Assembly: GCA_007694945.1 (NCBI GenBank)
Contig: REER01000143.1
Coordinates: 1-64,000, forward strand
Direction of reading: 5' to 3'
Origin: Paracoccaceae bacterium
Lineage (GTDB): Bacteria; Pseudomonadota; Alphaproteobacteria; Rhodobacterales; Rhodobacteraceae
Length of the DNA: 64,000 nucleotides
The notes below the pieces were generated by a model. That model worked only from the letters and a program-made list of their open reading frames with translations, made no database searches and was not told the origin of the DNA. This document shows, in pieces, positions 1 through 64,000 of the stretch (its first letter is position 1; each line of letters starts with the position of its first letter). A program made the translations under genes and the position numbers.

Positions 1-84
1 TTCTCCCGCGACGGGCGGCCGAAAGCCTCTCTCTCGACCTCCAAACCCGTCACGGACCGGGCCGGTAGCCCTCTCACTCTCTGA

Positions 85-1173
85 TCACTCGGCTGCGAGG
101 TTGCCGGGTGGGGACGGCGCGCGCGCCGCGGCCAACCCGTGCAGGGCCTCCGGGCGGATATGGGTGTAGCGGCGCAGCATCTTCCAATCCTTGTGGCCTG
201 TGACCAGTGAGACCTGTTCGATAGCGAATCCGGCCTCAAACAGGCGGCTTGTGCCTTCGTGGCGCAGATCGTGAAAATGCAGGTCCTTCACACCGACATC
301 CTTGCAGGCCCGCCGGAATGCGGTTCCGACTGATCTCGAATTATAGGGAAAGATCCGTCCCTTTACGTGCCCCAGATCCTTGACCTGAGCCGTGACAAGC
401 GCCCACGCGTCGAACCCGGTGGCGGCGAAGAGCGGGATCCTCTGGTCGTTTCCTGTCTTGTTGCGCGGGTCTTTCCGGTCCCGGATCAGGAGCATGCGGC
501 GATCAATATCGAGATCGGTCCATTCGACGCGGCAGATCTCGTCGAGCCGCATCGCGGTAGCCACCGCGAACTTGACGATCCGCGTCATCGGCAGGGTCAG
601 GCGTTCGTTGTCATCGAAGCAGCGGAAGAGGCGGTTCAACTCGTCCGTGCCGGGGCGGCGATCCCGCTCTGTGCCCTTGCCGATCAAGCCGAGCCGCTTG
701 AGCGCGACACGCGCCAGATCGACAGGCTCGGGTGAGATGTCGAGCCCGTGCACGGCTGCCGCATGGGTGATGATCATCTTGATCACGCCGATATCGATCC
801 CGAGGGTCACCGGACCTGCGCCTTGCTCTGCGCGCATCTTGCCGTAGTCGATCAGCTTTTGCCGATCCAGGTGCCCAATCCGTTCCTTGCCCAGATCGCG
901 CTTGAGCGTCGTGAGCGTGGCGGCCTTGCTGCGACGCGGCGGTTTGCCTACCTCGCACATATCGATTATGTGGATATCGATGAGGTCGCCGAAGGTGGCG
1001 AGGCGAGAGACGGACGACTTGTTCGGCGCCAGTCCCTGATCCACCCGGGTCTCCGCCTGGCGGGCCCAGCGATGGGCGTCGTCGCGACGGAGAAAGGTCT
1101 CGCTCGCGTAGCGGCCCTTTCGTCTGATCTGGACCCGGTAGGCACCGGAGGGGAGCTTGGTGATAGAGGCCAT
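85..1173 (-). CDS. Tyrosine-type site-specific recombinase/integrase, probably dusA-associated
   Basis: ORF 85..1281; the likely start is the internal Met (MASITKLPSGAYRVQIRRKG). The catalytic pattern is readable: R in ATAMRLDEI, HDLRHEGTSRLFEAG, TGHKDWKMLRRYTHI. Confidence 0.93.
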   Translation of the reverse strand: MASITKLPSGAYRVQIRRKGRYASETFLRRDDAHRWARQAETRVDQGLAPNKSSVSRLATFGDLIDIHIIDMCEVGKPPRRSKAATLTTLKRDLGKERIGHLDRQKLIDYGKMRAEQGAGPVTLGIDIGVIKMIITHAAAVHGLDISPEPVDLARVALKRLGLIGKGTERDRRPGTDELNRLFRCFDDNERLTLPMTRIVKFAVATAMRLDEICRVEWTDLDIDRRMLLIRDRKDPRNKTGNDQRIPLFAATGFDAWALVTAQVKDLGHVKGRIFPYNSRSVGTAFRRACKDVGVKDLHFHDLRHEGTSRLFEAGFAIEQVSLVTGHKDWKMLRRYTHIRPEALHGLAAARAPSPPGNLAAE

Positions 1174-1286
1174 TTTCGTGTGCGCTGTGTGTGCAATGAG
1201 TCGTCGTAGAGGGGCAAATTCGGGGATATTGGGGCGTATTCCAGCGTAGCAGCATCCGCCGCCAACAGTTTGAAGATACACAAAAA

Positions 1287-2285
1287 ATGCAAATAAATCA
1301 ACATGCTAGATTATCCTGCGCGCCGATGATGGACTGGACCGACCGGCACTGTCGGTATTTCCACCGCCAGCTTACGCGCCACACGACACTCTATACCGAA
1401 ATGGTTACGGCCCCTGCGCTGGTGCGCGGGGGCGCGCTGCATCTGCTGGAGCATCATCCGGATGAACACCCGCTCGTGCTGCAACTCGGCGGCTCGGAGC
1501 CCGAGGAACTTGCGCAGGCGGCGCGGATCGGCTGGGAGGCAGGGTATCGCGAGATCAACCTCAATTGCGGCTGTCCCTCGGATCGGGTGCAGTCAGGCTG
1601 TTTCGGCGCAGTGCTGATGGAGCAGCCTGACCATGTCGCTGATATCTGCCGTGCCATGATCGCCGCCAGCCCAGCCGAGATCACGGTCAAATGCCGCATC
1701 GGGGTGGATGATCAGGACCCCGAAGAGGTGCTGCCCGGGTTCCTAGCGATGCTGTCCGATGCCGGCATTGGCCATGTCATCATTCATGCGCGCAAAGCCT
1801 GGCTTGCGGGACTTTCGCCCAAGGAGAACCGCGAGATTCCGCCGCTCGACCATGATCTGGTCCTGCGCATGAAGCGTGACTTTCCGGCGCTCCGGATCAC
1901 GCTCAATGGCGGCATCACTTCGCTCGCTGAGGTGCGGCACTGGCTGAATCTGGGGCTGGATGGCGTGATGCTGGGGCGCGCGGCCTATCAGCGCCCAGGG
2001 GATCTGCTGCTGCATTCCGATGACGAGATTTTTGGTGACGCGCACGCAACTGACCGCCTCGCTGCCATTGAAGCGATGCGCCCCTATATCGCACAAGAAC
2101 TGCAGCGGGGCACGCGGCTGACTGCGATCACGCGGCATATGCTGGGCCTCTTCGCTGGGCGACCCGGTGCGCGTCACTGGCGACGCGTGCTGTCGGAGCA
2201 GGCACACCGCCCCGGCGCGGGGCTCGAGGTTCTCGACATGGCGCTGGAGACCATGGCGGAGGCCAGCGCGGCTGTGGCCTCATGA
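1287..2285 (+). CDS. dusA: tRNA-dihydrouridine synthase A
   Basis: Translation contains LSCAPMMDWTDRHCRYFHR, EINLNCGCPSDRVQSGCFGAVLM, TVKCRIGVDD, all DusA hallmarks. Confidence 0.96.
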   Translation: MQINQHARLSCAPMMDWTDRHCRYFHRQLTRHTTLYTEMVTAPALVRGGALHLLEHHPDEHPLVLQLGGSEPEELAQAARIGWEAGYREINLNCGCPSDRVQSGCFGAVLMEQPDHVADICRAMIAASPAEITVKCRIGVDDQDPEEVLPGFLAMLSDAGIGHVIIHARKAWLAGLSPKENREIPPLDHDLVLRMKRDFPALRITLNGGITSLAEVRHWLNLGLDGVMLGRAAYQRPGDLLLHSDDEIFGDAHATDRLAAIEAMRPYIAQELQRGTRLTAITRHMLGLFAGRPGARHWRRVLSEQAHRPGAGLEVLDMALETMAEASAAVAS

Positions 2286-2627
2286 GGTCGCGGATCGTGC
2301 AGTGAGCATCGGCGCAGGCATCGCCTGCGCTACGTCTTGCCCTTGTGCACAGCATGTCGCCTCATGCAGCAATGCCGTGATCACGGCGACATGATCAGCG
2401 GCGCGCCAGCTTGCATCATGACGCCTGCGTGCCTGCTCATATGAGCGCTCCAGCGTGATGAGTTGCTCCTGTGCCTCCGGGTGGTCCGGAAGGCTGCGCC
2501 CCACTGGCAGACCAAGCAGTCTTGGCAGACGTTTCCGGCGGTCATACTCGGGCAGCGCATATCGCGCGGAAACAACCAGAAGGCGAGGGCGGATCAGGGT
2601 GTCGAGTGAAAAACTCAAGTCGCTCAT
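2280..2627 (-). CDS. DUF6477-like small protein
   Basis: 115 aa; LIRPRLLVVSARYALPEYDRRKRLPRLLG resembles the short Rhodobacterales family found next to DUF6456 genes. Confidence 0.6.
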   Translation of the reverse strand: MSDLSFSLDTLIRPRLLVVSARYALPEYDRRKRLPRLLGLPVGRSLPDHPEAQEQLITLERSYEQARRRHDASWRAADHVAVITALLHEATCCAQGQDVAQAMPAPMLTARSATS

Positions 2628-2825
2628 GCCGAATCTCCAAATTGCGAAACCGCCGCATCATCGCATTCGAACCGAACCCGTTGCATGATTTTTGAAAGTA
2701 TGCGTGCGCTCGATTTAACTCGATTTAGGGAATCGTTACCATTCTGAACAGGTGCAAGGCTCAGTTAACACTCTAGTAACCTTTGCAATCATAGGTAGAA
2801 AAACTGGAAGGGGGCAGGGCGCGAC

Positions 2826-3908
2826 ATGTCTGCTCGGGAATGGGTCGCATCCAAGGATCGTTTAGGTCAGGTTGATATTCTGCCAGAATGGATTCCTGCC
2901 GGGGTGCGGCTTTATCTGTCTCATACGGCCGAAGGCCGGTCGCTGCGCGCGCTGGCGCGCGACCTTGGCTGCCATGCCTCGACCGTTTTGCGCCAGGTCC
3001 GCCGTTTCGAGAGTCGGCGCGACGATCCGCTTGTCGATGACGCATTGCGCAGGCTCGATCTGGCCTTGCGTGACGGTGCTGTCTCCCTTCCCGAACCGGA
3101 GGCGTCACAGATGATAGCTACCTCGCGAGACTGCCCGGAGCCTCGGATCGACTCCATTTTTCCCGACGAGGGGTTGCGCTGCCTGTCGCATCTTGCTTGT
3201 GGCGACGCTATTCTCATCGTTGCGCCGGACATGCCCAAGGCCGTGGTCACGCGCGAAGACGCCCAAGGGGTCGCGCAACGCATCGCTGTGATCGACCGTG
3301 AAGTGGCCGAGGCGATGGCCCTGAAGGACTGGATCACCTGCCGCCGTCAGGGGCGCGTGCTTAGCTATGCGATTTCTCCGGTCGGAAGGGCGGCCTTGCG
3401 GGACGCCCGTCTTGACCCCGGCGAGACGGACAGCGGTGACGAAGTCGAGAGCGGCACTGTTCGCCGCATTCGTTATGGCGCGGGTGAGAGCCCGGTCACG
3501 GTTCTCGCGCGTCGTCGAGACAAGAGCGGGGCGCCCTTTCTTGCGCCTGATCAGGTTCAGGCCGCGGAGCGCTTGCGCGAGGATTTCGTTATGGCGCAAC
3601 TCGACACGCTTGATCTTGTCACCGTGCACGAGGTCGTTGCGTCACTTGAACAGCGAAAGGTGCCCGCCAGTGGCGCAACACCCGGAACCAAGGCCGCCCG
3701 CCAGCGAGTGCTCGAGGTGCTGCAAGAATTGGGGCCGGGTCTTGGGGATATGGCGTTGCGCTGCTGCTGCAGGCTCGAAGGCGTCGAATCTGCTGAGTCG
3801 GCGTTGGGTTGGTCAGCGCGGTCCGGCAAGATCGTGCTGCGCATAGCCCTGCAGCGGCTGAGTTGCCATTACCGCCAGATGGGTGATGCGCATCTCATGA
3901 TTGGCTGA
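2826..3908 (+). CDS. DUF6456 domain helix-turn-helix protein
   Basis: 360 aa; N-terminal HTH-like LRALARDLGCHASTVLRQVRRFE, C-terminal LGDMALRCCCRLEGVESAESALGWSARSGKIVLRIALQRL. Confidence 0.75.
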   Translation: MSAREWVASKDRLGQVDILPEWIPAGVRLYLSHTAEGRSLRALARDLGCHASTVLRQVRRFESRRDDPLVDDALRRLDLALRDGAVSLPEPEASQMIATSRDCPEPRIDSIFPDEGLRCLSHLACGDAILIVAPDMPKAVVTREDAQGVAQRIAVIDREVAEAMALKDWITCRRQGRVLSYAISPVGRAALRDARLDPGETDSGDEVESGTVRRIRYGAGESPVTVLARRRDKSGAPFLAPDQVQAAERLREDFVMAQLDTLDLVTVHEVVASLEQRKVPASGATPGTKAARQRVLEVLQELGPGLGDMALRCCCRLEGVESAESALGWSARSGKIVLRIALQRLSCHYRQMGDAHLMIG

Positions 3909-5757
3909 CCGTTTCCGACTGCGCCGCGTCCAGCGCCTCCTGCGCGGCTAGCCAGAGCGCCTCGGCCCGGTCGAGCCCGTCCATCACTTCGGCATATTTC
4001 GCCTGCCAGACTTGCAGATCCCTCGCGCGGTCATCCTCATAGAGCGCTGGGTCCGCGAGTTTCGCCGCCAACTTGTCGCGCATCGCTTCGAGCTTCTCGA
4101 CCCGGGTCTCGGATTTGCGCAGCTCCGAGCGCAGCACCGCGATGTCATCGCGGCTGATGCGCTTCGATGCCGGTTTCAGCTTCTCGCGCGCAGGCTTCGC
4201 CTCGCCTGCCAGCAGCAGGGCGCGATAGCTCTCGAGGTCATCCTCATAGGGGGTCACGCGACCGTTCGAGACCAGCCAGAGCCGGTCGGCGACCAGCGAG
4301 AGCAAGTGCATGTCATGGCTGACCAGCACCACGGCCCCGGAATAGGCGCTCAGGGCCTCGACCAGCGCCTCGCGGCTTTCCATGTCGAGATGGTTGGTCG
4401 GCTCGTCTAGGATCAGCAGATGCGGCGCGTCGAGCGTTGCTAGCAAGAGCGAGAGCCGTGCCTTCTGCCCGCCCGAGAGGCGCGCGACCACGGTCTCGGC
4501 CTGTTCGGCCATCAGCCCGAACCCGGCAAGACGCGCGCGCAATCGGGGCTGGGCCTCCAGCGGGCGAGCGCGCTGCAAGTGCTGGAGAGGGGTTTCATCA
4601 AGCTCCAGTTCATCGACCTGATGTTGTGCGAAATAGCCAACGCGGAGCTTGGCGGCGCGGGTCAGGGTTCCCTTGCCTTCGAGCTTGCCCGCCAGAAGTT
4701 TGGACAGGGTCGATTTGCCCTCGCCGTTGCGGCCCAGAAGCGCGATGCGGTCATCCTGATCGATTCGCAGGTTGAGATTGCGAAGCACGGGCGTGCCACC
4801 GTAGCCAACGGCGATATCCTCCAGCCGCAGGATGGGGGGTGACAGCGCCTCGGGCTCGGGGAAAGTGAAGACATGCCGCGCGGCTTCCGCAGGCGGGGTG
4901 ATCGGTTGCAGCTTTTCCAGCATCTTGAGCCGCGATTGTGCCTGACGCGCCTTGGTCGCCTGCGCGCGGAACCGGTCCACGAATTTCTGCATATGCGCGC
5001 GCTGGGTGGCGACCTTGGCGGCCTCGGCGGCCAGAACAGCGCGCTGGTCGGCACGAATGCGGGCAAAGCTGTCGTAGCCGCCTGCGTAGAGGCTCAGCTT
5101 GCGGTCCTCGAGATGCAGGATATGGTCGACCGCCCGGTTCAACAGCCCACGGTCATGGCTGATGATGATGACCGTGTGCGGGTAGCGGGCGAGGTAGCTT
5201 TCAAGCCACAGCGCGCCCTCAAGGTCGAGATAGTTGGTCGGCTCATCGAGCAGCAAGAGGTCAGGTCGGGCGAAGAGCACGCCTGCGAGCGCGACCCGCA
5301 TCCGCCAGCCGCCCGAGAAATCGGAACAGGGGCGCGCCTGCGCTTCTGTGTCAAAACCAAGCCCCTTGAGGATGGCGCTGGCGCGGCCTTCGGCGGACCA
5401 GGCGTCGATATCGGCCAGCCGCATCTGGATTTCGGCGATGCGTTCGGGGGCCGAGGCCGTTCCGGCCTCGGCCAACAGCCGCGCGCGCTCGGTATCGGCT
5501 TCGAGAACCGTGTCGAGCAGCGAGGTCGAGGAGGAGGGCACTTCCTGCGCGACCCCGCCGATCCGGGCCTGAGAGGGCAGGGTGATCGCGCCGCCTTCGA
5601 GCGCCAACTCGCCCCTGATCAGGCGAAACAGTGTGGTCTTGCCCGAGCCATTGCGCCCGACCAGCCCGACCTTGTGCCCGGTGGGGATGCGCGCCGAGGC
5701 GCCCGCGAAAAGCGGGCTGCCATCGATGGCGAAGGAAATATCGTCGATCATCAGCAT
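3895..5757 (-). CDS. ABC-F family ATP-binding protein (YheS/Uup-like)
   Basis: Two Walker A motifs (GRNGSGKTT, GRNGEGKST), two signature regions (SGGWRMRVALA, SGGQKARLSL), no transmembrane domain, C-terminal coiled coil. Confidence 0.93.
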   Translation of the reverse strand: MLMIDDISFAIDGSPLFAGASARIPTGHKVGLVGRNGSGKTTLFRLIRGELALEGGAITLPSQARIGGVAQEVPSSSTSLLDTVLEADTERARLLAEAGTASAPERIAEIQMRLADIDAWSAEGRASAILKGLGFDTEAQARPCSDFSGGWRMRVALAGVLFARPDLLLLDEPTNYLDLEGALWLESYLARYPHTVIIISHDRGLLNRAVDHILHLEDRKLSLYAGGYDSFARIRADQRAVLAAEAAKVATQRAHMQKFVDRFRAQATKARQAQSRLKMLEKLQPITPPAEAARHVFTFPEPEALSPPILRLEDIAVGYGGTPVLRNLNLRIDQDDRIALLGRNGEGKSTLSKLLAGKLEGKGTLTRAAKLRVGYFAQHQVDELELDETPLQHLQRARPLEAQPRLRARLAGFGLMAEQAETVVARLSGGQKARLSLLLATLDAPHLLILDEPTNHLDMESREALVEALSAYSGAVVLVSHDMHLLSLVADRLWLVSNGRVTPYEDDLESYRALLLAGEAKPAREKLKPASKRISRDDIAVLRSELRKSETRVEKLEAMRDKLAAKLADPALYEDDRARDLQVWQAKYAEVMDGLDRAEALWLAAQEALDAAQSETVSQS

Positions 5758-5910
5758 GAGGCCGGAGTGCCTGCTTGCAGCGTCAAGGTCAAGCGCGGCC
5801 GTGGGACAAAGCGCCCATTTGGGGCCCCGCGCACCCAGCCACCCTAATGGCCCCTCATGGGCGCTGCCAATGCGCTTTGCGCATTGACAGGTGTGGGGGG
5901 TCGGTGCTGC

Positions 5911-7779
5911 TCAGATCGCGCGCCGGATCCCGGTGAAGCGGGCCCGCGCGCGCGGGTCCTTGTCGAAGAGTGCTGCCAGTTGCTCGGTCATCGCGCCGGC
6001 AAGTTGCTCGACATCGGTGATCGTGACTGCGCGCTCGTAATAGCGCGTCACATCATGGCCAATCCCGATGGCCAGCAATTCGACCATCTTGCGCCGTTCG
6101 ACCATGGCGATCACGTCGCGCAGATGCTTTTCCAGATAATTCGCGGGGTTCACCGACAGGGTCGAATCATCAACCGGCGCGCCATCGGAAATGACCATCA
6201 GGATGCGTCGCGCCTCGGGCCGGGCGACCATGCGCCGATGCGCCCATTCCAGCGCCTCGCCGTCGATGTTTTCCTTCAGCAGACCTTCTTTCATCATCAG
6301 GCCCAGATTGGGCCGCACCCGCCGCCAGGGCGCATCGGCCTGTTTGTAGATGATATGGCGCAGGTCATTCAGCCGTCCCGGTTGCAGGCTGCGGCCCTGT
6401 TGAAGCCAACGCTCGCGCGACTGCCCACCCTTCCAGGCGCGGGTGGTGAAGCCCAGAATCTCGACCTTGACACTGCAGCGCTCCAATGTGCGTGCCAGCA
6501 CATCGGCGCAGATGGCCGCGATCGAGATTGGCCGCCCGCGCATCGAGCCGGAATTGTCCAGCAGCAGCGTGACGACCGTATCGCGAAACTCGGTGTCCTT
6601 TTCCTGCTTGAAGCTGAGCGGGGTGGTAGGGTTCGCCACCACCCGCGCCAGCCGCCCGGCATCGAGAATACCCTCTTCGAGATCGAACAGCCATGAGCGG
6701 TTCTGCTGCGCCTGCAACCGGCGTTGCAGCTTGTTGGCCAGCCGCGAGACTGCGCCTTTCAGCGGCTCCAATTGCTGGTCGAGATAGGCGCGCAGCCGCT
6801 CAAGCTCGGCGGGTTCGGCCAGATCCTCGGCGCGTATTTCCTCGTCGAAATCGGTTGTGAAGACTTTGTAGTCCGCGCTTGCCTCGGAATGTGGCGGCGG
6901 GGGAGGGGGTTCGAGCGGGGCCTCGGCCTCGGGCATCTCGCTCTCGTCGGACATCTCTTCATCGGCGTCCTGATCGAGCGCGACATCCGCCTGCGCACTG
7001 TCCTGCTCGCTGCCCTCCTCGTCATTCTCCTCTTCGCCCTCGTCCTCCTGCCCCTGGCTGTCGGGGTTCTCGGGCTCGTCGGGCTGCTCGTCGCTCTCGT
7101 CCTCGGTGCCTTCGTCTTCGTCGCCAGTGTCGTCGGGGTCATCGCCAAGCTGGTCGCCATAGCCCAGATCCTCGATGATCTTGCGGGCAAAGCGGGCAAA
7201 GGCGCCCTGATCGGAGAGAACCTTCTCGAGATCTTCCAGCGTGCCGCCTGCGCGCTCTTCGATGAAACCGCGCCACAGTTCGAGCACATGCGCGGCCCCT
7301 TCGGGCAAAGGACGACCGGTCGCGGCCTCGCGGATCATATAGGCCGCAGCGACGGGCAGGGGCGCGTCCTGTCGGTCACGGATCTGAGCGTAGCCCTTGC
7401 GCGTGGCCTCATGGGTGATGCGCGCGTCGATATTCCCCGCTGTGCCCGGCATATGCCGCGCCCCCACGGCTTCGCAACGGGCCTCTTCCATCGCTTGATA
7501 GAGGTCCCGCGCCATCTGGCCCTGCGGCATGTAGCGGGCATGGGTGGGCGTGTCGTGATAGCGGTGGCGCAGTGCCAACGTGTCGGCGGTGCCGCGAGCC
7601 AGCAGAACCTCGTCGCGGGTCATGCGCCGCGTGACCTGCGGCAGGCGCATCGTGTCCCCGCTCATCCCGGCTGGATCGACCGAATAGCTCACGGTCAGGT
7701 CCGGCGCATCGGCCATGGTCCGCGCAGCTTCGGAGAGCGCCTTTTTGAACGGATCGGCCGGGTTGTCACTGCGACTCAT
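5911..7779 (-). CDS. cobT: Aerobic cobaltochelatase subunit CobT
   Basis: 622 aa; central acidic stretch, C-terminal [26 protein letters not shown], and [20 protein letters not shown]. Confidence 0.93.
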
Positions 7780-8072
7780 GGCTTGGGTCTGTCCTTCTGT
7801 TCGTCCTTTCGACAGTTAAGCCAGTGTGGCTCGAAAGAAAAGCGGCTGCGCCAAGAGGTGATGGCGAAGCCATGCAGTTTGAAGAGCCTGTGGCGCGCTT
7901 ACCCCATCGCAGTGGTTGGGCCAGAGCCGATGAAGAAGCCGCTCAGACAATACTGGAAAAAGGGTTGAACATTCGCCGGTCATCACGCCCCGCCGTACGC
8001 CCTTCTGCATGGTGTGCGGTTGACCAACAATCCGACCACACCCGACGCGCTACCGTTCAAGGCTGCGTCAGG

Positions 8073-9989
8073 CTACGCCCGCTTGCCCATCTGCGCCACA
8101 CCCAGCACATCAAGCACCTTGGCCTCGATATGCGGCGCGTTCATCGCGGCGATGTCATACATCTGGCTTGGGCTGGCCTGATCGATGAAAGTGTCAGGCA
8201 GCACCATCGAGCGAAATTTGAGACCGTGATCGAACACGCCCTCATCGCCCAGAAACTGCGCCACATGACTGCCAAAGCCGCCTACGGCGCCCTCTTCGAT
8301 GGTGATCAGCGCCTCGTGGTTCTGCGCGATGCGCTGGATCATCTCGCGGTCAAGCGGCTTGGCGAAACGGGCATCGGCCACAGTCGGCGTGATGCCCTTG
8401 GCGCACAGGCTCTCGCAGGCGCGCAGCACTTCCCCGAGCCGTGCGCCGAAGGACAGGATCGCGACCCGCTTGCCCTCTCGGATGATCCGCCCCTTTCCGA
8501 TCTCGAGCGGAATACCGCGCTCGGGCAGTTCCACCCCTTCACCTTCGCCACGCGGGAAACGAAAGGCAATCGGGCCGTCATCATGCGCCACGGCAGTGGC
8601 GACCATATGCACCAGTTCGGCCTCGTCAGCCGCCGCCATCACCACGAAACCTGGCAGATTGGCCAGATAGGCGATGTCATAGCTGCCTGCATGGGTCGCG
8701 CCATCCGCGCCCACCAGCCCCGCGCGGTCGATGGCAAAGCGCACGGGCAGGCGCTGTATCGCGACATCATGCACGACTTGGTCATAGCCGCGCTGAAGGA
8801 AGGTCGAATAGAGCGCACAGAAGGGTTTCATCCCGCCCGCAGCCAGCCCGGCGCAGAAGGTTACGCCATGTTGCTCGGCAATCGCCACGTCGAACATGCG
8901 CCGTGGGTGCGCCTTGGCGAAAATGTCGAGACCTGTGCCATCGGGCATGGCTGCCGTGATGGCGACGATCTTGTCATCCCGGTTGGCCTCTTCGATCAAG
9001 GCATTTGCAAAGACTTTGGTGTAGCTCGGCGCATTGGAGGCCGCCTTCTGCTGCTTTCCCGTCACGACATCGAATTTCGCCCGCGCATGACCGCGATCGG
9101 ACGCATCCTCGGCGGGGCCGTAGCCCTTGCCCTTCTTGGTCAGCACATGGATCAGCATCGGCTCGTCCGCGCGTTCGCGCAGCGTGCGCAGCACCCAGAG
9201 AAGCTGGTCGAGATCATGCCCGTCGATGGGGCCGAGATAATTGAAGCCCAGTTCCTCGAACAGCGTGCCGCCGACGGTCACATGCTTTAGCAGATCCTTG
9301 GCGCGGCGCGCGCCCTCCTGAATGGGCCCGGGCATGAGGTTGAGCGCGCCTTTCATGGCGTGCTTCAATTCTTGCATGGGCTTGTCGGCATAAAGCCGTG
9401 AGAGATAACTCGACATCGCGCCAGTGGGTGGGGCGATGGACATCTCGTTGTCATTGAGGATCACGAACATACGCCGGCCCAGATGGCCCGCATTGTTGAG
9501 CGCTTCATAGGCCATGCCCGCGCTCAACGCGCCGTCGCCGATCACGGCGATGGCATCCCCCAGTGCGGGGTCGGGTGCGCCGCCCAGCTCGCGCGCCATG
9601 GTGAAGCCCAGCGCGGCCGAGATGGAGGTCGAACTGTGCGCCGCCCCGAACGGGTCATAGGGCGACTCGGAGCGCCTGGTGAAGCCCGACAGCCCGTCCT
9701 TCTGGCGGAGCGTACGGATACGGTCGCGTCGCCCGGTCAGGATCTTGTGCGGATAGCATTGGTGCGAGACATCCCAGATCAGCCTGTCGCGCGGTGTGTC
9801 GAAGACAGCATGCAGCGCGACGGTCAGTTCCACCACGCCCAGCCCCGCGCCCAGATGGCCACCGGTCTCCGATACAGCGGCAATTGTCTCGGCGCGCAAT
9901 TCGTCTGCCAACTGGTGCAACTCGCGGTCGTTCAGCGCCTTGAGGTCTGCTGGGGCGTGCACCCTGTCAAGAAGTGGTGTGTTCGGCAT
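8073..9989 (-). CDS. dxs: 1-deoxy-D-xylulose-5-phosphate synthase
   Basis: [75 protein letters not shown]. Confidence 0.97.
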
Positions 9990-10021
9990 GGTCAGTGTCC
10001 CTTTGCGGTCTTACCCCACCG

Positions 10022-10897
10022 CTAATTCCTGCGGGCGATAACGAATTGCGCCGCGTCACGCAATAAATGGGCCTCGGGACCATATGGGGCAAGGGCTGCC
10101 TCGGCCTCTGCGACAAGCGCGCGCGCCCGTGCTTTCGCGCCCTCCAGCCCGAGAAGCGAGACAAAGGTCGCCTTGCCCGCATCGGCATCCTTGTGCAGCC
10201 GCTTGCCCGCAAGCGCTGTATCCCCCTCGATATCGAGTATGTCATCGGCAATCTGGAAGGCCAGCCCGAGCGTGCGTGCGTAGGTGGCCAATGGGCGAGT
10301 GTCGGCCTGCGCCATGCGCGCGCCGGCGCAGGCGGCCCATTCGATCAGCGCGCCGGTCTTGGCGGCTTGCAAGGCGGTGATCTGATCCAGCGTAAGGGGC
10401 GCCTCGGCACTCTCGGCGGCAATGTCGAGTGCCTGACCCAACACCATGCCCCCGCCGCCTGCGGCGCGGGCGAGCGAGGCGACCAGGTCAAGCCGCGCCT
10501 CGGGCGTGGGGGCGGCTTCAGGGGCCGCGAGCAGACTGAAGGCGAGCGATTGCAACGCGTCGCCGACAAGGATGGCCGTGGCCTCGTCCCACCGCACATG
10601 GACTGTGGGTTGACCCCGCCGCAGATCATCATCATCCATCGCGGGCAGGTCATCATGAACCAGCGAATAGGCATGGATCGCCTCAATGGCCGCGCCGCTG
10701 CGCGCCGCGGTCTCGGGCGCAATGCCATGCAGGCGCGCAGACTCGAGAACCAGAAAACCGCGCAGCTTCTTGCCGCCCTGCGCCGCATAGGCCATTGCAT
10801 CGCGCACCTCGCTGTCTGGCAGGCGGCCAATCTCGTTCTGCAATGTGGCCTCGACCAGTGCCGCCGCGCGCGACAGGGCCTCGGGGAAGCCGCTCAT
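10022..10897 (-). CDS. ispA: Farnesyl diphosphate synthase / polyprenyl synthetase
   Basis: Aspartate-rich motifs [22 protein letters not shown] and [13 protein letters not shown]; start at [10 protein letters not shown]. Confidence 0.93.
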
Positions 10898-11133
10898 GCC
10901 GAAAAGGGCTCGGTGCCTTCGGGCGTGCCGTCCTCGGACAGGCGGATCGCCTCGATCCGCATCTGGGCGGTGTTCAGCCTTGCCTCGCAATGCTTTTTCA
11001 GCAGGTCGCCGCGTTCATAAAGCGCGATCGACTCATCAAGCGGCACATCGCCGCGCTCTAGCCGGGTGACAATCTCCTCAAGCCCGCGCAGCGCCTCCTC
11101 GAAGCTCATCTCCTCGACGGGTTTCTCGCTCAT
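10894..11133 (-). CDS. xseB: Exodeoxyribonuclease VII small subunit
   Basis: 79 aa; [37 protein letters not shown]; overlaps the ispA start by 4 nt. Confidence 0.95.
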
Positions 11134-12065
11134 GCGCCCTTCTCCATCAGCACCCGGATATGCGCCCTGACCGATGCCGACAGCGCGTCGAGGTCATAGC
11201 CGCCTTCCAGACAGGATACTACCCGCCCCGCGCTGTGGCGCGCGGCAATATCGCAGAGTTCCCCGGTAACCCAGGCGAAATCCTCCTCCACGAGCGCAAG
11301 CTCGGCCAGCGGGTCGTTGCGATGGGCATCGAAGCCTGCCGAGATCAGCACCAACTCGGGCGCAAAACGGTCAAGTTGCGGCAGCACCGTGTCCTCATAA
11401 ATGCGCCGGAATTTCGCGCCATCTGTGCCCGGTGCCAGCGGAACATTCATGACCTGTCCATGCGCGCCACGTTCCTCGCGGCACCCGGTGCCAGGCCAGA
11501 GAGGCATCTGGTGGCTTGAGACGAAAAAGGCGCGCTCCTCGTCCCAGAGCAGGTCCTGCGTGCCATTGCCGTGATGCACGTCGAAATCCACAACTGCAAC
11601 GCGCGAGAGGCTGTGGCGCTCCATCGCATGTCTGGCCGCGATGGCGATTGTGCCAAATAGGCAGAACCCCATCGGGGTGGCCCGCTCGGCATGGTGGCCC
11701 GGCGGGCGCATTGCAACAAAGGCATTAGCTGCTTGTCCGTCCATGACCAGATCGACCGCGTGACAGGCCCCGCCCGCTGCCCTGAGTGCAGCATCGAACG
11801 AGCCATTGGAGACATGCGTGTCGGCGTCGAGCTGGTAGATCCCTGCGGCCGGGATCGCCATGCGAATACGGTCGATATAGTCCTGCGGGTGGCAGAGCAG
11901 AAGCTGTGCCTCTTCGGCGCGCGGGGCATCATGGTGCTGGATATCGCTGAACTCGGGTGCGCGCAAGGCCGCCTCGATCGCCTCAATCCGGGCGACCTGT
12001 TCAGGGTGGCCGGGCGGCGTTTGGTGGCGATGTGCATCAGCGTGGGTGAGATAGGCAGTGCTCAT
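11130..12065 (-). CDS. Histone deacetylase family protein
   Basis: [58 protein letters not shown]. Confidence 0.93.
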
Positions 12066-12195
12066 ACGGGTGAGGCTAGTGCATCGGCCCGGGCGGGGAA
12101 AGAGCGTTTTTCGCCGCGGGTGCTCTTGCCCGCCTGTGATGCTGGTGGCACTCTGCGCGAAACACCACAGCACCCGAGGCAGCAGCGAGGCGCCC

Positions 12196-13677
12196 ATGAC
12201 CCCCAAGGATACGCTCACCTTGCTGACCCCGCCCCGGGGCGAGCATCACTTCTACACGAACGCGGAACAAGCCGTCGAGCGCCTCGAGCGCCTTTACGCA
12301 GAAGCCACGGGTTTTCTTGTCGACGGGTTCAATCGCGTCGCGAGCGGCGAGCGTGTCTCGGCGCGCTTCCGTGCCTTTTACCCCGAGATCCGGATGGCGA
12401 CGACCCGCTACGACAAGGTGGATTCGCGCTTGAGCTTCGGCCATGTCTCGGAGCCGGGTGTCTATACGGCGACGGTAACCCGCCCCGACCTGTTCCGCCA
12501 CTACTTGCGCCAGCAGATCGGCCTGTTGATGAAGAACCATGCCGTTCCTATAAGCGTCGGCCCCTCCGAGACGCCGATCCCGCTTCATTTCGCGATGTCC
12601 GGGCGGGGCGATGTGACACTGCCGGAAGACGGCGAGTTGATGCTCTCGCTGCGCGATATCTTCGATGTGCCGGATCTGGCCACGACCAATGATGACATCG
12701 TCAGTGGCGAGCGCTTGCGCTACCCCGATGGCGCGCTGCCGCTGGCGCTGTTCACGGCACAAAGGGTGGATTACTCGCTGGCCCGGCTGGCGCATTACAC
12801 GGCCACTGCGCCCGAGCATTTCCAGAACTACATCCTGTTCACCAACTACCAGTTTTATGTCGACGAGTTCGAGGCTTTTGCCCGCGCCCAGCTTGCCGAC
12901 CCCGAGAGCGGCTACACCGCCTTTGTTGCCCCCGGCGATGCGGTCATCACTGACCCGGAAACTCCTATCCCACCGCTGCCGCGGCTGCCGCAAATGCCGA
13001 CCTATCACCTGAAGCGAGAGCGCGGCGGTGGGATCACGCTGGTCAATATCGGTGTAGGCCCCTCCAACGCCAAGACAGCGACCGACCATATCGCTGTGCT
13101 GCGCCCGCATGCCTGGGTGATGGTCGGTCATTGCGCGGGGTTGCGCAACAGCCAGGCGCTGGGCGATTTCGTGCTCGCCCATGCCTATCTGCGCGAGGAC
13201 AATGTGCTGGACGCGGATTTGCCGGTCTGGGTGCCAATCCCGGCACTGGCCGAAATCCAGATCGCGCTGCAGGATGCCGTGGCCGAGGTGACGCAGCTGG
13301 AGGGCTATGCGCTCAAGCAGATCATGCGCACTGGCACCGTCGCCACTATCGACAACCGCAACTGGGAATTGCGCGATCAGTCGGGCCCGGTGCAGCGCCT
13401 GAGCCAGTCACGCGCCATTGCGCTGGATATGGAATCGGCTACCATCGCTGCCAACGGTTTTCGCTTCCGCGTGCCCTATGGCACGCTGTTATGCGTCTCG
13501 GACAAACCGCTGCATGGTGAGTTGAAACTGCCCGGCATGGCCTCGGGGTTTTACCGCACGCAAGTGGCACGCCACCTCAAGATCGGGATCCGGGCGATGG
13601 AGCTTTTGCGCGAGATGCCGCTTGAGAAGATCCATAGCCGAAAACTGCGCTCTTTCACAGAAACGGCCTTCCTGTAG
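12196..13677 (+). CDS. amn: AMP nucleosidase
   Basis: NVLDADLPVWVPIPALAEIQIALQDAVAEV, AIALDMESATIAANGFRFRVPYGTLLCVSDKPLHGE. Confidence 0.94.
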   Translation: MTPKDTLTLLTPPRGEHHFYTNAEQAVERLERLYAEATGFLVDGFNRVASGERVSARFRAFYPEIRMATTRYDKVDSRLSFGHVSEPGVYTATVTRPDLFRHYLRQQIGLLMKNHAVPISVGPSETPIPLHFAMSGRGDVTLPEDGELMLSLRDIFDVPDLATTNDDIVSGERLRYPDGALPLALFTAQRVDYSLARLAHYTATAPEHFQNYILFTNYQFYVDEFEAFARAQLADPESGYTAFVAPGDAVITDPETPIPPLPRLPQMPTYHLKRERGGGITLVNIGVGPSNAKTATDHIAVLRPHAWVMVGHCAGLRNSQALGDFVLAHAYLREDNVLDADLPVWVPIPALAEIQIALQDAVAEVTQLEGYALKQIMRTGTVATIDNRNWELRDQSGPVQRLSQSRAIALDMESATIAANGFRFRVPYGTLLCVSDKPLHGELKLPGMASGFYRTQVARHLKIGIRAMELLREMPLEKIHSRKLRSFTETAFL

Positions 13678-13825
13678 CGCGGATTCGCGCATTTTTCCCG
13701 GTCAACGCTCGATTTTCTTGGTTTTGGGCGATTGTCACGGCCTCGGATATCGGGCTAGATGCGGCTCGCATTAGACGCCGCATCGGATGCAGCGCCCGAC
13801 TTGCCAACAAAACCAGGAGACAGAG

Positions 13826-14116
13826 ATGACCGTCAAACCGATGACAAAGACCCAACTCGTGGCCGCGCTCGCAGAAGAGATGAGCAGCGACAAGAAGACT
13901 GCCAATGCTGCGCTTGACGCCGTCTCGGCGCTGGTGATGCGCGAAGTCGCCGCCGGTGGCGCTGTCACTCTGCCCGGCATCGGCAAGATCATGTGCCGCG
14001 CCCGCCCCGAGCGTCAGGTCCGCAACCCGGCTACCGGCGAGACAATGACCAAACCGGCCGACAAGGCTGTGAAAGTCACGATCGCAAAAGCGCTGAAAGA
14101 CGCTGTCAACGGCTGA
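13826..14116 (+). CDS. HU family DNA-binding protein
   Basis: MTKTQLVAALAEEMSSDKKTANAALDAV...RARPERQVRNPATGETM; preceded by AGGAGA. Confidence 0.93.
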   Translation: MTVKPMTKTQLVAALAEEMSSDKKTANAALDAVSALVMREVAAGGAVTLPGIGKIMCRARPERQVRNPATGETMTKPADKAVKVTIAKALKDAVNG

Positions 14117-14137
14117 TCTGGACACAGGTTTCTGCAA

Positions 14138-14165
14138 GACGGGCCATCCTTTCGGATGGCCCGTC
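14138..14165 (+). terminator. Terminator-like hairpin downstream of the HU gene
   Basis: Perfect 12-bp stem GACGGGCCATCC-TTTC-GGATGGCCCGTC; no U-tract directly after it. Confidence 0.75.
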
Positions 14166-14562
14166 TGCGTGTTCAGGGGGTCAGCCTGACCGCTGCGCGG
14201 TTTTTGTCCTGTGCACCTGGTGGACCACCACGCCATCGCTGAGACGAGAGCGCTCTCCCACTCGTGTTGACACGTAAGGGGAACTGGCCAAGCGCAATTC
14301 CCTCGTGGTTCATGTCAAGATCGCGTGGGAACAGGTGCTGATGCGCCATTTCCGAAGGCGCGCAGCTGACGTGGGCAAATGTCGTCCACCGTCTTTTTCT
14401 GGCCTTTCCGATCTGCAAGCACTTCGCTCCGGCCGCAGGCGCAGTCGGTGCTCGTTTGCTTTGCCGGCGGGTAAGATACGGCTTCACAGGACGGGGCTTA
14501 TGTGCTTTATAACCGCCATCCGCACAATCGCTGGATCAAGAAACCATATCTGGGAGGATATA

Positions 14563-15672
14563 ATGGATCGTCGTTCATTCCTGAAGGCGTCGACTGTCGG
14601 CGCCGGAGCCGCTGCCGCCTCGACACTGGCTGCGCCTGCTGTTGCGCAGGGCCGGATCACATGGCGCATGGTCACTACCTGGCCACGCAACTTCCCCGGC
14701 CTCGGAACCGGCGCGCAACGCGTGGCCGACCGCATCACTGCCGCCTCGGATGGCGCGCTGACAATCGAGGTGTTTGCCGCTGGCGAAATGGTGCCCGCGC
14801 TGCAATCGCTTGATGCCGTTCTCGATGGTGCTGCCGAGATGAGCCATGGCGCGGCCTATTACTGGCAGAGCCGTTCGGTTGGCCTTTCCTTCTTCACCGG
14901 GGTTCCGTTCGGGATGACCTCGCGCGAGCTGGCAGCTTGGATGCGCTATCTGGGTGGGCAGGAGCTTTGGGACGACATCTATGATGATTTCGGGCTGCAA
15001 GGCTTCCTGTCGGGAGATACTGGCACACAAGCGGGCGGCTGGTTCCAGGAGGAACTGACGGGCATCGAGGACATTCAGGGTCTGCGCTTCCGCACACCGG
15101 GGCTGGGCGGTCAGGTCTGGCAGAAGATGGGCGCTTCGGTCACGAACCTTGCAGGCGGCGAGATCTTTGCAGCCCTGCAGTCGGGCGCGCTGGATGCTGC
15201 CGAATTCGTGGGCCCCTATAACGACCGCGCACTGGGCTTCCACCAGGTGCGCAATCACTACTATACCATGTCGTTTATCGAGCCGGGCCTCGCGACCGAA
15301 CTCGTCGTGGACAAGGCGAAATACACCGAACTGCCGGATAACCTTCAGGCCATCGTGCGCGATGTATGTCAGGCCGAATATGATCAGGTGCCGTCGGAGT
15401 TCTACGCCAACGACCCTATCGCACTTGCCGACATGGTCGAGAACCATGGCACGATCGTCCACCCGAACTGGCCTGAGAGCGTTCTCGAGGCAGGTGCAGC
15501 CGCTTCGCGGGAACTTCTGGAAGAGATCCTCGACAGTGGCGATGCCAAAACCAAGGCCACGGCCGAGAGCTTCGTCAAGAACCTCAACCTGCTGCGGAGC
15601 CGGACCGAAAACACCGATCTGACCTTCGCGCTCGCCCGCGAGAAGTATTTCGACATCTCGGATATGGGCTGA
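14563..15672 (+). CDS. TRAP transporter substrate-binding protein (DctP family), Tat-type signal
   Basis: MDRRSFLKASTVGAGAAAASTLAAPAVAQ leader; AAEFVGPYNDRALGFH; followed by small and large TRAP permeases. Confidence 0.93.
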   Translation: MDRRSFLKASTVGAGAAAASTLAAPAVAQGRITWRMVTTWPRNFPGLGTGAQRVADRITAASDGALTIEVFAAGEMVPALQSLDAVLDGAAEMSHGAAYYWQSRSVGLSFFTGVPFGMTSRELAAWMRYLGGQELWDDIYDDFGLQGFLSGDTGTQAGGWFQEELTGIEDIQGLRFRTPGLGGQVWQKMGASVTNLAGGEIFAALQSGALDAAEFVGPYNDRALGFHQVRNHYYTMSFIEPGLATELVVDKAKYTELPDNLQAIVRDVCQAEYDQVPSEFYANDPIALADMVENHGTIVHPNWPESVLEAGAAASRELLEEILDSGDAKTKATAESFVKNLNLLRSRTENTDLTFALAREKYFDISDMG

Positions 15673-15762
15673 GCTCCCTGCGCCCTGCCTGATCGCGAAA
15701 TGCGGCCCCGGACATGATCCGGGGCCGCACTTCGCAACTCACACCCTGGCATCGAGGCTGCC

Positions 15763-16320
15763 ATGATTGCGCTTTCCTATCTGATGCGCCTGATCAACCT
15801 GATCAATCGGGCCGCCGGCAATGTCTTCATGTGGTTATCCGTGGGCATTGTCATTGTCTGCTTCTGGGTTGTGGTGGAACGCTATGTCTTCTCCACCACG
15901 CGGCTCTGGATGCAGGATCTCTACCCCTGGATGAACGGCATCATGTTCACCGCCGTTGCCGGCTATGCGCTGTATCGCAATGATCATGTGCGGGTGGACA
16001 TCTTCTTTCGTCCGGCCTCGACGCTGCGCAAGGCGTGGCTCGATCTGCTCGGTGTGTGCATCTTTCTGCTGCCCTTTTGCTGGGTGGTCTGGGAGTATTG
16101 CTTCAATTTCGTGGCCCGTTCTTGGCGTATTGGCGAGGCCTCGCCCAACCCCGGTGGCATGGACGGCTTCTGGATCGTCAAGACCTTCATCCTCGTGATG
16201 GCCGTGCTGATCGCGGCACAGGGTATCGCCATGGCGATCCGTTCGATCCTGATCATCGCCGGGCGCGAAGACCTCGTTCCAGACGATTACCGTTACAAAT
16301 ACGATACGGAGCCCAGCTGA
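15763..16320 (+). CDS. TRAP transporter small permease (DctQ-like)
   Basis: Four hydrophobic segments; immediately upstream of the DctM-like ORF. Confidence 0.9.
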   Translation: MIALSYLMRLINLINRAAGNVFMWLSVGIVIVCFWVVVERYVFSTTRLWMQDLYPWMNGIMFTAVAGYALYRNDHVRVDIFFRPASTLRKAWLDLLGVCIFLLPFCWVVWEYCFNFVARSWRIGEASPNPGGMDGFWIVKTFILVMAVLIAAQGIAMAIRSILIIAGREDLVPDDYRYKYDTEPS

Positions 16321-16321
16321 C

Positions 16322-17710
16322 ATGGATCCTGTTCTTCTGGGCGAGATCCTCGCCGGGCTGATGTTCTTTGCCGTGATCGGCTTTCTGCTGATCGGCTTTC
16401 CGGTGGCCTTCACGCTGGCGGGGACTTCGGTCCTCTTCGCCTATCTGGGCCTGTATTTTGGCGTCTTCGACATGTCGAACCTGCGGGCCCTTGCCGGGCG
16501 CTATACCGGCTACATGATCAACGAAGTGCTGGTGGCTGTGCCGCTCTTCATCTTCATGGGGGTGATGCTGGAGCGCAGCAATATCGCCGAGCAGTTGCTG
16601 ACCACGATGGGGCGGCTGTTTGGCGACATGCGCGGGGGGCTGGGCATTTCGGTAATCCTTGTGGGCGCGCTGCTGGCGGCCTCGACGGGCGTGGTGGGCG
16701 CGACTGTGGTGACGATGGGGCTGATCTCGCTGCCTGCGATGCTGCGCGCGGGCTATGACCCGAAACTCGCCTCTGGCGCGATCTGCGCCAGCGGGACGCT
16801 GGGCCAGATCATCCCGCCTTCGACCGTGCTGATTTTCATGGGGGACATGATCGCGGGCATGCACAGCCAGGTGCAGATGAGCCTGGGCAATTTCGCCCCT
16901 ACGACAGTCTCGGTCGGCGATCTCTTCGCAGGAGCAATGCTGCCGGGCCTGCTGCTGGTGGTGCTCTACATCCTCTATATCATCTACAAGGCGATCTTCG
17001 ATCCCGAAAGCTGCCCGGCGACCCCGGTGCCGCCCGAAGAGAAAAAGGGCCTGTGGAAGGAAATCCTCTTCGCGCTGGTCCCGCCGCTTCTGCTGATCAC
17101 CGCGGTGTTGGGCTCGATCCTCGGTGGCATTGCCACCCCGACCGAAGCCGCCTCGGTGGGCGCGGTGGGGGCGACGCTGCTGGCGGCACTGCGCTGGCGG
17201 CTGTCCTTCGCGATCTTCACCGAGGTCGCACGGCGCACCGCCGTCATCACCTCGATGATCTTCATCATTCTCTTCGGCGCGTCGGTCTTTGCCATCGTGT
17301 TCCGGCAGATGGGCGGCGACTCACTGGTACGCGATTTCCTGACCTCGATGCCCGGTGGCGCGATGGGCGCGATGATCGTGGTCATGCTGATCATGTTCGT
17401 CCTCGGCTTCATCCTCGATACCTTCGAGATCATATTCATCGTCCTGCCGATCACGGCGCCCACGCTCCTGCTGCTGGGGATCGATCCGGTCTGGCTGGGC
17501 GTGATGATTGGCGTCAACCTGCAAACGAGCTTCCTGACCCCGCCATTCGGCTTCTCGCTTTTCTACCTGCGCGGGGTGGCGCCGAACTCGGTCAGCACCG
17601 GCACGATCTATCGCGGCGCGATCCCCTTTGTCGCGCTGCAGATATTCGCTATTGCGATGCTGTTCATCTTCCCAGGCCTCGTGCTCTGGCTGCCCTCGAT
17701 CCTGTTTTAG
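16322..17710 (+). CDS. TRAP transporter large permease (DctM-like)
   Basis: 462 aa, hydrophobic; FPVAFTLAG, LGQIIPPSTVLIFMGD, GGIATPTEAASVGAVGA. Confidence 0.94.
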   Translation: MDPVLLGEILAGLMFFAVIGFLLIGFPVAFTLAGTSVLFAYLGLYFGVFDMSNLRALAGRYTGYMINEVLVAVPLFIFMGVMLERSNIAEQLLTTMGRLFGDMRGGLGISVILVGALLAASTGVVGATVVTMGLISLPAMLRAGYDPKLASGAICASGTLGQIIPPSTVLIFMGDMIAGMHSQVQMSLGNFAPTTVSVGDLFAGAMLPGLLLVVLYILYIIYKAIFDPESCPATPVPPEEKKGLWKEILFALVPPLLLITAVLGSILGGIATPTEAASVGAVGATLLAALRWRLSFAIFTEVARRTAVITSMIFIILFGASVFAIVFRQMGGDSLVRDFLTSMPGGAMGAMIVVMLIMFVLGFILDTFEIIFIVLPITAPTLLLLGIDPVWLGVMIGVNLQTSFLTPPFGFSLFYLRGVAPNSVSTGTIYRGAIPFVALQIFAIAMLFIFPGLVLWLPSILF

Positions 17711-17767
17711 CCCGCGTAATGACCCAGTACGGAGGCGTCGCTGCGCAGCAGCGTCGCTTCCGTGCCC

Positions 17768-18643
17768 TCACCGCGGCGCAACCGGCACAGGACGGCCCGC
17801 GCGGATATTCAGCCAGTTGGCCAGAAAGATCACCGCCGCACCGAGAAAGACGAACGGATCCAGCGCCTCGGCATAGAGCCACACGCCCACCAGCGCGATC
17901 ACCGGCAGGCGGAAGAACTCCATCGGCGCCACGGTCGCCGCCGGTGCCAGCCCCAATGCCGAAGACAGCGAATAATGCGCACTCAGCCCCGTCAGCCCGA
18001 CAACCACCAGCCAGCCCCAGATCGCGGGTGAGGGCCAGGTGAACCCGCCCAATTGCGCCAGTATCAGCCCGAAGAGCGTCTGCGAGGCCGTCATCCAGAA
18101 CAGCACGCAGAGGATCGGGTCATTGCGCATGATGCGCTTGGTCAGCAGCGCGTTCACGGCAAAACCCACCGCGCAGAGAATGCCCGCCAGATGCCCAGGC
18201 CCGAGCGGCTGCACGCCGGGTTGCGCCACGATCAGAATGCCCAGAAACCCCAGCCCCGCCAGCCCGAGTTGCCGCCCGGTCAGCCGCTCGCCCAAAACCA
18301 GCGGTGCCAGCAGCACGACCCAGATCGGCATGGTGAATTCCAGCGCCACAAGCTGAGACAGCGGCAGCACCATGATCCCGTAGAACCACAGGTTCTGGCC
18401 TGCGAAATGAAAGACATTGCGCGCCAGATGCAGGCCGGGGCTGGTCGGTCGCAATCGCACCGGACGCGCCAGAACGATCGCGCAGATCAGGACAAAGCCG
18501 ATGAGCGAGCGCCAGAACATCAACTCGAAGGAATCGAGCTCAGCCTGAATGGCGCGGCCGGCGATAGCCATGATCGTAAAGGACAAAATCGCCCCTACCA
18601 TCCACAGGGCCGCGCGGACAGGCTGTGCCTCGGTCTGTATCAC
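17768..18643 (-). CDS. DMT/EamA family transporter
   Basis: Repeated EamA-like hydrophobic helices; LMFWRSLIGF and FAGQNLWFYGIMVLPLSQLVALEFTMPI. Confidence 0.88.
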   Translation of the reverse strand: MIQTEAQPVRAALWMVGAILSFTIMAIAGRAIQAELDSFELMFWRSLIGFVLICAIVLARPVRLRPTSPGLHLARNVFHFAGQNLWFYGIMVLPLSQLVALEFTMPIWVVLLAPLVLGERLTGRQLGLAGLGFLGILIVAQPGVQPLGPGHLAGILCAVGFAVNALLTKRIMRNDPILCVLFWMTASQTLFGLILAQLGGFTWPSPAIWGWLVVVGLTGLSAHYSLSSALGLAPAATVAPMEFFRLPVIALVGVWLYAEALDPFVFLGAAVIFLANWLNIRAGRPVPVAPR

Positions 18644-18774
18644 GCGGTGCTCCCGATGATGGTGTCGCGTTGTGGTGCCCGTCCGCGATGCACCCCGTCA
18701 ATCCCTTTTCTGGCCCAATCGCGCGGAACGCTGCAGGCGCGGCCATAAATCTGCACTGGCGCATCTGTTGTCGT

Positions 18775-18803
18775 CTTGCAACAGGGTGCTGCGCTCCCCA
18801 CAT
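18775..18803 (+). promoter_or_regulatory. Candidate sigma-32 (RpoH) promoter upstream of clpB
   Basis: CTTGCAA at 18775-18781, a 14-nt spacer, then CCCCACAT from 18796; heat-shock-type elements about 80 bp before clpB. Confidence 0.5.
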
Positions 18804-18885
18804 GCATTGCGAGGCCTGACAGGGGGCTGTGCTGCAGGGCAGGCAGACCTCACAAAAAAGGGCGCTTCAAGAGGAGAAACAAGAG

Positions 18886-21501
18886 ATGAATCTTGAGAAA
18901 TTTACCGAGCGGGCGCGCGGTTTTCTGCAATCGGCCCAGACCATTGCGTTACGCGAAGACCATCAACGCCTGACACCCTCTCACCTGCTCAAGGCGCTGT
19001 TGGATGATGATCAGGGCATGTCCGCCAATCTGATCCGCCGCGCAGGCGGCGCGCCGGAACGGGTAGCGCAGGCCAATGATATTGCACTGGCGAAGCTATC
19101 CAAGGTCTCAGGTGGTGACGGCCAGATCTACATGGACCCGCAAACCGCCAAGGTGGTCGATCAGGCCGAACAGATCTCGCAAAAGGCCGGCGACAGCTAT
19201 GTCACGGTCGAGCGGCTGCTGACGGCGCTTGCGCTGGTGAAATCCGACGCGAAGGCGGCGCTTGATGCGGGCGCAGTCAGTGCGCAGAACCTCAACGCGG
19301 CGGTCAATGATCTGCGCAAGGGGCGCACTGCCGATAGTGCTTCGGCCGAGGAAGGTTATGACGCGCTCAAGAAATATGCCCGCGACCTGACCGAGGCCGC
19401 ACGCGAGGGCAAGATCGACCCGATCATCGGCCGGGATGAAGAAATCCGCCGCTCGATGCAGGTGCTGTCCCGCCGCACCAAGAACAACCCGGTGCTGATC
19501 GGCGAGCCCGGCGTCGGCAAGACCGCCATCGCCGAGGGCCTCGCGCTTCGCATCGTTAATGGCGATGTGCCTGAGTCCTTACGCGACAAGAAGCTGATGG
19601 CGCTCGACATGGGTGCGCTGATTGCTGGTGCCAAGTATCGCGGTGAGTTCGAGGAGCGGCTGAAGGCGATCCTCTCTGAAATCACCAGCGCAGATGGCGA
19701 GATCATTCTCTTCATCGACGAAATGCACACGCTGGTCGGCGCGGGCAAATCCGAGGGCGCGATGGATGCCGCGAACCTGATCAAGCCTGCACTGGCGCGG
19801 GGTGAGTTGCATTGCGTGGGGGCCACGACGCTCGACGAATACCGCAAGCATGTCGAGAAGGATGCTGCGCTCGCGCGGCGTTTCCAGCCGGTGATGGTCG
19901 AAGAGCCGACGGCCGAGGACACGATCTCGATCCTGCGCGGTATCAAGGAGAAATACGAGCTGCACCATGGTGTGCGCATCTCCGACTCGGCGCTGGTCGC
20001 GGCTGCGACGCTCTCGCACCGCTACATCACCGACCGTTTCCTGCCCGACAAGGCCATCGACCTGATGGACGAGGCGGCCAGCCGTCTGCGCATGGAAGTG
20101 GACAGCAAGCCTGAGGAGCTTGACGCGCTCGACCGCGACATCCTGCAAAAGCAGATCGAGGCCGAGGCGTTGCGCAAGGAAGATGACGCCGCCAGCCGCG
20201 ACCGGCTGGAGACGCTGGAGAAAGAGCTTTCGGATTTGCAGGAGCGCAGCGCCGAGATGACAGCGACCTGGCAGGCCGAGCGCGACAAGCTGGAGGAAGC
20301 GCGCCAGATCAAGGAAGAGCTGGACCGCGCCCGGATCGATCTGGAAACGGCCAAGCGGCAGGGCGATTTCGCCAACGCAGGCCGCTTGCAATATGGCGAG
20401 ATCCCGGAACTGGAGCGCAAGCTGGCCGAGGCCGAGGCGCGCGAGGCGCAGAAACTCGTGGCCGACGCCGTCCGGCCTGAACAGATCGCCGAAGTGGTCG
20501 AGCGCTGGACCGGCATCCCGACCTCGAAGATGCTCGAGGGAGAGCGCGAGAAGCTTCTGAAGATGGAAGAAGAACTGCACAAGCGCGTCGTCGGCCAGCA
20601 TACGGCGGTTCGCGCCGTGGCCAATGCCGTGCGCCGCGCGCGGGCCGGGCTCAATGACGAGAACCGGCCGCTGGGCTCCTTCCTGTTCCTCGGCCCGACC
20701 GGGGTTGGCAAGACCGAGTTGACCAAGGCGGTGGCCGAGTATCTCTTCGACGACGATCAGGCGATGGTGCGTATCGACATGTCCGAGTTCATGGAGAAAC
20801 ATGCTGTCGCCCGCCTGATCGGCGCTCCTCCGGGCTATGTAGGCTATGAGGAAGGTGGTGTGCTAACCGAGGCGGTACGGCGCCGGCCCTATCAGGTCGT
20901 TCTCTTCGACGAGGTCGAGAAGGCGCACCCGGAAGTGTTCAACGTGCTGTTGCAGGTTCTTGATGACGGGCAGTTGACCGACGGGCATGGCCGCACGGTC
21001 GATTTCAAGCAGACGCTGATCGTGCTGACCTCGAATCTCGGTTCTCAGGCGCTCTCGCGTCTGCCAGACGGGGCCGACCCGGTCCCCGCGCGCGCCGAGG
21101 TGATGGAGGCCGTACGCGCCCATTTCCGGCCCGAATTCCTTAACCGGCTTGATGAGACAATTATCTTCGACCGGCTGGGCCGCGAGGACATGGATGCGAT
21201 CGTCGATATCCAGATGGGCCGCCTGCTCAAGCGGCTGATGGCGCGCAAGATCGCGCTGGAGCTTGATGACACGGCCCGCACCTGGCTGGCCGACAAGGGC
21301 TATGACCCTGTTTACGGCGCCCGCCCGCTCAAGCGGGTGATCCAGCGATACCTGCAGGACCCGCTGGCGCAACTCCTGCTGAGCGGCGAGTTGCTGGACG
21401 GCGCGACGGTTCCGGTGACCGCCGGTGTCGATGGTCTGATCATCGGCGACCATGCTGTGGGCGGTGAGGATGACGGCCCGCGGATGAAAGTGGTGCACTG
21501 A
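18886..21501 (+). CDS. clpB: ATP-dependent chaperone ClpB
   Basis: [22 protein letters not shown]; Walker [16 protein letters not shown] and [19 protein letters not shown]; middle coiled coil. Confidence 0.98.
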
Positions 21502-21516
21502 GAATTGAACACCTCA

Positions 21517-21551
21517 GCAGGAGGGGACGCGCGAAACGCACCCCCTCCTGC
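21517..21551 (+). terminator. Terminator-like inverted repeat after clpB
   Basis: 10-bp arms GCAGGAGGGG ... CCCCTCCTGC. Confidence 0.6.
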
Positions 21552-21867
21552 AAGGCTTCAAGCTTCCGCAGGAATACAAGACACACCCCGATGTCGCATC
21601 GGAAACCTTCCTATGCATGCCGAAAAGGGTTCAGCCCTACGGCAAGGGTGTTTAAAGACGTTTTCAAAGGGTGGCGACGCGATGCGCCGCCCCCCTTTTA
21701 GACTCTCAAGCTAACTCCTTTGCCTTCGTGTGCCCCCGCGGGCATCCCTTTCTCCAAAAGAAGGAGCGGGGCACCCGCGCGCCAGTATCGCTCCTGCGAC
21801 CACATGTGGCGCTTGAACGGGTCGTGCGCAGCGACTAGCTTGCGCCTCGTGCAGACAGGAGCAGGTG

Positions 21868-23022
21868 ATGGCCAAACAGCGCGCGATTTTCGAGGAGGTG
21901 GGTCAGAAGGATAAACGCGCCTCCGCGCCGAAAGGTGGCGTCATCGACGGCACCCGCAAGGGTACCCGCAAGGCGATACGCCTCTGGCTCCTGGCGCTCT
22001 TCGCACTGGTCTGTGTCATGATCGTGGTCGGGGGCATGACACGGCTGACCGATAGCGGGCTCTCGATCACCGAATGGCGCCCCGTTACCGGGGCCATACC
22101 GCCCTATACCGCCGAGATGTGGGCAGAGGAGTTCGAGAAATACCGCCAGATCGACCAGTATCACCTCATCAATCGTGGCATGACGCTGGACGAGTTCAAG
22201 ATCATCTACTGGTGGGAATGGGGCCATCGGCAGCTTGGCCGCGTGATCGGCCTGGTCTGGGGGCTGGGCTTTCTGTTTTTCTGGCTCACCAGGCGCATCC
22301 CCAAGGGCTGGACCCCGCGCCTCTTGCTGCTGGGCGGTCTGGGGGGGGTGCAGGGCGCGATTGGCTGGTGGATGGTGGCCTCGGGCCTGACCGAAGGCAT
22401 GATCGCGGTCGCCTCCTATCGGCTGGCCGTGCATCTGGGGCTGGCCTTCGTGATCCTCGGGTTGATCGCCTGGTATGCCTTCCTGCTCAACCGCCCCGAG
22501 GCCGAGCTGCTTGCCGCCCGACGCGCGCGCGAGGGCAAGTTGTTCTCTATGTCAACCGGGCTCATGCATTTCGCCTTTCTGCAGATCCTGCTGGGTGCGC
22601 TTGTGGCAGGCATAGACGCCGGGCGCGGCTATACCGACTGGCCGCTGATGAATGGCGTCTTCATCCCGCCCGAATTATTCGCCATGCAGCCGTTCTGGAC
22701 CAATTTCTTCGAGAACCCGGCCACGACGCAATTCATCCACCGCAAGGCGGGCTATCTGCTGGCCGTGTTCGCGCTCATCGTCTGGTGGCGCGGGCGCAAG
22801 TCCAGCCATTCGGCGACCCGTGCGGCTTTCAATACGATGATCGTCGTGATGGCCGCACAAATCGCGCTGGGGATCGTGACCGTGCTCTACGGCGCGCCCT
22901 GGCAATTGGGCATCGCGCATCAGGCGACGGCGGTGCTGCTCTGGGTGCTAATCATCCGCGCGCGCCATCTTGCCCAATATCCGCGCTTCGACACATTGCG
23001 CCCACAAGGAGCCAAGGCATGA
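21868..23022 (+). CDS. ctaA: Heme A synthase (COX15/CtaA)
   Basis: VGGMTRLTDSGLSITEWRPVTGAIPP, WWEWGHRQLGRVIGLVW, FIHRKAGYLLAVFAL. Confidence 0.95.
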   Translation: MAKQRAIFEEVGQKDKRASAPKGGVIDGTRKGTRKAIRLWLLALFALVCVMIVVGGMTRLTDSGLSITEWRPVTGAIPPYTAEMWAEEFEKYRQIDQYHLINRGMTLDEFKIIYWWEWGHRQLGRVIGLVWGLGFLFFWLTRRIPKGWTPRLLLLGGLGGVQGAIGWWMVASGLTEGMIAVASYRLAVHLGLAFVILGLIAWYAFLLNRPEAELLAARRAREGKLFSMSTGLMHFAFLQILLGALVAGIDAGRGYTDWPLMNGVFIPPELFAMQPFWTNFFENPATTQFIHRKAGYLLAVFALIVWWRGRKSSHSATRAAFNTMIVVMAAQIALGIVTVLYGAPWQLGIAHQATAVLLWVLIIRARHLAQYPRFDTLRPQGAKA

Positions 23023-24488
23023 TTGCTTATTCCGAACTGATGGCCTTCCAGCGCCAGACCGAAGCCCTTGCCGAGATCATGGGGCGCATGGGCTGGGACG
23101 CGCGGACGGTCATGCCGCGCGGCGCGAATGCGCAGCGGTCCGAAGAAATGGCCGCGCTCGAAGAAGTGCTGCACGCGCGGCGTACCGACCCGCGCATCGG
23201 CGACTGGTTGGAGGCCGCCGAGGCGACAGATGACGTGGCCGCGGCCAATCTGCGCGAATTGCGCCGTGATTATCGGCGCAATTCGCGCGTTCCCGCGCGA
23301 CTGGCTTCCGAGCTTGCCCGTCTTGCACCCCTGTCGCAAGCCGCGTGGGAAGAGGCGCGGCTCGCTGGCGATGTCGTCGCATTCCTGCCCTGGCTGAAGC
23401 AGATGATCGCGCTGCGCCGCGAAGAGGGGCAGGCCATCGCCGATGGTGGGGACCCCTATGACGCGCTGATGGCCGATTACGAGCCCGAGACGGATTCCGA
23501 GACGGTCGCGGCCACCTTTGCACGGATGCGCCCGCGGCTTGTGGCGTTGCGCGAGGCCGTACTTGGGGCCGACGCCCCCGCCGCGCTGACCGGGCATTTC
23601 CCGCAGGAGGGGCAATTGCGCGTGTCGCGTCGTCTGGCCGAGCATTTCGGCTATGACTTTACGCGCGGGCGGATTGACCTTGCTGTGCATCCTTTCTCCT
23701 CAGGTTCGGGAACGGATGTGCGCATCACGACGCGTGTCAACGTCGAAGAACCTTTCAACTGCTTCTATTCCACCATCCATGAGGTGGGTCACGCTGCCTA
23801 TGAGCAGGGCGTTGCGGCGGATCATCTGCTGACGCCAATTGGGCGCGGAGTGTCGATGGGGGTGCACGAGAGTCAGAGCCGCATCTATGAAAACCAGCTT
23901 GGCCGCTCGCGGGCTTTCACGCGCTGGCTGTATGAGGCCATGGTACAGGAATTCGGCGGGCTTAGCGTGAAGGATGCCGAAGCGTTCTACGCCGCTGTGA
24001 ACCGGGTCAATCGCGGGTATATCCGGACCGAGGCCGATGAGGTGCAGTATAATCTGCACATCATGCTGCGTTTCGATCTGGAGCGCGCGCTGATGCGCGG
24101 CCAGCTTGAGGCCGAGGATCTGGAAGAGGCCTGGAACACCCGCTTCAAGCAGGATTTCGGCTATCCGGTCGATCAGCCCGCGCATGGCGTGTTGCAGGAT
24201 GTGCATTGGTCGGTGGGGCTGTTCGGCTATTTCCCGACCTATGCGCTGGGCAATATCTACGCGGGATGCCTGCACAAATCGCTGCGCGCTGATCTGCCCG
24301 AGCTTGATGCGCAGCTTGCCGAGGGGGATACTTCGGCCGCGACAAGTTGGCTCAACGAGAAGCTGCAGCGTTTCGGGGCCATGCGCTTGCCGCGCGCGAC
24401 CATTGCGGCAGCCTGCGGGTTCGAGCCGGATGAGGCGCCGCTGATCGAGTATCTGGAAGGCAAGTTTTCCGAGCTTTACAGGCTCTGA
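23019..24488 (+). CDS. M32 family carboxypeptidase
   Basis: STIHEVGHAAYEQGV zinc motif, MGVHESQSRIYENQLGRS, YNLHIMLRFDLERALM; start overlaps the ctaA stop (ATGA). Confidence 0.94.
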   Translation: MIAYSELMAFQRQTEALAEIMGRMGWDARTVMPRGANAQRSEEMAALEEVLHARRTDPRIGDWLEAAEATDDVAAANLRELRRDYRRNSRVPARLASELARLAPLSQAAWEEARLAGDVVAFLPWLKQMIALRREEGQAIADGGDPYDALMADYEPETDSETVAATFARMRPRLVALREAVLGADAPAALTGHFPQEGQLRVSRRLAEHFGYDFTRGRIDLAVHPFSSGSGTDVRITTRVNVEEPFNCFYSTIHEVGHAAYEQGVAADHLLTPIGRGVSMGVHESQSRIYENQLGRSRAFTRWLYEAMVQEFGGLSVKDAEAFYAAVNRVNRGYIRTEADEVQYNLHIMLRFDLERALMRGQLEAEDLEEAWNTRFKQDFGYPVDQPAHGVLQDVHWSVGLFGYFPTYALGNIYAGCLHKSLRADLPELDAQLAEGDTSAATSWLNEKLQRFGAMRLPRATIAAACGFEPDEAPLIEYLEGKFSELYRL

Positions 24489-24551
24489 GGGAGGCCTGGC
24501 CAGGTGGGTATGCCTCGCAAGAGGTAGCCTCTCTGATCCCGGGTGATCCGC

Positions 24552-25883
24552 TCAATTGAGCCGCGGCAGATGCAAGACAGCCCGCAGCCCTCCCAGAGCA
24601 TCACTCTGCTCCAACCGCAGACTGCCACCATGGCCCCGCATGACTTCGGAAACAATCGCCAGACCCAGCCCGACCCCGCCATCCGCTGCATTGCGCGAAT
24701 CATCCAGCCGCACGAAAGGCTCGACTGCGCGAGAACGGTCGTCCGGCGCGATCCCTGGTCCGTCATCCTCGACCGCGATTTCGCGGGCGTCTGGCGCGCA
24801 GGTCAGGCTGACCGATGCTGTCTTGCCATGGTGAAGCGCGTTGCTGATCAGATTGTCAAGCGCACGGGTCAACTGCCCGGGTTGAACAGCTTGGGGACAG
24901 GGATGATCCGGACAGGCCGAAAGCGTGATCGGATGGCCGGTGGAGCGGTAGCGCTCGACCAGTTCGCGCACCAGTTCGGCCAGATCGACATCTGCCAGCG
25001 GCTCACCGATCTGACCTCGCGTATAGTCAAGAAATCCATCCAGCCGCGCTTCCAGATCGTCGATCTCGGCCTCAAGAGCGGCACGATCCTCGTTGTCTTC
25101 GGTCATCGACAAGATCAGCCGCATCCGAGTCAGTGGCGTGCGCATGTCATGGCTCACGCCCGAGAGCATGATGCGTTGCTGCACGCGCTGCCGCTCCAGC
25201 CGGTTGCGCATGTCGAGAAAGGCCTGGCCGGCGACGCGCATCTCGCGCGCGCCTGAAGCGCGAAAGAGCAGATTTTCACCGCGACCATAGGCTTCCGCCG
25301 CTGCTCCAAGCCGTCGGATCGGCCGGATTTGCAGCCGCAGGAACTGAAAGGCGATCAAGGTCATTACGACCGAGGCGAGGAACACGATGACCAGAAGCTG
25401 ATGCGGATTGGATGCCGCGACCAACCTGCGCGGAAGCGTCAGCGCCATCAGCCCGTGGCGCGTCTCAAGCCATATGCGCACCTGCCCATCGGCATGGACC
25501 AAATCGGCCATCCGGAAGCGTGGAATCTCCTCCTGCAGGACGCGGATGATCTCATGGCCGGCCAGATCTGTGCGCGCGACCTGGGGGGTCGCGAAAGCAG
25601 GTGGGGATTGCGAAACCTCGATTTCGATTCCGAGATGCTCGATCAGATCGTCAAAATCTGCCAGCACGGCTTCGGGTGTGTCGCTGGCCTCGATGCGATC
25701 CGACAGGAAGCGGATGTCGCGCAAGATATTGGTGGTCATCTGCGCTGTAACGCGTTCGTAATGGCGCTGGATGAAGACGATCGAGAGCACGATCTGGATG
25801 ACAATGACCGGCATGATCAGGATCAGGACCGCGCGCCCGTAGAAGCTGGCCGGAAAGAGGGTCTTGAGCGAAAGCCTGCGCAT
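24552..25883 (-). CDS. Membrane sensor histidine kinase (EnvZ-like architecture)
   Basis: Two transmembrane segments, H-box GVSHDMRTPLTRMRLIL, N-box ALDNLISNALHHGK, G-box DDGPGIAPDDR and GVGLGLAIVSEVMRGHGGSL. Confidence 0.93.
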   Translation of the reverse strand: MRRLSLKTLFPASFYGRAVLILIMPVIVIQIVLSIVFIQRHYERVTAQMTTNILRDIRFLSDRIEASDTPEAVLADFDDLIEHLGIEIEVSQSPPAFATPQVARTDLAGHEIIRVLQEEIPRFRMADLVHADGQVRIWLETRHGLMALTLPRRLVAASNPHQLLVIVFLASVVMTLIAFQFLRLQIRPIRRLGAAAEAYGRGENLLFRASGAREMRVAGQAFLDMRNRLERQRVQQRIMLSGVSHDMRTPLTRMRLILSMTEDNEDRAALEAEIDDLEARLDGFLDYTRGQIGEPLADVDLAELVRELVERYRSTGHPITLSACPDHPCPQAVQPGQLTRALDNLISNALHHGKTASVSLTCAPDAREIAVEDDGPGIAPDDRSRAVEPFVRLDDSRNAADGGVGLGLAIVSEVMRGHGGSLRLEQSDALGGLRAVLHLPRLN

Positions 25884-26067
25884 GATCCGGGAGTCTAGGG
25901 GCAGTCGGGCGTCCCGACAAGCCGCGTTGCGCGCGTCCCCGCCCTGCCACCCGCCCGTCGGTGCCGTGCCCTTGCGAGCACGGCCCCTCGCGCCGCGGCG
26001 GGTGGCAGTGCGGGGACGCCAGTCGTGAGGGCTTTTCGGCACCGTCGCAAGGGGATAGGCTGCGCTG

Positions 26068-26952
26068 ATGAAAGCGTCGCACCAACTTGAAACAGACCTT
26101 CGTGTCATCTGCGCGCCCAACCCGTCACCCATGACCGGCGAGGGGACGAATAGCTATATTCTGGGACGCAATCAACTGGTGGTGATTGACCCCGGCCCCG
26201 TGGATGCTGACCATCTTTCGGCCTTGCGCGCGGCCATTGGCGGATTGCCGGTCGAGGCGATCCTTGTCACCCATGCCCATCGCGACCACTCGCCGCTGGC
26301 GCGACAACTGTCGCAGGACACGAGTGCACCGGTGCTTGCCTTCGGGGATGCGTTTGCTGGTCGGTCCGAGCAGATGGCAAGACTGGCGGAGCTGGGCCTT
26401 TCCGGCGGTGGCGAAGGCGTGGACACAGGGTTTGCGCCTGATCGCTGCCTTGGTGATGGCGAGTCGCTGCATCTGGACGGCGACGAGATTCGCGCGCTCT
26501 GGACGCCGGGGCATTTCGGCAATCATCTCTGTTTCGCTTGGCGGGGTGCGGTGTTCAGCGGTGACCATGTCATGGCGTGGTCCAGCACCTTTATCTCACC
26601 GCCTGATGGCGATATCGGCGCCTATATGCGTTCGCTGGATCGTCTCGATGCCGAAGAGGCGCGGGTGCTTTATCCGGGACATGGCGCAGCCGTACACGAC
26701 CCTGCGACCCGCATCTTGGAGTTGCGCAGCCACAGGCTGGCGCGTGAAGCTGCCATTCTCGGGGCGCTGGCAGACGGACCGCAGCAGATCGGTGGGCTGG
26801 TCAGGATCATTTACACGGATACGCCTGTCGCCATGCATGGCGCGGCGGCGCGCAATGTTTTTGCGCATCTCATAGATCTCGAAGCGCGCGGTCTGGTGGT
26901 GGCGGAACCGGAACTGGGGTTCGAGGCGCGTTACCGTCTGGCCACGGGTTGA
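26068..26952 (+). CDS. MBL-fold metallo-hydrolase
   Basis: THAHRDHSPLARQL, LWTPGHFGNHLCF, FSGDHVMAW, LYPGHGAAV. Confidence 0.92.
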   Translation: MKASHQLETDLRVICAPNPSPMTGEGTNSYILGRNQLVVIDPGPVDADHLSALRAAIGGLPVEAILVTHAHRDHSPLARQLSQDTSAPVLAFGDAFAGRSEQMARLAELGLSGGGEGVDTGFAPDRCLGDGESLHLDGDEIRALWTPGHFGNHLCFAWRGAVFSGDHVMAWSSTFISPPDGDIGAYMRSLDRLDAEEARVLYPGHGAAVHDPATRILELRSHRLAREAAILGALADGPQQIGGLVRIIYTDTPVAMHGAAARNVFAHLIDLEARGLVVAEPELGFEARYRLATG

Positions 26953-26984
26953 TGGAAGTGATGTGCGCGACCCATCTACAAACA

Positions 26985-27012
26985 GGGGGCCGATGCGAAG
27001 CATCGGTCCCCC
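26985..27012. terminator. Terminator-like hairpin with GAA triloop after the MBL gene
   Basis: GGGGGCCGATGC-GAA-GCATCGG-T-CCCCC, followed by GCTTTTAA. Confidence 0.7.
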
Positions 27013-27120
27013 GCTTTTAAAATGCATGGATCGTAGCGTTGGTCGCATTGACCTGCATTACTTACATTCGCGCTACCAAAAGCGCACCAGCAGTGACCCG
27101 CTGTCGCGCTTATCCGGCAG

Positions 27121-28203
27121 TCAGTTTTCGCGGGTCGGTGACGGGTTCGACGTCTTTGACGCCTGCACCGGCGTACCGCGCGACTCGGACAAAGCGGCGA
27201 GTACCGATGCGCGGGTGACCAGCCCCATTGGTTTATCGTTCTCCATCACGCCAAGGCTTTCGTGCTGTGCGTCCATCAGCGCCATGACCTCGCGAATGGG
27301 CAGATCAATGGGAACCGAGCGCGTCGGCTGTGGCCCCGCCCCTGAAATCAGCGCATCTCGCGCGCGCAGCACGCCGAGCGGGTTCATATTGGCGACGAAA
27401 TCGGCGACATAGGCATTGGCGGGCCGCGCAAAGATCTCGGGCGGGGTGCCGCATTGGATCATCCGCCCGCCCTCAAGAATAGCGATGCGGTTGCCGAGCT
27501 TGAATGCTTCGTCGAGATCGTGACTGACAAACAGGATCGTTCGCTTGAGGCGTGACTGCAATTCCAGCAACTCATCCTGCAGCCGGTTGCGGATCAGCGG
27601 GTCGAGCGCCGAGAAAGGCTCGTCCATCAACAGGATCGGGGCCTCGGTTGCGAAGGCACGCGCCAGCCCCACGCGCTGCTGCATCCCGCCTGAAAGCGCG
27701 CTCACGGGCTGGTCGGCCCATTGCGCTAGCCCCACCAGTTCGAGTTGCACCTCGACCCGCTCACGGCGCTCGCGGCGCGGCACCCCGGCCAGTTCCAGCC
27801 CGAGCCCGACATTTTCGCGCACCGACCGCCACGGCAGCAGGCCGAATTGCTGGAACACCATGGCGACATGGCGCATCCGGAGCTTGCGAAGCGTGGCGCG
27901 TGACGCCTTGGGCACGCTCACCAGACTCTTGCCATCATGCACCAGAACATCGCCCTGCACGATCGGGTTCAGCCCGTTGACCGCGCGCAGCAGCGTCGAT
28001 TTCCCCGAGCCCGACAGACCCATCAGGACGACAATCTCGCCTGGTGCCACATCGAGCGTACAGTCATGTACGCCCAGAACCTGCCCGGTGCGGGCCTTGA
28101 TCTCGTCGCGGCTCTGGCCGGTCTCCATCAGCGGAATCGCCTTGTAAGGGTTTGCGCCGAAGACGATCGAGACATTCTGGAAGCGGATGGCGGGCTCGCT
28201 CAT
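27121..28203 (-). CDS. choV: Choline/glycine betaine ABC transporter ATP-binding protein
   Basis: GLSGSGKSTLLRAVNGL, LSGGMQQRVGLARA, C-terminal CBS-like region; adjacent to choW- and choX-like genes. Confidence 0.92.
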   Translation of the reverse strand: MSEPAIRFQNVSIVFGANPYKAIPLMETGQSRDEIKARTGQVLGVHDCTLDVAPGEIVVLMGLSGSGKSTLLRAVNGLNPIVQGDVLVHDGKSLVSVPKASRATLRKLRMRHVAMVFQQFGLLPWRSVRENVGLGLELAGVPRRERRERVEVQLELVGLAQWADQPVSALSGGMQQRVGLARAFATEAPILLMDEPFSALDPLIRNRLQDELLELQSRLKRTILFVSHDLDEAFKLGNRIAILEGGRMIQCGTPPEIFARPANAYVADFVANMNPLGVLRARDALISGAGPQPTRSVPIDLPIREVMALMDAQHESLGVMENDKPMGLVTRASVLAALSESRGTPVQASKTSNPSPTREN

Positions 28204-29051
28204 TGCGCGCGCTCCACACGGAGCATGCGGTCGAGCATGATCGCCACGGCCACGATCACGGCACCGGCCTCGAAGCCGAGGCTGGCATTGACCGTGTTGA
28301 GCGCGCGCACCACGGGTACGCCCAGTCCCGGCGCGCCCACCAGCCCGGCGATGACCACCATCGACAGCGACAGCATGATGGTCTGGTTGAGCCCCGTCAT
28401 GATCTGGGGGAAGGCATAAGGCAGCTCGACCTTCAGGATGCGCTGCGACGTGGTGGCGCCAAAGGCCGTGGCGGCCTCGGTCAGCGCAGTGGGAGTCGAG
28501 CGAATGCCCAGTTCAGTCAGGCGGATCGCGGCGGGCATGGCGAAAATGACGGTCGCCACCAGCCCCGGCACCATGCCGAGCCCGAAGAGAACCAGCACCG
28601 GAATGAGATAGACGAATGTGGGCAGCGTCTGCATCAGGTCCAGCAGTGGCGTCAGCGCACGGTAGAACCGTGGGTGATGGGCAGAGAAGATGCCCAGCGG
28701 CACGCCCACGCCCATGCAGACCACGCAGGAGGCCAGCACCAGCGTCAGCGTCTGCATGGTCAGCACCCAATAGCCCTGATTGAGCGCAAAGAGCGCGCAG
28801 GCCGTGACGATCAGAACCGGCGCGAGGCGGCGTTGCAGGAGCCAGGTGATCGCAGCGAAAGTGGCGACGATGACGAAAGGATGCGGGGTTTGCAGCGCAT
28901 TTGACAGCAGCCCGATGATGGTGCGCAGGCCTGCTTCCAGCCCGTCAAAGGCGGTGATGAACGTATTCTGCATCCAGTCGAAAGCGGCCGCAACCGACTG
29001 TCCCATCGGGATTTTGGCATCGGTGATGGGCTGGGTCAGGGGATCAGACAT
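28200..29051 (-). CDS. choW: Choline ABC transporter permease
   Basis: 283 aa, hydrophobic; LLDLMQTLPTFVYLIPVLVLFGLGMVPGL and GLNQTIMLSLSMVVIAGLVGAPGLG, typical of ProW/ChoW. Confidence 0.92.
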   Translation of the reverse strand: MSDPLTQPITDAKIPMGQSVAAAFDWMQNTFITAFDGLEAGLRTIIGLLSNALQTPHPFVIVATFAAITWLLQRRLAPVLIVTACALFALNQGYWVLTMQTLTLVLASCVVCMGVGVPLGIFSAHHPRFYRALTPLLDLMQTLPTFVYLIPVLVLFGLGMVPGLVATVIFAMPAAIRLTELGIRSTPTALTEAATAFGATTSQRILKVELPYAFPQIMTGLNQTIMLSLSMVVIAGLVGAPGLGVPVVRALNTVNASLGFEAGAVIVAVAIMLDRMLRVERAQ

Positions 29052-29067
29052 GACATATGCTCCGGGG

Positions 29068-29100
29068 GCAGGGGAGCCGCGCGAAGCGCGGCCCCCCTGC
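29068..29100. repeat. Palindrome A (15-bp stem with one mismatch, GAA loop) upstream of choW
   Basis: GCAGGGGAGCCGCGC-GAA-GCGCGGCCCCCCTGC. Confidence 0.8.
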
Positions 29101-29263
29101 TAGTTTTGTCGAAGGCGCCAGTGTTCAGCGTGCCGCGGGTCTTCTTCTGCCAGATGGTGGTCTCGCGACGCGCCTGCGGGCCGAAGGCCACTCCGTGGCC
29201 ATTGCATAGAGCGGTTGCACGGCTAACTGCAGGCGGCCAACCCATATACCCCGAGCGCAGGCG

Positions 29264-29296
29264 CAGGCAGGGCCGCGCGAAGCGCGGCCCTGCCTG
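29264..29296. repeat. Palindrome B (perfect 15-bp stem, GAA loop) just downstream of choX
   Basis: CAGGCAGGGCCGCGC-GAA-GCGCGGCCCTGCCTG; shares core GCCGCGCGAAGCGCGGCCC with palindrome A. Confidence 0.85.
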
Positions 29297-29303
29297 TAGA
29301 TCG

Positions 29304-30218
29304 TCAGTCAAGCGCAGCCAAGACGACATCCAGCGCCTCGTCCCCGTCCAGCGTCGTGACACCCACCAGCCACGGCGCAATCGCATCACGGTTCGCGTCA
29401 AGCCACATGCGCGCAGCCGCACCGGGCTCCATGCCGTCATCGAGGATCGCGGCCATGATCTCGTTTTCCATCTCGAGCGTGAATTCGAGATTGTTCAGGA
29501 ACGCGCCCAGATTGGGACACTCTTCAACCAGCCCCGCGCGGGTATTGGTATAGACCTCGGCACCGCCCAGATCGGGACCGAACCAGTCATCGCCGCCTTC
29601 GAGATAGGTCATCTCGAAATTGGCATTCATCGGGTGCGGCTCCCAGCCCAGGAACACGACCGGCTCGCCGCGTCGGTCAGCGCGCGCCACCTGCGCCAAC
29701 ATCCCCTGTTCTGAGCTTTCTACCAGTTCGAACCCGCCCAGCCCGAAGGCATCATCTTCGATCATGTCGAGGATCAGCCGGTTGCCGTCATTGCCAGGCT
29801 CGATGCCGTAGATGCGGTTGCCCAGAGCCTCGGCCTGTGCCGCGATGGCGGCAAAATCGGTGATGCCCAACTCCGCCCCGGCGGCATTGGTCGCCAGAGT
29901 GTATTTTGCGCCTTCCAGGTTGCGTCGGACCGTATCGACCGTGCCGGCCTCGCGGTAGGGGGCGATATCGGCCTCCATTGTCGGCATCCAGTTGCCGAGG
30001 AAGATATCGACATCGCCATTGGCCATTGAGGTATAGGTCACCGGCACCGAGAGCACGAGCGTGTTGGTTTCATAGCCCAGCGCGTCGAGAATCGTAGTGG
30101 CGACGGCAGTGGTCGCGGTGATGTCGGTCCAGCCGACATCCGAGAAGGTGACGGAAGGGCAGTCGGCAAGGGCAGGCGCGGCGGCCAGGGTGGCAGCGGC
30201 GAGGATGGGCAGGCGCAT
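29304..30218 (-). CDS. choX: Choline ABC transporter substrate-binding protein
   Basis: Signal peptide MRLPILAAATLAAAPALA; VTFSDVGWTDITATTAVATTILDALGYE, FLGWEPHPMNANFEMTYLEGGDDWFGP. Confidence 0.93.
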   Translation of the reverse strand: MRLPILAAATLAAAPALADCPSVTFSDVGWTDITATTAVATTILDALGYETNTLVLSVPVTYTSMANGDVDIFLGNWMPTMEADIAPYREAGTVDTVRRNLEGAKYTLATNAAGAELGITDFAAIAAQAEALGNRIYGIEPGNDGNRLILDMIEDDAFGLGGFELVESSEQGMLAQVARADRRGEPVVFLGWEPHPMNANFEMTYLEGGDDWFGPDLGGAEVYTNTRAGLVEECPNLGAFLNNLEFTLEMENEIMAAILDDGMEPGAAARMWLDANRDAIAPWLVGVTTLDGDEALDVVLAALD

Positions 30219-30243
30219 GGTGGTTTCTCCCGGTTGGTTTTTC

Positions 30244-30263
30244 TTGATTGACCAGTCAATAAA
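30244..30263. promoter_or_regulatory. Candidate BetI operator in the choX/betI divergent intergenic region
   Basis: TTGATTGACCAGTCAATAAA with perfect 6-2-6 palindrome ATTGAC-CA-GTCAAT. Confidence 0.65.
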
Positions 30264-30317
30264 CTATCGGCTACTCCTCCTGCAACGATGTTATGACGCA
30301 GGGTTGCAGGAAAAACC

Positions 30318-30902
30318 ATGCCGAAACTGGGGATGGAGCCTATCAGGCGCGACGCATTGATCAAGGCGGCAATTGTCGAGATCGGCGCGCAGGGCTCGCT
30401 GGATGTTTCTGTCAGCCGAATCGCGAAGCGCGCGGGCATGTCTGCTGCGCTGGCGCATCACTATTTCGGGTCCAAGGATGCGATGTTTCTGGCCACGATG
30501 CGACATCTGCTGGCGGTCTATGGGGCCGAGATCCGCGGCGCGCTGCTGGCCTGCGACACGGCGCAGGCGCGGCTGCGCGCGATCGTGCGGGTCTCGTTCA
30601 GCGGCAGCAATTTCCGACGCGAGGTGGTGGCGTCATGGCTGAATTTTTACGTCATGGCGCAGCGCAATGGCGAGGCCGCGCGGCTCTTGCGCGTCTATCA
30701 GGAGCGGCTGCGCTCGAACCTGCGCCACGCCCTGCGGCCCCTGATGGGTGGGCGCGCCCCAGAGATGGCCGAGGCCATGGCCGCCATGATCGACGGGCTC
30801 TATCTTCGCGAAGCTTTGGGGACGGGCCAGCCCGATGGCGCGCGCGCCGTGGCGCAGGTGCAGGTCTGGGTCGATGCAGCGATGACCGGAGTGGAACAAT
30901 GA
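30318..30902 (+). CDS. betI: TetR-family transcriptional repressor BetI
   Basis: [57 protein letters not shown]; followed by betB and betA. Confidence 0.94.
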
Positions 30903-32350
30903 GAGCACAGCCGAAAGCCAGCCATTTCATTGGCAGAGAGTGGGTGGACGATCGCGAGGGCCCGGCCTTCGAGTCGCTCTACCCTGCGACGGGAGAGGTG
31001 ATTGCGCACCTGCATGAGGCGACGCCAACTGTCATCGACCGCGCGCTAGAGGTGGCGCGAGAGGCACAAAAGGACTGGGCCGCCCGACCGCCCGTCGAGC
31101 GCGGACGCGTCCTGCATCGCGCCGCTGAGATCATTCGGGCCCGCAACCGAGAACTCTCCGAACTCGAGACACTCGACACGGGAAAACCCCTGCAGGAGAC
31201 GCTGGTGGCCGATGCGACCTCGGGGGCGGACGCGCTGGAGTATTTCGCGGGCTTCGCGCCCACGGTCACCGGCCAGACCATCCCGCTGGGGCGTGACATG
31301 GCCTATACGCTGCGCGAGCCGCTGGGGGTTTGCGTGGGCATCGGGGCCTGGAACTATCCGATCCAGATCGCCTGCTGGAAAGCCGCCCCCGCGCTCGCCT
31401 TCGGCAATGCGATGGTGTTCAAACCCTCGGAAGTCACGCCGCTTTCCGCGCTGGTACTGGCAGAGATTCTGACCGAAGCCGGGCTGCCCGCAGGGCTGTT
31501 CAATGTGATTCAGGGGGGCGGCGCCTGCGGCGCCGCTCTGGTCAGTGATCCAAGGGTGGCGAAAGTCTCGCTCACCGGCTCGGTGTCGACCGGACGGCGC
31601 GTCTATGCGACCGCAGGTGAGGGGATCAAGGCGGTCACGATGGAGCTTGGCGGCAAATCGCCTCTGATCGTCTTCGAGGATGCCGATCTCGACAATGCCG
31701 TGGGCGCTGCGATGCTGGGGAATTTCTACTCCTCAGGCCAGATCTGTACGAACGGGACCCGCGTCTTCGTGCATCGCGACGTGAAGGCGGCGTTTCTGGA
31801 AAAGCTCGCGGCCCGCACGGAAAAGATCGTGCTGGGCGACCCGCTGGATGCGGCGACGCAAATGGGTCCGCTGGTCTCGGATGCGCAGATGGCCAAGGTG
31901 CTGGGCTATATTGCACAGGGCCGCGAGGAGGGCGCGCGGCTGGTCTGCGGCGGGGCACGCTGGGGCGAGACGGGCTGTTTCGTCGCGCCGACAGTCTTTG
32001 CCGATGTGCGCGATGACATGGTCATCACGCGCGAGGAGATTTTCGGACCGGTTATGGCGGTGCTCGATTTCGAGAGTGAGCACGAGGTCGTCACGCGCGC
32101 GAATGCGACCGAGTTCGGGCTTGCCGCAGGTGTCTTCACCCGCGATCTGGCGCGCGGGCATCGGGTCGTCGCAGCGCTCGAAGCGGGCACCTGCTGGATC
32201 AATGCCTATAACCTGACTCCGGTCGAGATGCCCTTCGGTGGGGTGAAGGCCTCGGGCGTAGGGCGCGAGAATGGGCATGCGGCTCTGGAGCATTACACGC
32301 GGGTGAAGTCGGTCTATCTGGGGCTTGGTGATGTGGATGCGCCGTATTGA
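30899..32350 (+). CDS. betB: Betaine-aldehyde dehydrogenase
   Basis: [62 protein letters not shown] overlaps the betI stop. Confidence 0.96.
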
Positions 32351-32385
32351 GCGCAGGTGCGGGCCGTGCGGTCTGATCCAGCGGC

Positions 32386-32405
32386 CACGCCCCTCGCGGG
32401 GCGTG
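32386..32405. repeat. betB-betA intergenic hairpin 1
   Basis: CACGCCCC-TCGC-GGGGCGTG. Confidence 0.8.
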
Positions 32406-32419
32406 AAGAGATGCATTTG

Positions 32420-32437
32420 GCGGGCCTGACGGCCCGC
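32420..32437. repeat. betB-betA intergenic hairpin 2
   Basis: GCGGGCC-TGAC-GGCCCGC. Confidence 0.75.
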
Positions 32438-32465
32438 GGTCACTGACGCAGGTTAACGGGGTTTC

Positions 32466-32494
32466 GGGCAGGCGGGCCGCAGGCCCGCCTGCCC
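32466..32494. repeat. betB-betA intergenic hairpin 3
   Basis: GGGCAGGCGGGCC-GCA-GGCCCGCCTGCCC, perfect 13-bp stem; flanking TTTC/GAAA extends it with a bulge. Confidence 0.85.
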
Positions 32495-32516
32495 CCGAAA
32501 GGGAAACAGTCGGAAG

Positions 32517-34160
32517 ATGCACGAGGCTGATTTCATTGTTGTCGGGGCGGGATCGGGCGGCTGCGCAGTGGCTTTCCGGCTGGCCGAGGCGGGGCATTCG
32601 GTGCTGGTGGTCGAGGCCGGGGGCAGCGATGCCGGGCCCTTCATCCAGATGCCCGGCGCGCTCTCCTACCCGATGAACATGCGCCGCTACGACTGGGGGT
32701 ACCGGACCGAGCCGGAGCCATTCCTGGGCGGGCGCGAGCTTGCCTGCCCGCGCGGGCGGGTGATCGGCGGCTCATCGAGCATCAACGGGATGGTCTATGT
32801 CCGCGGTCATGCGGGGGATTTCGACCATTGGGCCGAGGCAGGCGCCACGGGTTGGCGTTTTGCCGATGTGCTGCCCTATTTCAAGCGCATGGAAGACTGG
32901 CATGGCGGCGAGGCGTCCGAATGGCGCGGCCAGGGCGGGCCGCTGCATGTCAGCCGGGGCGCGCGCGACAACCCGCTTTTTGACGCCTTTATCGCGGCAG
33001 GGCGGCAGGCGGGCTATCCGGTGACCGAGGATTACAATGGCGCCCAGCAGGAGGGATTCGGCGCGATGGAGGCCACGATCTGGCAGGGCCAGCGCTGGTC
33101 GGCGGCCCGCGCCTATCTGCGCCCGGCACTCGCGACCGGTCGTGTGGAACTGGTACGGGGCGAGGTTACGCAGGTGCTCTTTGACGAAGAAAACTATGCC
33201 ACAGGCGTGGCTCTTCTCGGGGGGCGCGCGCTGCGCGCGCGCCATGAGGTCGTGCTCGCGGCCTCCTCCATCAACACGCCGAAACTGCTGATGCTCTCGG
33301 GCATTGGCCCTGCCGCGCATCTCACCGAGCATGGCATATCTGTCCGAGCTGACCGCCCGGGCGTGGGGCAGAACCTGCAGGACCATCTCGAAATCTATCT
33401 GCAATATGCGGCCCGTAAACCGATCACGCTCTATCGCTATTGGAATCTGCTTGGCAAGGCCTGGGTCGGGGCGCAATGGCTGTTTGCGCGGCGCGGACCG
33501 GGGGTGTCGAACCAGTTCGAGGCCTGTGGCTTCATCCGCTCGCGCGCGGGGATCGACTATCCTGACATTCAGTTCCACTTCCTGCCGATCGCCGTGCGCT
33601 ATGATGGCCGTGCCGTGGCCCAAGGCCACGGCTTCCAGGCCCATGTCGGGCCGATGCGCTCGCAAAGCCGCGGATGGGTCAAGCTCTCAAGCCCAGACCC
33701 GCGCGAGGCGCCGCGCATCTGCTTCAATTACATGAGCACGGAGGCGGATTGGGACGAGTTCCGCACCTGCATCCGGCTGACGCGCGAGATCATGGCGCAG
33801 CCCGCTTTCACGCCATATCGTGACCACGAGATTCAGCCGGGCAAAGTAGCGCAGACGGATGCGGAGCTTGACGATTTTATCCGCGAGCATGTCGAGAGCG
33901 CCTATCACCCTTGCGGCACGGCCAGGATGGGGCGGCGTGATGATCCGCTGGCCGTGGTAGACCCCGAAGGCCGGGTGATCGGCGTCGAGGGGTTGCGCGT
34001 CGCTGACAGTTCCATCTTTCCGCGCATCACCAATGGCAATCTGAATGCGCCGTCGATCATGGTGGGCGAAAAGATCGCCGACCACATGCTCGGGCGGTGT
34101 CTGCCGACGGAAAACCTCGCCCCGTGGCACCACCTCGACTGGGCAGCCGCGCAGCGCTGA
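32517..34160 (+). CDS. betA: Choline dehydrogenase (GMC oxidoreductase)
   Basis: [85 protein letters not shown]. Confidence 0.96.
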
Positions 34161-34178
34161 GGCATTTTCGGAACGCCG

Positions 34179-34204
34179 TTAACTTTCCTTAACGAAAAGT
34201 TAAC
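34179..34204 (+). promoter_or_regulatory. Candidate CtrA-binding site cluster
   Basis: TTAACTTTCCTTAACGAAAAGTTAAC: exact TTAA-N7-TTAA-C at 34189-34204, preceded by another TTAA at N6 spacing. Confidence 0.55.
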
Positions 34205-34247
34205 AAAATTCTTGACCGGGAATGACACTTTCCGGCAAGCCTGCCAC

Positions 34248-34916
34248 ATGTTCAGGATTTGTTCATTCTTTCTGGCGCTCGTGCTCGCGGCGCCGCTCTG
34301 GGCCGGTCAACCCGAGATTGCGGGTGTGCCGCGTGTGATCGATGCCGACACGATCGATGTGGCGGGCCAGCGGATTCGGCTCGGCGGGATCGATGCGCCG
34401 GAAATGTCCGAAACCTGCCTGCGCGCCGATGGGCGGCCATGGTCCTGCGGGCGCTGGGCGACCGATCGGGCGCGCGCGATGCTGGACGGCCAGCGGCTGC
34501 GCTGCATCGATCTGGGCGAGCGGACGCATGGCCGCGTCGTCGGGCGTTGTTATCTGAACGGGCAGGACATTGCTATTGACCTGATCGAGGCCGGGGCCGC
34601 GCGCCCCTGTCTGCGTTATGCCCGCGCACAGGGGCAGGAGGCCATCTATACATACGCCGAGGCACGCGCGCTGCGCGCGCGTGCCGGCATTTACGGTGGC
34701 CCGCTCAATCCGGTCGCGAGGTTCTGTCGGCTTCCAGGTGAACAACCAGTGGCCTCGGGATGTGAGATCAAGGGTAATGTCTCGGCCAATGGACAGATTT
34801 ATCATCTGCCGGGCCAGCGCCACTATGAAAGTATCAACATGAACAAGCCCGGGGTGCGCTGGTTCTGTTCCGAAGAAGCGGCGCAGGCGGCGGGCTGGCG
34901 GCGAGCAATGCGCTAG
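34248..34916 (+). CDS. Secreted thermonuclease-family (SNase-like) protein
   Basis: Signal peptide MFRICSFFLALVLAAPLWAGQ; VIDADTIDVAGQRIRLGGIDAPEM, GRVVGRCYLNGQDI. Confidence 0.88.
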   Translation: MFRICSFFLALVLAAPLWAGQPEIAGVPRVIDADTIDVAGQRIRLGGIDAPEMSETCLRADGRPWSCGRWATDRARAMLDGQRLRCIDLGERTHGRVVGRCYLNGQDIAIDLIEAGAARPCLRYARAQGQEAIYTYAEARALRARAGIYGGPLNPVARFCRLPGEQPVASGCEIKGNVSANGQIYHLPGQRHYESINMNKPGVRWFCSEEAAQAAGWRRAMR

Positions 34917-35047
34917 GCTGCGCGCTTTTTCCGGGCGGCGCTCTGAACTGACCCAGGCAGATCGAACCATGGCGCCGAATTGCACAGCCCGCGCGGATGA
35001 CTGTTCCCAATCGCGCCGCAAGGCCCTACCTCTTTGGCAGAACCTGA

Positions 35048-36496
35048 ATGAGGGCTGCCATGCTGCGCGACTGTGACACTGATTTTCTCGACCACCTGAC
35101 GCAGAGCCTGCCCGACGGCAGGCTCTGCGTCCCCGCGCCGCGTTACCTCGAAGAGCCGCGCGGGCGGTGGAATGGCCGGGCCGGTGCCGTCGCCCTGCCA
35201 CGCAATGTGGAAGAGGTGGCGGCGATCCTGCGCGCGGCGCATGAAGCGCGGGTGGCTGTGGTGCCCTTTGGTGGCGGCACCGGGCTCGTCGGCGGTCAGG
35301 TGGCGAGCGATGGGCCAATACCGCTCTTGTTGTCGCTGGAGAAGATGGCGGCGATCCGCGCGGTTCATGCCTCTGAGAATGTGCTGATCGCCGAGGCCGG
35401 CTGCATACTGGCCGATGTGCAACGCGCAGCTGAGGAGGTCGGGCGGCTATTCCCGCTCTCGCTGGCCTCGGAAGGGTCGGCGCAGATCGGCGGATTGCTT
35501 GCGACCAATGCAGGTGGGGTGAATGTGCTCCGCTATGGCAACGCGCGTGATCTGGTGCTGGGGCTCGAAGTGGTGCTGGCGGATGGGCGCGTCTGGCATG
35601 GGCTGAAGCGGCTGCGCAAGGATAACACGGGCTATGATCTGCGCCATCTGATGCTGGGATCGGAGGGTACGCTGGGTGTGATCACGGCGGCCAGCCTGCG
35701 CCTTTCGCCGCGCCCTGCAAAGCAGGGCGCGGCGCTGATGGTGGTCGAAAGCCCTGCCGCGGCGATCGAACTGCTGGCGCGCGCGCAGGCGCGGTTCGGC
35801 GAGGGGATTTCGGCTTTCGAGCTGATCGGCGGGATGGGGCTGCATTTTCTGGCTGAGACCATGCCGCAGGTCCGCTTGCCTTTTGACACGCCGCCCGACT
35901 GGATGGTACTGATCGATCTGGGCCTGCCCGAGGGCAGCGCGCCGGACGGCGCGCTGGAGGCCCTTTTCGCAGAAGGGTTCGAGGCGGGGCTGGTCTCGGA
36001 TGGCGTGATCGCGGCCTCGTTCGCGCAGCGCGCCGAATTCTGGACCCTGCGCGAGTCGATCCCCGAGGCGAACCGCCATATCGGCGCTATTTCCAGCCAT
36101 GACATTTCGCTGCCGCTCTCCGAAATCCCGGCCTTCATCGTGCAGGCGGGGCCGGAACTGGCGCGGATCAATCGCTACCGGATCAACTGTTTCGGCCATC
36201 TGGGAGATGGTAACCTGCATTACAACGTCTTCCCGGTGCCGGGACGCAACCGGGCGGACCATGAAGACGAGCGCGCGACGATCAAGACTTGTGTGCATGA
36301 TCTCGTGCATGCGATGGGCGGCTCGGTCAGTGCCGAGCATGGCATCGGGCGGTTCAAGACCGCGGATTTGCAGCGCTATGGCGACCCGGTGAAACTGATC
36401 GCGATGCGCGCGATCAAGCACGCACTCGACCCGCGCGGCATCCTCAACCCCGGTGCCGTCCTGCCCGAAGAGCCCTCAGCCAAGGGCGAAATGTAA
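35048..36496 (+). CDS. FAD-binding oxidoreductase (GlcD / D-2-hydroxyacid dehydrogenase family)
   Basis: VVPFGGGTGLVGGQV, GGLLATNAGGVNVLRYGNARDLVLGLEVVLADG, CFGHLGDGNLHYNVF, EHGIGRFK. Confidence 0.93.
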   Translation: MRAAMLRDCDTDFLDHLTQSLPDGRLCVPAPRYLEEPRGRWNGRAGAVALPRNVEEVAAILRAAHEARVAVVPFGGGTGLVGGQVASDGPIPLLLSLEKMAAIRAVHASENVLIAEAGCILADVQRAAEEVGRLFPLSLASEGSAQIGGLLATNAGGVNVLRYGNARDLVLGLEVVLADGRVWHGLKRLRKDNTGYDLRHLMLGSEGTLGVITAASLRLSPRPAKQGAALMVVESPAAAIELLARAQARFGEGISAFELIGGMGLHFLAETMPQVRLPFDTPPDWMVLIDLGLPEGSAPDGALEALFAEGFEAGLVSDGVIAASFAQRAEFWTLRESIPEANRHIGAISSHDISLPLSEIPAFIVQAGPELARINRYRINCFGHLGDGNLHYNVFPVPGRNRADHEDERATIKTCVHDLVHAMGGSVSAEHGIGRFKTADLQRYGDPVKLIAMRAIKHALDPRGILNPGAVLPEEPSAKGEM

Positions 36497-36805
36497 CCCG
36501 AACAGGACTGTGGCGCCGCCGAGAATGGTCAGGGTCGCATTCCGCGTCCAGAGGCTAATCGCGATTGTGGCCAGCGCCGCGCTCAGCCGCACGGGCTCGA
36601 GTTGCCCGTCAGTCGCCTGTGGGAACAGGATCAGCGGGGTGATCAGCCCGGGCATGACTGCGACCGCAGTATAGCGCAGATGGCGCAGGACCCATTCGGG
36701 CATCGGGCGGCTGCCGATCAGCCCGAGAAAGGACAGCCGAAGCAGATAGGTGCCGAGCCCCAAGCTAAGAATGATCGCCCAGATCTGCCATTCGGAATAG
36801 ATCAT
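36476..36805 (-). CDS. AzlD domain-containing protein
   Basis: 109 aa, hydrophobic; LGLGTYLLRLSFLGLIG; 4-nt overlap with the AzlC-like gene. Confidence 0.87.
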   Translation of the reverse strand: MIYSEWQIWAIILSLGLGTYLLRLSFLGLIGSRPMPEWVLRHLRYTAVAVMPGLITPLILFPQATDGQLEPVRLSAALATIAISLWTRNATLTILGGATVLFGLHFALG

Positions 36806-37506
36806 GCGCCGCGCCCCTTGGTCATGCGCCGCTCAGTCTCGGCCCCGGCCATCATGGCCAACAAGGCCGCGACCATCAGCCCGAGATTGAAAGGCAGGCC
36901 GGCGAAGAGAAGCGCGCCGAGGATCGAGACCAGTGCTGCGACGACATGGGGCAGCGTGCGCAGCATGGGCACGATCAGCGCGATGAATGTGATGGGCACG
37001 GCGAAATCGATCGGCAGCCCGGCGGGCACGGCGCTGCCCAGCGCGGCCCCGACCCAGGTGGACAGATACCAGATCGGCACGATCGGGGTCGCGACACCCA
37101 GAAAGTAGGCCAGCCTTGCCTGAGGCGAGAGTTGGGGCTGGTTCTCGTAGCGCAGGATCGCGGCGGCATAAGTCTGATCCACCATGACATAGGACGCTAG
37201 GGCGCGTTTCCAGAAGGGCAGCCTGCCCAGATGCGGTGCGAGTGAGGCGGAATACATCGCCATGCGCAGGTTCACCGCCAGCGAGGCCGCCAGCACGATC
37301 AACGCGGGCGCATGTTCAACCATCATCTGCAGGGCGACGAATTGCGCAGCCCCTGCGATGACCAGAACCGAAAAGCCCATGACCTGCGCAATATCGAGCC
37401 CCGCTTCGGTCGCGACCACGCCGAAGACGGCACCAAAGGGCGCGATCACCAAAAGTAAGGGGAGGCCGTCGCGATTGCCGCGCCAGTATTCGGAGCTTGG
37501 AGTCAT
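36802..37506 (-). CDS. AzlC family permease (branched-chain amino acid export type)
   Basis: APFGAVFGVVATEAGLDIAQVMGFSVLVIAGAAQFVALQMM; VDQTYAAAIL; start at MTPSSEYWRGNRDG. Confidence 0.9.
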   Translation of the reverse strand: MTPSSEYWRGNRDGLPLLLVIAPFGAVFGVVATEAGLDIAQVMGFSVLVIAGAAQFVALQMMVEHAPALIVLAASLAVNLRMAMYSASLAPHLGRLPFWKRALASYVMVDQTYAAAILRYENQPQLSPQARLAYFLGVATPIVPIWYLSTWVGAALGSAVPAGLPIDFAVPITFIALIVPMLRTLPHVVAALVSILGALLFAGLPFNLGLMVAALLAMMAGAETERRMTKGRGA

Positions 37507-37623
37507 GAGGTCGCCTGTCTGGTATTTGGTGCGGTCGGAGAAGGGGGCTGTCTGCTCCCCTCTTTGCCCTTTGGTAAATTCACCCCCCGTGAGTATTTGA
37601 GGCAAGATGAAACAGCGGGGTGT

Positions 37624-38592
37624 TCATCGCGAGAATACTCCGCTGACCCGCCCCAGCAGCATGAAGGCGCGGGCCGAGCGGGTCTCGGACAGGGCCGTGA
37701 TCTGGGCATCATCGGCCTCTGGTTCGAACTGCGACAAGACATGGTCGAACTCGCGCAGGAAAAGATGCACGGCCGCGCGAAAGCCTGGGTCGGCGCGCAT
37801 CCGGCCTGTTGTGATGGCGAGGCAAGAGCGGTCGCGAATGCCGCCGAGCGGTGCGATCATCGGGCCACGTGCCCCTTGCGCGAAGGCGCGCCAGAATTCG
37901 GGGCGGGCGCGGTCGGGGCGCAGGTCGTCCATATAGATTCCCTCTTGCGCAAGCCGGGTCAGGACATCCTGTGCCGCACGGATGAGGGCCGCCGGGCGCG
38001 GATGTGCGAGCGCACGGCGCAGGGCCTCGAACCCCTCGGTGTCGTTTTCGTCCTCGGGGAAATGCAGCGCGCGGATCAGGGTTGCCGGGTCGAGGCCTTG
38101 CGGGTCTGGCCCGGGGTCGGGGTCAAGCGCGAGTGTGGGCTGTTCGCCTGCCAGCAGGGCAGGTGTCTCGCGTTGCCTGCGTTGCGATAGGAAGACCGGG
38201 GCTGGGGTGTTGGGCTCTTCGGCGGCAACAGTCGGCAGCAGGACAGGGGGGGCAGGTGTTTCGCGTTGCAGCAGGTCGCGGCGCAGCGCGTCGATGGCAC
38301 CCTGCAGATGCCTTGTCTCTTCGCGCAGCATATGGGTGGCACTTGCGATCAGCAACATCATCGTGATCACGACGGCCGGCAGAAAGACTGCAACCGCCAA
38401 TGCAGCGCGGGTCAGCGCATCCATCGGTGCACGACCCGACATCAGCATAAAGACCACGACCGCGATCAGCCAGACCAGCAGCGAGATGATGCGGGCGCGA
38501 CCCGGGGTGATGCCACCGGGCAGGCGGCGCGCGCGCTGCGGAGGCTGCAGCTCGCTGGCCATATCACCCGTATCTGATCGAAAGGATTTCAT
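37624..38592 (-). CDS. Uncharacterised membrane-anchored protein
   Basis: Two N-terminal hydrophobic helices ([37 protein letters not shown]), then a coiled-coil-like segment and an acidic/Pro-rich linker. Confidence 0.75.
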
Positions 38593-39034
38593 AGCTGCGC
38601 GCCCCACCGGGTGTGCGCACTTCGACCGAGTCGCCCTCATCCTTGCCAATCAGCGCGCGCGCCAGCGGTGCCTTGATGTTCAGCAGACCCTTTTCCAGAT
38701 CCGCTTCGGCCTCGCCCACGATCTGATAAGTGCGCTCTTCTTCAGTGTCCTCGTCGACAACAGTGACAGTCGCGCCGAATTTAATCGAGCCGGAGAGCTT
38801 CGCGGGGTCGATGATCTCAGCGCGCGCAAGGATCGACTCGATTTCCCTGATCCGGCCCTCGATGAAGCTCTGCTTTTCGCGAGCGGCATGGTATTCGGCA
38901 TTTTCAGACAGATCGCCGTGCTCGCGCGCCTCGGCAATGGCGCGGATCACGCTGGGCCGCTCTTCGCTCTTGAGCTTTTTCAACTCGGCATCCAGCATCT
39001 GCTGTCCGGCGCGTGTCAGGGGCAGTTTTTCCAT
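38564..39034 (-). CDS. greA: Transcription elongation factor GreA
   Basis: 156 aa; [62 protein letters not shown]. Confidence 0.97.
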
Positions 39035-39257
39035 GCTCGTCCCACTTAATGCAAAAGACCGCCCGCGGCGGGGCCGGGGCTGTCTAACTCCTCGCGCCAT
39101 CTGAACCGAGACCGCCCTGAAATGCAAGCGCAATAGAAAGGTTTGCGCAGGATGCTGCGACGCCGCGTCCCGATTGACCTCTCGCCCCGTGCTGGCTAGG
39201 TGTACCTTGAGAGAAAGTGTATGCGAGTCAGCGCCATGTGCAAGTTGAGGAGCCGCC

Positions 39258-40904
39258 ATGTCTGCAATAGACCGTGAAGCCATGGAATATGATGTCGTCA
39301 TCGTTGGCGCGGGGCCTGCGGGGCTCTCGGCGGCGATCCGGCTGAAACAGCTCGATGCCGATCTGAACGTGGTGGTGCTGGAGAAAGGCTCGGAAGTTGG
39401 GGCGCATATCCTTTCGGGCGCCGTGCTCGACCCTTGCGGCCTCGATGCGCTGATTCCTGACTGGAAAGAGCGCGGCGCGCCGATCACTGTGCCGGTGCGC
39501 AAGGATAACTTCTACATGCTGGGCGAGGCGGGACAAATCCGCATTCCCAACTGGCCAATGCCGCCGCTGATGAACAATCACGGGAATTACATCGTCTCGA
39601 TGGCGAATGTCTGCCGCTGGATGGCCGAACAGGCCGAGGCGCTGGGGGTCGAGATCTTCTCCGGCATGGCCTGCTCGGAACTGGTCTATGCTGGCGACCG
39701 GGTGAAGGGCGTGGTCGCGGGTGAATTCGGCAAGAACCCCGATGGCTCACCCGGCGAGGGTTATGAGCCGGGCATGGAGCTGCATGGCAAATACGTCTTC
39801 CTCTCCGAGGGCGTGCGCGGGTCGCTGTCGAAAGAGGTGATGGCAAAATATGAGCTCTCGAAAGGCAAAGAGCCGCAGAAATTCGGCCTCGGCATGAAGG
39901 AGATCTGGGAGATCGACCCCGAAAAGCATCGCGAGGGCACCGTCACCCACACCATGGGCTGGCCGCTGGGCAAGAATGCAGGTGGTGGCAGCTTCATCTA
40001 CCACATTGACAACAATCAGGTTTATATCGGGTTCGTGGTCCATCTGAACTACGAAAACCCCTATCTCTCGCCCTATCACGAGTTTCAGCGCTTCAAGCAT
40101 CACCCGATGGTGGCGGAACTTCTTGACGGCGGAAAACGCGTGGCTTACGGCGCACGCGCGATCAGCGAAGGCGGCTATCAGTCCATCCCGAAAGTGGTTT
40201 TCCCCGGTGGCGCGCTGCTGGGCTGCGCGGCGGGGCTCGTCAATGTACCGCGCATCAAGGGCAACCATAATGCCATGCTCTCGGGCAAGGCTGCGGCCGA
40301 GGCGGCATATTCGGCTATCGAGGAGGGCCGCGCAGGCGATGAGTTGACCGCCTACGAGACGGAACTGCGCGAAGGTGACGTGGGTCGCGACCTGAAAAAG
40401 GTGCGCAATGTCAAGCCGATGTGGTCGAAATACGGCCTTCTGCCCTCGCTGACCTTGGGGGGCTTCGATATGTGGACCAACACGCTGGGCTTCTCTGTGT
40501 TCGGCACGATGGGTCATGGGAAGAGTGATGCCGCCGCGACTGGTGAGGCGAAGCAGCACAAGCCCATCGACTACCCCAAACCTGACGGCGTGCTCTCCTT
40601 CGACCGGCTGACGAATGTGGCCTATTCCTTCACCAACCATGAAGAAAGCCAGCCAGCGCATCTGACGCTGAAGGACCCTGCTGTGCCAATTTCGGTCAAC
40701 TTGCCGAAATATGCCGAACCCGCGCAGCGTTATTGTCCGGCGGGTGTCTATGAGGTGGTCGAGGAAGAGGGCAAGGACCCGCGTTTCGTGATCAACTTCC
40801 AGAACTGCGTCCATTGCAAGACCTGCGATATCAAGGACCCCAGTCAGAACATTCACTGGGTCACGCCACAGGGCGGCGACGGGCCGAATTATCCGAACAT
40901 GTGA
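39258..40904 (+). CDS. Electron transfer flavoprotein-ubiquinone oxidoreductase
   Basis: [24 protein letters not shown]-terminal 4Fe-4[40 protein letters not shown]. Confidence 0.96.
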
Positions 40905-41001
40905 GCGAAAGCGCACGGGAAATTGGGTGCGCAGTGATTGCCTCTGAGGCAGCGCCGCCCTAGTGTTGCACACAAACCCCGGACGATGGAGCCGATTGCC
41001 C

Positions 41002-42714
41002 GTGACCTTTCTGCGCCGCCTGATCAGCCCGATTGCGATTGCCGCCGTGACCATGGCGCTTCATGCCCCTTCGGTCATGGCGCAGCCAGGCGAGCACCTG
41101 CCACAGGGGCTGGCAGGCGCATTCCTGACCGGGCGGCTGGCGGTTTCCGATGATGATTTTCAGCGCATCGCCGAAAGCTATGATCGCGCGCTGGCCGCGG
41201 ACCCGGAGAACTCCGGGTTTCGCGAACTGGCTATGCAGGGGCATCTGCTGAGCGGCAATTTTGCGCGCGCGGTCGAACTGGCCGGACAGACCGTCGATGA
41301 AAACGACGGCAGTCAGGTCGCCAATGCGATCCTGCAGGCAGATGCATTCAAGCGCAGTGATTATGACGCGGCTCTTGCGGCATTGCAGGACGGGCGTCGC
41401 ACTGGACCCTTGGCGGATGCCATGAGCGTGGCTTGGGCCGAACTGGGCCGTGGCAGCATGTCCGATGCGCTCGCCGCTTTCGACGCAGCGATTGAAGAGC
41501 GCGCCGAATTGGCGCCTTTCGCGCTCTATCAGAAAGCGATGGCGCTTGCTTTCGTAGGCGACCTGGAACGCGCTGCCGATATCCTGTCGGGTGAGCCCGA
41601 GGGGCCGGTTAACCTGTCGCGCCGGGGCGTGGCGGCGCATATGACGATCTTGTCGCAACTGGGCCAGTTCGATGAAGCGCTGTACCTTGGCGAACAGATG
41701 TTCGGTTCCTCGCCCGACGGTGACGCGGGCGTGGTCATGGCCGCGCTGGACAAGCGTGAGGCTGTTCCTTTCACGACGGTGACCTCTGCCAGCGACGGCA
41801 TGGCCGAGGTGTATTTCCTGCTCTCTTCTGCCCTGATCGGTGAGCGCAGCGACTGGCTGCCGATCATCTATGGACAGTTGGCGCTAGCCCTTCGACCCGA
41901 TCATGGCGATGCGATCCTGCTGACCGGGCAGCTTCTGGAACGTGCCAATCAGTTCCCGCTGGCCGATCAGGTCTATGAGTTGATGCCCCCGGAGAACCCG
42001 CAATATCTGGGTGCGCAACTGGGCCGGGCGAATGCGCTCTATCAGTCGGGCAAGACCGAAGAGGCGATCGACAGCCTGTTCGCGCTGGCCGAGACCAAGT
42101 CCGACTCCGTGCTGGTGCTGTCCTCGCTCGGTGACATGCTGCGCCGCGAGGAACGCTTTGACGAGGCCGCCGATGCCTATTCCCGCGCCATCGACCTGAT
42201 CGACGAGATCGAGGAGCGCCATTGGGTGCTGCTCTATACCCGCGCGATTTCCCTCGAACGCATGGGCGAGTGGGAGCTGGCCGAGCCCGAATTCCGGCGC
42301 GTGCTCGAATTCGTGCCGGATGAACCGCAAGTGCTGAACTATCTGGGCTATTCGCTGGTTGAACAGCGTCGCAATCTGGATGAAGCGCTCGAGATGATCG
42401 AGCGCGCCGTCGAGGGCGACCCCGAAAGCGGCTATATCGTCGACTCGCTGGGCTGGGCGTATTACCGGCTGGGCCGGTTCGAGGAAGCTGTGCCGGTCAT
42501 GGAGCGCGCGGTGGAGTTGTTGCCCGCTGACCCGATCCTGAATGACCATCTGGGAGATGTCTATTGGGCCGTGGGCCGCGAACGCGAGGCGCGCTTTCAG
42601 TGGCGCCGAGCGCTCTCCTTCGCGCCGCACCCTGATCTCGATGTCGATCTGGTGCGCCGCAAGCTTGAGATCGGCAAGGATGCCGCGCTGGAAGAATTCG
42701 AAGCTGCCGAATGA
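41002..42714 (+). CDS. Exported tetratricopeptide-repeat protein (probable GTG start)
   Basis: Multiple TPR units, e.g. EPQVLNYLGYSLVEQRRNLDEALEMIERAVEGDPESGYIVDSLGWAYYRLGRFEEAVPVMERAVEL; N-terminal signal sequence. Confidence 0.9.
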   Translation: MTFLRRLISPIAIAAVTMALHAPSVMAQPGEHLPQGLAGAFLTGRLAVSDDDFQRIAESYDRALAADPENSGFRELAMQGHLLSGNFARAVELAGQTVDENDGSQVANAILQADAFKRSDYDAALAALQDGRRTGPLADAMSVAWAELGRGSMSDALAAFDAAIEERAELAPFALYQKAMALAFVGDLERAADILSGEPEGPVNLSRRGVAAHMTILSQLGQFDEALYLGEQMFGSSPDGDAGVVMAALDKREAVPFTTVTSASDGMAEVYFLLSSALIGERSDWLPIIYGQLALALRPDHGDAILLTGQLLERANQFPLADQVYELMPPENPQYLGAQLGRANALYQSGKTEEAIDSLFALAETKSDSVLVLSSLGDMLRREERFDEAADAYSRAIDLIDEIEERHWVLLYTRAISLERMGEWELAEPEFRRVLEFVPDEPQVLNYLGYSLVEQRRNLDEALEMIERAVEGDPESGYIVDSLGWAYYRLGRFEEAVPVMERAVELLPADPILNDHLGDVYWAVGREREARFQWRRALSFAPHPDLDVDLVRRKLEIGKDAALEEFEAAE

Positions 42715-43550
42715 CCGGCAGCACCGAGCCCGCGCCCGCCAAGGTCAACCTGTGTCTTCATGTCACCGGGCAACAGCCGGATGGCTATCATTTGCTGGAT
42801 TCGCTGGTCGCTTTTACCGAAATCGGCGACAAGATATCTGCGCGAGCCTTGCGGGGGTTGTCGCTCTCGATAACTGGCCCCGAAGCCGCGGGGCTCACCG
42901 CGGGGGCGGATAATCTCGTGTTGCGCGCCGCGCGGCTGATGGGCGCGCAGGATGTGGCGCTGACGCTGGATAAGCATCTGCCCCGCGCCGCTGGCATCGG
43001 CGGGGGCTCTTCGGACGCTGCGTCGACCCTGCGGCTTCTGACGCGCCTGACGGGCCGCCCCTTGCCTCGCAACGAAGACCTGCTCGCGCTGGGCGCGGAT
43101 GTGCCGGTATGCCTGCCCGTGCGCGCGGCTCGCATGCGCGGCATAGGTGAGCAGATCGATCCGGTGCCCCCGCTGCCGCCTCTGGCGCTGGTGCTGGTCA
43201 ACCCGCGCGTCGAGGTGCCGACGCCAGAGGTTTTCCGCGCGCTCGCCTCGCGCAGCAACGCGCCCTTGCCCGAGACCCTTGGCCCTTGGTCCGACAGTCG
43301 CGCCTTCATCGATTGGTTGGCCGAGCAGCGCAATGACCTCGAGCCCGCGGCCTGTCATCTGGCCCCTGTCATCTCCACTGTGCTCGAAGCCTTGCAGAGC
43401 ACGCAGGACTGTGCGCTTGCGCGAATGTCGGGCTCGGGAGCGACCTGTTTCGGGCTGTTTGAGGGTCTGGACGCTGCGCAGGTCGCCGCCCGTGACCTGC
43501 AGCAGGCATACCCGGAGTGGTGGGTCGTCGCGACAGCGCTGGCCGGGTGA
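42711..43550 (+). CDS. ispE: 4-diphosphocytidyl-2-C-methyl-D-erythritol kinase
   Basis: PAPAKVNLCLHVTGQQPDGYHLLDSLVAFTEIGD; GHMP motif LPRAAGIGGGSSDAASTLRLL. Confidence 0.95.
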   Translation: MTGSTEPAPAKVNLCLHVTGQQPDGYHLLDSLVAFTEIGDKISARALRGLSLSITGPEAAGLTAGADNLVLRAARLMGAQDVALTLDKHLPRAAGIGGGSSDAASTLRLLTRLTGRPLPRNEDLLALGADVPVCLPVRAARMRGIGEQIDPVPPLPPLALVLVNPRVEVPTPEVFRALASRSNAPLPETLGPWSDSRAFIDWLAEQRNDLEPAACHLAPVISTVLEALQSTQDCALARMSGSGATCFGLFEGLDAAQVAARDLQQAYPEWWVVATALAG

Positions 43551-43592
43551 AAGCGGCGTTCTCGCTATCAGTGTGATGCACTGCTCGCCAAG

Positions 43593-44603
43593 TCAGTGAA
43601 GTCGGGCAACCACGTAATCCGCAAGCCCGTCCAGCATCTCGCGCAGCGGGTGGTCGGGCAATTCTCGCAGCGCCGCTTTGGCCCGGGCCGACCACATCAG
43701 CGCCTCCTGCCGTGTGCTCTCCATCGTGCCACGATGGTCGAGAATCGCCTGTGCAGTCGCGAAGTCATCCTCGCGCTGATCGCCCGCGACGATCACGCGC
43801 TCCCAGAATGCGCGCTCGTCGGCATCGGCCTGTGCGACAGCGCGGATCACCGGCAAAGTGACTTTGCGCTCGCGGAAATCATCACCGATATTCTTGCCGA
43901 TCCCGGCACCCGCGCCACCAAAATCGAGCCAGTCATCGACAATCTGGAAACTGATTCCCAGTGCGTCACCATAGGTATACAGCGCGCGCACCTGCGTCTC
44001 GGGGGCACCGGCCAGCACGGCGCCCGCCTCGGTCGCGGCAGAAAACAGCGCCGCCGTTTTGCCACGGATCACGCGCAGATATTGATCCTCGGTCGTCGTG
44101 ATATTCTGCGCCGTGGTCAGTTGCAGCACTTCGCCCTCGGCAATCGTGGCTGAGGCATTGGACAGGATATCCAGCACCCGGAGCGAGCCGCATTCGACCA
44201 TGAGCTGGAAGGCGCGCGCAAAGAGATAGTCACCCACCAGCACCGAGGATTTGTTGTCCCACAGCAGATTGGCCGTCGCGCGCCCCCGCCGCTGCAGGCT
44301 CTCATCCACTACATCGTCATGCAGCAGGGTTGCCGTATGGATAAACTCGACCGTGGCGGCCAGATGATGATGGAATTCGCCCTGATACTTGCACAAATGT
44401 GCCGCAGCCAGCACCAGCATGGGGCGGATGCGCTTGCCTCCGGCCTCGATCAGATGGGCGGTCACTTCGGGGATGCGGGGCGCGTGCTCCGAGGCCATCC
44501 GCGCACGGATCAGCGCGTTGACCCTGTCCAGATCGGGCGCGAGATACGCGGCGAGTTGCTCATGCGGTGCATGGGCCACTGTCTCGGGTGTGATCTTGTT
44601 CAT
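43593..44603 (-). CDS. Long-chain polyprenyl (octa/decaprenyl) diphosphate synthase
   Basis: ATLLHDDVVDESLQRRGRATANLLWDNKSSVLVGDYLFARAF; FQIVDDWLDFGG. Confidence 0.94.
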   Translation of the reverse strand: MNKITPETVAHAPHEQLAAYLAPDLDRVNALIRARMASEHAPRIPEVTAHLIEAGGKRIRPMLVLAAAHLCKYQGEFHHHLAATVEFIHTATLLHDDVVDESLQRRGRATANLLWDNKSSVLVGDYLFARAFQLMVECGSLRVLDILSNASATIAEGEVLQLTTAQNITTTEDQYLRVIRGKTAALFSAATEAGAVLAGAPETQVRALYTYGDALGISFQIVDDWLDFGGAGAGIGKNIGDDFRERKVTLPVIRAVAQADADERAFWERVIVAGDQREDDFATAQAILDHRGTMESTRQEALMWSARAKAALRELPDHPLREMLDGLADYVVARLH

Positions 44604-44650
44604 CGCATCCTGTCTCGACAAATCGGGGCAAAGGGAAATATGCTCGGCAT

Positions 44651-44866
44651 ATGAAGGAATTGCTCCGCACAACTGACCCGACGATCATACCCTATGCGAC
44701 AGCCCTCCTCCAAGGGGAAGGTATAGAGGTGTTTGATATCGACGTCCATATGCACACCATCGAATCCACCTTGGGCATCATGCCGCGGCGGCTTTGGGTG
44801 CGGCGCGAGGATCATTTCATGGCAGTTTCGATCCTTCGTGACAACGGCATCCCCCTGCATGACTGA
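44651..44866 (+). CDS. DUF2007-like protein
   Basis: 71 aa; MKELLRTTDPTIIPYATALLQGEGIEVFDIDVHMHTIEST. Confidence 0.8.
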   Translation: MKELLRTTDPTIIPYATALLQGEGIEVFDIDVHMHTIESTLGIMPRRLWVRREDHFMAVSILRDNGIPLHD

Positions 44867-45620
44867 GGCGCTGACGCGCGATGCCTTTCTGGATGGGCTG
44901 GTGCAGGCGTGGCAACCCGCGAAAGGCTATCGCGCGGCGACTGACCCCGTCTTTCTCGCCGCCTCCGTCCCGGCGCGCGCAAGTCAGTCGGTGCTCGAAC
45001 TGGGCTGTGGTGTCGGGGTCGCGACGCTGTGTCTCAATGCGCGCGTGCCGGGGCTGACCTTTGTGGGCGTCGAATTGCAACCCGGTTATGCCGCGCTGGC
45101 GCGACGCAATGCCGCAGAGAATGGGGCTGCGCTGGAGGTGGTCGAGGGCGATCTGCGTGCGCTGCCCCCCGCCCTCCGGGCGCAGAGCTTCGACCATGTC
45201 ATCGCCAACCCGCCCTATTATGCCGCGCAGGGGCCTGCCGCGCAGGACATTGGCCGTGACCGTGCCTTGCGTGAGGACACGCCGCTCGCGACCTGGGTCG
45301 ATGTCGCGCTGCGCCGTTGTCGCGATGGCGGGCATGTCAGTCTGATCCACCTGACCGAACGCCTGCCCGACCTGCTGGCCGCTTTGCAGGGGCGCGCGTC
45401 CGTCATCGTGCTGCCGCTGGCCGCGCGCCGCAGGCGCGCGGCCCGGAGGATCATATTGCAGGCGCGAAAGGGGGGGCGTGCGCCCTTCACGCTCTTGCCC
45501 CCCCTCGTCATCCATCAGGGCGACACCCACCCCGGCGATGGTGAATTCTTCACTGACGAGGTGCGTCCCCTGATGCGCCAGGCAGGCGCGCTGGACCTGC
45601 AGGCCATGGCGCGTGGATGA
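44859..45620 (+). CDS. tRNA1(Val) adenine-N6 methyltransferase-like (TrmN6 family)
   Basis: VLELGCGVGVATLCLNAR, FDHVIANPPYY; start overlaps the DUF2007 stop. Confidence 0.87.
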   Translation: MTEALTRDAFLDGLVQAWQPAKGYRAATDPVFLAASVPARASQSVLELGCGVGVATLCLNARVPGLTFVGVELQPGYAALARRNAAENGAALEVVEGDLRALPPALRAQSFDHVIANPPYYAAQGPAAQDIGRDRALREDTPLATWVDVALRRCRDGGHVSLIHLTERLPDLLAALQGRASVIVLPLAARRRRAARRIILQARKGGRAPFTLLPPLVIHQGDTHPGDGEFFTDEVRPLMRQAGALDLQAMARG

Positions 45621-45659
45621 GCCCTTGCCCCCCGCGCCCTGCCACGGCATAGGGACGCC

Positions 45660-46304
45660 ATGACCCGGCAACTCGATTACGCCACCATCCGCGAGATTTT
45701 TGCCCGCTTCCACGCGGCCGACCCCGAACCGAAAGGGGAGTTGGAGCATGTCAATGCCTTCACGCTGGTCGTGGCCGTTGCGCTCTCGGCGCAGGCGACC
45801 GATGTTGGTGTGAACAAGGCCACGCGCGGTCTCTTTGCTGTCGCCGACACACCCGAGAAGATGCTGGCCCTTGGCGAAGAGGGTGTTATCGAGCACATCA
45901 AGACCATCGGCCTCTATCGCAACAAGGCCAGGAATGTCATCAAGCTTAGCCGCATTCTTGTCGAGCAATATGGCGGGCAGGTGCCCTCATCCCGCGCGGC
46001 CCTGCAATCGCTGCCCGGTGTCGGGCGCAAGACCGCGAATGTGGTGCTGAATATGTGGTGGCGTATGCCGGCGCAGGCGGTGGACACGCATATCTTCCGC
46101 GTTGGTAACCGCACCGGCATTTGTCCGGGGCGCGATGTGAACACGGTCGAGCGCGCAATCGAGGACCATGTCCCCGCCGAATACCAGCTTCACGCCCATC
46201 ACTGGCTGATCCTGCATGGCCGCTACATCTGCAAGGCGCGCAAACCAGCCTGCGCTGCCTGCCTGATCCGCGATCTCTGCCCCTATGAGGAGAAGACCCT
46301 TTGA
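45660..46304 (+). CDS. nth: Endonuclease III
   Basis: LPGVGRKTANVVLNMWW, AVDTHIFRVGNR, C-terminal Cys cluster CKARKPACAACLIRDLCPY. Confidence 0.97.
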   Translation: MTRQLDYATIREIFARFHAADPEPKGELEHVNAFTLVVAVALSAQATDVGVNKATRGLFAVADTPEKMLALGEEGVIEHIKTIGLYRNKARNVIKLSRILVEQYGGQVPSSRAALQSLPGVGRKTANVVLNMWWRMPAQAVDTHIFRVGNRTGICPGRDVNTVERAIEDHVPAEYQLHAHHWLILHGRYICKARKPACAACLIRDLCPYEEKTL

Positions 46305-47284
46305 AACGCTACCAGATTGCCGGGATCGGCAACGCGATTGTCGATGTGATCGCCACGGTTGATGACCTGTTTCTTGACCATATGGGCATTCGCAAGGGCA
46401 TCATGCAGCTTGTTGAACGTGAGCGGGCCGAGGTGCTCTATGGCGCGATGAAGGACCGGGCCGAAGCCTCGGGCGGTTCGGTCGCCAATACGCTGGCCGG
46501 GGTCGGGCGATTGGGGCTGAGGGCCGCCTTTGTCGGGCGCGTCAATGACGATGCGCTGGGCCGCTTCTATGCCGACGACACCAGCGCCGATTTCGTCAAC
46601 CCGCCTGCAGCGAATGGCGAATTGCCGACCTCGCGCAGCATGATCTTCGTCACGCCGGATGGCGAGCGGTCGATGAATACCTATCTGGGCATTTCCGCCG
46701 AGCTTGGCCCCGAGGATGTGGACGCGGATGTTATGGCCGACTCCGAGATCGTGTTTCTGGAGGGCTATCTCTTCGACAAGGATAAGGGCAAGGAGGCGTT
46801 CCTGAAAGCCGCGCGCGCCTGTCGCAGCACGGGCGGGCGTGCCGGCATTGCGTTGTCGGACCCTTTCTGCGTCGACCGCCACCGGGCCGATTTCCGTACG
46901 CTGGTGGCCAATGACATGGATTATGTCATTGGCAATGAACAGGAATGGGTCGCGCTGTATCAGGCCAATGACCTTGATGATGCGCTGGCGCAGGCCGCGC
47001 GGGATTGCCCGCTTGTCGTCTGCACCCGATCGGGCGACCAGGTGACGATATTGGCCAAGGGCACGCGGACCGAGGTGCCCGTCACCCTTGTCACGCCGGT
47101 CGATGCCACCGGCGCGGGCGATCAGTTCGCGGCGGGGTTCCTCTATGGGCTGGCCACTGGGCGCGACATGGGGACAGCGGGCCGCATGGGTGTGATCGCA
47201 GCGGCCGAGGTGATCAGCCATATCGGCGCGCGCCCGAAAAGCGATATCCGCGCCGCGTTCCGCCGTGCCGGGCTGGTCGCTTGA
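46301..47284 (+). CDS. PfkB-family carbohydrate/adenosine kinase
   Basis: GGSVANTLAGVGRLGLRAAFVGRVNDDALG; VDATGAGDQFAAGFLYGL. Confidence 0.93.
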   Translation: MKRYQIAGIGNAIVDVIATVDDLFLDHMGIRKGIMQLVERERAEVLYGAMKDRAEASGGSVANTLAGVGRLGLRAAFVGRVNDDALGRFYADDTSADFVNPPAANGELPTSRSMIFVTPDGERSMNTYLGISAELGPEDVDADVMADSEIVFLEGYLFDKDKGKEAFLKAARACRSTGGRAGIALSDPFCVDRHRADFRTLVANDMDYVIGNEQEWVALYQANDLDDALAQAARDCPLVVCTRSGDQVTILAKGTRTEVPVTLVTPVDATGAGDQFAAGFLYGLATGRDMGTAGRMGVIAAAEVISHIGARPKSDIRAAFRRAGLVA

Positions 47285-47349
47285 CGAAAGGCTTGCTCGT
47301 TGCCTGCGACTGCGGCACTCTGAATGCGTAACTGTTTCCGGAGATCGTC

Positions 47350-47913
47350 ATGAAACAGATTTTTGCCGCCGCGATGATCGCGGGTTGTCTCGCCCTGCCT
47401 GCCAGTGCCGATCCGTTCATCAAGGCGTTGGAGACCGCTATAGACGCCTATCGCGATGGCGATCTGCAATATGCCGAGGATGAACTGGTCGCGGCGCAGC
47501 GCCTGCTGGGCGAGATGAAGGCCGCAGGGCTGGCCAGCTTCCTGCCCGAGGCTCTTGAGGGTTGGACCCGCGTGATCGACACTGAGGCAGGCCAGATGCT
47601 GGGCTTTATCGGCGGCGGCACAATGGCCAGCGCGCAATATAGCGGCCTGGATCAGCGCTTTGAGCTGAGCTTCATGGCCGATAACCCGATGGTGGCGCAG
47701 ATCGGCATGATGCTGGGCAGTGCCACGATGATCACGCAGATGGGTGGCCAGGTGGAGCGGATCAATCGCGTGCGGTTCCTGCGCGAGGATCAGAGCCTAA
47801 AGGCGATTGTCGGCAACCGCATTCTGGTGCAGGCCGAAGGGGCGGATGCCGAGGTGATGATCCCGTTTCTGGAGCAGATCGACTTCCGCGCGATGGAGAA
47901 TTTCGGGGGCTGA
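47350..47913 (+). CDS. Conserved exported protein, function unknown
   Basis: Signal peptide MKQIFAAAMIAGCLALPASA, compact 187-aa ORF with a plausible RBS. Confidence 0.75.
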   Translation: MKQIFAAAMIAGCLALPASADPFIKALETAIDAYRDGDLQYAEDELVAAQRLLGEMKAAGLASFLPEALEGWTRVIDTEAGQMLGFIGGGTMASAQYSGLDQRFELSFMADNPMVAQIGMMLGSATMITQMGGQVERINRVRFLREDQSLKAIVGNRILVQAEGADAEVMIPFLEQIDFRAMENFGG

Positions 47914-47992
47914 GCCTCTCTGCGCGTTGCAATGACCGCGCTGCGCGCCCATATCTGAGGCGCAGTTTTGAGCAGGAACAGGATAACGCGCC

Positions 47993-48877
47993 ATGATGGG
48001 TTACACGAAAACCGCCATCCTGATGGCCGCCATGACCGCGCTTTTCATGGCCGTGGGCTATGCGCTCGGTGGCGGCGCCGGGTTGCTGATCGCGCTGGCC
48101 GTGGCGGCGGGCATGAATATCTATGCCTATTGGAACTCCGACAAGGCCGTGCTCAAGATGCACAATGCGCAGGAATGCAACAGCCAGGTCCATCCCGACC
48201 TGCAACGTATGGTGCACCAGCTCGCCGATGATGCGGATATGCCGCGCCCGCGAGTCTATGTGATTCACGAAGACCAACCCAACGCCTTCGCCACCGGACG
48301 AAACCCTGAAAACGCAGCCGTTGCAGCCACCACGGGGCTATTGAACCGGATGACGCGCGAGGAAGTAGCCGCCGTGATGGCGCATGAACTGGCGCATATC
48401 CGCAACTACGATACGCTGATCATGACAATTACTGCCACCTTTGCCGGTGCCATCTCGATGCTGGCGAATTTCGCGATCTTCTTTCGCGGCGGTCGCAATG
48501 GCGGCGGGAATATCATCGCGGTTCTGCTAGTCATGATCCTCGCGCCGATGGCAGCGGCCATCGTGCAGATGGCCATTTCACGCTCGCGCGAATACGAGGC
48601 CGACCGCGTGGGGGCAGCGATCTGCGGCAATCCGCTCTGGCTCGCCTCCGCGCTGGAGAAAATTCAGGGTTTTGCCTCGCGGATCGATTATGACCGCGCC
48701 GAACAGAACCCCCAGACCGCGCATATGTTCATCATCAACCCGCTGCATGTCCATAAACGCGACAAGCTCTTCTCGACCCACCCGAACACCCAGAATCGCA
48801 TCGCGGCGCTTGAGAAGCTGGCGCACGAAGCCGGAATTGGCGCGGCCCCGTCCTCGCGTTCGAACCCCTGGGGTTGA
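47993..48877 (+). CDS. htpX: Zinc metalloprotease HtpX
   Basis: [48 protein letters not shown]. Confidence 0.96.
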
Positions 48878-48882
48878 GTGCT

Positions 48883-49620
48883 CTATAGCGGCAGAAGCGG
48901 CACGCGGCCCGTATCGGTCAGCCGCCAGACGCTGCGGTTTTCGATGACAATTGCCGTCAACGGGCCGCCATAGGCCGCGCGGCTGTCGATATTGACGCGG
49001 TTGCGATAATGCGTGGCCTGCGGGATGGCCGTATGACCATGGACGACCAGAAACCCATGCTCGCGCGTGTCGCTCAGGAAAGGCTCGCGGATCCAGAGCA
49101 GATCCTGTTCGATCTGCTCAGGCAGTGGCGTTCCAGGACGAATCCCCGCATGGACGAAGAGCTGCTCGCCGACCCGATGCATCAGGGGCCGTTCGCGCAG
49201 AAAGGTGATATCCTCGGTCGGGACGGCCATAACTGCGGCCTCGCGCACATGCTTGATATGAAACGCGCTGGGGCGGAACAGCCCGTAGGACATGAGCGTT
49301 TCCTGCCCGCCGATCGCCGGGTGCAGATAGCTCACTTCGGGCGACATGCGTTCGTCACGCCAGTCGGGTTCAGACAGAAAGCGCTCGAACAAGCGGTCGT
49401 GATTGCCCTTGAGCACCACCCAGTTCTCGCCCCGCGCCAGCCCCTCGCGCAGAAAGCGGATCACGCCCGCACTGTCGGGGCCGCGGTCCACCAGATCGCC
49501 CAGATGCACCACGGGCGCGGTATCATCGCCATAGGCGGCCCGGTCCGCAGTGATGCGGGAATGCGCATCCTCAAGCAGGCTCAACTGGCCGTGGATGTCG
49601 CCGATGGCATAGCTGCGCAT
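48883..49620 (-). CDS. Metallophosphoesterase (serine/threonine phosphatase-like)
   Basis: YAIGDIHGQLSLLEDA, VHLGDLVDRGPDS, VVLKGNHDRLF, VVHGHT. Confidence 0.93.
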   Translation of the reverse strand: MRSYAIGDIHGQLSLLEDAHSRITADRAAYGDDTAPVVHLGDLVDRGPDSAGVIRFLREGLARGENWVVLKGNHDRLFERFLSEPDWRDERMSPEVSYLHPAIGGQETLMSYGLFRPSAFHIKHVREAAVMAVPTEDITFLRERPLMHRVGEQLFVHAGIRPGTPLPEQIEQDLLWIREPFLSDTREHGFLVVHGHTAIPQATHYRNRVNIDSRAAYGGPLTAIVIENRSVWRLTDTGRVPLLPL

Positions 49621-49671
49621 AAGTGAACCCTTTCCGAGGGCAGGCGCGGCCTTGCGGCCGCGCTTGTCAAC

Positions 49672-51267
49672 TCACGTCGCGTCAAAGACCAGCGGACGCA
49701 CTTGTCGAAACAGCCCGGTCGCTCGGAGCTTCTCGAGCACTGGTTGGGGCGCGGGGGCATCGAGATAGAGCAGCGCAATCGCGTCGCGCCCCGCCTCGGA
49801 CCGGCCCAGCGTAAAGTTCGCGATATTGACGCCATCCTCGCCCATCGTGTTGCCCAGTGCGCCTATGATGCCCGGCACGTCTTCGTTGGTGGTATACAGC
49901 ATATGCGCGCCCACCTCGGCATCGATGGTGATGCCCTTGATCTGGATGAAACGCGGTTTGCCATCCGAGAAGACCGTGCCCGCAATGGAGCGCTCGCGCG
50001 TGTCAGTGACAACCGTGAGCTTGATATAGGCGTCGAAGACACCCGATTTTTCCTGCGTCGTAGTCGAGAAATGCACCCCGCGTTCCTTGGCCACCACAGG
50101 CGCCGAGACCATGTTCACATCCGGATTGGTCGCTTTCATGACACCGGAAATTGCGGCACAGCTCAGCGCCTCAAGGTTCATCTCGGACACCTTGCCATCA
50201 TAGAGAATGTTGACGGCCTTGATCGGCTCGTCCGTCAACTGGCCCGCAAAGGCGCCCAGATGCGCGGCGAGCTTGAGCCAGGGGCCCATGATCCGCGCCT
50301 CCTCGGCCGTGACTGAGGGCATGTTGAGCGCGTTCGAGACCGCACCTGACAGCAGGTAATCGGACATCTGCTCGGCGACCTGCAGCGCCACATTCTCCTG
50401 CGCTTCTGTGGTCGAGGCACCCAGATGCGGGGTCACGACGACACCCGGCAGACCGAAAAGCGGGCTCTCGGTGGCGGGCTCGACGGCAAAGACGTCCAAC
50501 CCCGCACCCGCCACATGGCCCGATTTGATCCCTTCGGCCAGCGCCGCTTCATCGACCAGCCCTCCGCGGGCACAGTTGATGATCCGCACACCCTTTTTCG
50601 TCTTGGCGAGGTTTTCCGCCGAGAGAATATTGCGGGTCTTGTCGGTCAGCGGCACATGAAGCGTGATGAAATCGGCCCGTGCCAGAAGCTCGTCCAACTC
50701 GACCTTGGTCACGCCCATCTTCACGGCGCGTTCGGCGCTCAGGAAGGGGTCATACGCGATGACCTTCATCTTGAGCCCCAGCGCGCGATCACAGACGATC
50801 CCGCCGATATTCCCCGCGCCAATCACGCCCAGCGTCTTGTTGAACAGCTCCACACCCATGAAACCGGATTTCTCCCATTTTCCGGCATGGGTCGAGGCAT
50901 TGGCCTCAGGGATCTGACGCGCGACGGCCATCATCAGCGAGATGGCATGCTCGGCGGTCGTGACCGAATTACCGAAAGGCGTGTTCATCACGATCACGCC
51001 CTGTTTCGAGGCGGCGGGAATATCGACATTGTCGACCCCGATCCCGGCGCGCCCCACGACCTTGAGGTTGGTTGCAGCGGCGAGAACCTTCTCGGTGACC
51101 TTGGTGGCCGAGCGGATGGCGAGGCCGTCATAGTCGCCGATCACGGAAAGGAGCTTTTCCTTGTCCTTGCCGATGGAGGGGTCGAAGGTGACGTCAATGC
51201 CGCGGTCGCGGAAGATCTGGACAGCGGTTTCCGAGAGTTTGTCGGATACAAGTACCTTGGGTGCCAT
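49672..51267 (-). CDS. serA: D-3-phosphoglycerate dehydrogenase
   Basis: MAPKVLVSDKLSETAVQIFRDRGIDV; NTPFGNSVTTAEHAISLMMAVAR; C-terminal ACT-like domain. Confidence 0.97.
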   Translation of the reverse strand: MAPKVLVSDKLSETAVQIFRDRGIDVTFDPSIGKDKEKLLSVIGDYDGLAIRSATKVTEKVLAAATNLKVVGRAGIGVDNVDIPAASKQGVIVMNTPFGNSVTTAEHAISLMMAVARQIPEANASTHAGKWEKSGFMGVELFNKTLGVIGAGNIGGIVCDRALGLKMKVIAYDPFLSAERAVKMGVTKVELDELLARADFITLHVPLTDKTRNILSAENLAKTKKGVRIINCARGGLVDEAALAEGIKSGHVAGAGLDVFAVEPATESPLFGLPGVVVTPHLGASTTEAQENVALQVAEQMSDYLLSGAVSNALNMPSVTAEEARIMGPWLKLAAHLGAFAGQLTDEPIKAVNILYDGKVSEMNLEALSCAAISGVMKATNPDVNMVSAPVVAKERGVHFSTTTQEKSGVFDAYIKLTVVTDTRERSIAGTVFSDGKPRFIQIKGITIDAEVGAHMLYTTNEDVPGIIGALGNTMGEDGVNIANFTLGRSEAGRDAIALLYLDAPAPQPVLEKLRATGLFRQVRPLVFDAT

Positions 51268-51343
51268 ATGTTCAGGCTCCTTGAGAGATTCAGGGGGGCG
51301 GGCGCTGCGCGCCCGCTTGGAAATGACGATGGGTCGGTCGCGG

Positions 51344-52501
51344 TCAGGCGGCGTCGGAAAGCTCTGCGCGCTCAAGGTGATAGGCCCAGTCGAGCCAGCC
51401 CATCAGCGCCTCGATATCCGAGGTCTCGACCGTGGCCCCGCACCAGATGCGCAGACCCGCAGGGGCATCGCGATAGGCACCGATATCGAACGCCACGCCT
51501 TCGGCCTCCAGCCGCTTGGCCACGGCCTTGGCGAATGCGGCACCATCAGAGATGCTCGGATCGGTGAACTTGAGGCAGACGCTTGTGGTCGATGCCGTCA
51601 CCGGGTCTTCGGCCAGATTGGCGATCCAGTCGTTTTCGGCGCAGAAGCGCGCAATCACGGCTGCATTCGCGTCACAGCGCGCGATCAGGGCGGGCAACCC
51701 GCCGATGCTGCGCGCCCAGTCGAGCGCGACGAGGTAATCCTCGACCGCCAGCATCGATGGCGTGTTGATCGTCTCGCCCTTGAAAACCCCCTCGATCAGC
51801 TTGCCGCCCTTGGTCAGGCGGAAGATCTTGGGCAGGGGCCAGGGCGGCGTGTAGCTCTCCAGCCTTTCGACGGCGCGGGGGCTCAGGATGAGCATGCCAT
51901 GCGCGGCCTCGCCGCCCATGACCTTCTGCCAGGAGAAGGTCACGACATCTAGCTTGTCCCAGGGCAGATCCATGGCAAAGGCGGCTGAGGTGGCATCGCA
52001 GATGGTCAGCCCGGCACGGTCGTCGGGGATCATATCACCATGCGGCATGCGCACGCCCGAGGTGGTGCCGTTCCAGGTGAAGACCACATCCGTGTCATAA
52101 TCAACCGCCGCCATATCGACGATCTGGCCATAGTCTGCCGTGCGCACATCGGCATCGAGTTTCAACTGCTTGACAGCATCCGTCACCCAGCCCGCCCCGA
52201 AGCTCTCCCATGCCACCATGGTGACCGGGCGCGCGCCCAGCAGCGACCACATCGCCATTTCGACAGCGCCGGTGTCCGAGGCCGGAACGATGCCGATGCG
52301 ATAACTCTCAGGCACGCCGAGAACCTCGCGCGTGCCGTCGATTGCTGCTTTCAGCTTGGCCTTTCCGACAGCGGCACGATGCGACCGACCAAGCGGCGCA
52401 TCGGCAAGCAGGTCCAGCGAGAATGTGGGAACCTTGGCACAGGGGCCAGAAGAGAAGCGCGGATTGACCGGGCGCTTGGCCGGTTGAGCAGGTCTGGTCA
52501 T
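51344..52501 (-). CDS. serC: Phosphoserine aminotransferase
   Basis: [57 protein letters not shown]. Confidence 0.96.
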
Positions 52502-52620
52502 GGTATCCTTCCAGATAATCGCCCTTCGTTGGGGAAGGGTGTCCCACTGCCGCGTGTAGGGCTCAATCGCGTCTGGTGCAAGCGGGAAAATTGGCCTAGA
52601 GCGACGCCCGAGCATGCCAA
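52502..52620 (-). promoter_or_regulatory. Candidate serC leader RNA region
   Basis: Leader of serC-serA contains hairpin CCCTTC-CCCAAC-GAAGGG (52522-52539) close to SD GGAAGG; position matches the alphaproteobacterial serC leader motif. Confidence 0.35.
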
Positions 52621-52645
52621 ACCGACGCAGCAGGACCGAGAGCCC

Positions 52646-53524
52646 ATGTATATCGCCACGCTTCTGACCAACCCCGCAACGCCTGTTCTCGATGCACCCA
52701 CAGTTGAGGCGCTGCGCAATGCCTGGTGTGGCGGGGATGTGGTCTGGCTAAACCCCGATATCGCTGCCGAGTTCGCGCTTCCTGCGACTCCCGACAATCG
52801 CTGGCAGGTCTGGGAAGACTTGCAGGCACGGGGGGTCGACATGGCCGTGCAATCTGCCGAGGGGCGGCGCAAACGGATGCTGCTTGCGGATATGGACAGC
52901 ACCATGATCGGACAGGAATGCATCGACGAATTGGCCGATGAGGCCGGGGTCGGGCCCTATGTCGCCGATATCACCGCGCGGGCAATGAATGGCGAACTGG
53001 ACTTCGAGGGCGCGCTGCGCGCGCGTGTCGCGCTGTTGAAGGGTCTGCCCGAGACGACCATCGCGAAGGTTCTGGCCGAGCGGATCAGCTTCACGCCAGG
53101 CGGGCGCGAACTCATCGCGACGATGAAGGCTCATGGCGCGCATGCCGTCCTCGTCTCGGGCGGGTTCACTGCCTTTACCACTCATGTCGCGCAGGCGCTC
53201 GGCTTTGACGAGCACCGCGCGAATCTGCTGAAAATGGATGGCGGCCTGCTGACCGGCACCGTGGCCGAGCCCATCCTTGGTCGTGCGGCGAAGGTCGCGG
53301 CGCTGGAAGAGATCACCGCGCGGCTTGGAATCACACCAGAGGATGTCCTGGCCGTGGGCGATGGGGCGAATGATCTTGGCATGCTGGGCCGGGCGGGGGC
53401 AGGGGTGGCGCTGCACGCCAAGCCCGTGGTCGCCGCGCAATGCGAACTGCGCGTGAACCATGGCGATCTGACCGCGCTGCTCTATCTTCAAGGCTATAGT
53501 GTAACCGATTTTGTGAACATGTGA
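52646..53524 (+). CDS. serB: Phosphoserine phosphatase
   Basis: [70 protein letters not shown]. Confidence 0.97.
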
Positions 53525-53623
53525 CGTTTTTTGGCCTCGGCCCCGTGGCATGCCTGCGCAAGCTGTGGCATTCTGCTGCCATGAGCCGGGCCGCTGGTCC
53601 GCACTACCAAACAGGGGAAACCA

Positions 53624-54787
53624 ATGCCGATCCGCAACAGATTTGCCGAACTTCTGCCCGAGATCTCAGCCTGGCGACAGGATTTCCATGCGCATCCCGA
53701 ATTGTTGTTCGATTGCCACCGCACCGCCGGTGTCGTGGCCGAAAAACTGCGCGAATTCGGCTGCGACGAGGTGGTTGAGGGCATCGGGCGCACTGGCGTG
53801 GTCGGGGTGATCCGGGGCAAGAGCACCGGCTCGGGCCGGGTCGTGGGGCTGCGCGCGGATATGGACGCGCTGCCGATCTATGAGGCGACAGGGCTCGATT
53901 ATGCCTCGAAAGAGGCGGGAAAGATGCATGCTTGCGGGCATGACGGGCACACCGCGATGCTGATGGGGGCTGCCAAGTATCTGGCCGAGACCCGTAATTT
54001 CGACGGCACTGTGGTGGTCATCTTCCAGCCCGCCGAAGAAGGCGGTGGCGGTGGTGACGAGATGTGCCGCGACGGGATGATGGAGCGCTTTGGTATTCAG
54101 GAAGTCTATGGCATGCACAACTGGCCCGGCCATGAAGCAGGGTCATTCGCGATCCGTCCGGGCGCCTTCTTTGCTGCCACTGACCAGTTCGAAATCGCAG
54201 TGGAGGGTCTTGGCGGGCATGCGGCCAAACCACATCAGTGCATCGACACGACTGTGGTGGCCGCACAACTGGTGCTCGCGATGCAGACCATCGTCAGCCG
54301 AAACGCTGACCCGACCAAGGAGGCTGTTGTCTCGATCACATCTTTCGTGACCGAGTCGCAGGCCTTCAACGTCATCCCGCAGCACGTGACCCTGCGCGGC
54401 ACTGTACGCACGATGGACCCGGCGATCCGCGAACTGGCCGAGACGAGGATCAAGACCCTGGCGGAGAATATCGCGGCGGGGTTTGGCGCGACGGCCCATG
54501 TCGACTATCGGCGCGGTTATCCGGTCATGGTCAACTCCGAGATCGAGACCGAATATGCTGCCGAGGCGGCCCGCGCTGTATCGGGCGATTGCACCACCGC
54601 GCCGCTTGTCATGGGCGGTGAGGACTTCGCCTATATGCTGGAAGAGCGCCCCGGCGCGTACATTCTGGTCGGCAATGGTGACACGGCCGATGTCCACCAT
54701 CCGAAATACAACTTCAATGATTCCGTCATCCCGGCAGGGTGCAGTTTCTGGGTGGAACTGGCCGAGCGCCGCCTCGCGGCGGCGTAA
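53624..54787 (+). CDS. M20 family amidohydrolase
   Basis: ADMDALPIYEATGLDYASKEAGKMHACGHDGHTAMLMGAAKYL; VIFQPAEEGGGGG; MGGEDFAYMLEERPGAY. Confidence 0.94.
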   Translation: MPIRNRFAELLPEISAWRQDFHAHPELLFDCHRTAGVVAEKLREFGCDEVVEGIGRTGVVGVIRGKSTGSGRVVGLRADMDALPIYEATGLDYASKEAGKMHACGHDGHTAMLMGAAKYLAETRNFDGTVVVIFQPAEEGGGGGDEMCRDGMMERFGIQEVYGMHNWPGHEAGSFAIRPGAFFAATDQFEIAVEGLGGHAAKPHQCIDTTVVAAQLVLAMQTIVSRNADPTKEAVVSITSFVTESQAFNVIPQHVTLRGTVRTMDPAIRELAETRIKTLAENIAAGFGATAHVDYRRGYPVMVNSEIETEYAAEAARAVSGDCTTAPLVMGGEDFAYMLEERPGAYILVGNGDTADVHHPKYNFNDSVIPAGCSFWVELAERRLAAA

Positions 54788-54795
54788 AGCGAGAA

Positions 54796-54817
54796 AGCCC
54801 CGCCTTGCGGCGGGGCT
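54796..54817. terminator. Bidirectional terminator-like hairpin
   Basis: AGCCCCGCC-TTGC-GGCGGGGCT between convergent genes. Confidence 0.7.
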
Positions 54818-54839
54818 GTGCAATCGCGTTCTGCCGTGA

Positions 54840-55112
54840 TCAGGGGCAGGGCGCCTCGTAATAGGTCCCGTCGCCGCGCGCATAGGCACATTTGCCCGTC
54901 GTTGTATTCTGCGCAAGCAACGTCCCGGCTGCGGCGCCCGCCACAGTGCCGAGGATTCTCCAGTTGGTATTGGCACCGAGGAGATTGGCCACAGCCAGCC
55001 CACCAGCAGCGCCGGTAACTCCACCAACGACACTACGCTCCGTGTCTGTCATCTGGCAGCCGCCTAGGGCGAGTGCCGCGGCGAGGAATGTGGCGGGAAC
55101 GATCTTTCTCAT
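54840..55112 (-). CDS. Small glycine-zipper lipoprotein
   Basis: Lipobox LALGGCQM; repeated small-residue GGVTGAAGGLAVANLLG / GTVAGAAAGTLL. Confidence 0.8.
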   Translation of the reverse strand: MRKIVPATFLAAALALGGCQMTDTERSVVGGVTGAAGGLAVANLLGANTNWRILGTVAGAAAGTLLAQNTTTGKCAYARGDGTYYEAPCP

Positions 55113-55328
55113 GTGTGCTCCTCCGGCGCAATGGCCGATTTACTCTCGATGGTGTTAGATTATCAGATTCCGAGGGGCTGTCACGCGCGCTGCATGCGAT
55201 GAGCATGAATCCACCGATCACAAGAAGATGATGGCGATCCGAGCGCCTCGACGCGGCTCTGTTTCATGTCCCGGCGCGGAGCGACATCTGCATGGCTGGC
55301 GACAACTGGCCGCGCAGATCGTCACACC

Positions 55329-55991
55329 CTATGATGCGCAGCGCAGGTGCAGTCGGAGCCCGCTCGCCTCTCGGACCATGGTGACCGAGGCCTCCTGCGC
55401 ACGTAGTTCTTGCGCGATCAGGGCAAAATGCACTTTGGCTGCGCTCAGGTCTGCGGTCTCATCAGTGGCTTTCGAAAGGACCATATTCCACAGCGCCTCG
55501 TCCAGTTTCATCCGGTCGGAGAGTGCAGTAAGCCGCAACCCTCCCGGAGCATCGCCGATCACGATTTCGCCGCCCCAGGGCAGCGCGCTCTCGAGACAAA
55601 GCAACAGCAGGAACACCAGCTTGCTTTGACGCCGGTTCAGATGATCGGACCCCGTCCAGCGAAAAGAGTGCCGCCCGCTCGCACCCAGCGCCTTGAGCAT
55701 CGAATCGATCTCGTTGCGGGAAATCATCTGCTCGTCACCCACCATGCCAAATGCGAGCCGGTAAAGCCGCAGCCGCGTATTGGCCTGTGTGATGCTCTGC
55801 GCGATCAGGTCGAATTCCGGTCCGGTGATGCCCTGCGACAATTGCAGCAATTCCAGACCATTATCGATGGCACCCATCGGGCTGATCAGGTCATGGCAGA
55901 TGCGCGATGCAACCAGCGCACTGAGGTCGCCTTGCTGGAATGTGCTTTGCGCTTTCTCGCGATGCCCTGTATTCGTCGTTGCATGAGCCAT
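55329..55991 (-). CDS. chpT: Histidine phosphotransferase ChpT
   Basis: ALVASRICHDLISPMGAIDNGLELL phospho-His region; compact 220-aa HPt/pseudo-kinase architecture. Confidence 0.88.
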   Translation of the reverse strand: MAHATTNTGHREKAQSTFQQGDLSALVASRICHDLISPMGAIDNGLELLQLSQGITGPEFDLIAQSITQANTRLRLYRLAFGMVGDEQMISRNEIDSMLKALGASGRHSFRWTGSDHLNRRQSKLVFLLLLCLESALPWGGEIVIGDAPGGLRLTALSDRMKLDEALWNMVLSKATDETADLSAAKVHFALIAQELRAQEASVTMVREASGLRLHLRCAS

Positions 55992-56159
55992 CTTATCCTC
56001 GCCCCTGGCATGTTGGTCCGTCACCCCGACAACCCCGATTGGGGGATCGGGCAGGTGCAGTCGCGGGTCGACGATCTGGTGACTGTGAATTTCGCAGACG
56101 CAGGTAAAAAGGTCATTAAAGCCTCGCAAAGCCCACTTGTTCTGGTTCCGGATGCATAA
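55983..56159 (+). CDS. DUF3553-like small protein
   Basis: LAPGMLVRHPDNPDWGIGQVQSRVDDLVTVNFADAGKKVI. Confidence 0.78.
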   Translation: MSHLILAPGMLVRHPDNPDWGIGQVQSRVDDLVTVNFADAGKKVIKASQSPLVLVPDA

Positions 56160-56240
56160 TTATAGGTTCACACAACCCTTGCGAGCATTCAAGCCAGAAT
56201 CCCGGACCGCAGAGCCTGTGCCCAGCCGCCCCAGTGCCGG

Positions 56241-57068
56241 ATGCGTTACGTGAGTGCGCCCGCACATGGTCCCTCGAGGATTGATCCGTGCCCGAGATCT
56301 CTGGTCGAGGGTCGGTTCACCGTGCGTCTGGCGCGCGATCATCGGGACCTGTTGGCCGCGCAGCGACTGCGTTACCAGGTGTTTATTGCGGAAATGGGCG
56401 GAACAGGTCCGCTGGTGGATCATGAGGACAGGCTCGAACGCGATGCGCTTGACGAGGTGTGCGATCATCTCCTTCTGATCGACGAGCAGTGCGACCCCGA
56501 TGCCGGTGCGCATGTCATTGGTGCCTATCGTTTGCTCCCAGACACCCGGCTTGTCGATTCCGGACAATTCTATTGCGATGGGGAATTTGACCTCGGGCCT
56601 TTGCGCCAGTCTGGACGGCGATTGTTGGAATTGGGCAGGTCCTGCATACATTCTGCACATCGTGGTGGGGTAGGAATGTTGCAAATCTGGCAGGCGCTCG
56701 CCGCCTATGTTCATGCGCGCGAGATCGAAATCCTGTTCGGAGCCGCCAGTTTCCGCGGTACCGATCCGACACGCTGGGCACAGCCGCTCAGTTGGCTGCA
56801 CCACCATCATCTGGCCTCCGAGGCGCTGCGCGTGCGCAGCCGCGCCCCGGCCGAGGGCTATCTGCTGCCGCCTGACGCGCTTGACCGGCGCGCGGCGCTC
56901 TCGCAGATGCCGTCGCTGATCAAGGCCTATCTGCGCCTCGGCGGTATGGTGGGGGAGGGGGTGTTTGTCGATCATGCCTTTCGCACCACCGATGTCTGCA
57001 TCATCCTCGACACCAGATCGATGCCGCAGCAGGCGCGCACCTTCACCGCGCGCGGTTTCGCCGGGTGA
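56241..57068 (+). CDS. olsB: Ornithine-acyl-ACP N-acyltransferase-like protein
   Basis: LRYQVFIAEMGG, LLELGRSCIHSAHRGGVGMLQIWQALAAY; followed by an olsA-like acyltransferase. Confidence 0.85.
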   Translation: MRYVSAPAHGPSRIDPCPRSLVEGRFTVRLARDHRDLLAAQRLRYQVFIAEMGGTGPLVDHEDRLERDALDEVCDHLLLIDEQCDPDAGAHVIGAYRLLPDTRLVDSGQFYCDGEFDLGPLRQSGRRLLELGRSCIHSAHRGGVGMLQIWQALAAYVHAREIEILFGAASFRGTDPTRWAQPLSWLHHHHLASEALRVRSRAPAEGYLLPPDALDRRAALSQMPSLIKAYLRLGGMVGEGVFVDHAFRTTDVCIILDTRSMPQQARTFTARGFAG

Positions 57069-57077
57069 CACTGCGCC

Positions 57078-57923
57078 ATGACCTGGGCCTCCGACACGCC
57101 GCCGCCCGAAAGTCCGATTCCGCCCCGTGCCCTGCCGCGCATCCTCTGGCGCGGCGGTGCCATCGTGCTGGTGCTGTCCTCGGGTCTGCTGCTTCATGCG
57201 ATCCTGCGTCTGATCGAGCGCCTTTTTCTCGGTCTGCGCCGCCCAGTGAGCGCGCGGTTCGTGCAGGCTGTGTGTCGGCTCACCCTGCGCCTGTTGCGCC
57301 TGCCACTCTGCTGTGTCGGGCAGCCCATGACCGAGCGTGGGGCGATGGTCGCCAATCATGTCTCGTGGCTCGATATTCTGGTGCTCAATGCCGCGAGCCC
57401 GGTCTACTTCGTCTCCAAAGCGGAGGTCGCTGGCTGGCCGGGCATCGGCCTGTTGGCGCGTGCGACGGGCACAGTATTCATCGAGCGCGACCGGCGCGCA
57501 GCGCGGATGCAGAAACTGATCTTCGAGGCGCGGCTCCGCGCTGGCCATAGATTGCTGTTCTTCCCCGAGGGCACAAGTTCTGATGGCTTGCGGGTTTTAC
57601 CCTTCAAATCAACGCTCTTTGAAGCGTTCTTTGCGCCGGAGCTCCGCGATTTTCTGCATATTCAGCCGGTGAGTTTGATCTACAGTGCCCCAGGCGACAG
57701 CGATGCGCGCTTCTATGGCTGGTGGGGTGACATGGCGCTTGGGCCGCATCTGCTGCGCGTGCTGGCCGAGCCGCGGCAAGGCCGCGTTGATCTGGTATTT
57801 CACCCGCCACAGCGCGTTGCCGAATGCGCGGGTCGGAAAGAATTGGCGCAGCGCTGTGAGTCGCAGGTGAGGAAGGGTCTGGAACGGGAGCCGAGTTTTA
57901 CTGGCTCGGCCAAGATTATTTGA
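57078..57923 (+). CDS. olsA: 1-acyl-sn-glycerol-3-phosphate acyltransferase (OlsA-type)
   Basis: NHVSWLDILVLNA, FFPEGTSSDGLRVLPFKSTLFEA. Confidence 0.87.
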   Translation: MTWASDTPPPESPIPPRALPRILWRGGAIVLVLSSGLLLHAILRLIERLFLGLRRPVSARFVQAVCRLTLRLLRLPLCCVGQPMTERGAMVANHVSWLDILVLNAASPVYFVSKAEVAGWPGIGLLARATGTVFIERDRRAARMQKLIFEARLRAGHRLLFFPEGTSSDGLRVLPFKSTLFEAFFAPELRDFLHIQPVSLIYSAPGDSDARFYGWWGDMALGPHLLRVLAEPRQGRVDLVFHPPQRVAECAGRKELAQRCESQVRKGLEREPSFTGSAKII

Positions 57924-57926
57924 ATC

Positions 57927-57965
57927 CTCAAAGGGGGCGGTACCTTCGGCGCCGCCCCCTTTGAG
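57927..57965. terminator. Convergent terminator-like hairpin
   Basis: 14-bp arms CTCAAAGGGGGCGG ... CCGCCCCCTTTGAG. Confidence 0.8.
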
Positions 57966-57989
57966 ATCATGCGCGATATTCCGAGCACG

Positions 57990-58613
57990 TCAGCGCAGCG
58001 GTGCGGTCAATGCGCCAAGCGCGGCGACAGGGTCCTCTGTGCTCCAGATCTCGCCACCGATGGCGAAGAAATCCGTCACTGGTGCCAGGGCTTCAACCAG
58101 ATCGCGGTCGAGTGCGCCTTCGGCCACTACTGGCAGCGACACCATCTCGCTCCACCAGGCGAAGAGATCGGCCGGGGCCTGCTCGCCCGCGCCAAGCAGC
58201 GAGCTGCCGACGGGTCCGAAACTGACATAATCCGCGCCCGCTTCGCCTGCGCTCATGCCATCATGGCGCGAATTGCCGCAAAAGGCACCGATGATCGCGT
58301 CTTCGCCCAGTTCCGCGCGCAGCTTGCGCACGGGGCGGCGGGCATCCCCCAGATGCACGCCGTCGAGCCCAAGCCGCGCAACCATCAGCACGTGATCGGC
58401 AATCACCAGCGGAATGTCGCGCGTATGGGCGATTTCGCGCAGGGCATCGCCCGCACGCAGGATCGTGTCCTCGTCCTGCGCGGCGAGGGCGAGGCGCAGG
58501 CAGGCGATCTCGTACGTGTCGCAGAGCCGGGCGAGTTGCGCGGGGAAATGGTCCAGATCGATCACCGGCGGTGTGATCAGGTAAAGCTGCGGGGTCTGGA
58601 CCGTCATGGGCAT
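57990..58613 (-). CDS. Thiamine phosphate synthase family protein
   Basis: LYLITPPVIDLDHFPAQL, LGLDGVHLGDARRPVRKLR, GADYVSFGPVG. Confidence 0.85.
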   Translation of the reverse strand: MPMTVQTPQLYLITPPVIDLDHFPAQLARLCDTYEIACLRLALAAQDEDTILRAGDALREIAHTRDIPLVIADHVLMVARLGLDGVHLGDARRPVRKLRAELGEDAIIGAFCGNSRHDGMSAGEAGADYVSFGPVGSSLLGAGEQAPADLFAWWSEMVSLPVVAEGALDRDLVEALAPVTDFFAIGGEIWSTEDPVAALGALTAPLR

Positions 58614-58729
58614 GCTCTCCTGCGGTACACCGCGCCCTCATAACGCGCGCCCGGAGCCGAGACAAGCCGCGCTTGCCGGGGCCCGCGCGGCCCGCTAGGA
58701 GAGGTACGCGCCCCAGAGCCGGAGAGAGC

Positions 58730-59494
58730 ATGACACCCCTTGATGATAGCCTGTTCGATGCGTCCACGCCGCTGATGGTGCTGGTGCGCCCGCAGATGGG
58801 CGAGAATATCGGCGCTGCTGCGCGGGCAATGCTGAATTTCGGCTGTGCCCGCATGCGTCTGGTCGCCCCGCGCGATGGTTGGCCCAACCCCAAGGCCACG
58901 GCCATGGCCTCGGGGGCCTCGCCCGTGCTGGAGCGGGCGGGGGTGTTTGCGGAACTGCCCGAGGCGGTGGCCGATTGCGATTATGTCTATGCCACCACGG
59001 CGCGCGGGCGCGGTCTGACCAAGCCCGTCCGCACGCCCGAGCGCGCCATGATGGAGGCTCGCGAGATGGTTGCGGCAGGCAAGCGCGTGGCCGTGTTGTT
59101 CGGGCCGGAGCGCGCGGGGCTCGAGAATGAGGATGTCGCGCGGGCGAATGCGATCGTCACGGTGCCGGTCAATCCGGCCTTCTATTCGCTCAATCTGGCG
59201 CAATGCGTGTTGCTGGTGGCCTATGAATTCATGCGTCAGGGGCAGGAGGTCCCGCCGGAGGTGCTGGAGCTTGCGGGGGGCGATTTTGCCACTGCCATCG
59301 AGCGCGAGAAACTGGCCGATCATGTGGAGGGTGCGCTCGAGCAGGCGGGGTTCTTCTTCCCCGCCGAGAAGGCCGCGCGGATGCGGCTCAATCTGCGCAA
59401 CATGTGGGCGCGGTTGATGCTCACGCGCGCGGATGTGCAGATTCTGCATGGCATGTTGCGCCAGTTGGCCCGCTACGCAGGCCGTTCCTTGTAG
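58730..59494 (+). CDS. SpoU/TrmJ-type tRNA/rRNA methyltransferase
   Basis: VLVRPQMGENIGAAARAMLNFGCARMRLVAPRDGWPN; AVLFGPERAGLENEDVARANAIVTVPVNPAFYSLNLAQCVLLVAYE. Confidence 0.93.
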   Translation: MTPLDDSLFDASTPLMVLVRPQMGENIGAAARAMLNFGCARMRLVAPRDGWPNPKATAMASGASPVLERAGVFAELPEAVADCDYVYATTARGRGLTKPVRTPERAMMEAREMVAAGKRVAVLFGPERAGLENEDVARANAIVTVPVNPAFYSLNLAQCVLLVAYEFMRQGQEVPPEVLELAGGDFATAIEREKLADHVEGALEQAGFFFPAEKAARMRLNLRNMWARLMLTRADVQILHGMLRQLARYAGRSL

Positions 59495-59502
59495 TCCGGG
59501 GG

Positions 59503-59527
59503 CACCTGCCCCTTTTCGGGGCAGGTG
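59503..59527 (+). terminator. Terminator-like hairpin after the TrmJ-like gene
   Basis: CACCTGCCCC-TTTTC-GGGGCAGGTG. Confidence 0.7.
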
Positions 59528-59648
59528 TTCCCACAGAGGTGTCGGGGAGGGCGCGCCGCGCACCCGCGCCCCGGCGTCGCCCCACCCACCCGCCCGCGTC
59601 GCCGGGTCGCGGGTGCATTTCTTTTGACATCCTGTGTGCGGAATGCCC

Positions 59649-59683
59649 AAAGGGGGCGCGAAGCTTCGCTTCGCGCCCCCTTT
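59649..59683. terminator. Bidirectional terminator-like perfect hairpin
   Basis: AAAGGGGGCGCGAAGC-TTC-GCTTCGCGCCCCCTTT, 16-bp stem, 23 bp downstream of the nrdJ stop. Confidence 0.85.
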
Positions 59684-59705
59684 GCGAGAGCCGATTCGCC
59701 AGCCC

Positions 59706-62700
59706 TCAGCTACACCCACTCGTCGCCCCACAGGTGTTGCATTTCATGCAGGTGCCGTTGCGCACCAGCGTGTAATTGCCGCATTCGCCGCAAGGGTCGC
59801 CTTCATAGCCCTGCATCCGGGCGCGGGTGCGGGCGTCCATCGGCGCGACGGTCAGGGTCTCGGCGCTGGAGGCCTCATAGGCGACCGCAGTGGACCCGTC
59901 CGACATGAACCCGGTCGCCTGCCCGCCCTGCAGCACGGTCAGTTCCTGCGGCAGGCGCTTGCGCAGATAGCCGGTGGAGCTGATCTGGCGCAGCACTTCG
60001 AGCGACCGGTTGGTCGCCTCGTCCGAGGGCTCGACCACATTGCGCACACCCTCATTCTCGCCCGCGCCCAGATCGTCGAAGGCGGTGCCCGCGGGTTTGA
60101 CATGCGCAAGGTCGGTGCGGTCGAGGTAGCTCACCGCCAGTTCGCGGAAGATGTAATCGAGGATCGAGGTCGCATTCTTGATGCTATCGTTGCCCTGTAC
60201 CATCCCCGCCGGTTCGAACCGGGTGAAGGTGAAGGCATCCACGAACTCTTCCAGCGGCACGCCGTATTGCAGGCCCACCGACACGGCGATGGCGAAGTTG
60301 TTCATCATCGCCCGGAAGCCCGCGCCTTCCTTGTGCATGTCGATGAAGATCTCGCCCAGCTTGCCGTCGCCGTATTCACCAGTGCGCAGATACACCTTGT
60401 GCCCGCCGACAATGGCCTTCTGCGTGTAGCCCTTGCGGCGCTCGGGCAGCTTTTCGCGCGAGCGGCGGACCACCTCCTTGACGATGACCTTCTCGACGAT
60501 CTTCTCGGCGAGGACCTGTGCCTTCTGCTGCGGCGTGCCGGATTCCAGCACCTCCTCGGCGTCTTCGTCATCCTCGATCAGCGCAGCGGCCAGCGGCTGG
60601 CTGAGCTTGGAGCCGTCGCGGTAAAGCGCATTGGCCTTGATGCCCAGCGACCATGACAGTTCATAGGCCGCCAGTGTCTCCTCGATCGTGGCCGAATTCG
60701 GCATGTTGATCGTCTTGGAGATCGCGCCCGAGATGAAGCTCTGCGCAGCGGCCATCATGTGAATATGGCTGTCAACCGACAGGTAGCGCGTGCCCTTCTT
60801 GCCGCAGGGATTGGCGCAGTCGAACACGCCGTAATGTTCAGGCTTCAGATGCGGCGCGCCTTCCAGCGTCATCGTGCCGCAGACATGGTCATTGGCGGCC
60901 TCGATCTGCGCGCGGTCAAAGCCCAGATGGCGCAACATGTCGAAGGCCGGGTTGCTCAACTCGGAGGCCGGAATGCCCAGTGTTTCGCGGCAGAACGCCT
61001 CGCCCAGCGTCCATTGATTGAACACGAAGCGGATGTCGAAAGCCGAGGGCAGGGCGGCCTCGATCTTGGCGATCTCTTCCGCCCCGAAACCATGGCCAAG
61101 CAGGCTGGTGTGGTTGATGCCGGGGGCCTGGCCGAGCGAACCGTGCCCCACGGCATAGGCGATGATCTCGCCGATCTCGCTCTCGCGATAGCCCAGCTTG
61201 CGCAGCGCAGCGGGGACGGACTGGTTAATGATCTTGAAGTAGCCGCCCCCGGCCAGTTTCTTGAATTTCACAAGCGCGAAATCAGGCTCGATGCCGGTGG
61301 TGTCGCAATCCATCACCAGACCGATCGTGCCAGTGGGCGCGATGACGGTGGCCTGCGCGTTGCGGTAGCCATGCGCCTCGCCAAGCTTCAGCGCCTCGTC
61401 CCAGGCCGCGCGGGCCAGCTCAATCAGTCGCGGCTCAGGGCAATGCGTGGCGTCCAGCGCCACCGGGGCCACATTCACTGCCTCATAGCTGTCATCGCCA
61501 TAGGCCGCGCGGCGGTGGTTGCGGATGACGCGCATCATCTGCTTGGAGTTCTTCGCATAGCCCGGGAAAGCGCCCAGCTCGGCCGCCATCTCGGCCGAAG
61601 TGGCGTAGCTCACCCCGGTCATGATCGCCGTCAGCGCGCCGCAAAGCGCGCGGCCCTCGTCCGAATCGTAGCCAAGGCCCATATTCATCAGCAAGCCACC
61701 GATATTGGCGTAGCCCAGACCCAGTGTGCGGAACTCGTAAGAGCGCTGCGCGATTTCGCGCGATGGGAATTGCGCCATCATCACGCTGATTTCCAGCGTG
61801 ATCGTCCAGAGCCGCGTTGCGTGCATATAGGCGGTCGCATCGAACTGCTCGCCGTCAAAGAATTTCAACAGGTTCATCGAGGCCAGATTGCAGGCGGTGT
61901 CATCGAGGAACATATATTCCGAACAGGGGTTCGAGCCGCGAATGGCGCCGTCCGCCGGGCAGGTATGCCAAGAATTCACCGTGTCATGGAACTGGATGCC
62001 CGGATCGGCGCAGGCCCATGCGGCGTGACCGATCTGGTCCCACAATTCGCGCGCCTTGACGGTCTTGGACACCTTGCCATCGGTCCGGCGGACAAGTTCC
62101 CAATTGGCGTCATCCTTGACAGCCTTCAGGAAGGCATCGGTGACGCGGACCGAGTTGTTCGAATTCTGCCCCGAGACCGTGACATAGGCTTCGGAGTCCC
62201 AGTCGGTGTCATAGGTGGGGAATTCGATGCTGTCATAGCCCTGCCGCGCATATTGCAGTACGCGCCCGACATAGGTCTCGGGAATCATGGCCTTCTTCGC
62301 CGCCTTGATCGCAGCTTTCAGCGCGGGGTTTTTTGCCGGGTCGACGGCATCCTCCGTGCTGCCGTCCCATGCCCGGATCGCGCCGAAAATATCGTTCAGA
62401 CGCGCTTCGTGCAGTTTGGAACCGGCAACAAGAGAGGCGACCTTTTGTTCTTCGATCACCTTCCAGTTGATGAATTCCTCGATATCGGGATGGTCCATAT
62501 CGCAGATGACCATCTTGGCCGCGCGGCGCGTGGTCCCGCCCGACTTGATCGCGCCAGCGGCCCGATCACCGATTTTCAGGAAACCCATCAACCCGGAGGA
62601 TTTACCGCCGCCCGACAGTTTCTCGCCTTCCCCACGCAGCGAGCTGAAATTGGTCCCGGTGCCGGAACCATACTTGAACAGGCGCGCCTCGCGCACCCAG

Positions 62701-63350
62701 AGGTCCATGATACCCCCGTCATTGACCAGATCATCACTGACGCTTTGGATGAAGCAGGCATGCGGCTGGGGGTGCTCATAGCTTGATTTCGACTTCACCA
62801 GCTTGTGGGTGAAGGGATCGACATAGAAATGGCCCTGCGACGGCCCGTCGATGCCATAGGCCCAGTGCAGGCCGGTGTTGAACCATTGCGGGCTGTTGGG
62901 CGCGGCCATCTGGGCGGCCAGCATGAAGCGCATCTCGTCGAAATAGGCGCGCGCGTCCTTCTCACTCGCGAAATAACCGCCCTTCCAGCCCCAGTAGCAC
63001 CACGCGCCCGCCAGGCGGTCGAACACCTGCTTGGCCGAGGTCTCGCCCACATAGCGCGCCTCTTCGGGGAGCGCGGCCAGCGCCTCGTCATCGGCGACCG
63101 AGCGCCACAGGAATTCGGGCACGCCATCCTCGGCCACGCGCTTGAGCCGGGCCGGAACGCCGGCCTTGCGGAAATATTTCTGCGCGATCACGTCCGAGGC
63201 GACTTGGCTCCAGCTACTCGGCACTTCGACCTTGTCATTGCGAAAAACGACGGTTCCGTCCGGATTGCGGATTTCGGAAACTGTCGTGGTGAAGTCCAGC
63301 GCCGCGTAGGCGTCTTTTTTCTCGGTCGTGAAATGCCGCTCGATGATCAT
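59706..63350 (-). CDS. nrdJ: Vitamin B12-dependent (class II) ribonucleotide reductase
   Basis: 1214 aa; [55 protein letters not shown]-terminal [28 protein letters not shown]. Confidence 0.97.
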
Positions 63351-63535
63351 GTGCCCTTGCCCCTATTCAGTCTGCACCATGTCTTTTAAGTGGCGTGCGC
63401 CACCTGTCCCGGAAGGTAGGCACAGGGCATGAAGCGCAGCCGCAAGGCCGCCTACACCTGCCACGTGTGCAGATGCCGCTTCCGTCGATGCTTCAAATCC
63501 CTGTCCCGTGCCCCACAGTCGCGTATCGCGTTATT

Positions 63536-63551
63536 ACCAGATATAGTGGGT
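63536..63551 (-). promoter_or_regulatory. Candidate NrdR-type box upstream of nrdJ
   Basis: Minus-strand ACCCACTATATCTGGT resembles the ACAC-ATATA-GTGT-type palindrome; only one plausible copy seen. Confidence 0.35.
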
Positions 63552-63720
63552 GTCCCGATGACAGGCCACAACTTGGCGTATAATGAGGGGGGGCGTCAAC
63601 GGAAAATTCACGGGCTGATGCAAGAAATTTTACTTGACCTGATGTGATGTCGGGCAAGTGCCTGAAACGACTCGAAAGTTAACAATCGTTGCAAGTCAAA
63701 GCGGACCCGAGGAATGAAAA

Positions 63721-63746
63721 AGACCGTTGCCCCGAGGCAACGGTCT
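63721..63746. terminator. Rho-independent terminator downstream of tRNA-Gly
   Basis: AAAAAGACCGTTGCC-CCGA-GGCAACGGTCTTTTT. Confidence 0.88.
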
Positions 63747-63754
63747 TTTTGATC

Positions 63755-63829
63755 TGGAGCGGGCGATGAGATTCGAACTCACGACCCTAACCTTGGCAAG
63801 GTTATGCTCTACCCCTGAGCTACGCCCGC
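63755..63829 (-). tRNA. tRNA-Gly (anticodon GCC), CCA encoded
   Basis: GCGGGCGTAGCTCAGGGGTAGAGCATAACCTTGCCAAGGTTAGGGTCGTGAGTTCGAATCTCATCGCCCGCTCCA folds as a cloverleaf. Confidence 0.97.
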
Positions 63830-64000
63830 GCCTTGTGATCGCGACTTACAAACTATCCCTGCCCCCTGCAAGAGGGAAATCCCCGCTGAGCACGATTTTT
63901 CGTCACGTACGCGATGCGGTTTCATGAGTCTGAAACCTTGAGACGTCATCTTGTTCGGAAGACTGTGATTGGTGCGAAGTTGCAACCAAGCCTTGACGGG

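Follow-up and report, generated by a model that had tools for sequence, protein, structure and literature searches.

Probable right end of an integrative element inserted at the 5' end of dusA in a Paracoccaceae genome

A tyrosine recombinase gene and dusA stand head to head at the very start of the DNA analysed here, which raises the question of whether this arrangement is the border of an integrative element and where the rest of that element lies. The window (the whole stretch analysed, 64,000 nucleotides) is C29:1-64000 of a draft bin (G000; 145 contigs, 95% complete), and contig C29 itself begins at coordinate 1 of the window. The integrase gene (85..1173, minus strand) matched PF00589 (E = 8.5e-23) and, among the PHROG integrase families, the phrog_1 integrase (3.3e-47). 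Its product contains the tyrosine recombinase motifs AMRLDE, HDLRH, GHKDW and RRYTHI at 207, 301, 326 and 334, respectively. The dusA gene (1287..2285, plus strand) encodes a full-length tRNA dihydrouridine(20/20a) synthase of 332 aa, which scored 464 bits against the NCBIfam NF008774 DusA equivalog (cut-off 269). The initial annotation described an intact recombinase pointing away from dusA at a distance of 113 bp. This was accurate: the integrase is a complete ORF of 362 aa, and exactly 113 bp (1174-1286) separate its start codon from that of dusA. The gap is expected to carry the promoters of both genes; no sigma-70 site was found in it by consensus.

The border between element and host DNA was located by comparison with related loci. 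The integrase is 99% identical to that of G012, another species of the same genus, and the integrase together with the DNA up to dusA codon 11 shows 98.5-99% identity between the two genomes. In the codon-by-codon comparison with G012, the integrase had a dS of 0.05 and a low dN, whereas the dusA body had a dS of 1.7. In other Rhodobacteraceae the integrase is 79-94% identical, and against most of them dS was 0.4-0.8 for the integrase and 1.0-2.3 for dusA. In the most distant integrases compared (L077, L080, L082), integrase dS reached 1.2-1.9. The contrast between 0.05 and 1.7 in G012 indicates that the DNA left of about 1320-1339 moved horizontally and that the rest belongs to the host. Identity along the junction was then read in 10-base steps across 28 Rhodobacteraceae loci. 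It was 90-100% over 1174-1303, including the whole divergent intergenic region (1174..1286), which forms the right end of the element, and became host-like after about 1344. This pattern indicates that the first 11 codons of dusA (MQINQHARLSC; 1287..1319, plus strand) are element DNA. The same or nearly the same codons stand at attR in many hosts, and the native dusA starts recovered at attL in relatives differ from them. The 332-aa frame of dusA is intact with these element-encoded codons, and the gene is host-derived from about 1340 on. The attR core GCGCCGATGATGGACTGGAC (1320..1339, plus strand) lies between the two parts, and identity drops to the host-like level across it. A duplicate of 1287-1345 had been proposed as the sequence to seek at the far end. 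As worded, this did not stand; it applies to the core of about 20 bp at 1320-1339, with element DNA before it and host DNA after it.

A total of 84,980 genomes, one per species, were scanned, and 246 stretches were found to encode a relative of the integrase, of which the best 80 were kept. In 76 of these best 80 of 246, dusA adjoins the integrase divergently, mostly with a spacing of 113-118 bp. This indicates that the integrase-dusA arrangement is not due to chance. Three of the four loci lacking dusA (L079, L085 and L110) lie on contigs that run out at the integrase start or shortly upstream of it. The single exception among the best 80 is L108 (Thalassococcus profundi), where the integrase is broken and dusA is missing from the surrounding 10 kb. 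Integrases that are 60-69% identical occur in Mesorhizobium (64-69%), Aminobacter, Brevundimonas, Phenylobacterium and others. The window's integrase belongs to an alphaproteobacterial subfamily.

The far end of the element was sought in relatives. Across the 80 loci, the 10 kb next to the integrase contained no second core apart from a decayed copy in L061; the elements are larger. The core was also searched for in 22 genomes with up to 2 mismatches, and the reversed pattern, used as a control, matched twice over the 22 genomes combined. A second core was found beyond the integrase on the same strand at 50.7 kb in G055, 52.8 kb in G056, 64.2 kb in G057 and 51.8 kb in G062, and at the larger distances of 84.2 kb in G066, 80.5 kb in G063 and 96.4 kb in G064. 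The complete relatives delimited in this way measure 51-96 kb. In G055, G056, G057, G062 and G064, a native and different dusA start stands in frame ahead of the attL core, and when the flanks were joined virtually, dusA read open over 338-357 codons. In G066 and G063, the stretch before the attL core looks like the right end of an older element, which indicates that insertions stack. Most left ends share the signature GTGTGCA-N5-TGTGCAAC, followed by GAAATCGCC. The base 3' of ATGATGGA (1326-1333) is T at attL in six of the seven delimited relatives and C in G063; at attR it is C or T, varying with the host. These bases hint weakly at strand exchange within ATGATGGA.

Some further copies were observed in these relatives. 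G055 has a third copy of the core 41.6 kb further out (G055:C4:1277561, 1328305 and 1369937, all on one strand), and its three cores probably represent two elements stacked at one dusA. In L061, a remnant of another insertion lies at L061:12186-12553, about 2.3 kb past the attR core that belongs to the intact integrase; it comprises the decayed core and a piece of an integrase (residues 1-71, 56% identity). A second short dusA-like stretch (ATTGGACCGACACACACTGC, reading WTDTHC) lies about 110 bp inside some left ends (L212 about 112-141, L189 about 11120-11150, and the left end of L153). This stretch is perhaps the product of an old imprecise event.

The switch in conservation at the core, the horizontally moved integrase and the second cores in seven relatives bear out the earlier suggestion that this locus is the boundary of a dusA-targeting element. 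We consider it very likely that positions 1-1319 are the attR-side end of an element that was inserted early in dusA by integrase-mediated recombination, and that the element extends to the left of coordinate 1. In the proposed course of events, the attP of the element would recombine with the attB core GCNCCNATGATGGAYTGGAC early in dusA. With the insertion, the promoter and initial codons that dusA had in the host would come to lie at the distant (attL) end, and the element would supply an upstream region, a start codon and 11 codons to the dusA body. Because the start and the 11 codons are borne by the element, dusA would stay in frame, and it would presumably be expressed from the element's promoter.

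In the window's own genome the body of the element cannot be read, as contig C29 starts 84 bp beyond the integrase. These 84 bp (1..84, minus strand) are element DNA immediately 3' of the integrase. C29:1-87 is 97% identical to the G012 element, and C135:41032-41086 matches the same G012 stretch. Positions 1-55 form a repeat at the assembly break: reverse-complemented, they are the final 55 bases of C135 (C135:41032-41086; the contig ends at 41,086). A single 55-mer that ends both C29 and C135 would be the trace of an assembler run at k = 55 meeting a repeat. C135 was rejected as the continuation of the element. Its genes are mostly ordinary chromosomal ones (e.g., ATP synthase genes), and it runs into the shared 55-mer with the same orientation as C29, so the missing body lies elsewhere. 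In relatives, a leader matching the window's left end is followed by the next element gene. In related elements, a leader resembling window 1-55 stands ahead of two or more genes, among them a DUF932-like and a ParB-like one. An Rfam search of L050, L069 and the window's left end, including the leader repeat, gave no match at E up to 0.1. G000 has six PF00589 matches over the cut-off, one of them inside the window; a second, unrelated integrase lies at C135:30727-32106.

A search of G000 for left ends found C132:1-222, which is 92% identical to the left end of G003, with similarity reaching C132:342. C132 begins 7 bases inside this G003-type left end. Judging by this similarity, the start of C132 is probably the left end of the window's element. 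The element would then have been broken up by assembly, with its right end at C29:1-1339 and its left end on C132. Past the left end, C132 (C132:1-11344, L212) encodes two amidohydrolases, a 2OG-Fe(II) oxygenase and an NMT1/THI5-type ABC transporter, and these genes may be cargo of the element. Over 9.7 kb, C132 matches a G008 contig at 82% identity, and partial similarity (67-75%) occurs in G012. As a unit, the gene set was not found in the nearest relative, G004, or in the other genomes searched. The conjugative backbone of the relatives has no homology to the C132 interior, so the element of this genome could be reduced, or it could be an island of a non-conjugative kind. A pattern search of the G000 bin found no second core and only one near match, C45:22691-22706; as a candidate attL it was rejected, for it sits inside trpB. 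The host-side attL junction was not found in the draft bin.

The element in this genome is presumably still whole or mobile. A refinement of this explanation, which we regard as rather unlikely, is that the body was deleted or rearranged, so that only the integrase and the donated start of dusA persist, perhaps with a scar of the left end. It would agree with the search of the 95% complete bin, in which the DUF932-like gene, TrbE and other conjugation genes, and the conserved body DNA of the relatives were not found. Decay and scars at dusA are also frequent in the genus: in G001, G002, G018, G021 and G045 the copies are broken or partial, or a right end stands without a full integrase, and the right ends of G006, G015 and G044 have no integrase match. 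However, the integrase here is intact, with the low divergence from the G012 copy given above, and a left end survives on C132. Moreover, the 55-mer shared by the ends of C29 and C135 means that an assembly gap explains the missing body without any deletion.

Among the seven delimited elements, that of G062 (52 kb) was annotated in full. It encodes TrbL, a TrbE-type ATPase, a TrbB-type ATPase, a TraG coupling protein and a DUF3363 relaxase, and is thus a conjugative element with a trb-type secretion system. It also encodes HsdM and HsdR (type I restriction-modification) and a DUF4917 protein. Near its integrase are a ParB-like gene and a gene read as DUF932-like (no match in Pfam). The restriction-modification and DUF4917 genes lie between those for the TrbB-type ATPase and the TraG coupling protein (L145:1857-10911) and are likely defence cargo.

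A temperate prophage, instead of a conjugative element or genomic island, would be another candidate for the body to the left of the window. About half of the published dusA islands are prophages (PMC4482086), and viral contigs encode integrases that are 37-39% identical to this one, two of them with dusA alongside. We think this improbable, because none of the phage integrases (50,697 records) exceeded 60% identity, the best of those listed being about 39%, and because the gene directly past the integrase in the 99%-identical G012 copy also follows the integrase in the trb-type element of G062.

Farrugia et al. 2015 (PMC4482086) defined the dusA-associated integrases, with 21-bp att repeats, replacement of the dusA 5' end and mosaic cargo. 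The present locus shares with these dusA-specific islands a tyrosine recombinase at the dusA 5' end, an att of about 21 bp inside dusA, an island-supplied dusA 5' end, and Alphaproteobacteria among the hosts; the cargo of the published islands is highly mosaic. It differs in that the best phage-borne relatives in our searches share only 35-39% identity with the window's integrase, and in that the relative annotated in full (G062) is conjugative and not a prophage. A PrtN/RdfN-like excision factor occurs in about 64% of the published dusA islands and is not strictly defining. Two small left-end ORFs of relatives were compared with Pfam for such a factor, and neither gave a match. In Mesorhizobium, ICEs with a trb-type secretion system have been reported adjacent to dusA (PMC8627217). 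The Mesorhizobium integrases in our scan are also near dusA, and may belong to elements other than the published ones. The published ICEs have other hosts and other cargo, and the trb genes here are known from G062, not from the window's own element. In Vibrio, it was shown experimentally that insertion of IMEVchUSA3 and other dusA islands disrupts dusA, supplies a new promoter and restores the frame (PMC8409611). The restored dusA frame is alike here, as read from the sequence. These Vibrio islands are mobilised by IncC plasmids via SGI1-like genes and an RdfN excision factor; none such were seen here. Judged by the sequence criteria tested on the available DNA, the window locus is best classed as a member of the known islands with dusA-associated integrases, not as a new kind. 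Insertion of an element at the dusA start with replacement of the first codons is a known type that is common in marine and soil Alphaproteobacteria. The integrase subfamily can serve as a landmark for one end of 51-96 kb elements in Rhodobacteraceae. The 20-bp core together with the left-end signature gives a route to the other end, even in fragmented genomes. The cargo of the G000 element is outside the window and is to be sought on other contigs.

The distribution in the genus was patchy. A full-length integrase of the subfamily was present in two of 37 genomes (G000 and G012), and the others had decayed copies, different integrases linked to dusA or no trace, so the idea that the integrase-dusA arrangement might be fixed in all relatives fails. 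Broken or partial copies were found in G002, G018, G021, G023 and G045. Distant integrases (32-37% identity) occur in G040, G041 and G042, and those of G040 and G042 are about 230 bp from a dusA core. Right-end sequence that is 93-99% identical stands ahead of dusA in G001, G002, G008, G012 and G018, with a 29-bp stub in G013. Diverged right ends (71-81%) were found in G021, G044, G045, G006 and G015, and G022 was borderline. The remaining readable genomes of the genus had no trace of the right end. An integrase that is a resident chromosomal gene, always beside dusA, would account for the arrangement across Alphaproteobacteria, but is hardly credible given this patchiness, the unrelated sequence upstream of dusA in many genomes, and an integrase that is much more alike between species (by dS) than the adjoining dusA.

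We return to the insertion of a mobile element early in dusA. The patchy integrases and right ends indicate that dusA was hit repeatedly in this genus and that a donated start can outlast the integrase. It is a tentative reading, with the chances close to balanced, that several species keep the donated dusA upstream region and first codons after decay or loss of the integrase, so that in some lineages repeated insertion has given a core tRNA-modification gene a permanently new head, and that insertions stack at the same att core. The persistence of donated dusA starts past the element is the least expected part of these results. Synteny did not reveal an empty site: almost every genome of the genus has its own set of genes upstream of dusA, and the host-left flank could therefore not be predicted. 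In the closest relative, G004 (dusA 94% identical), contig C97 (L003) begins exactly inside the att core. This break could reflect occupied and empty sites coexisting in the sample.
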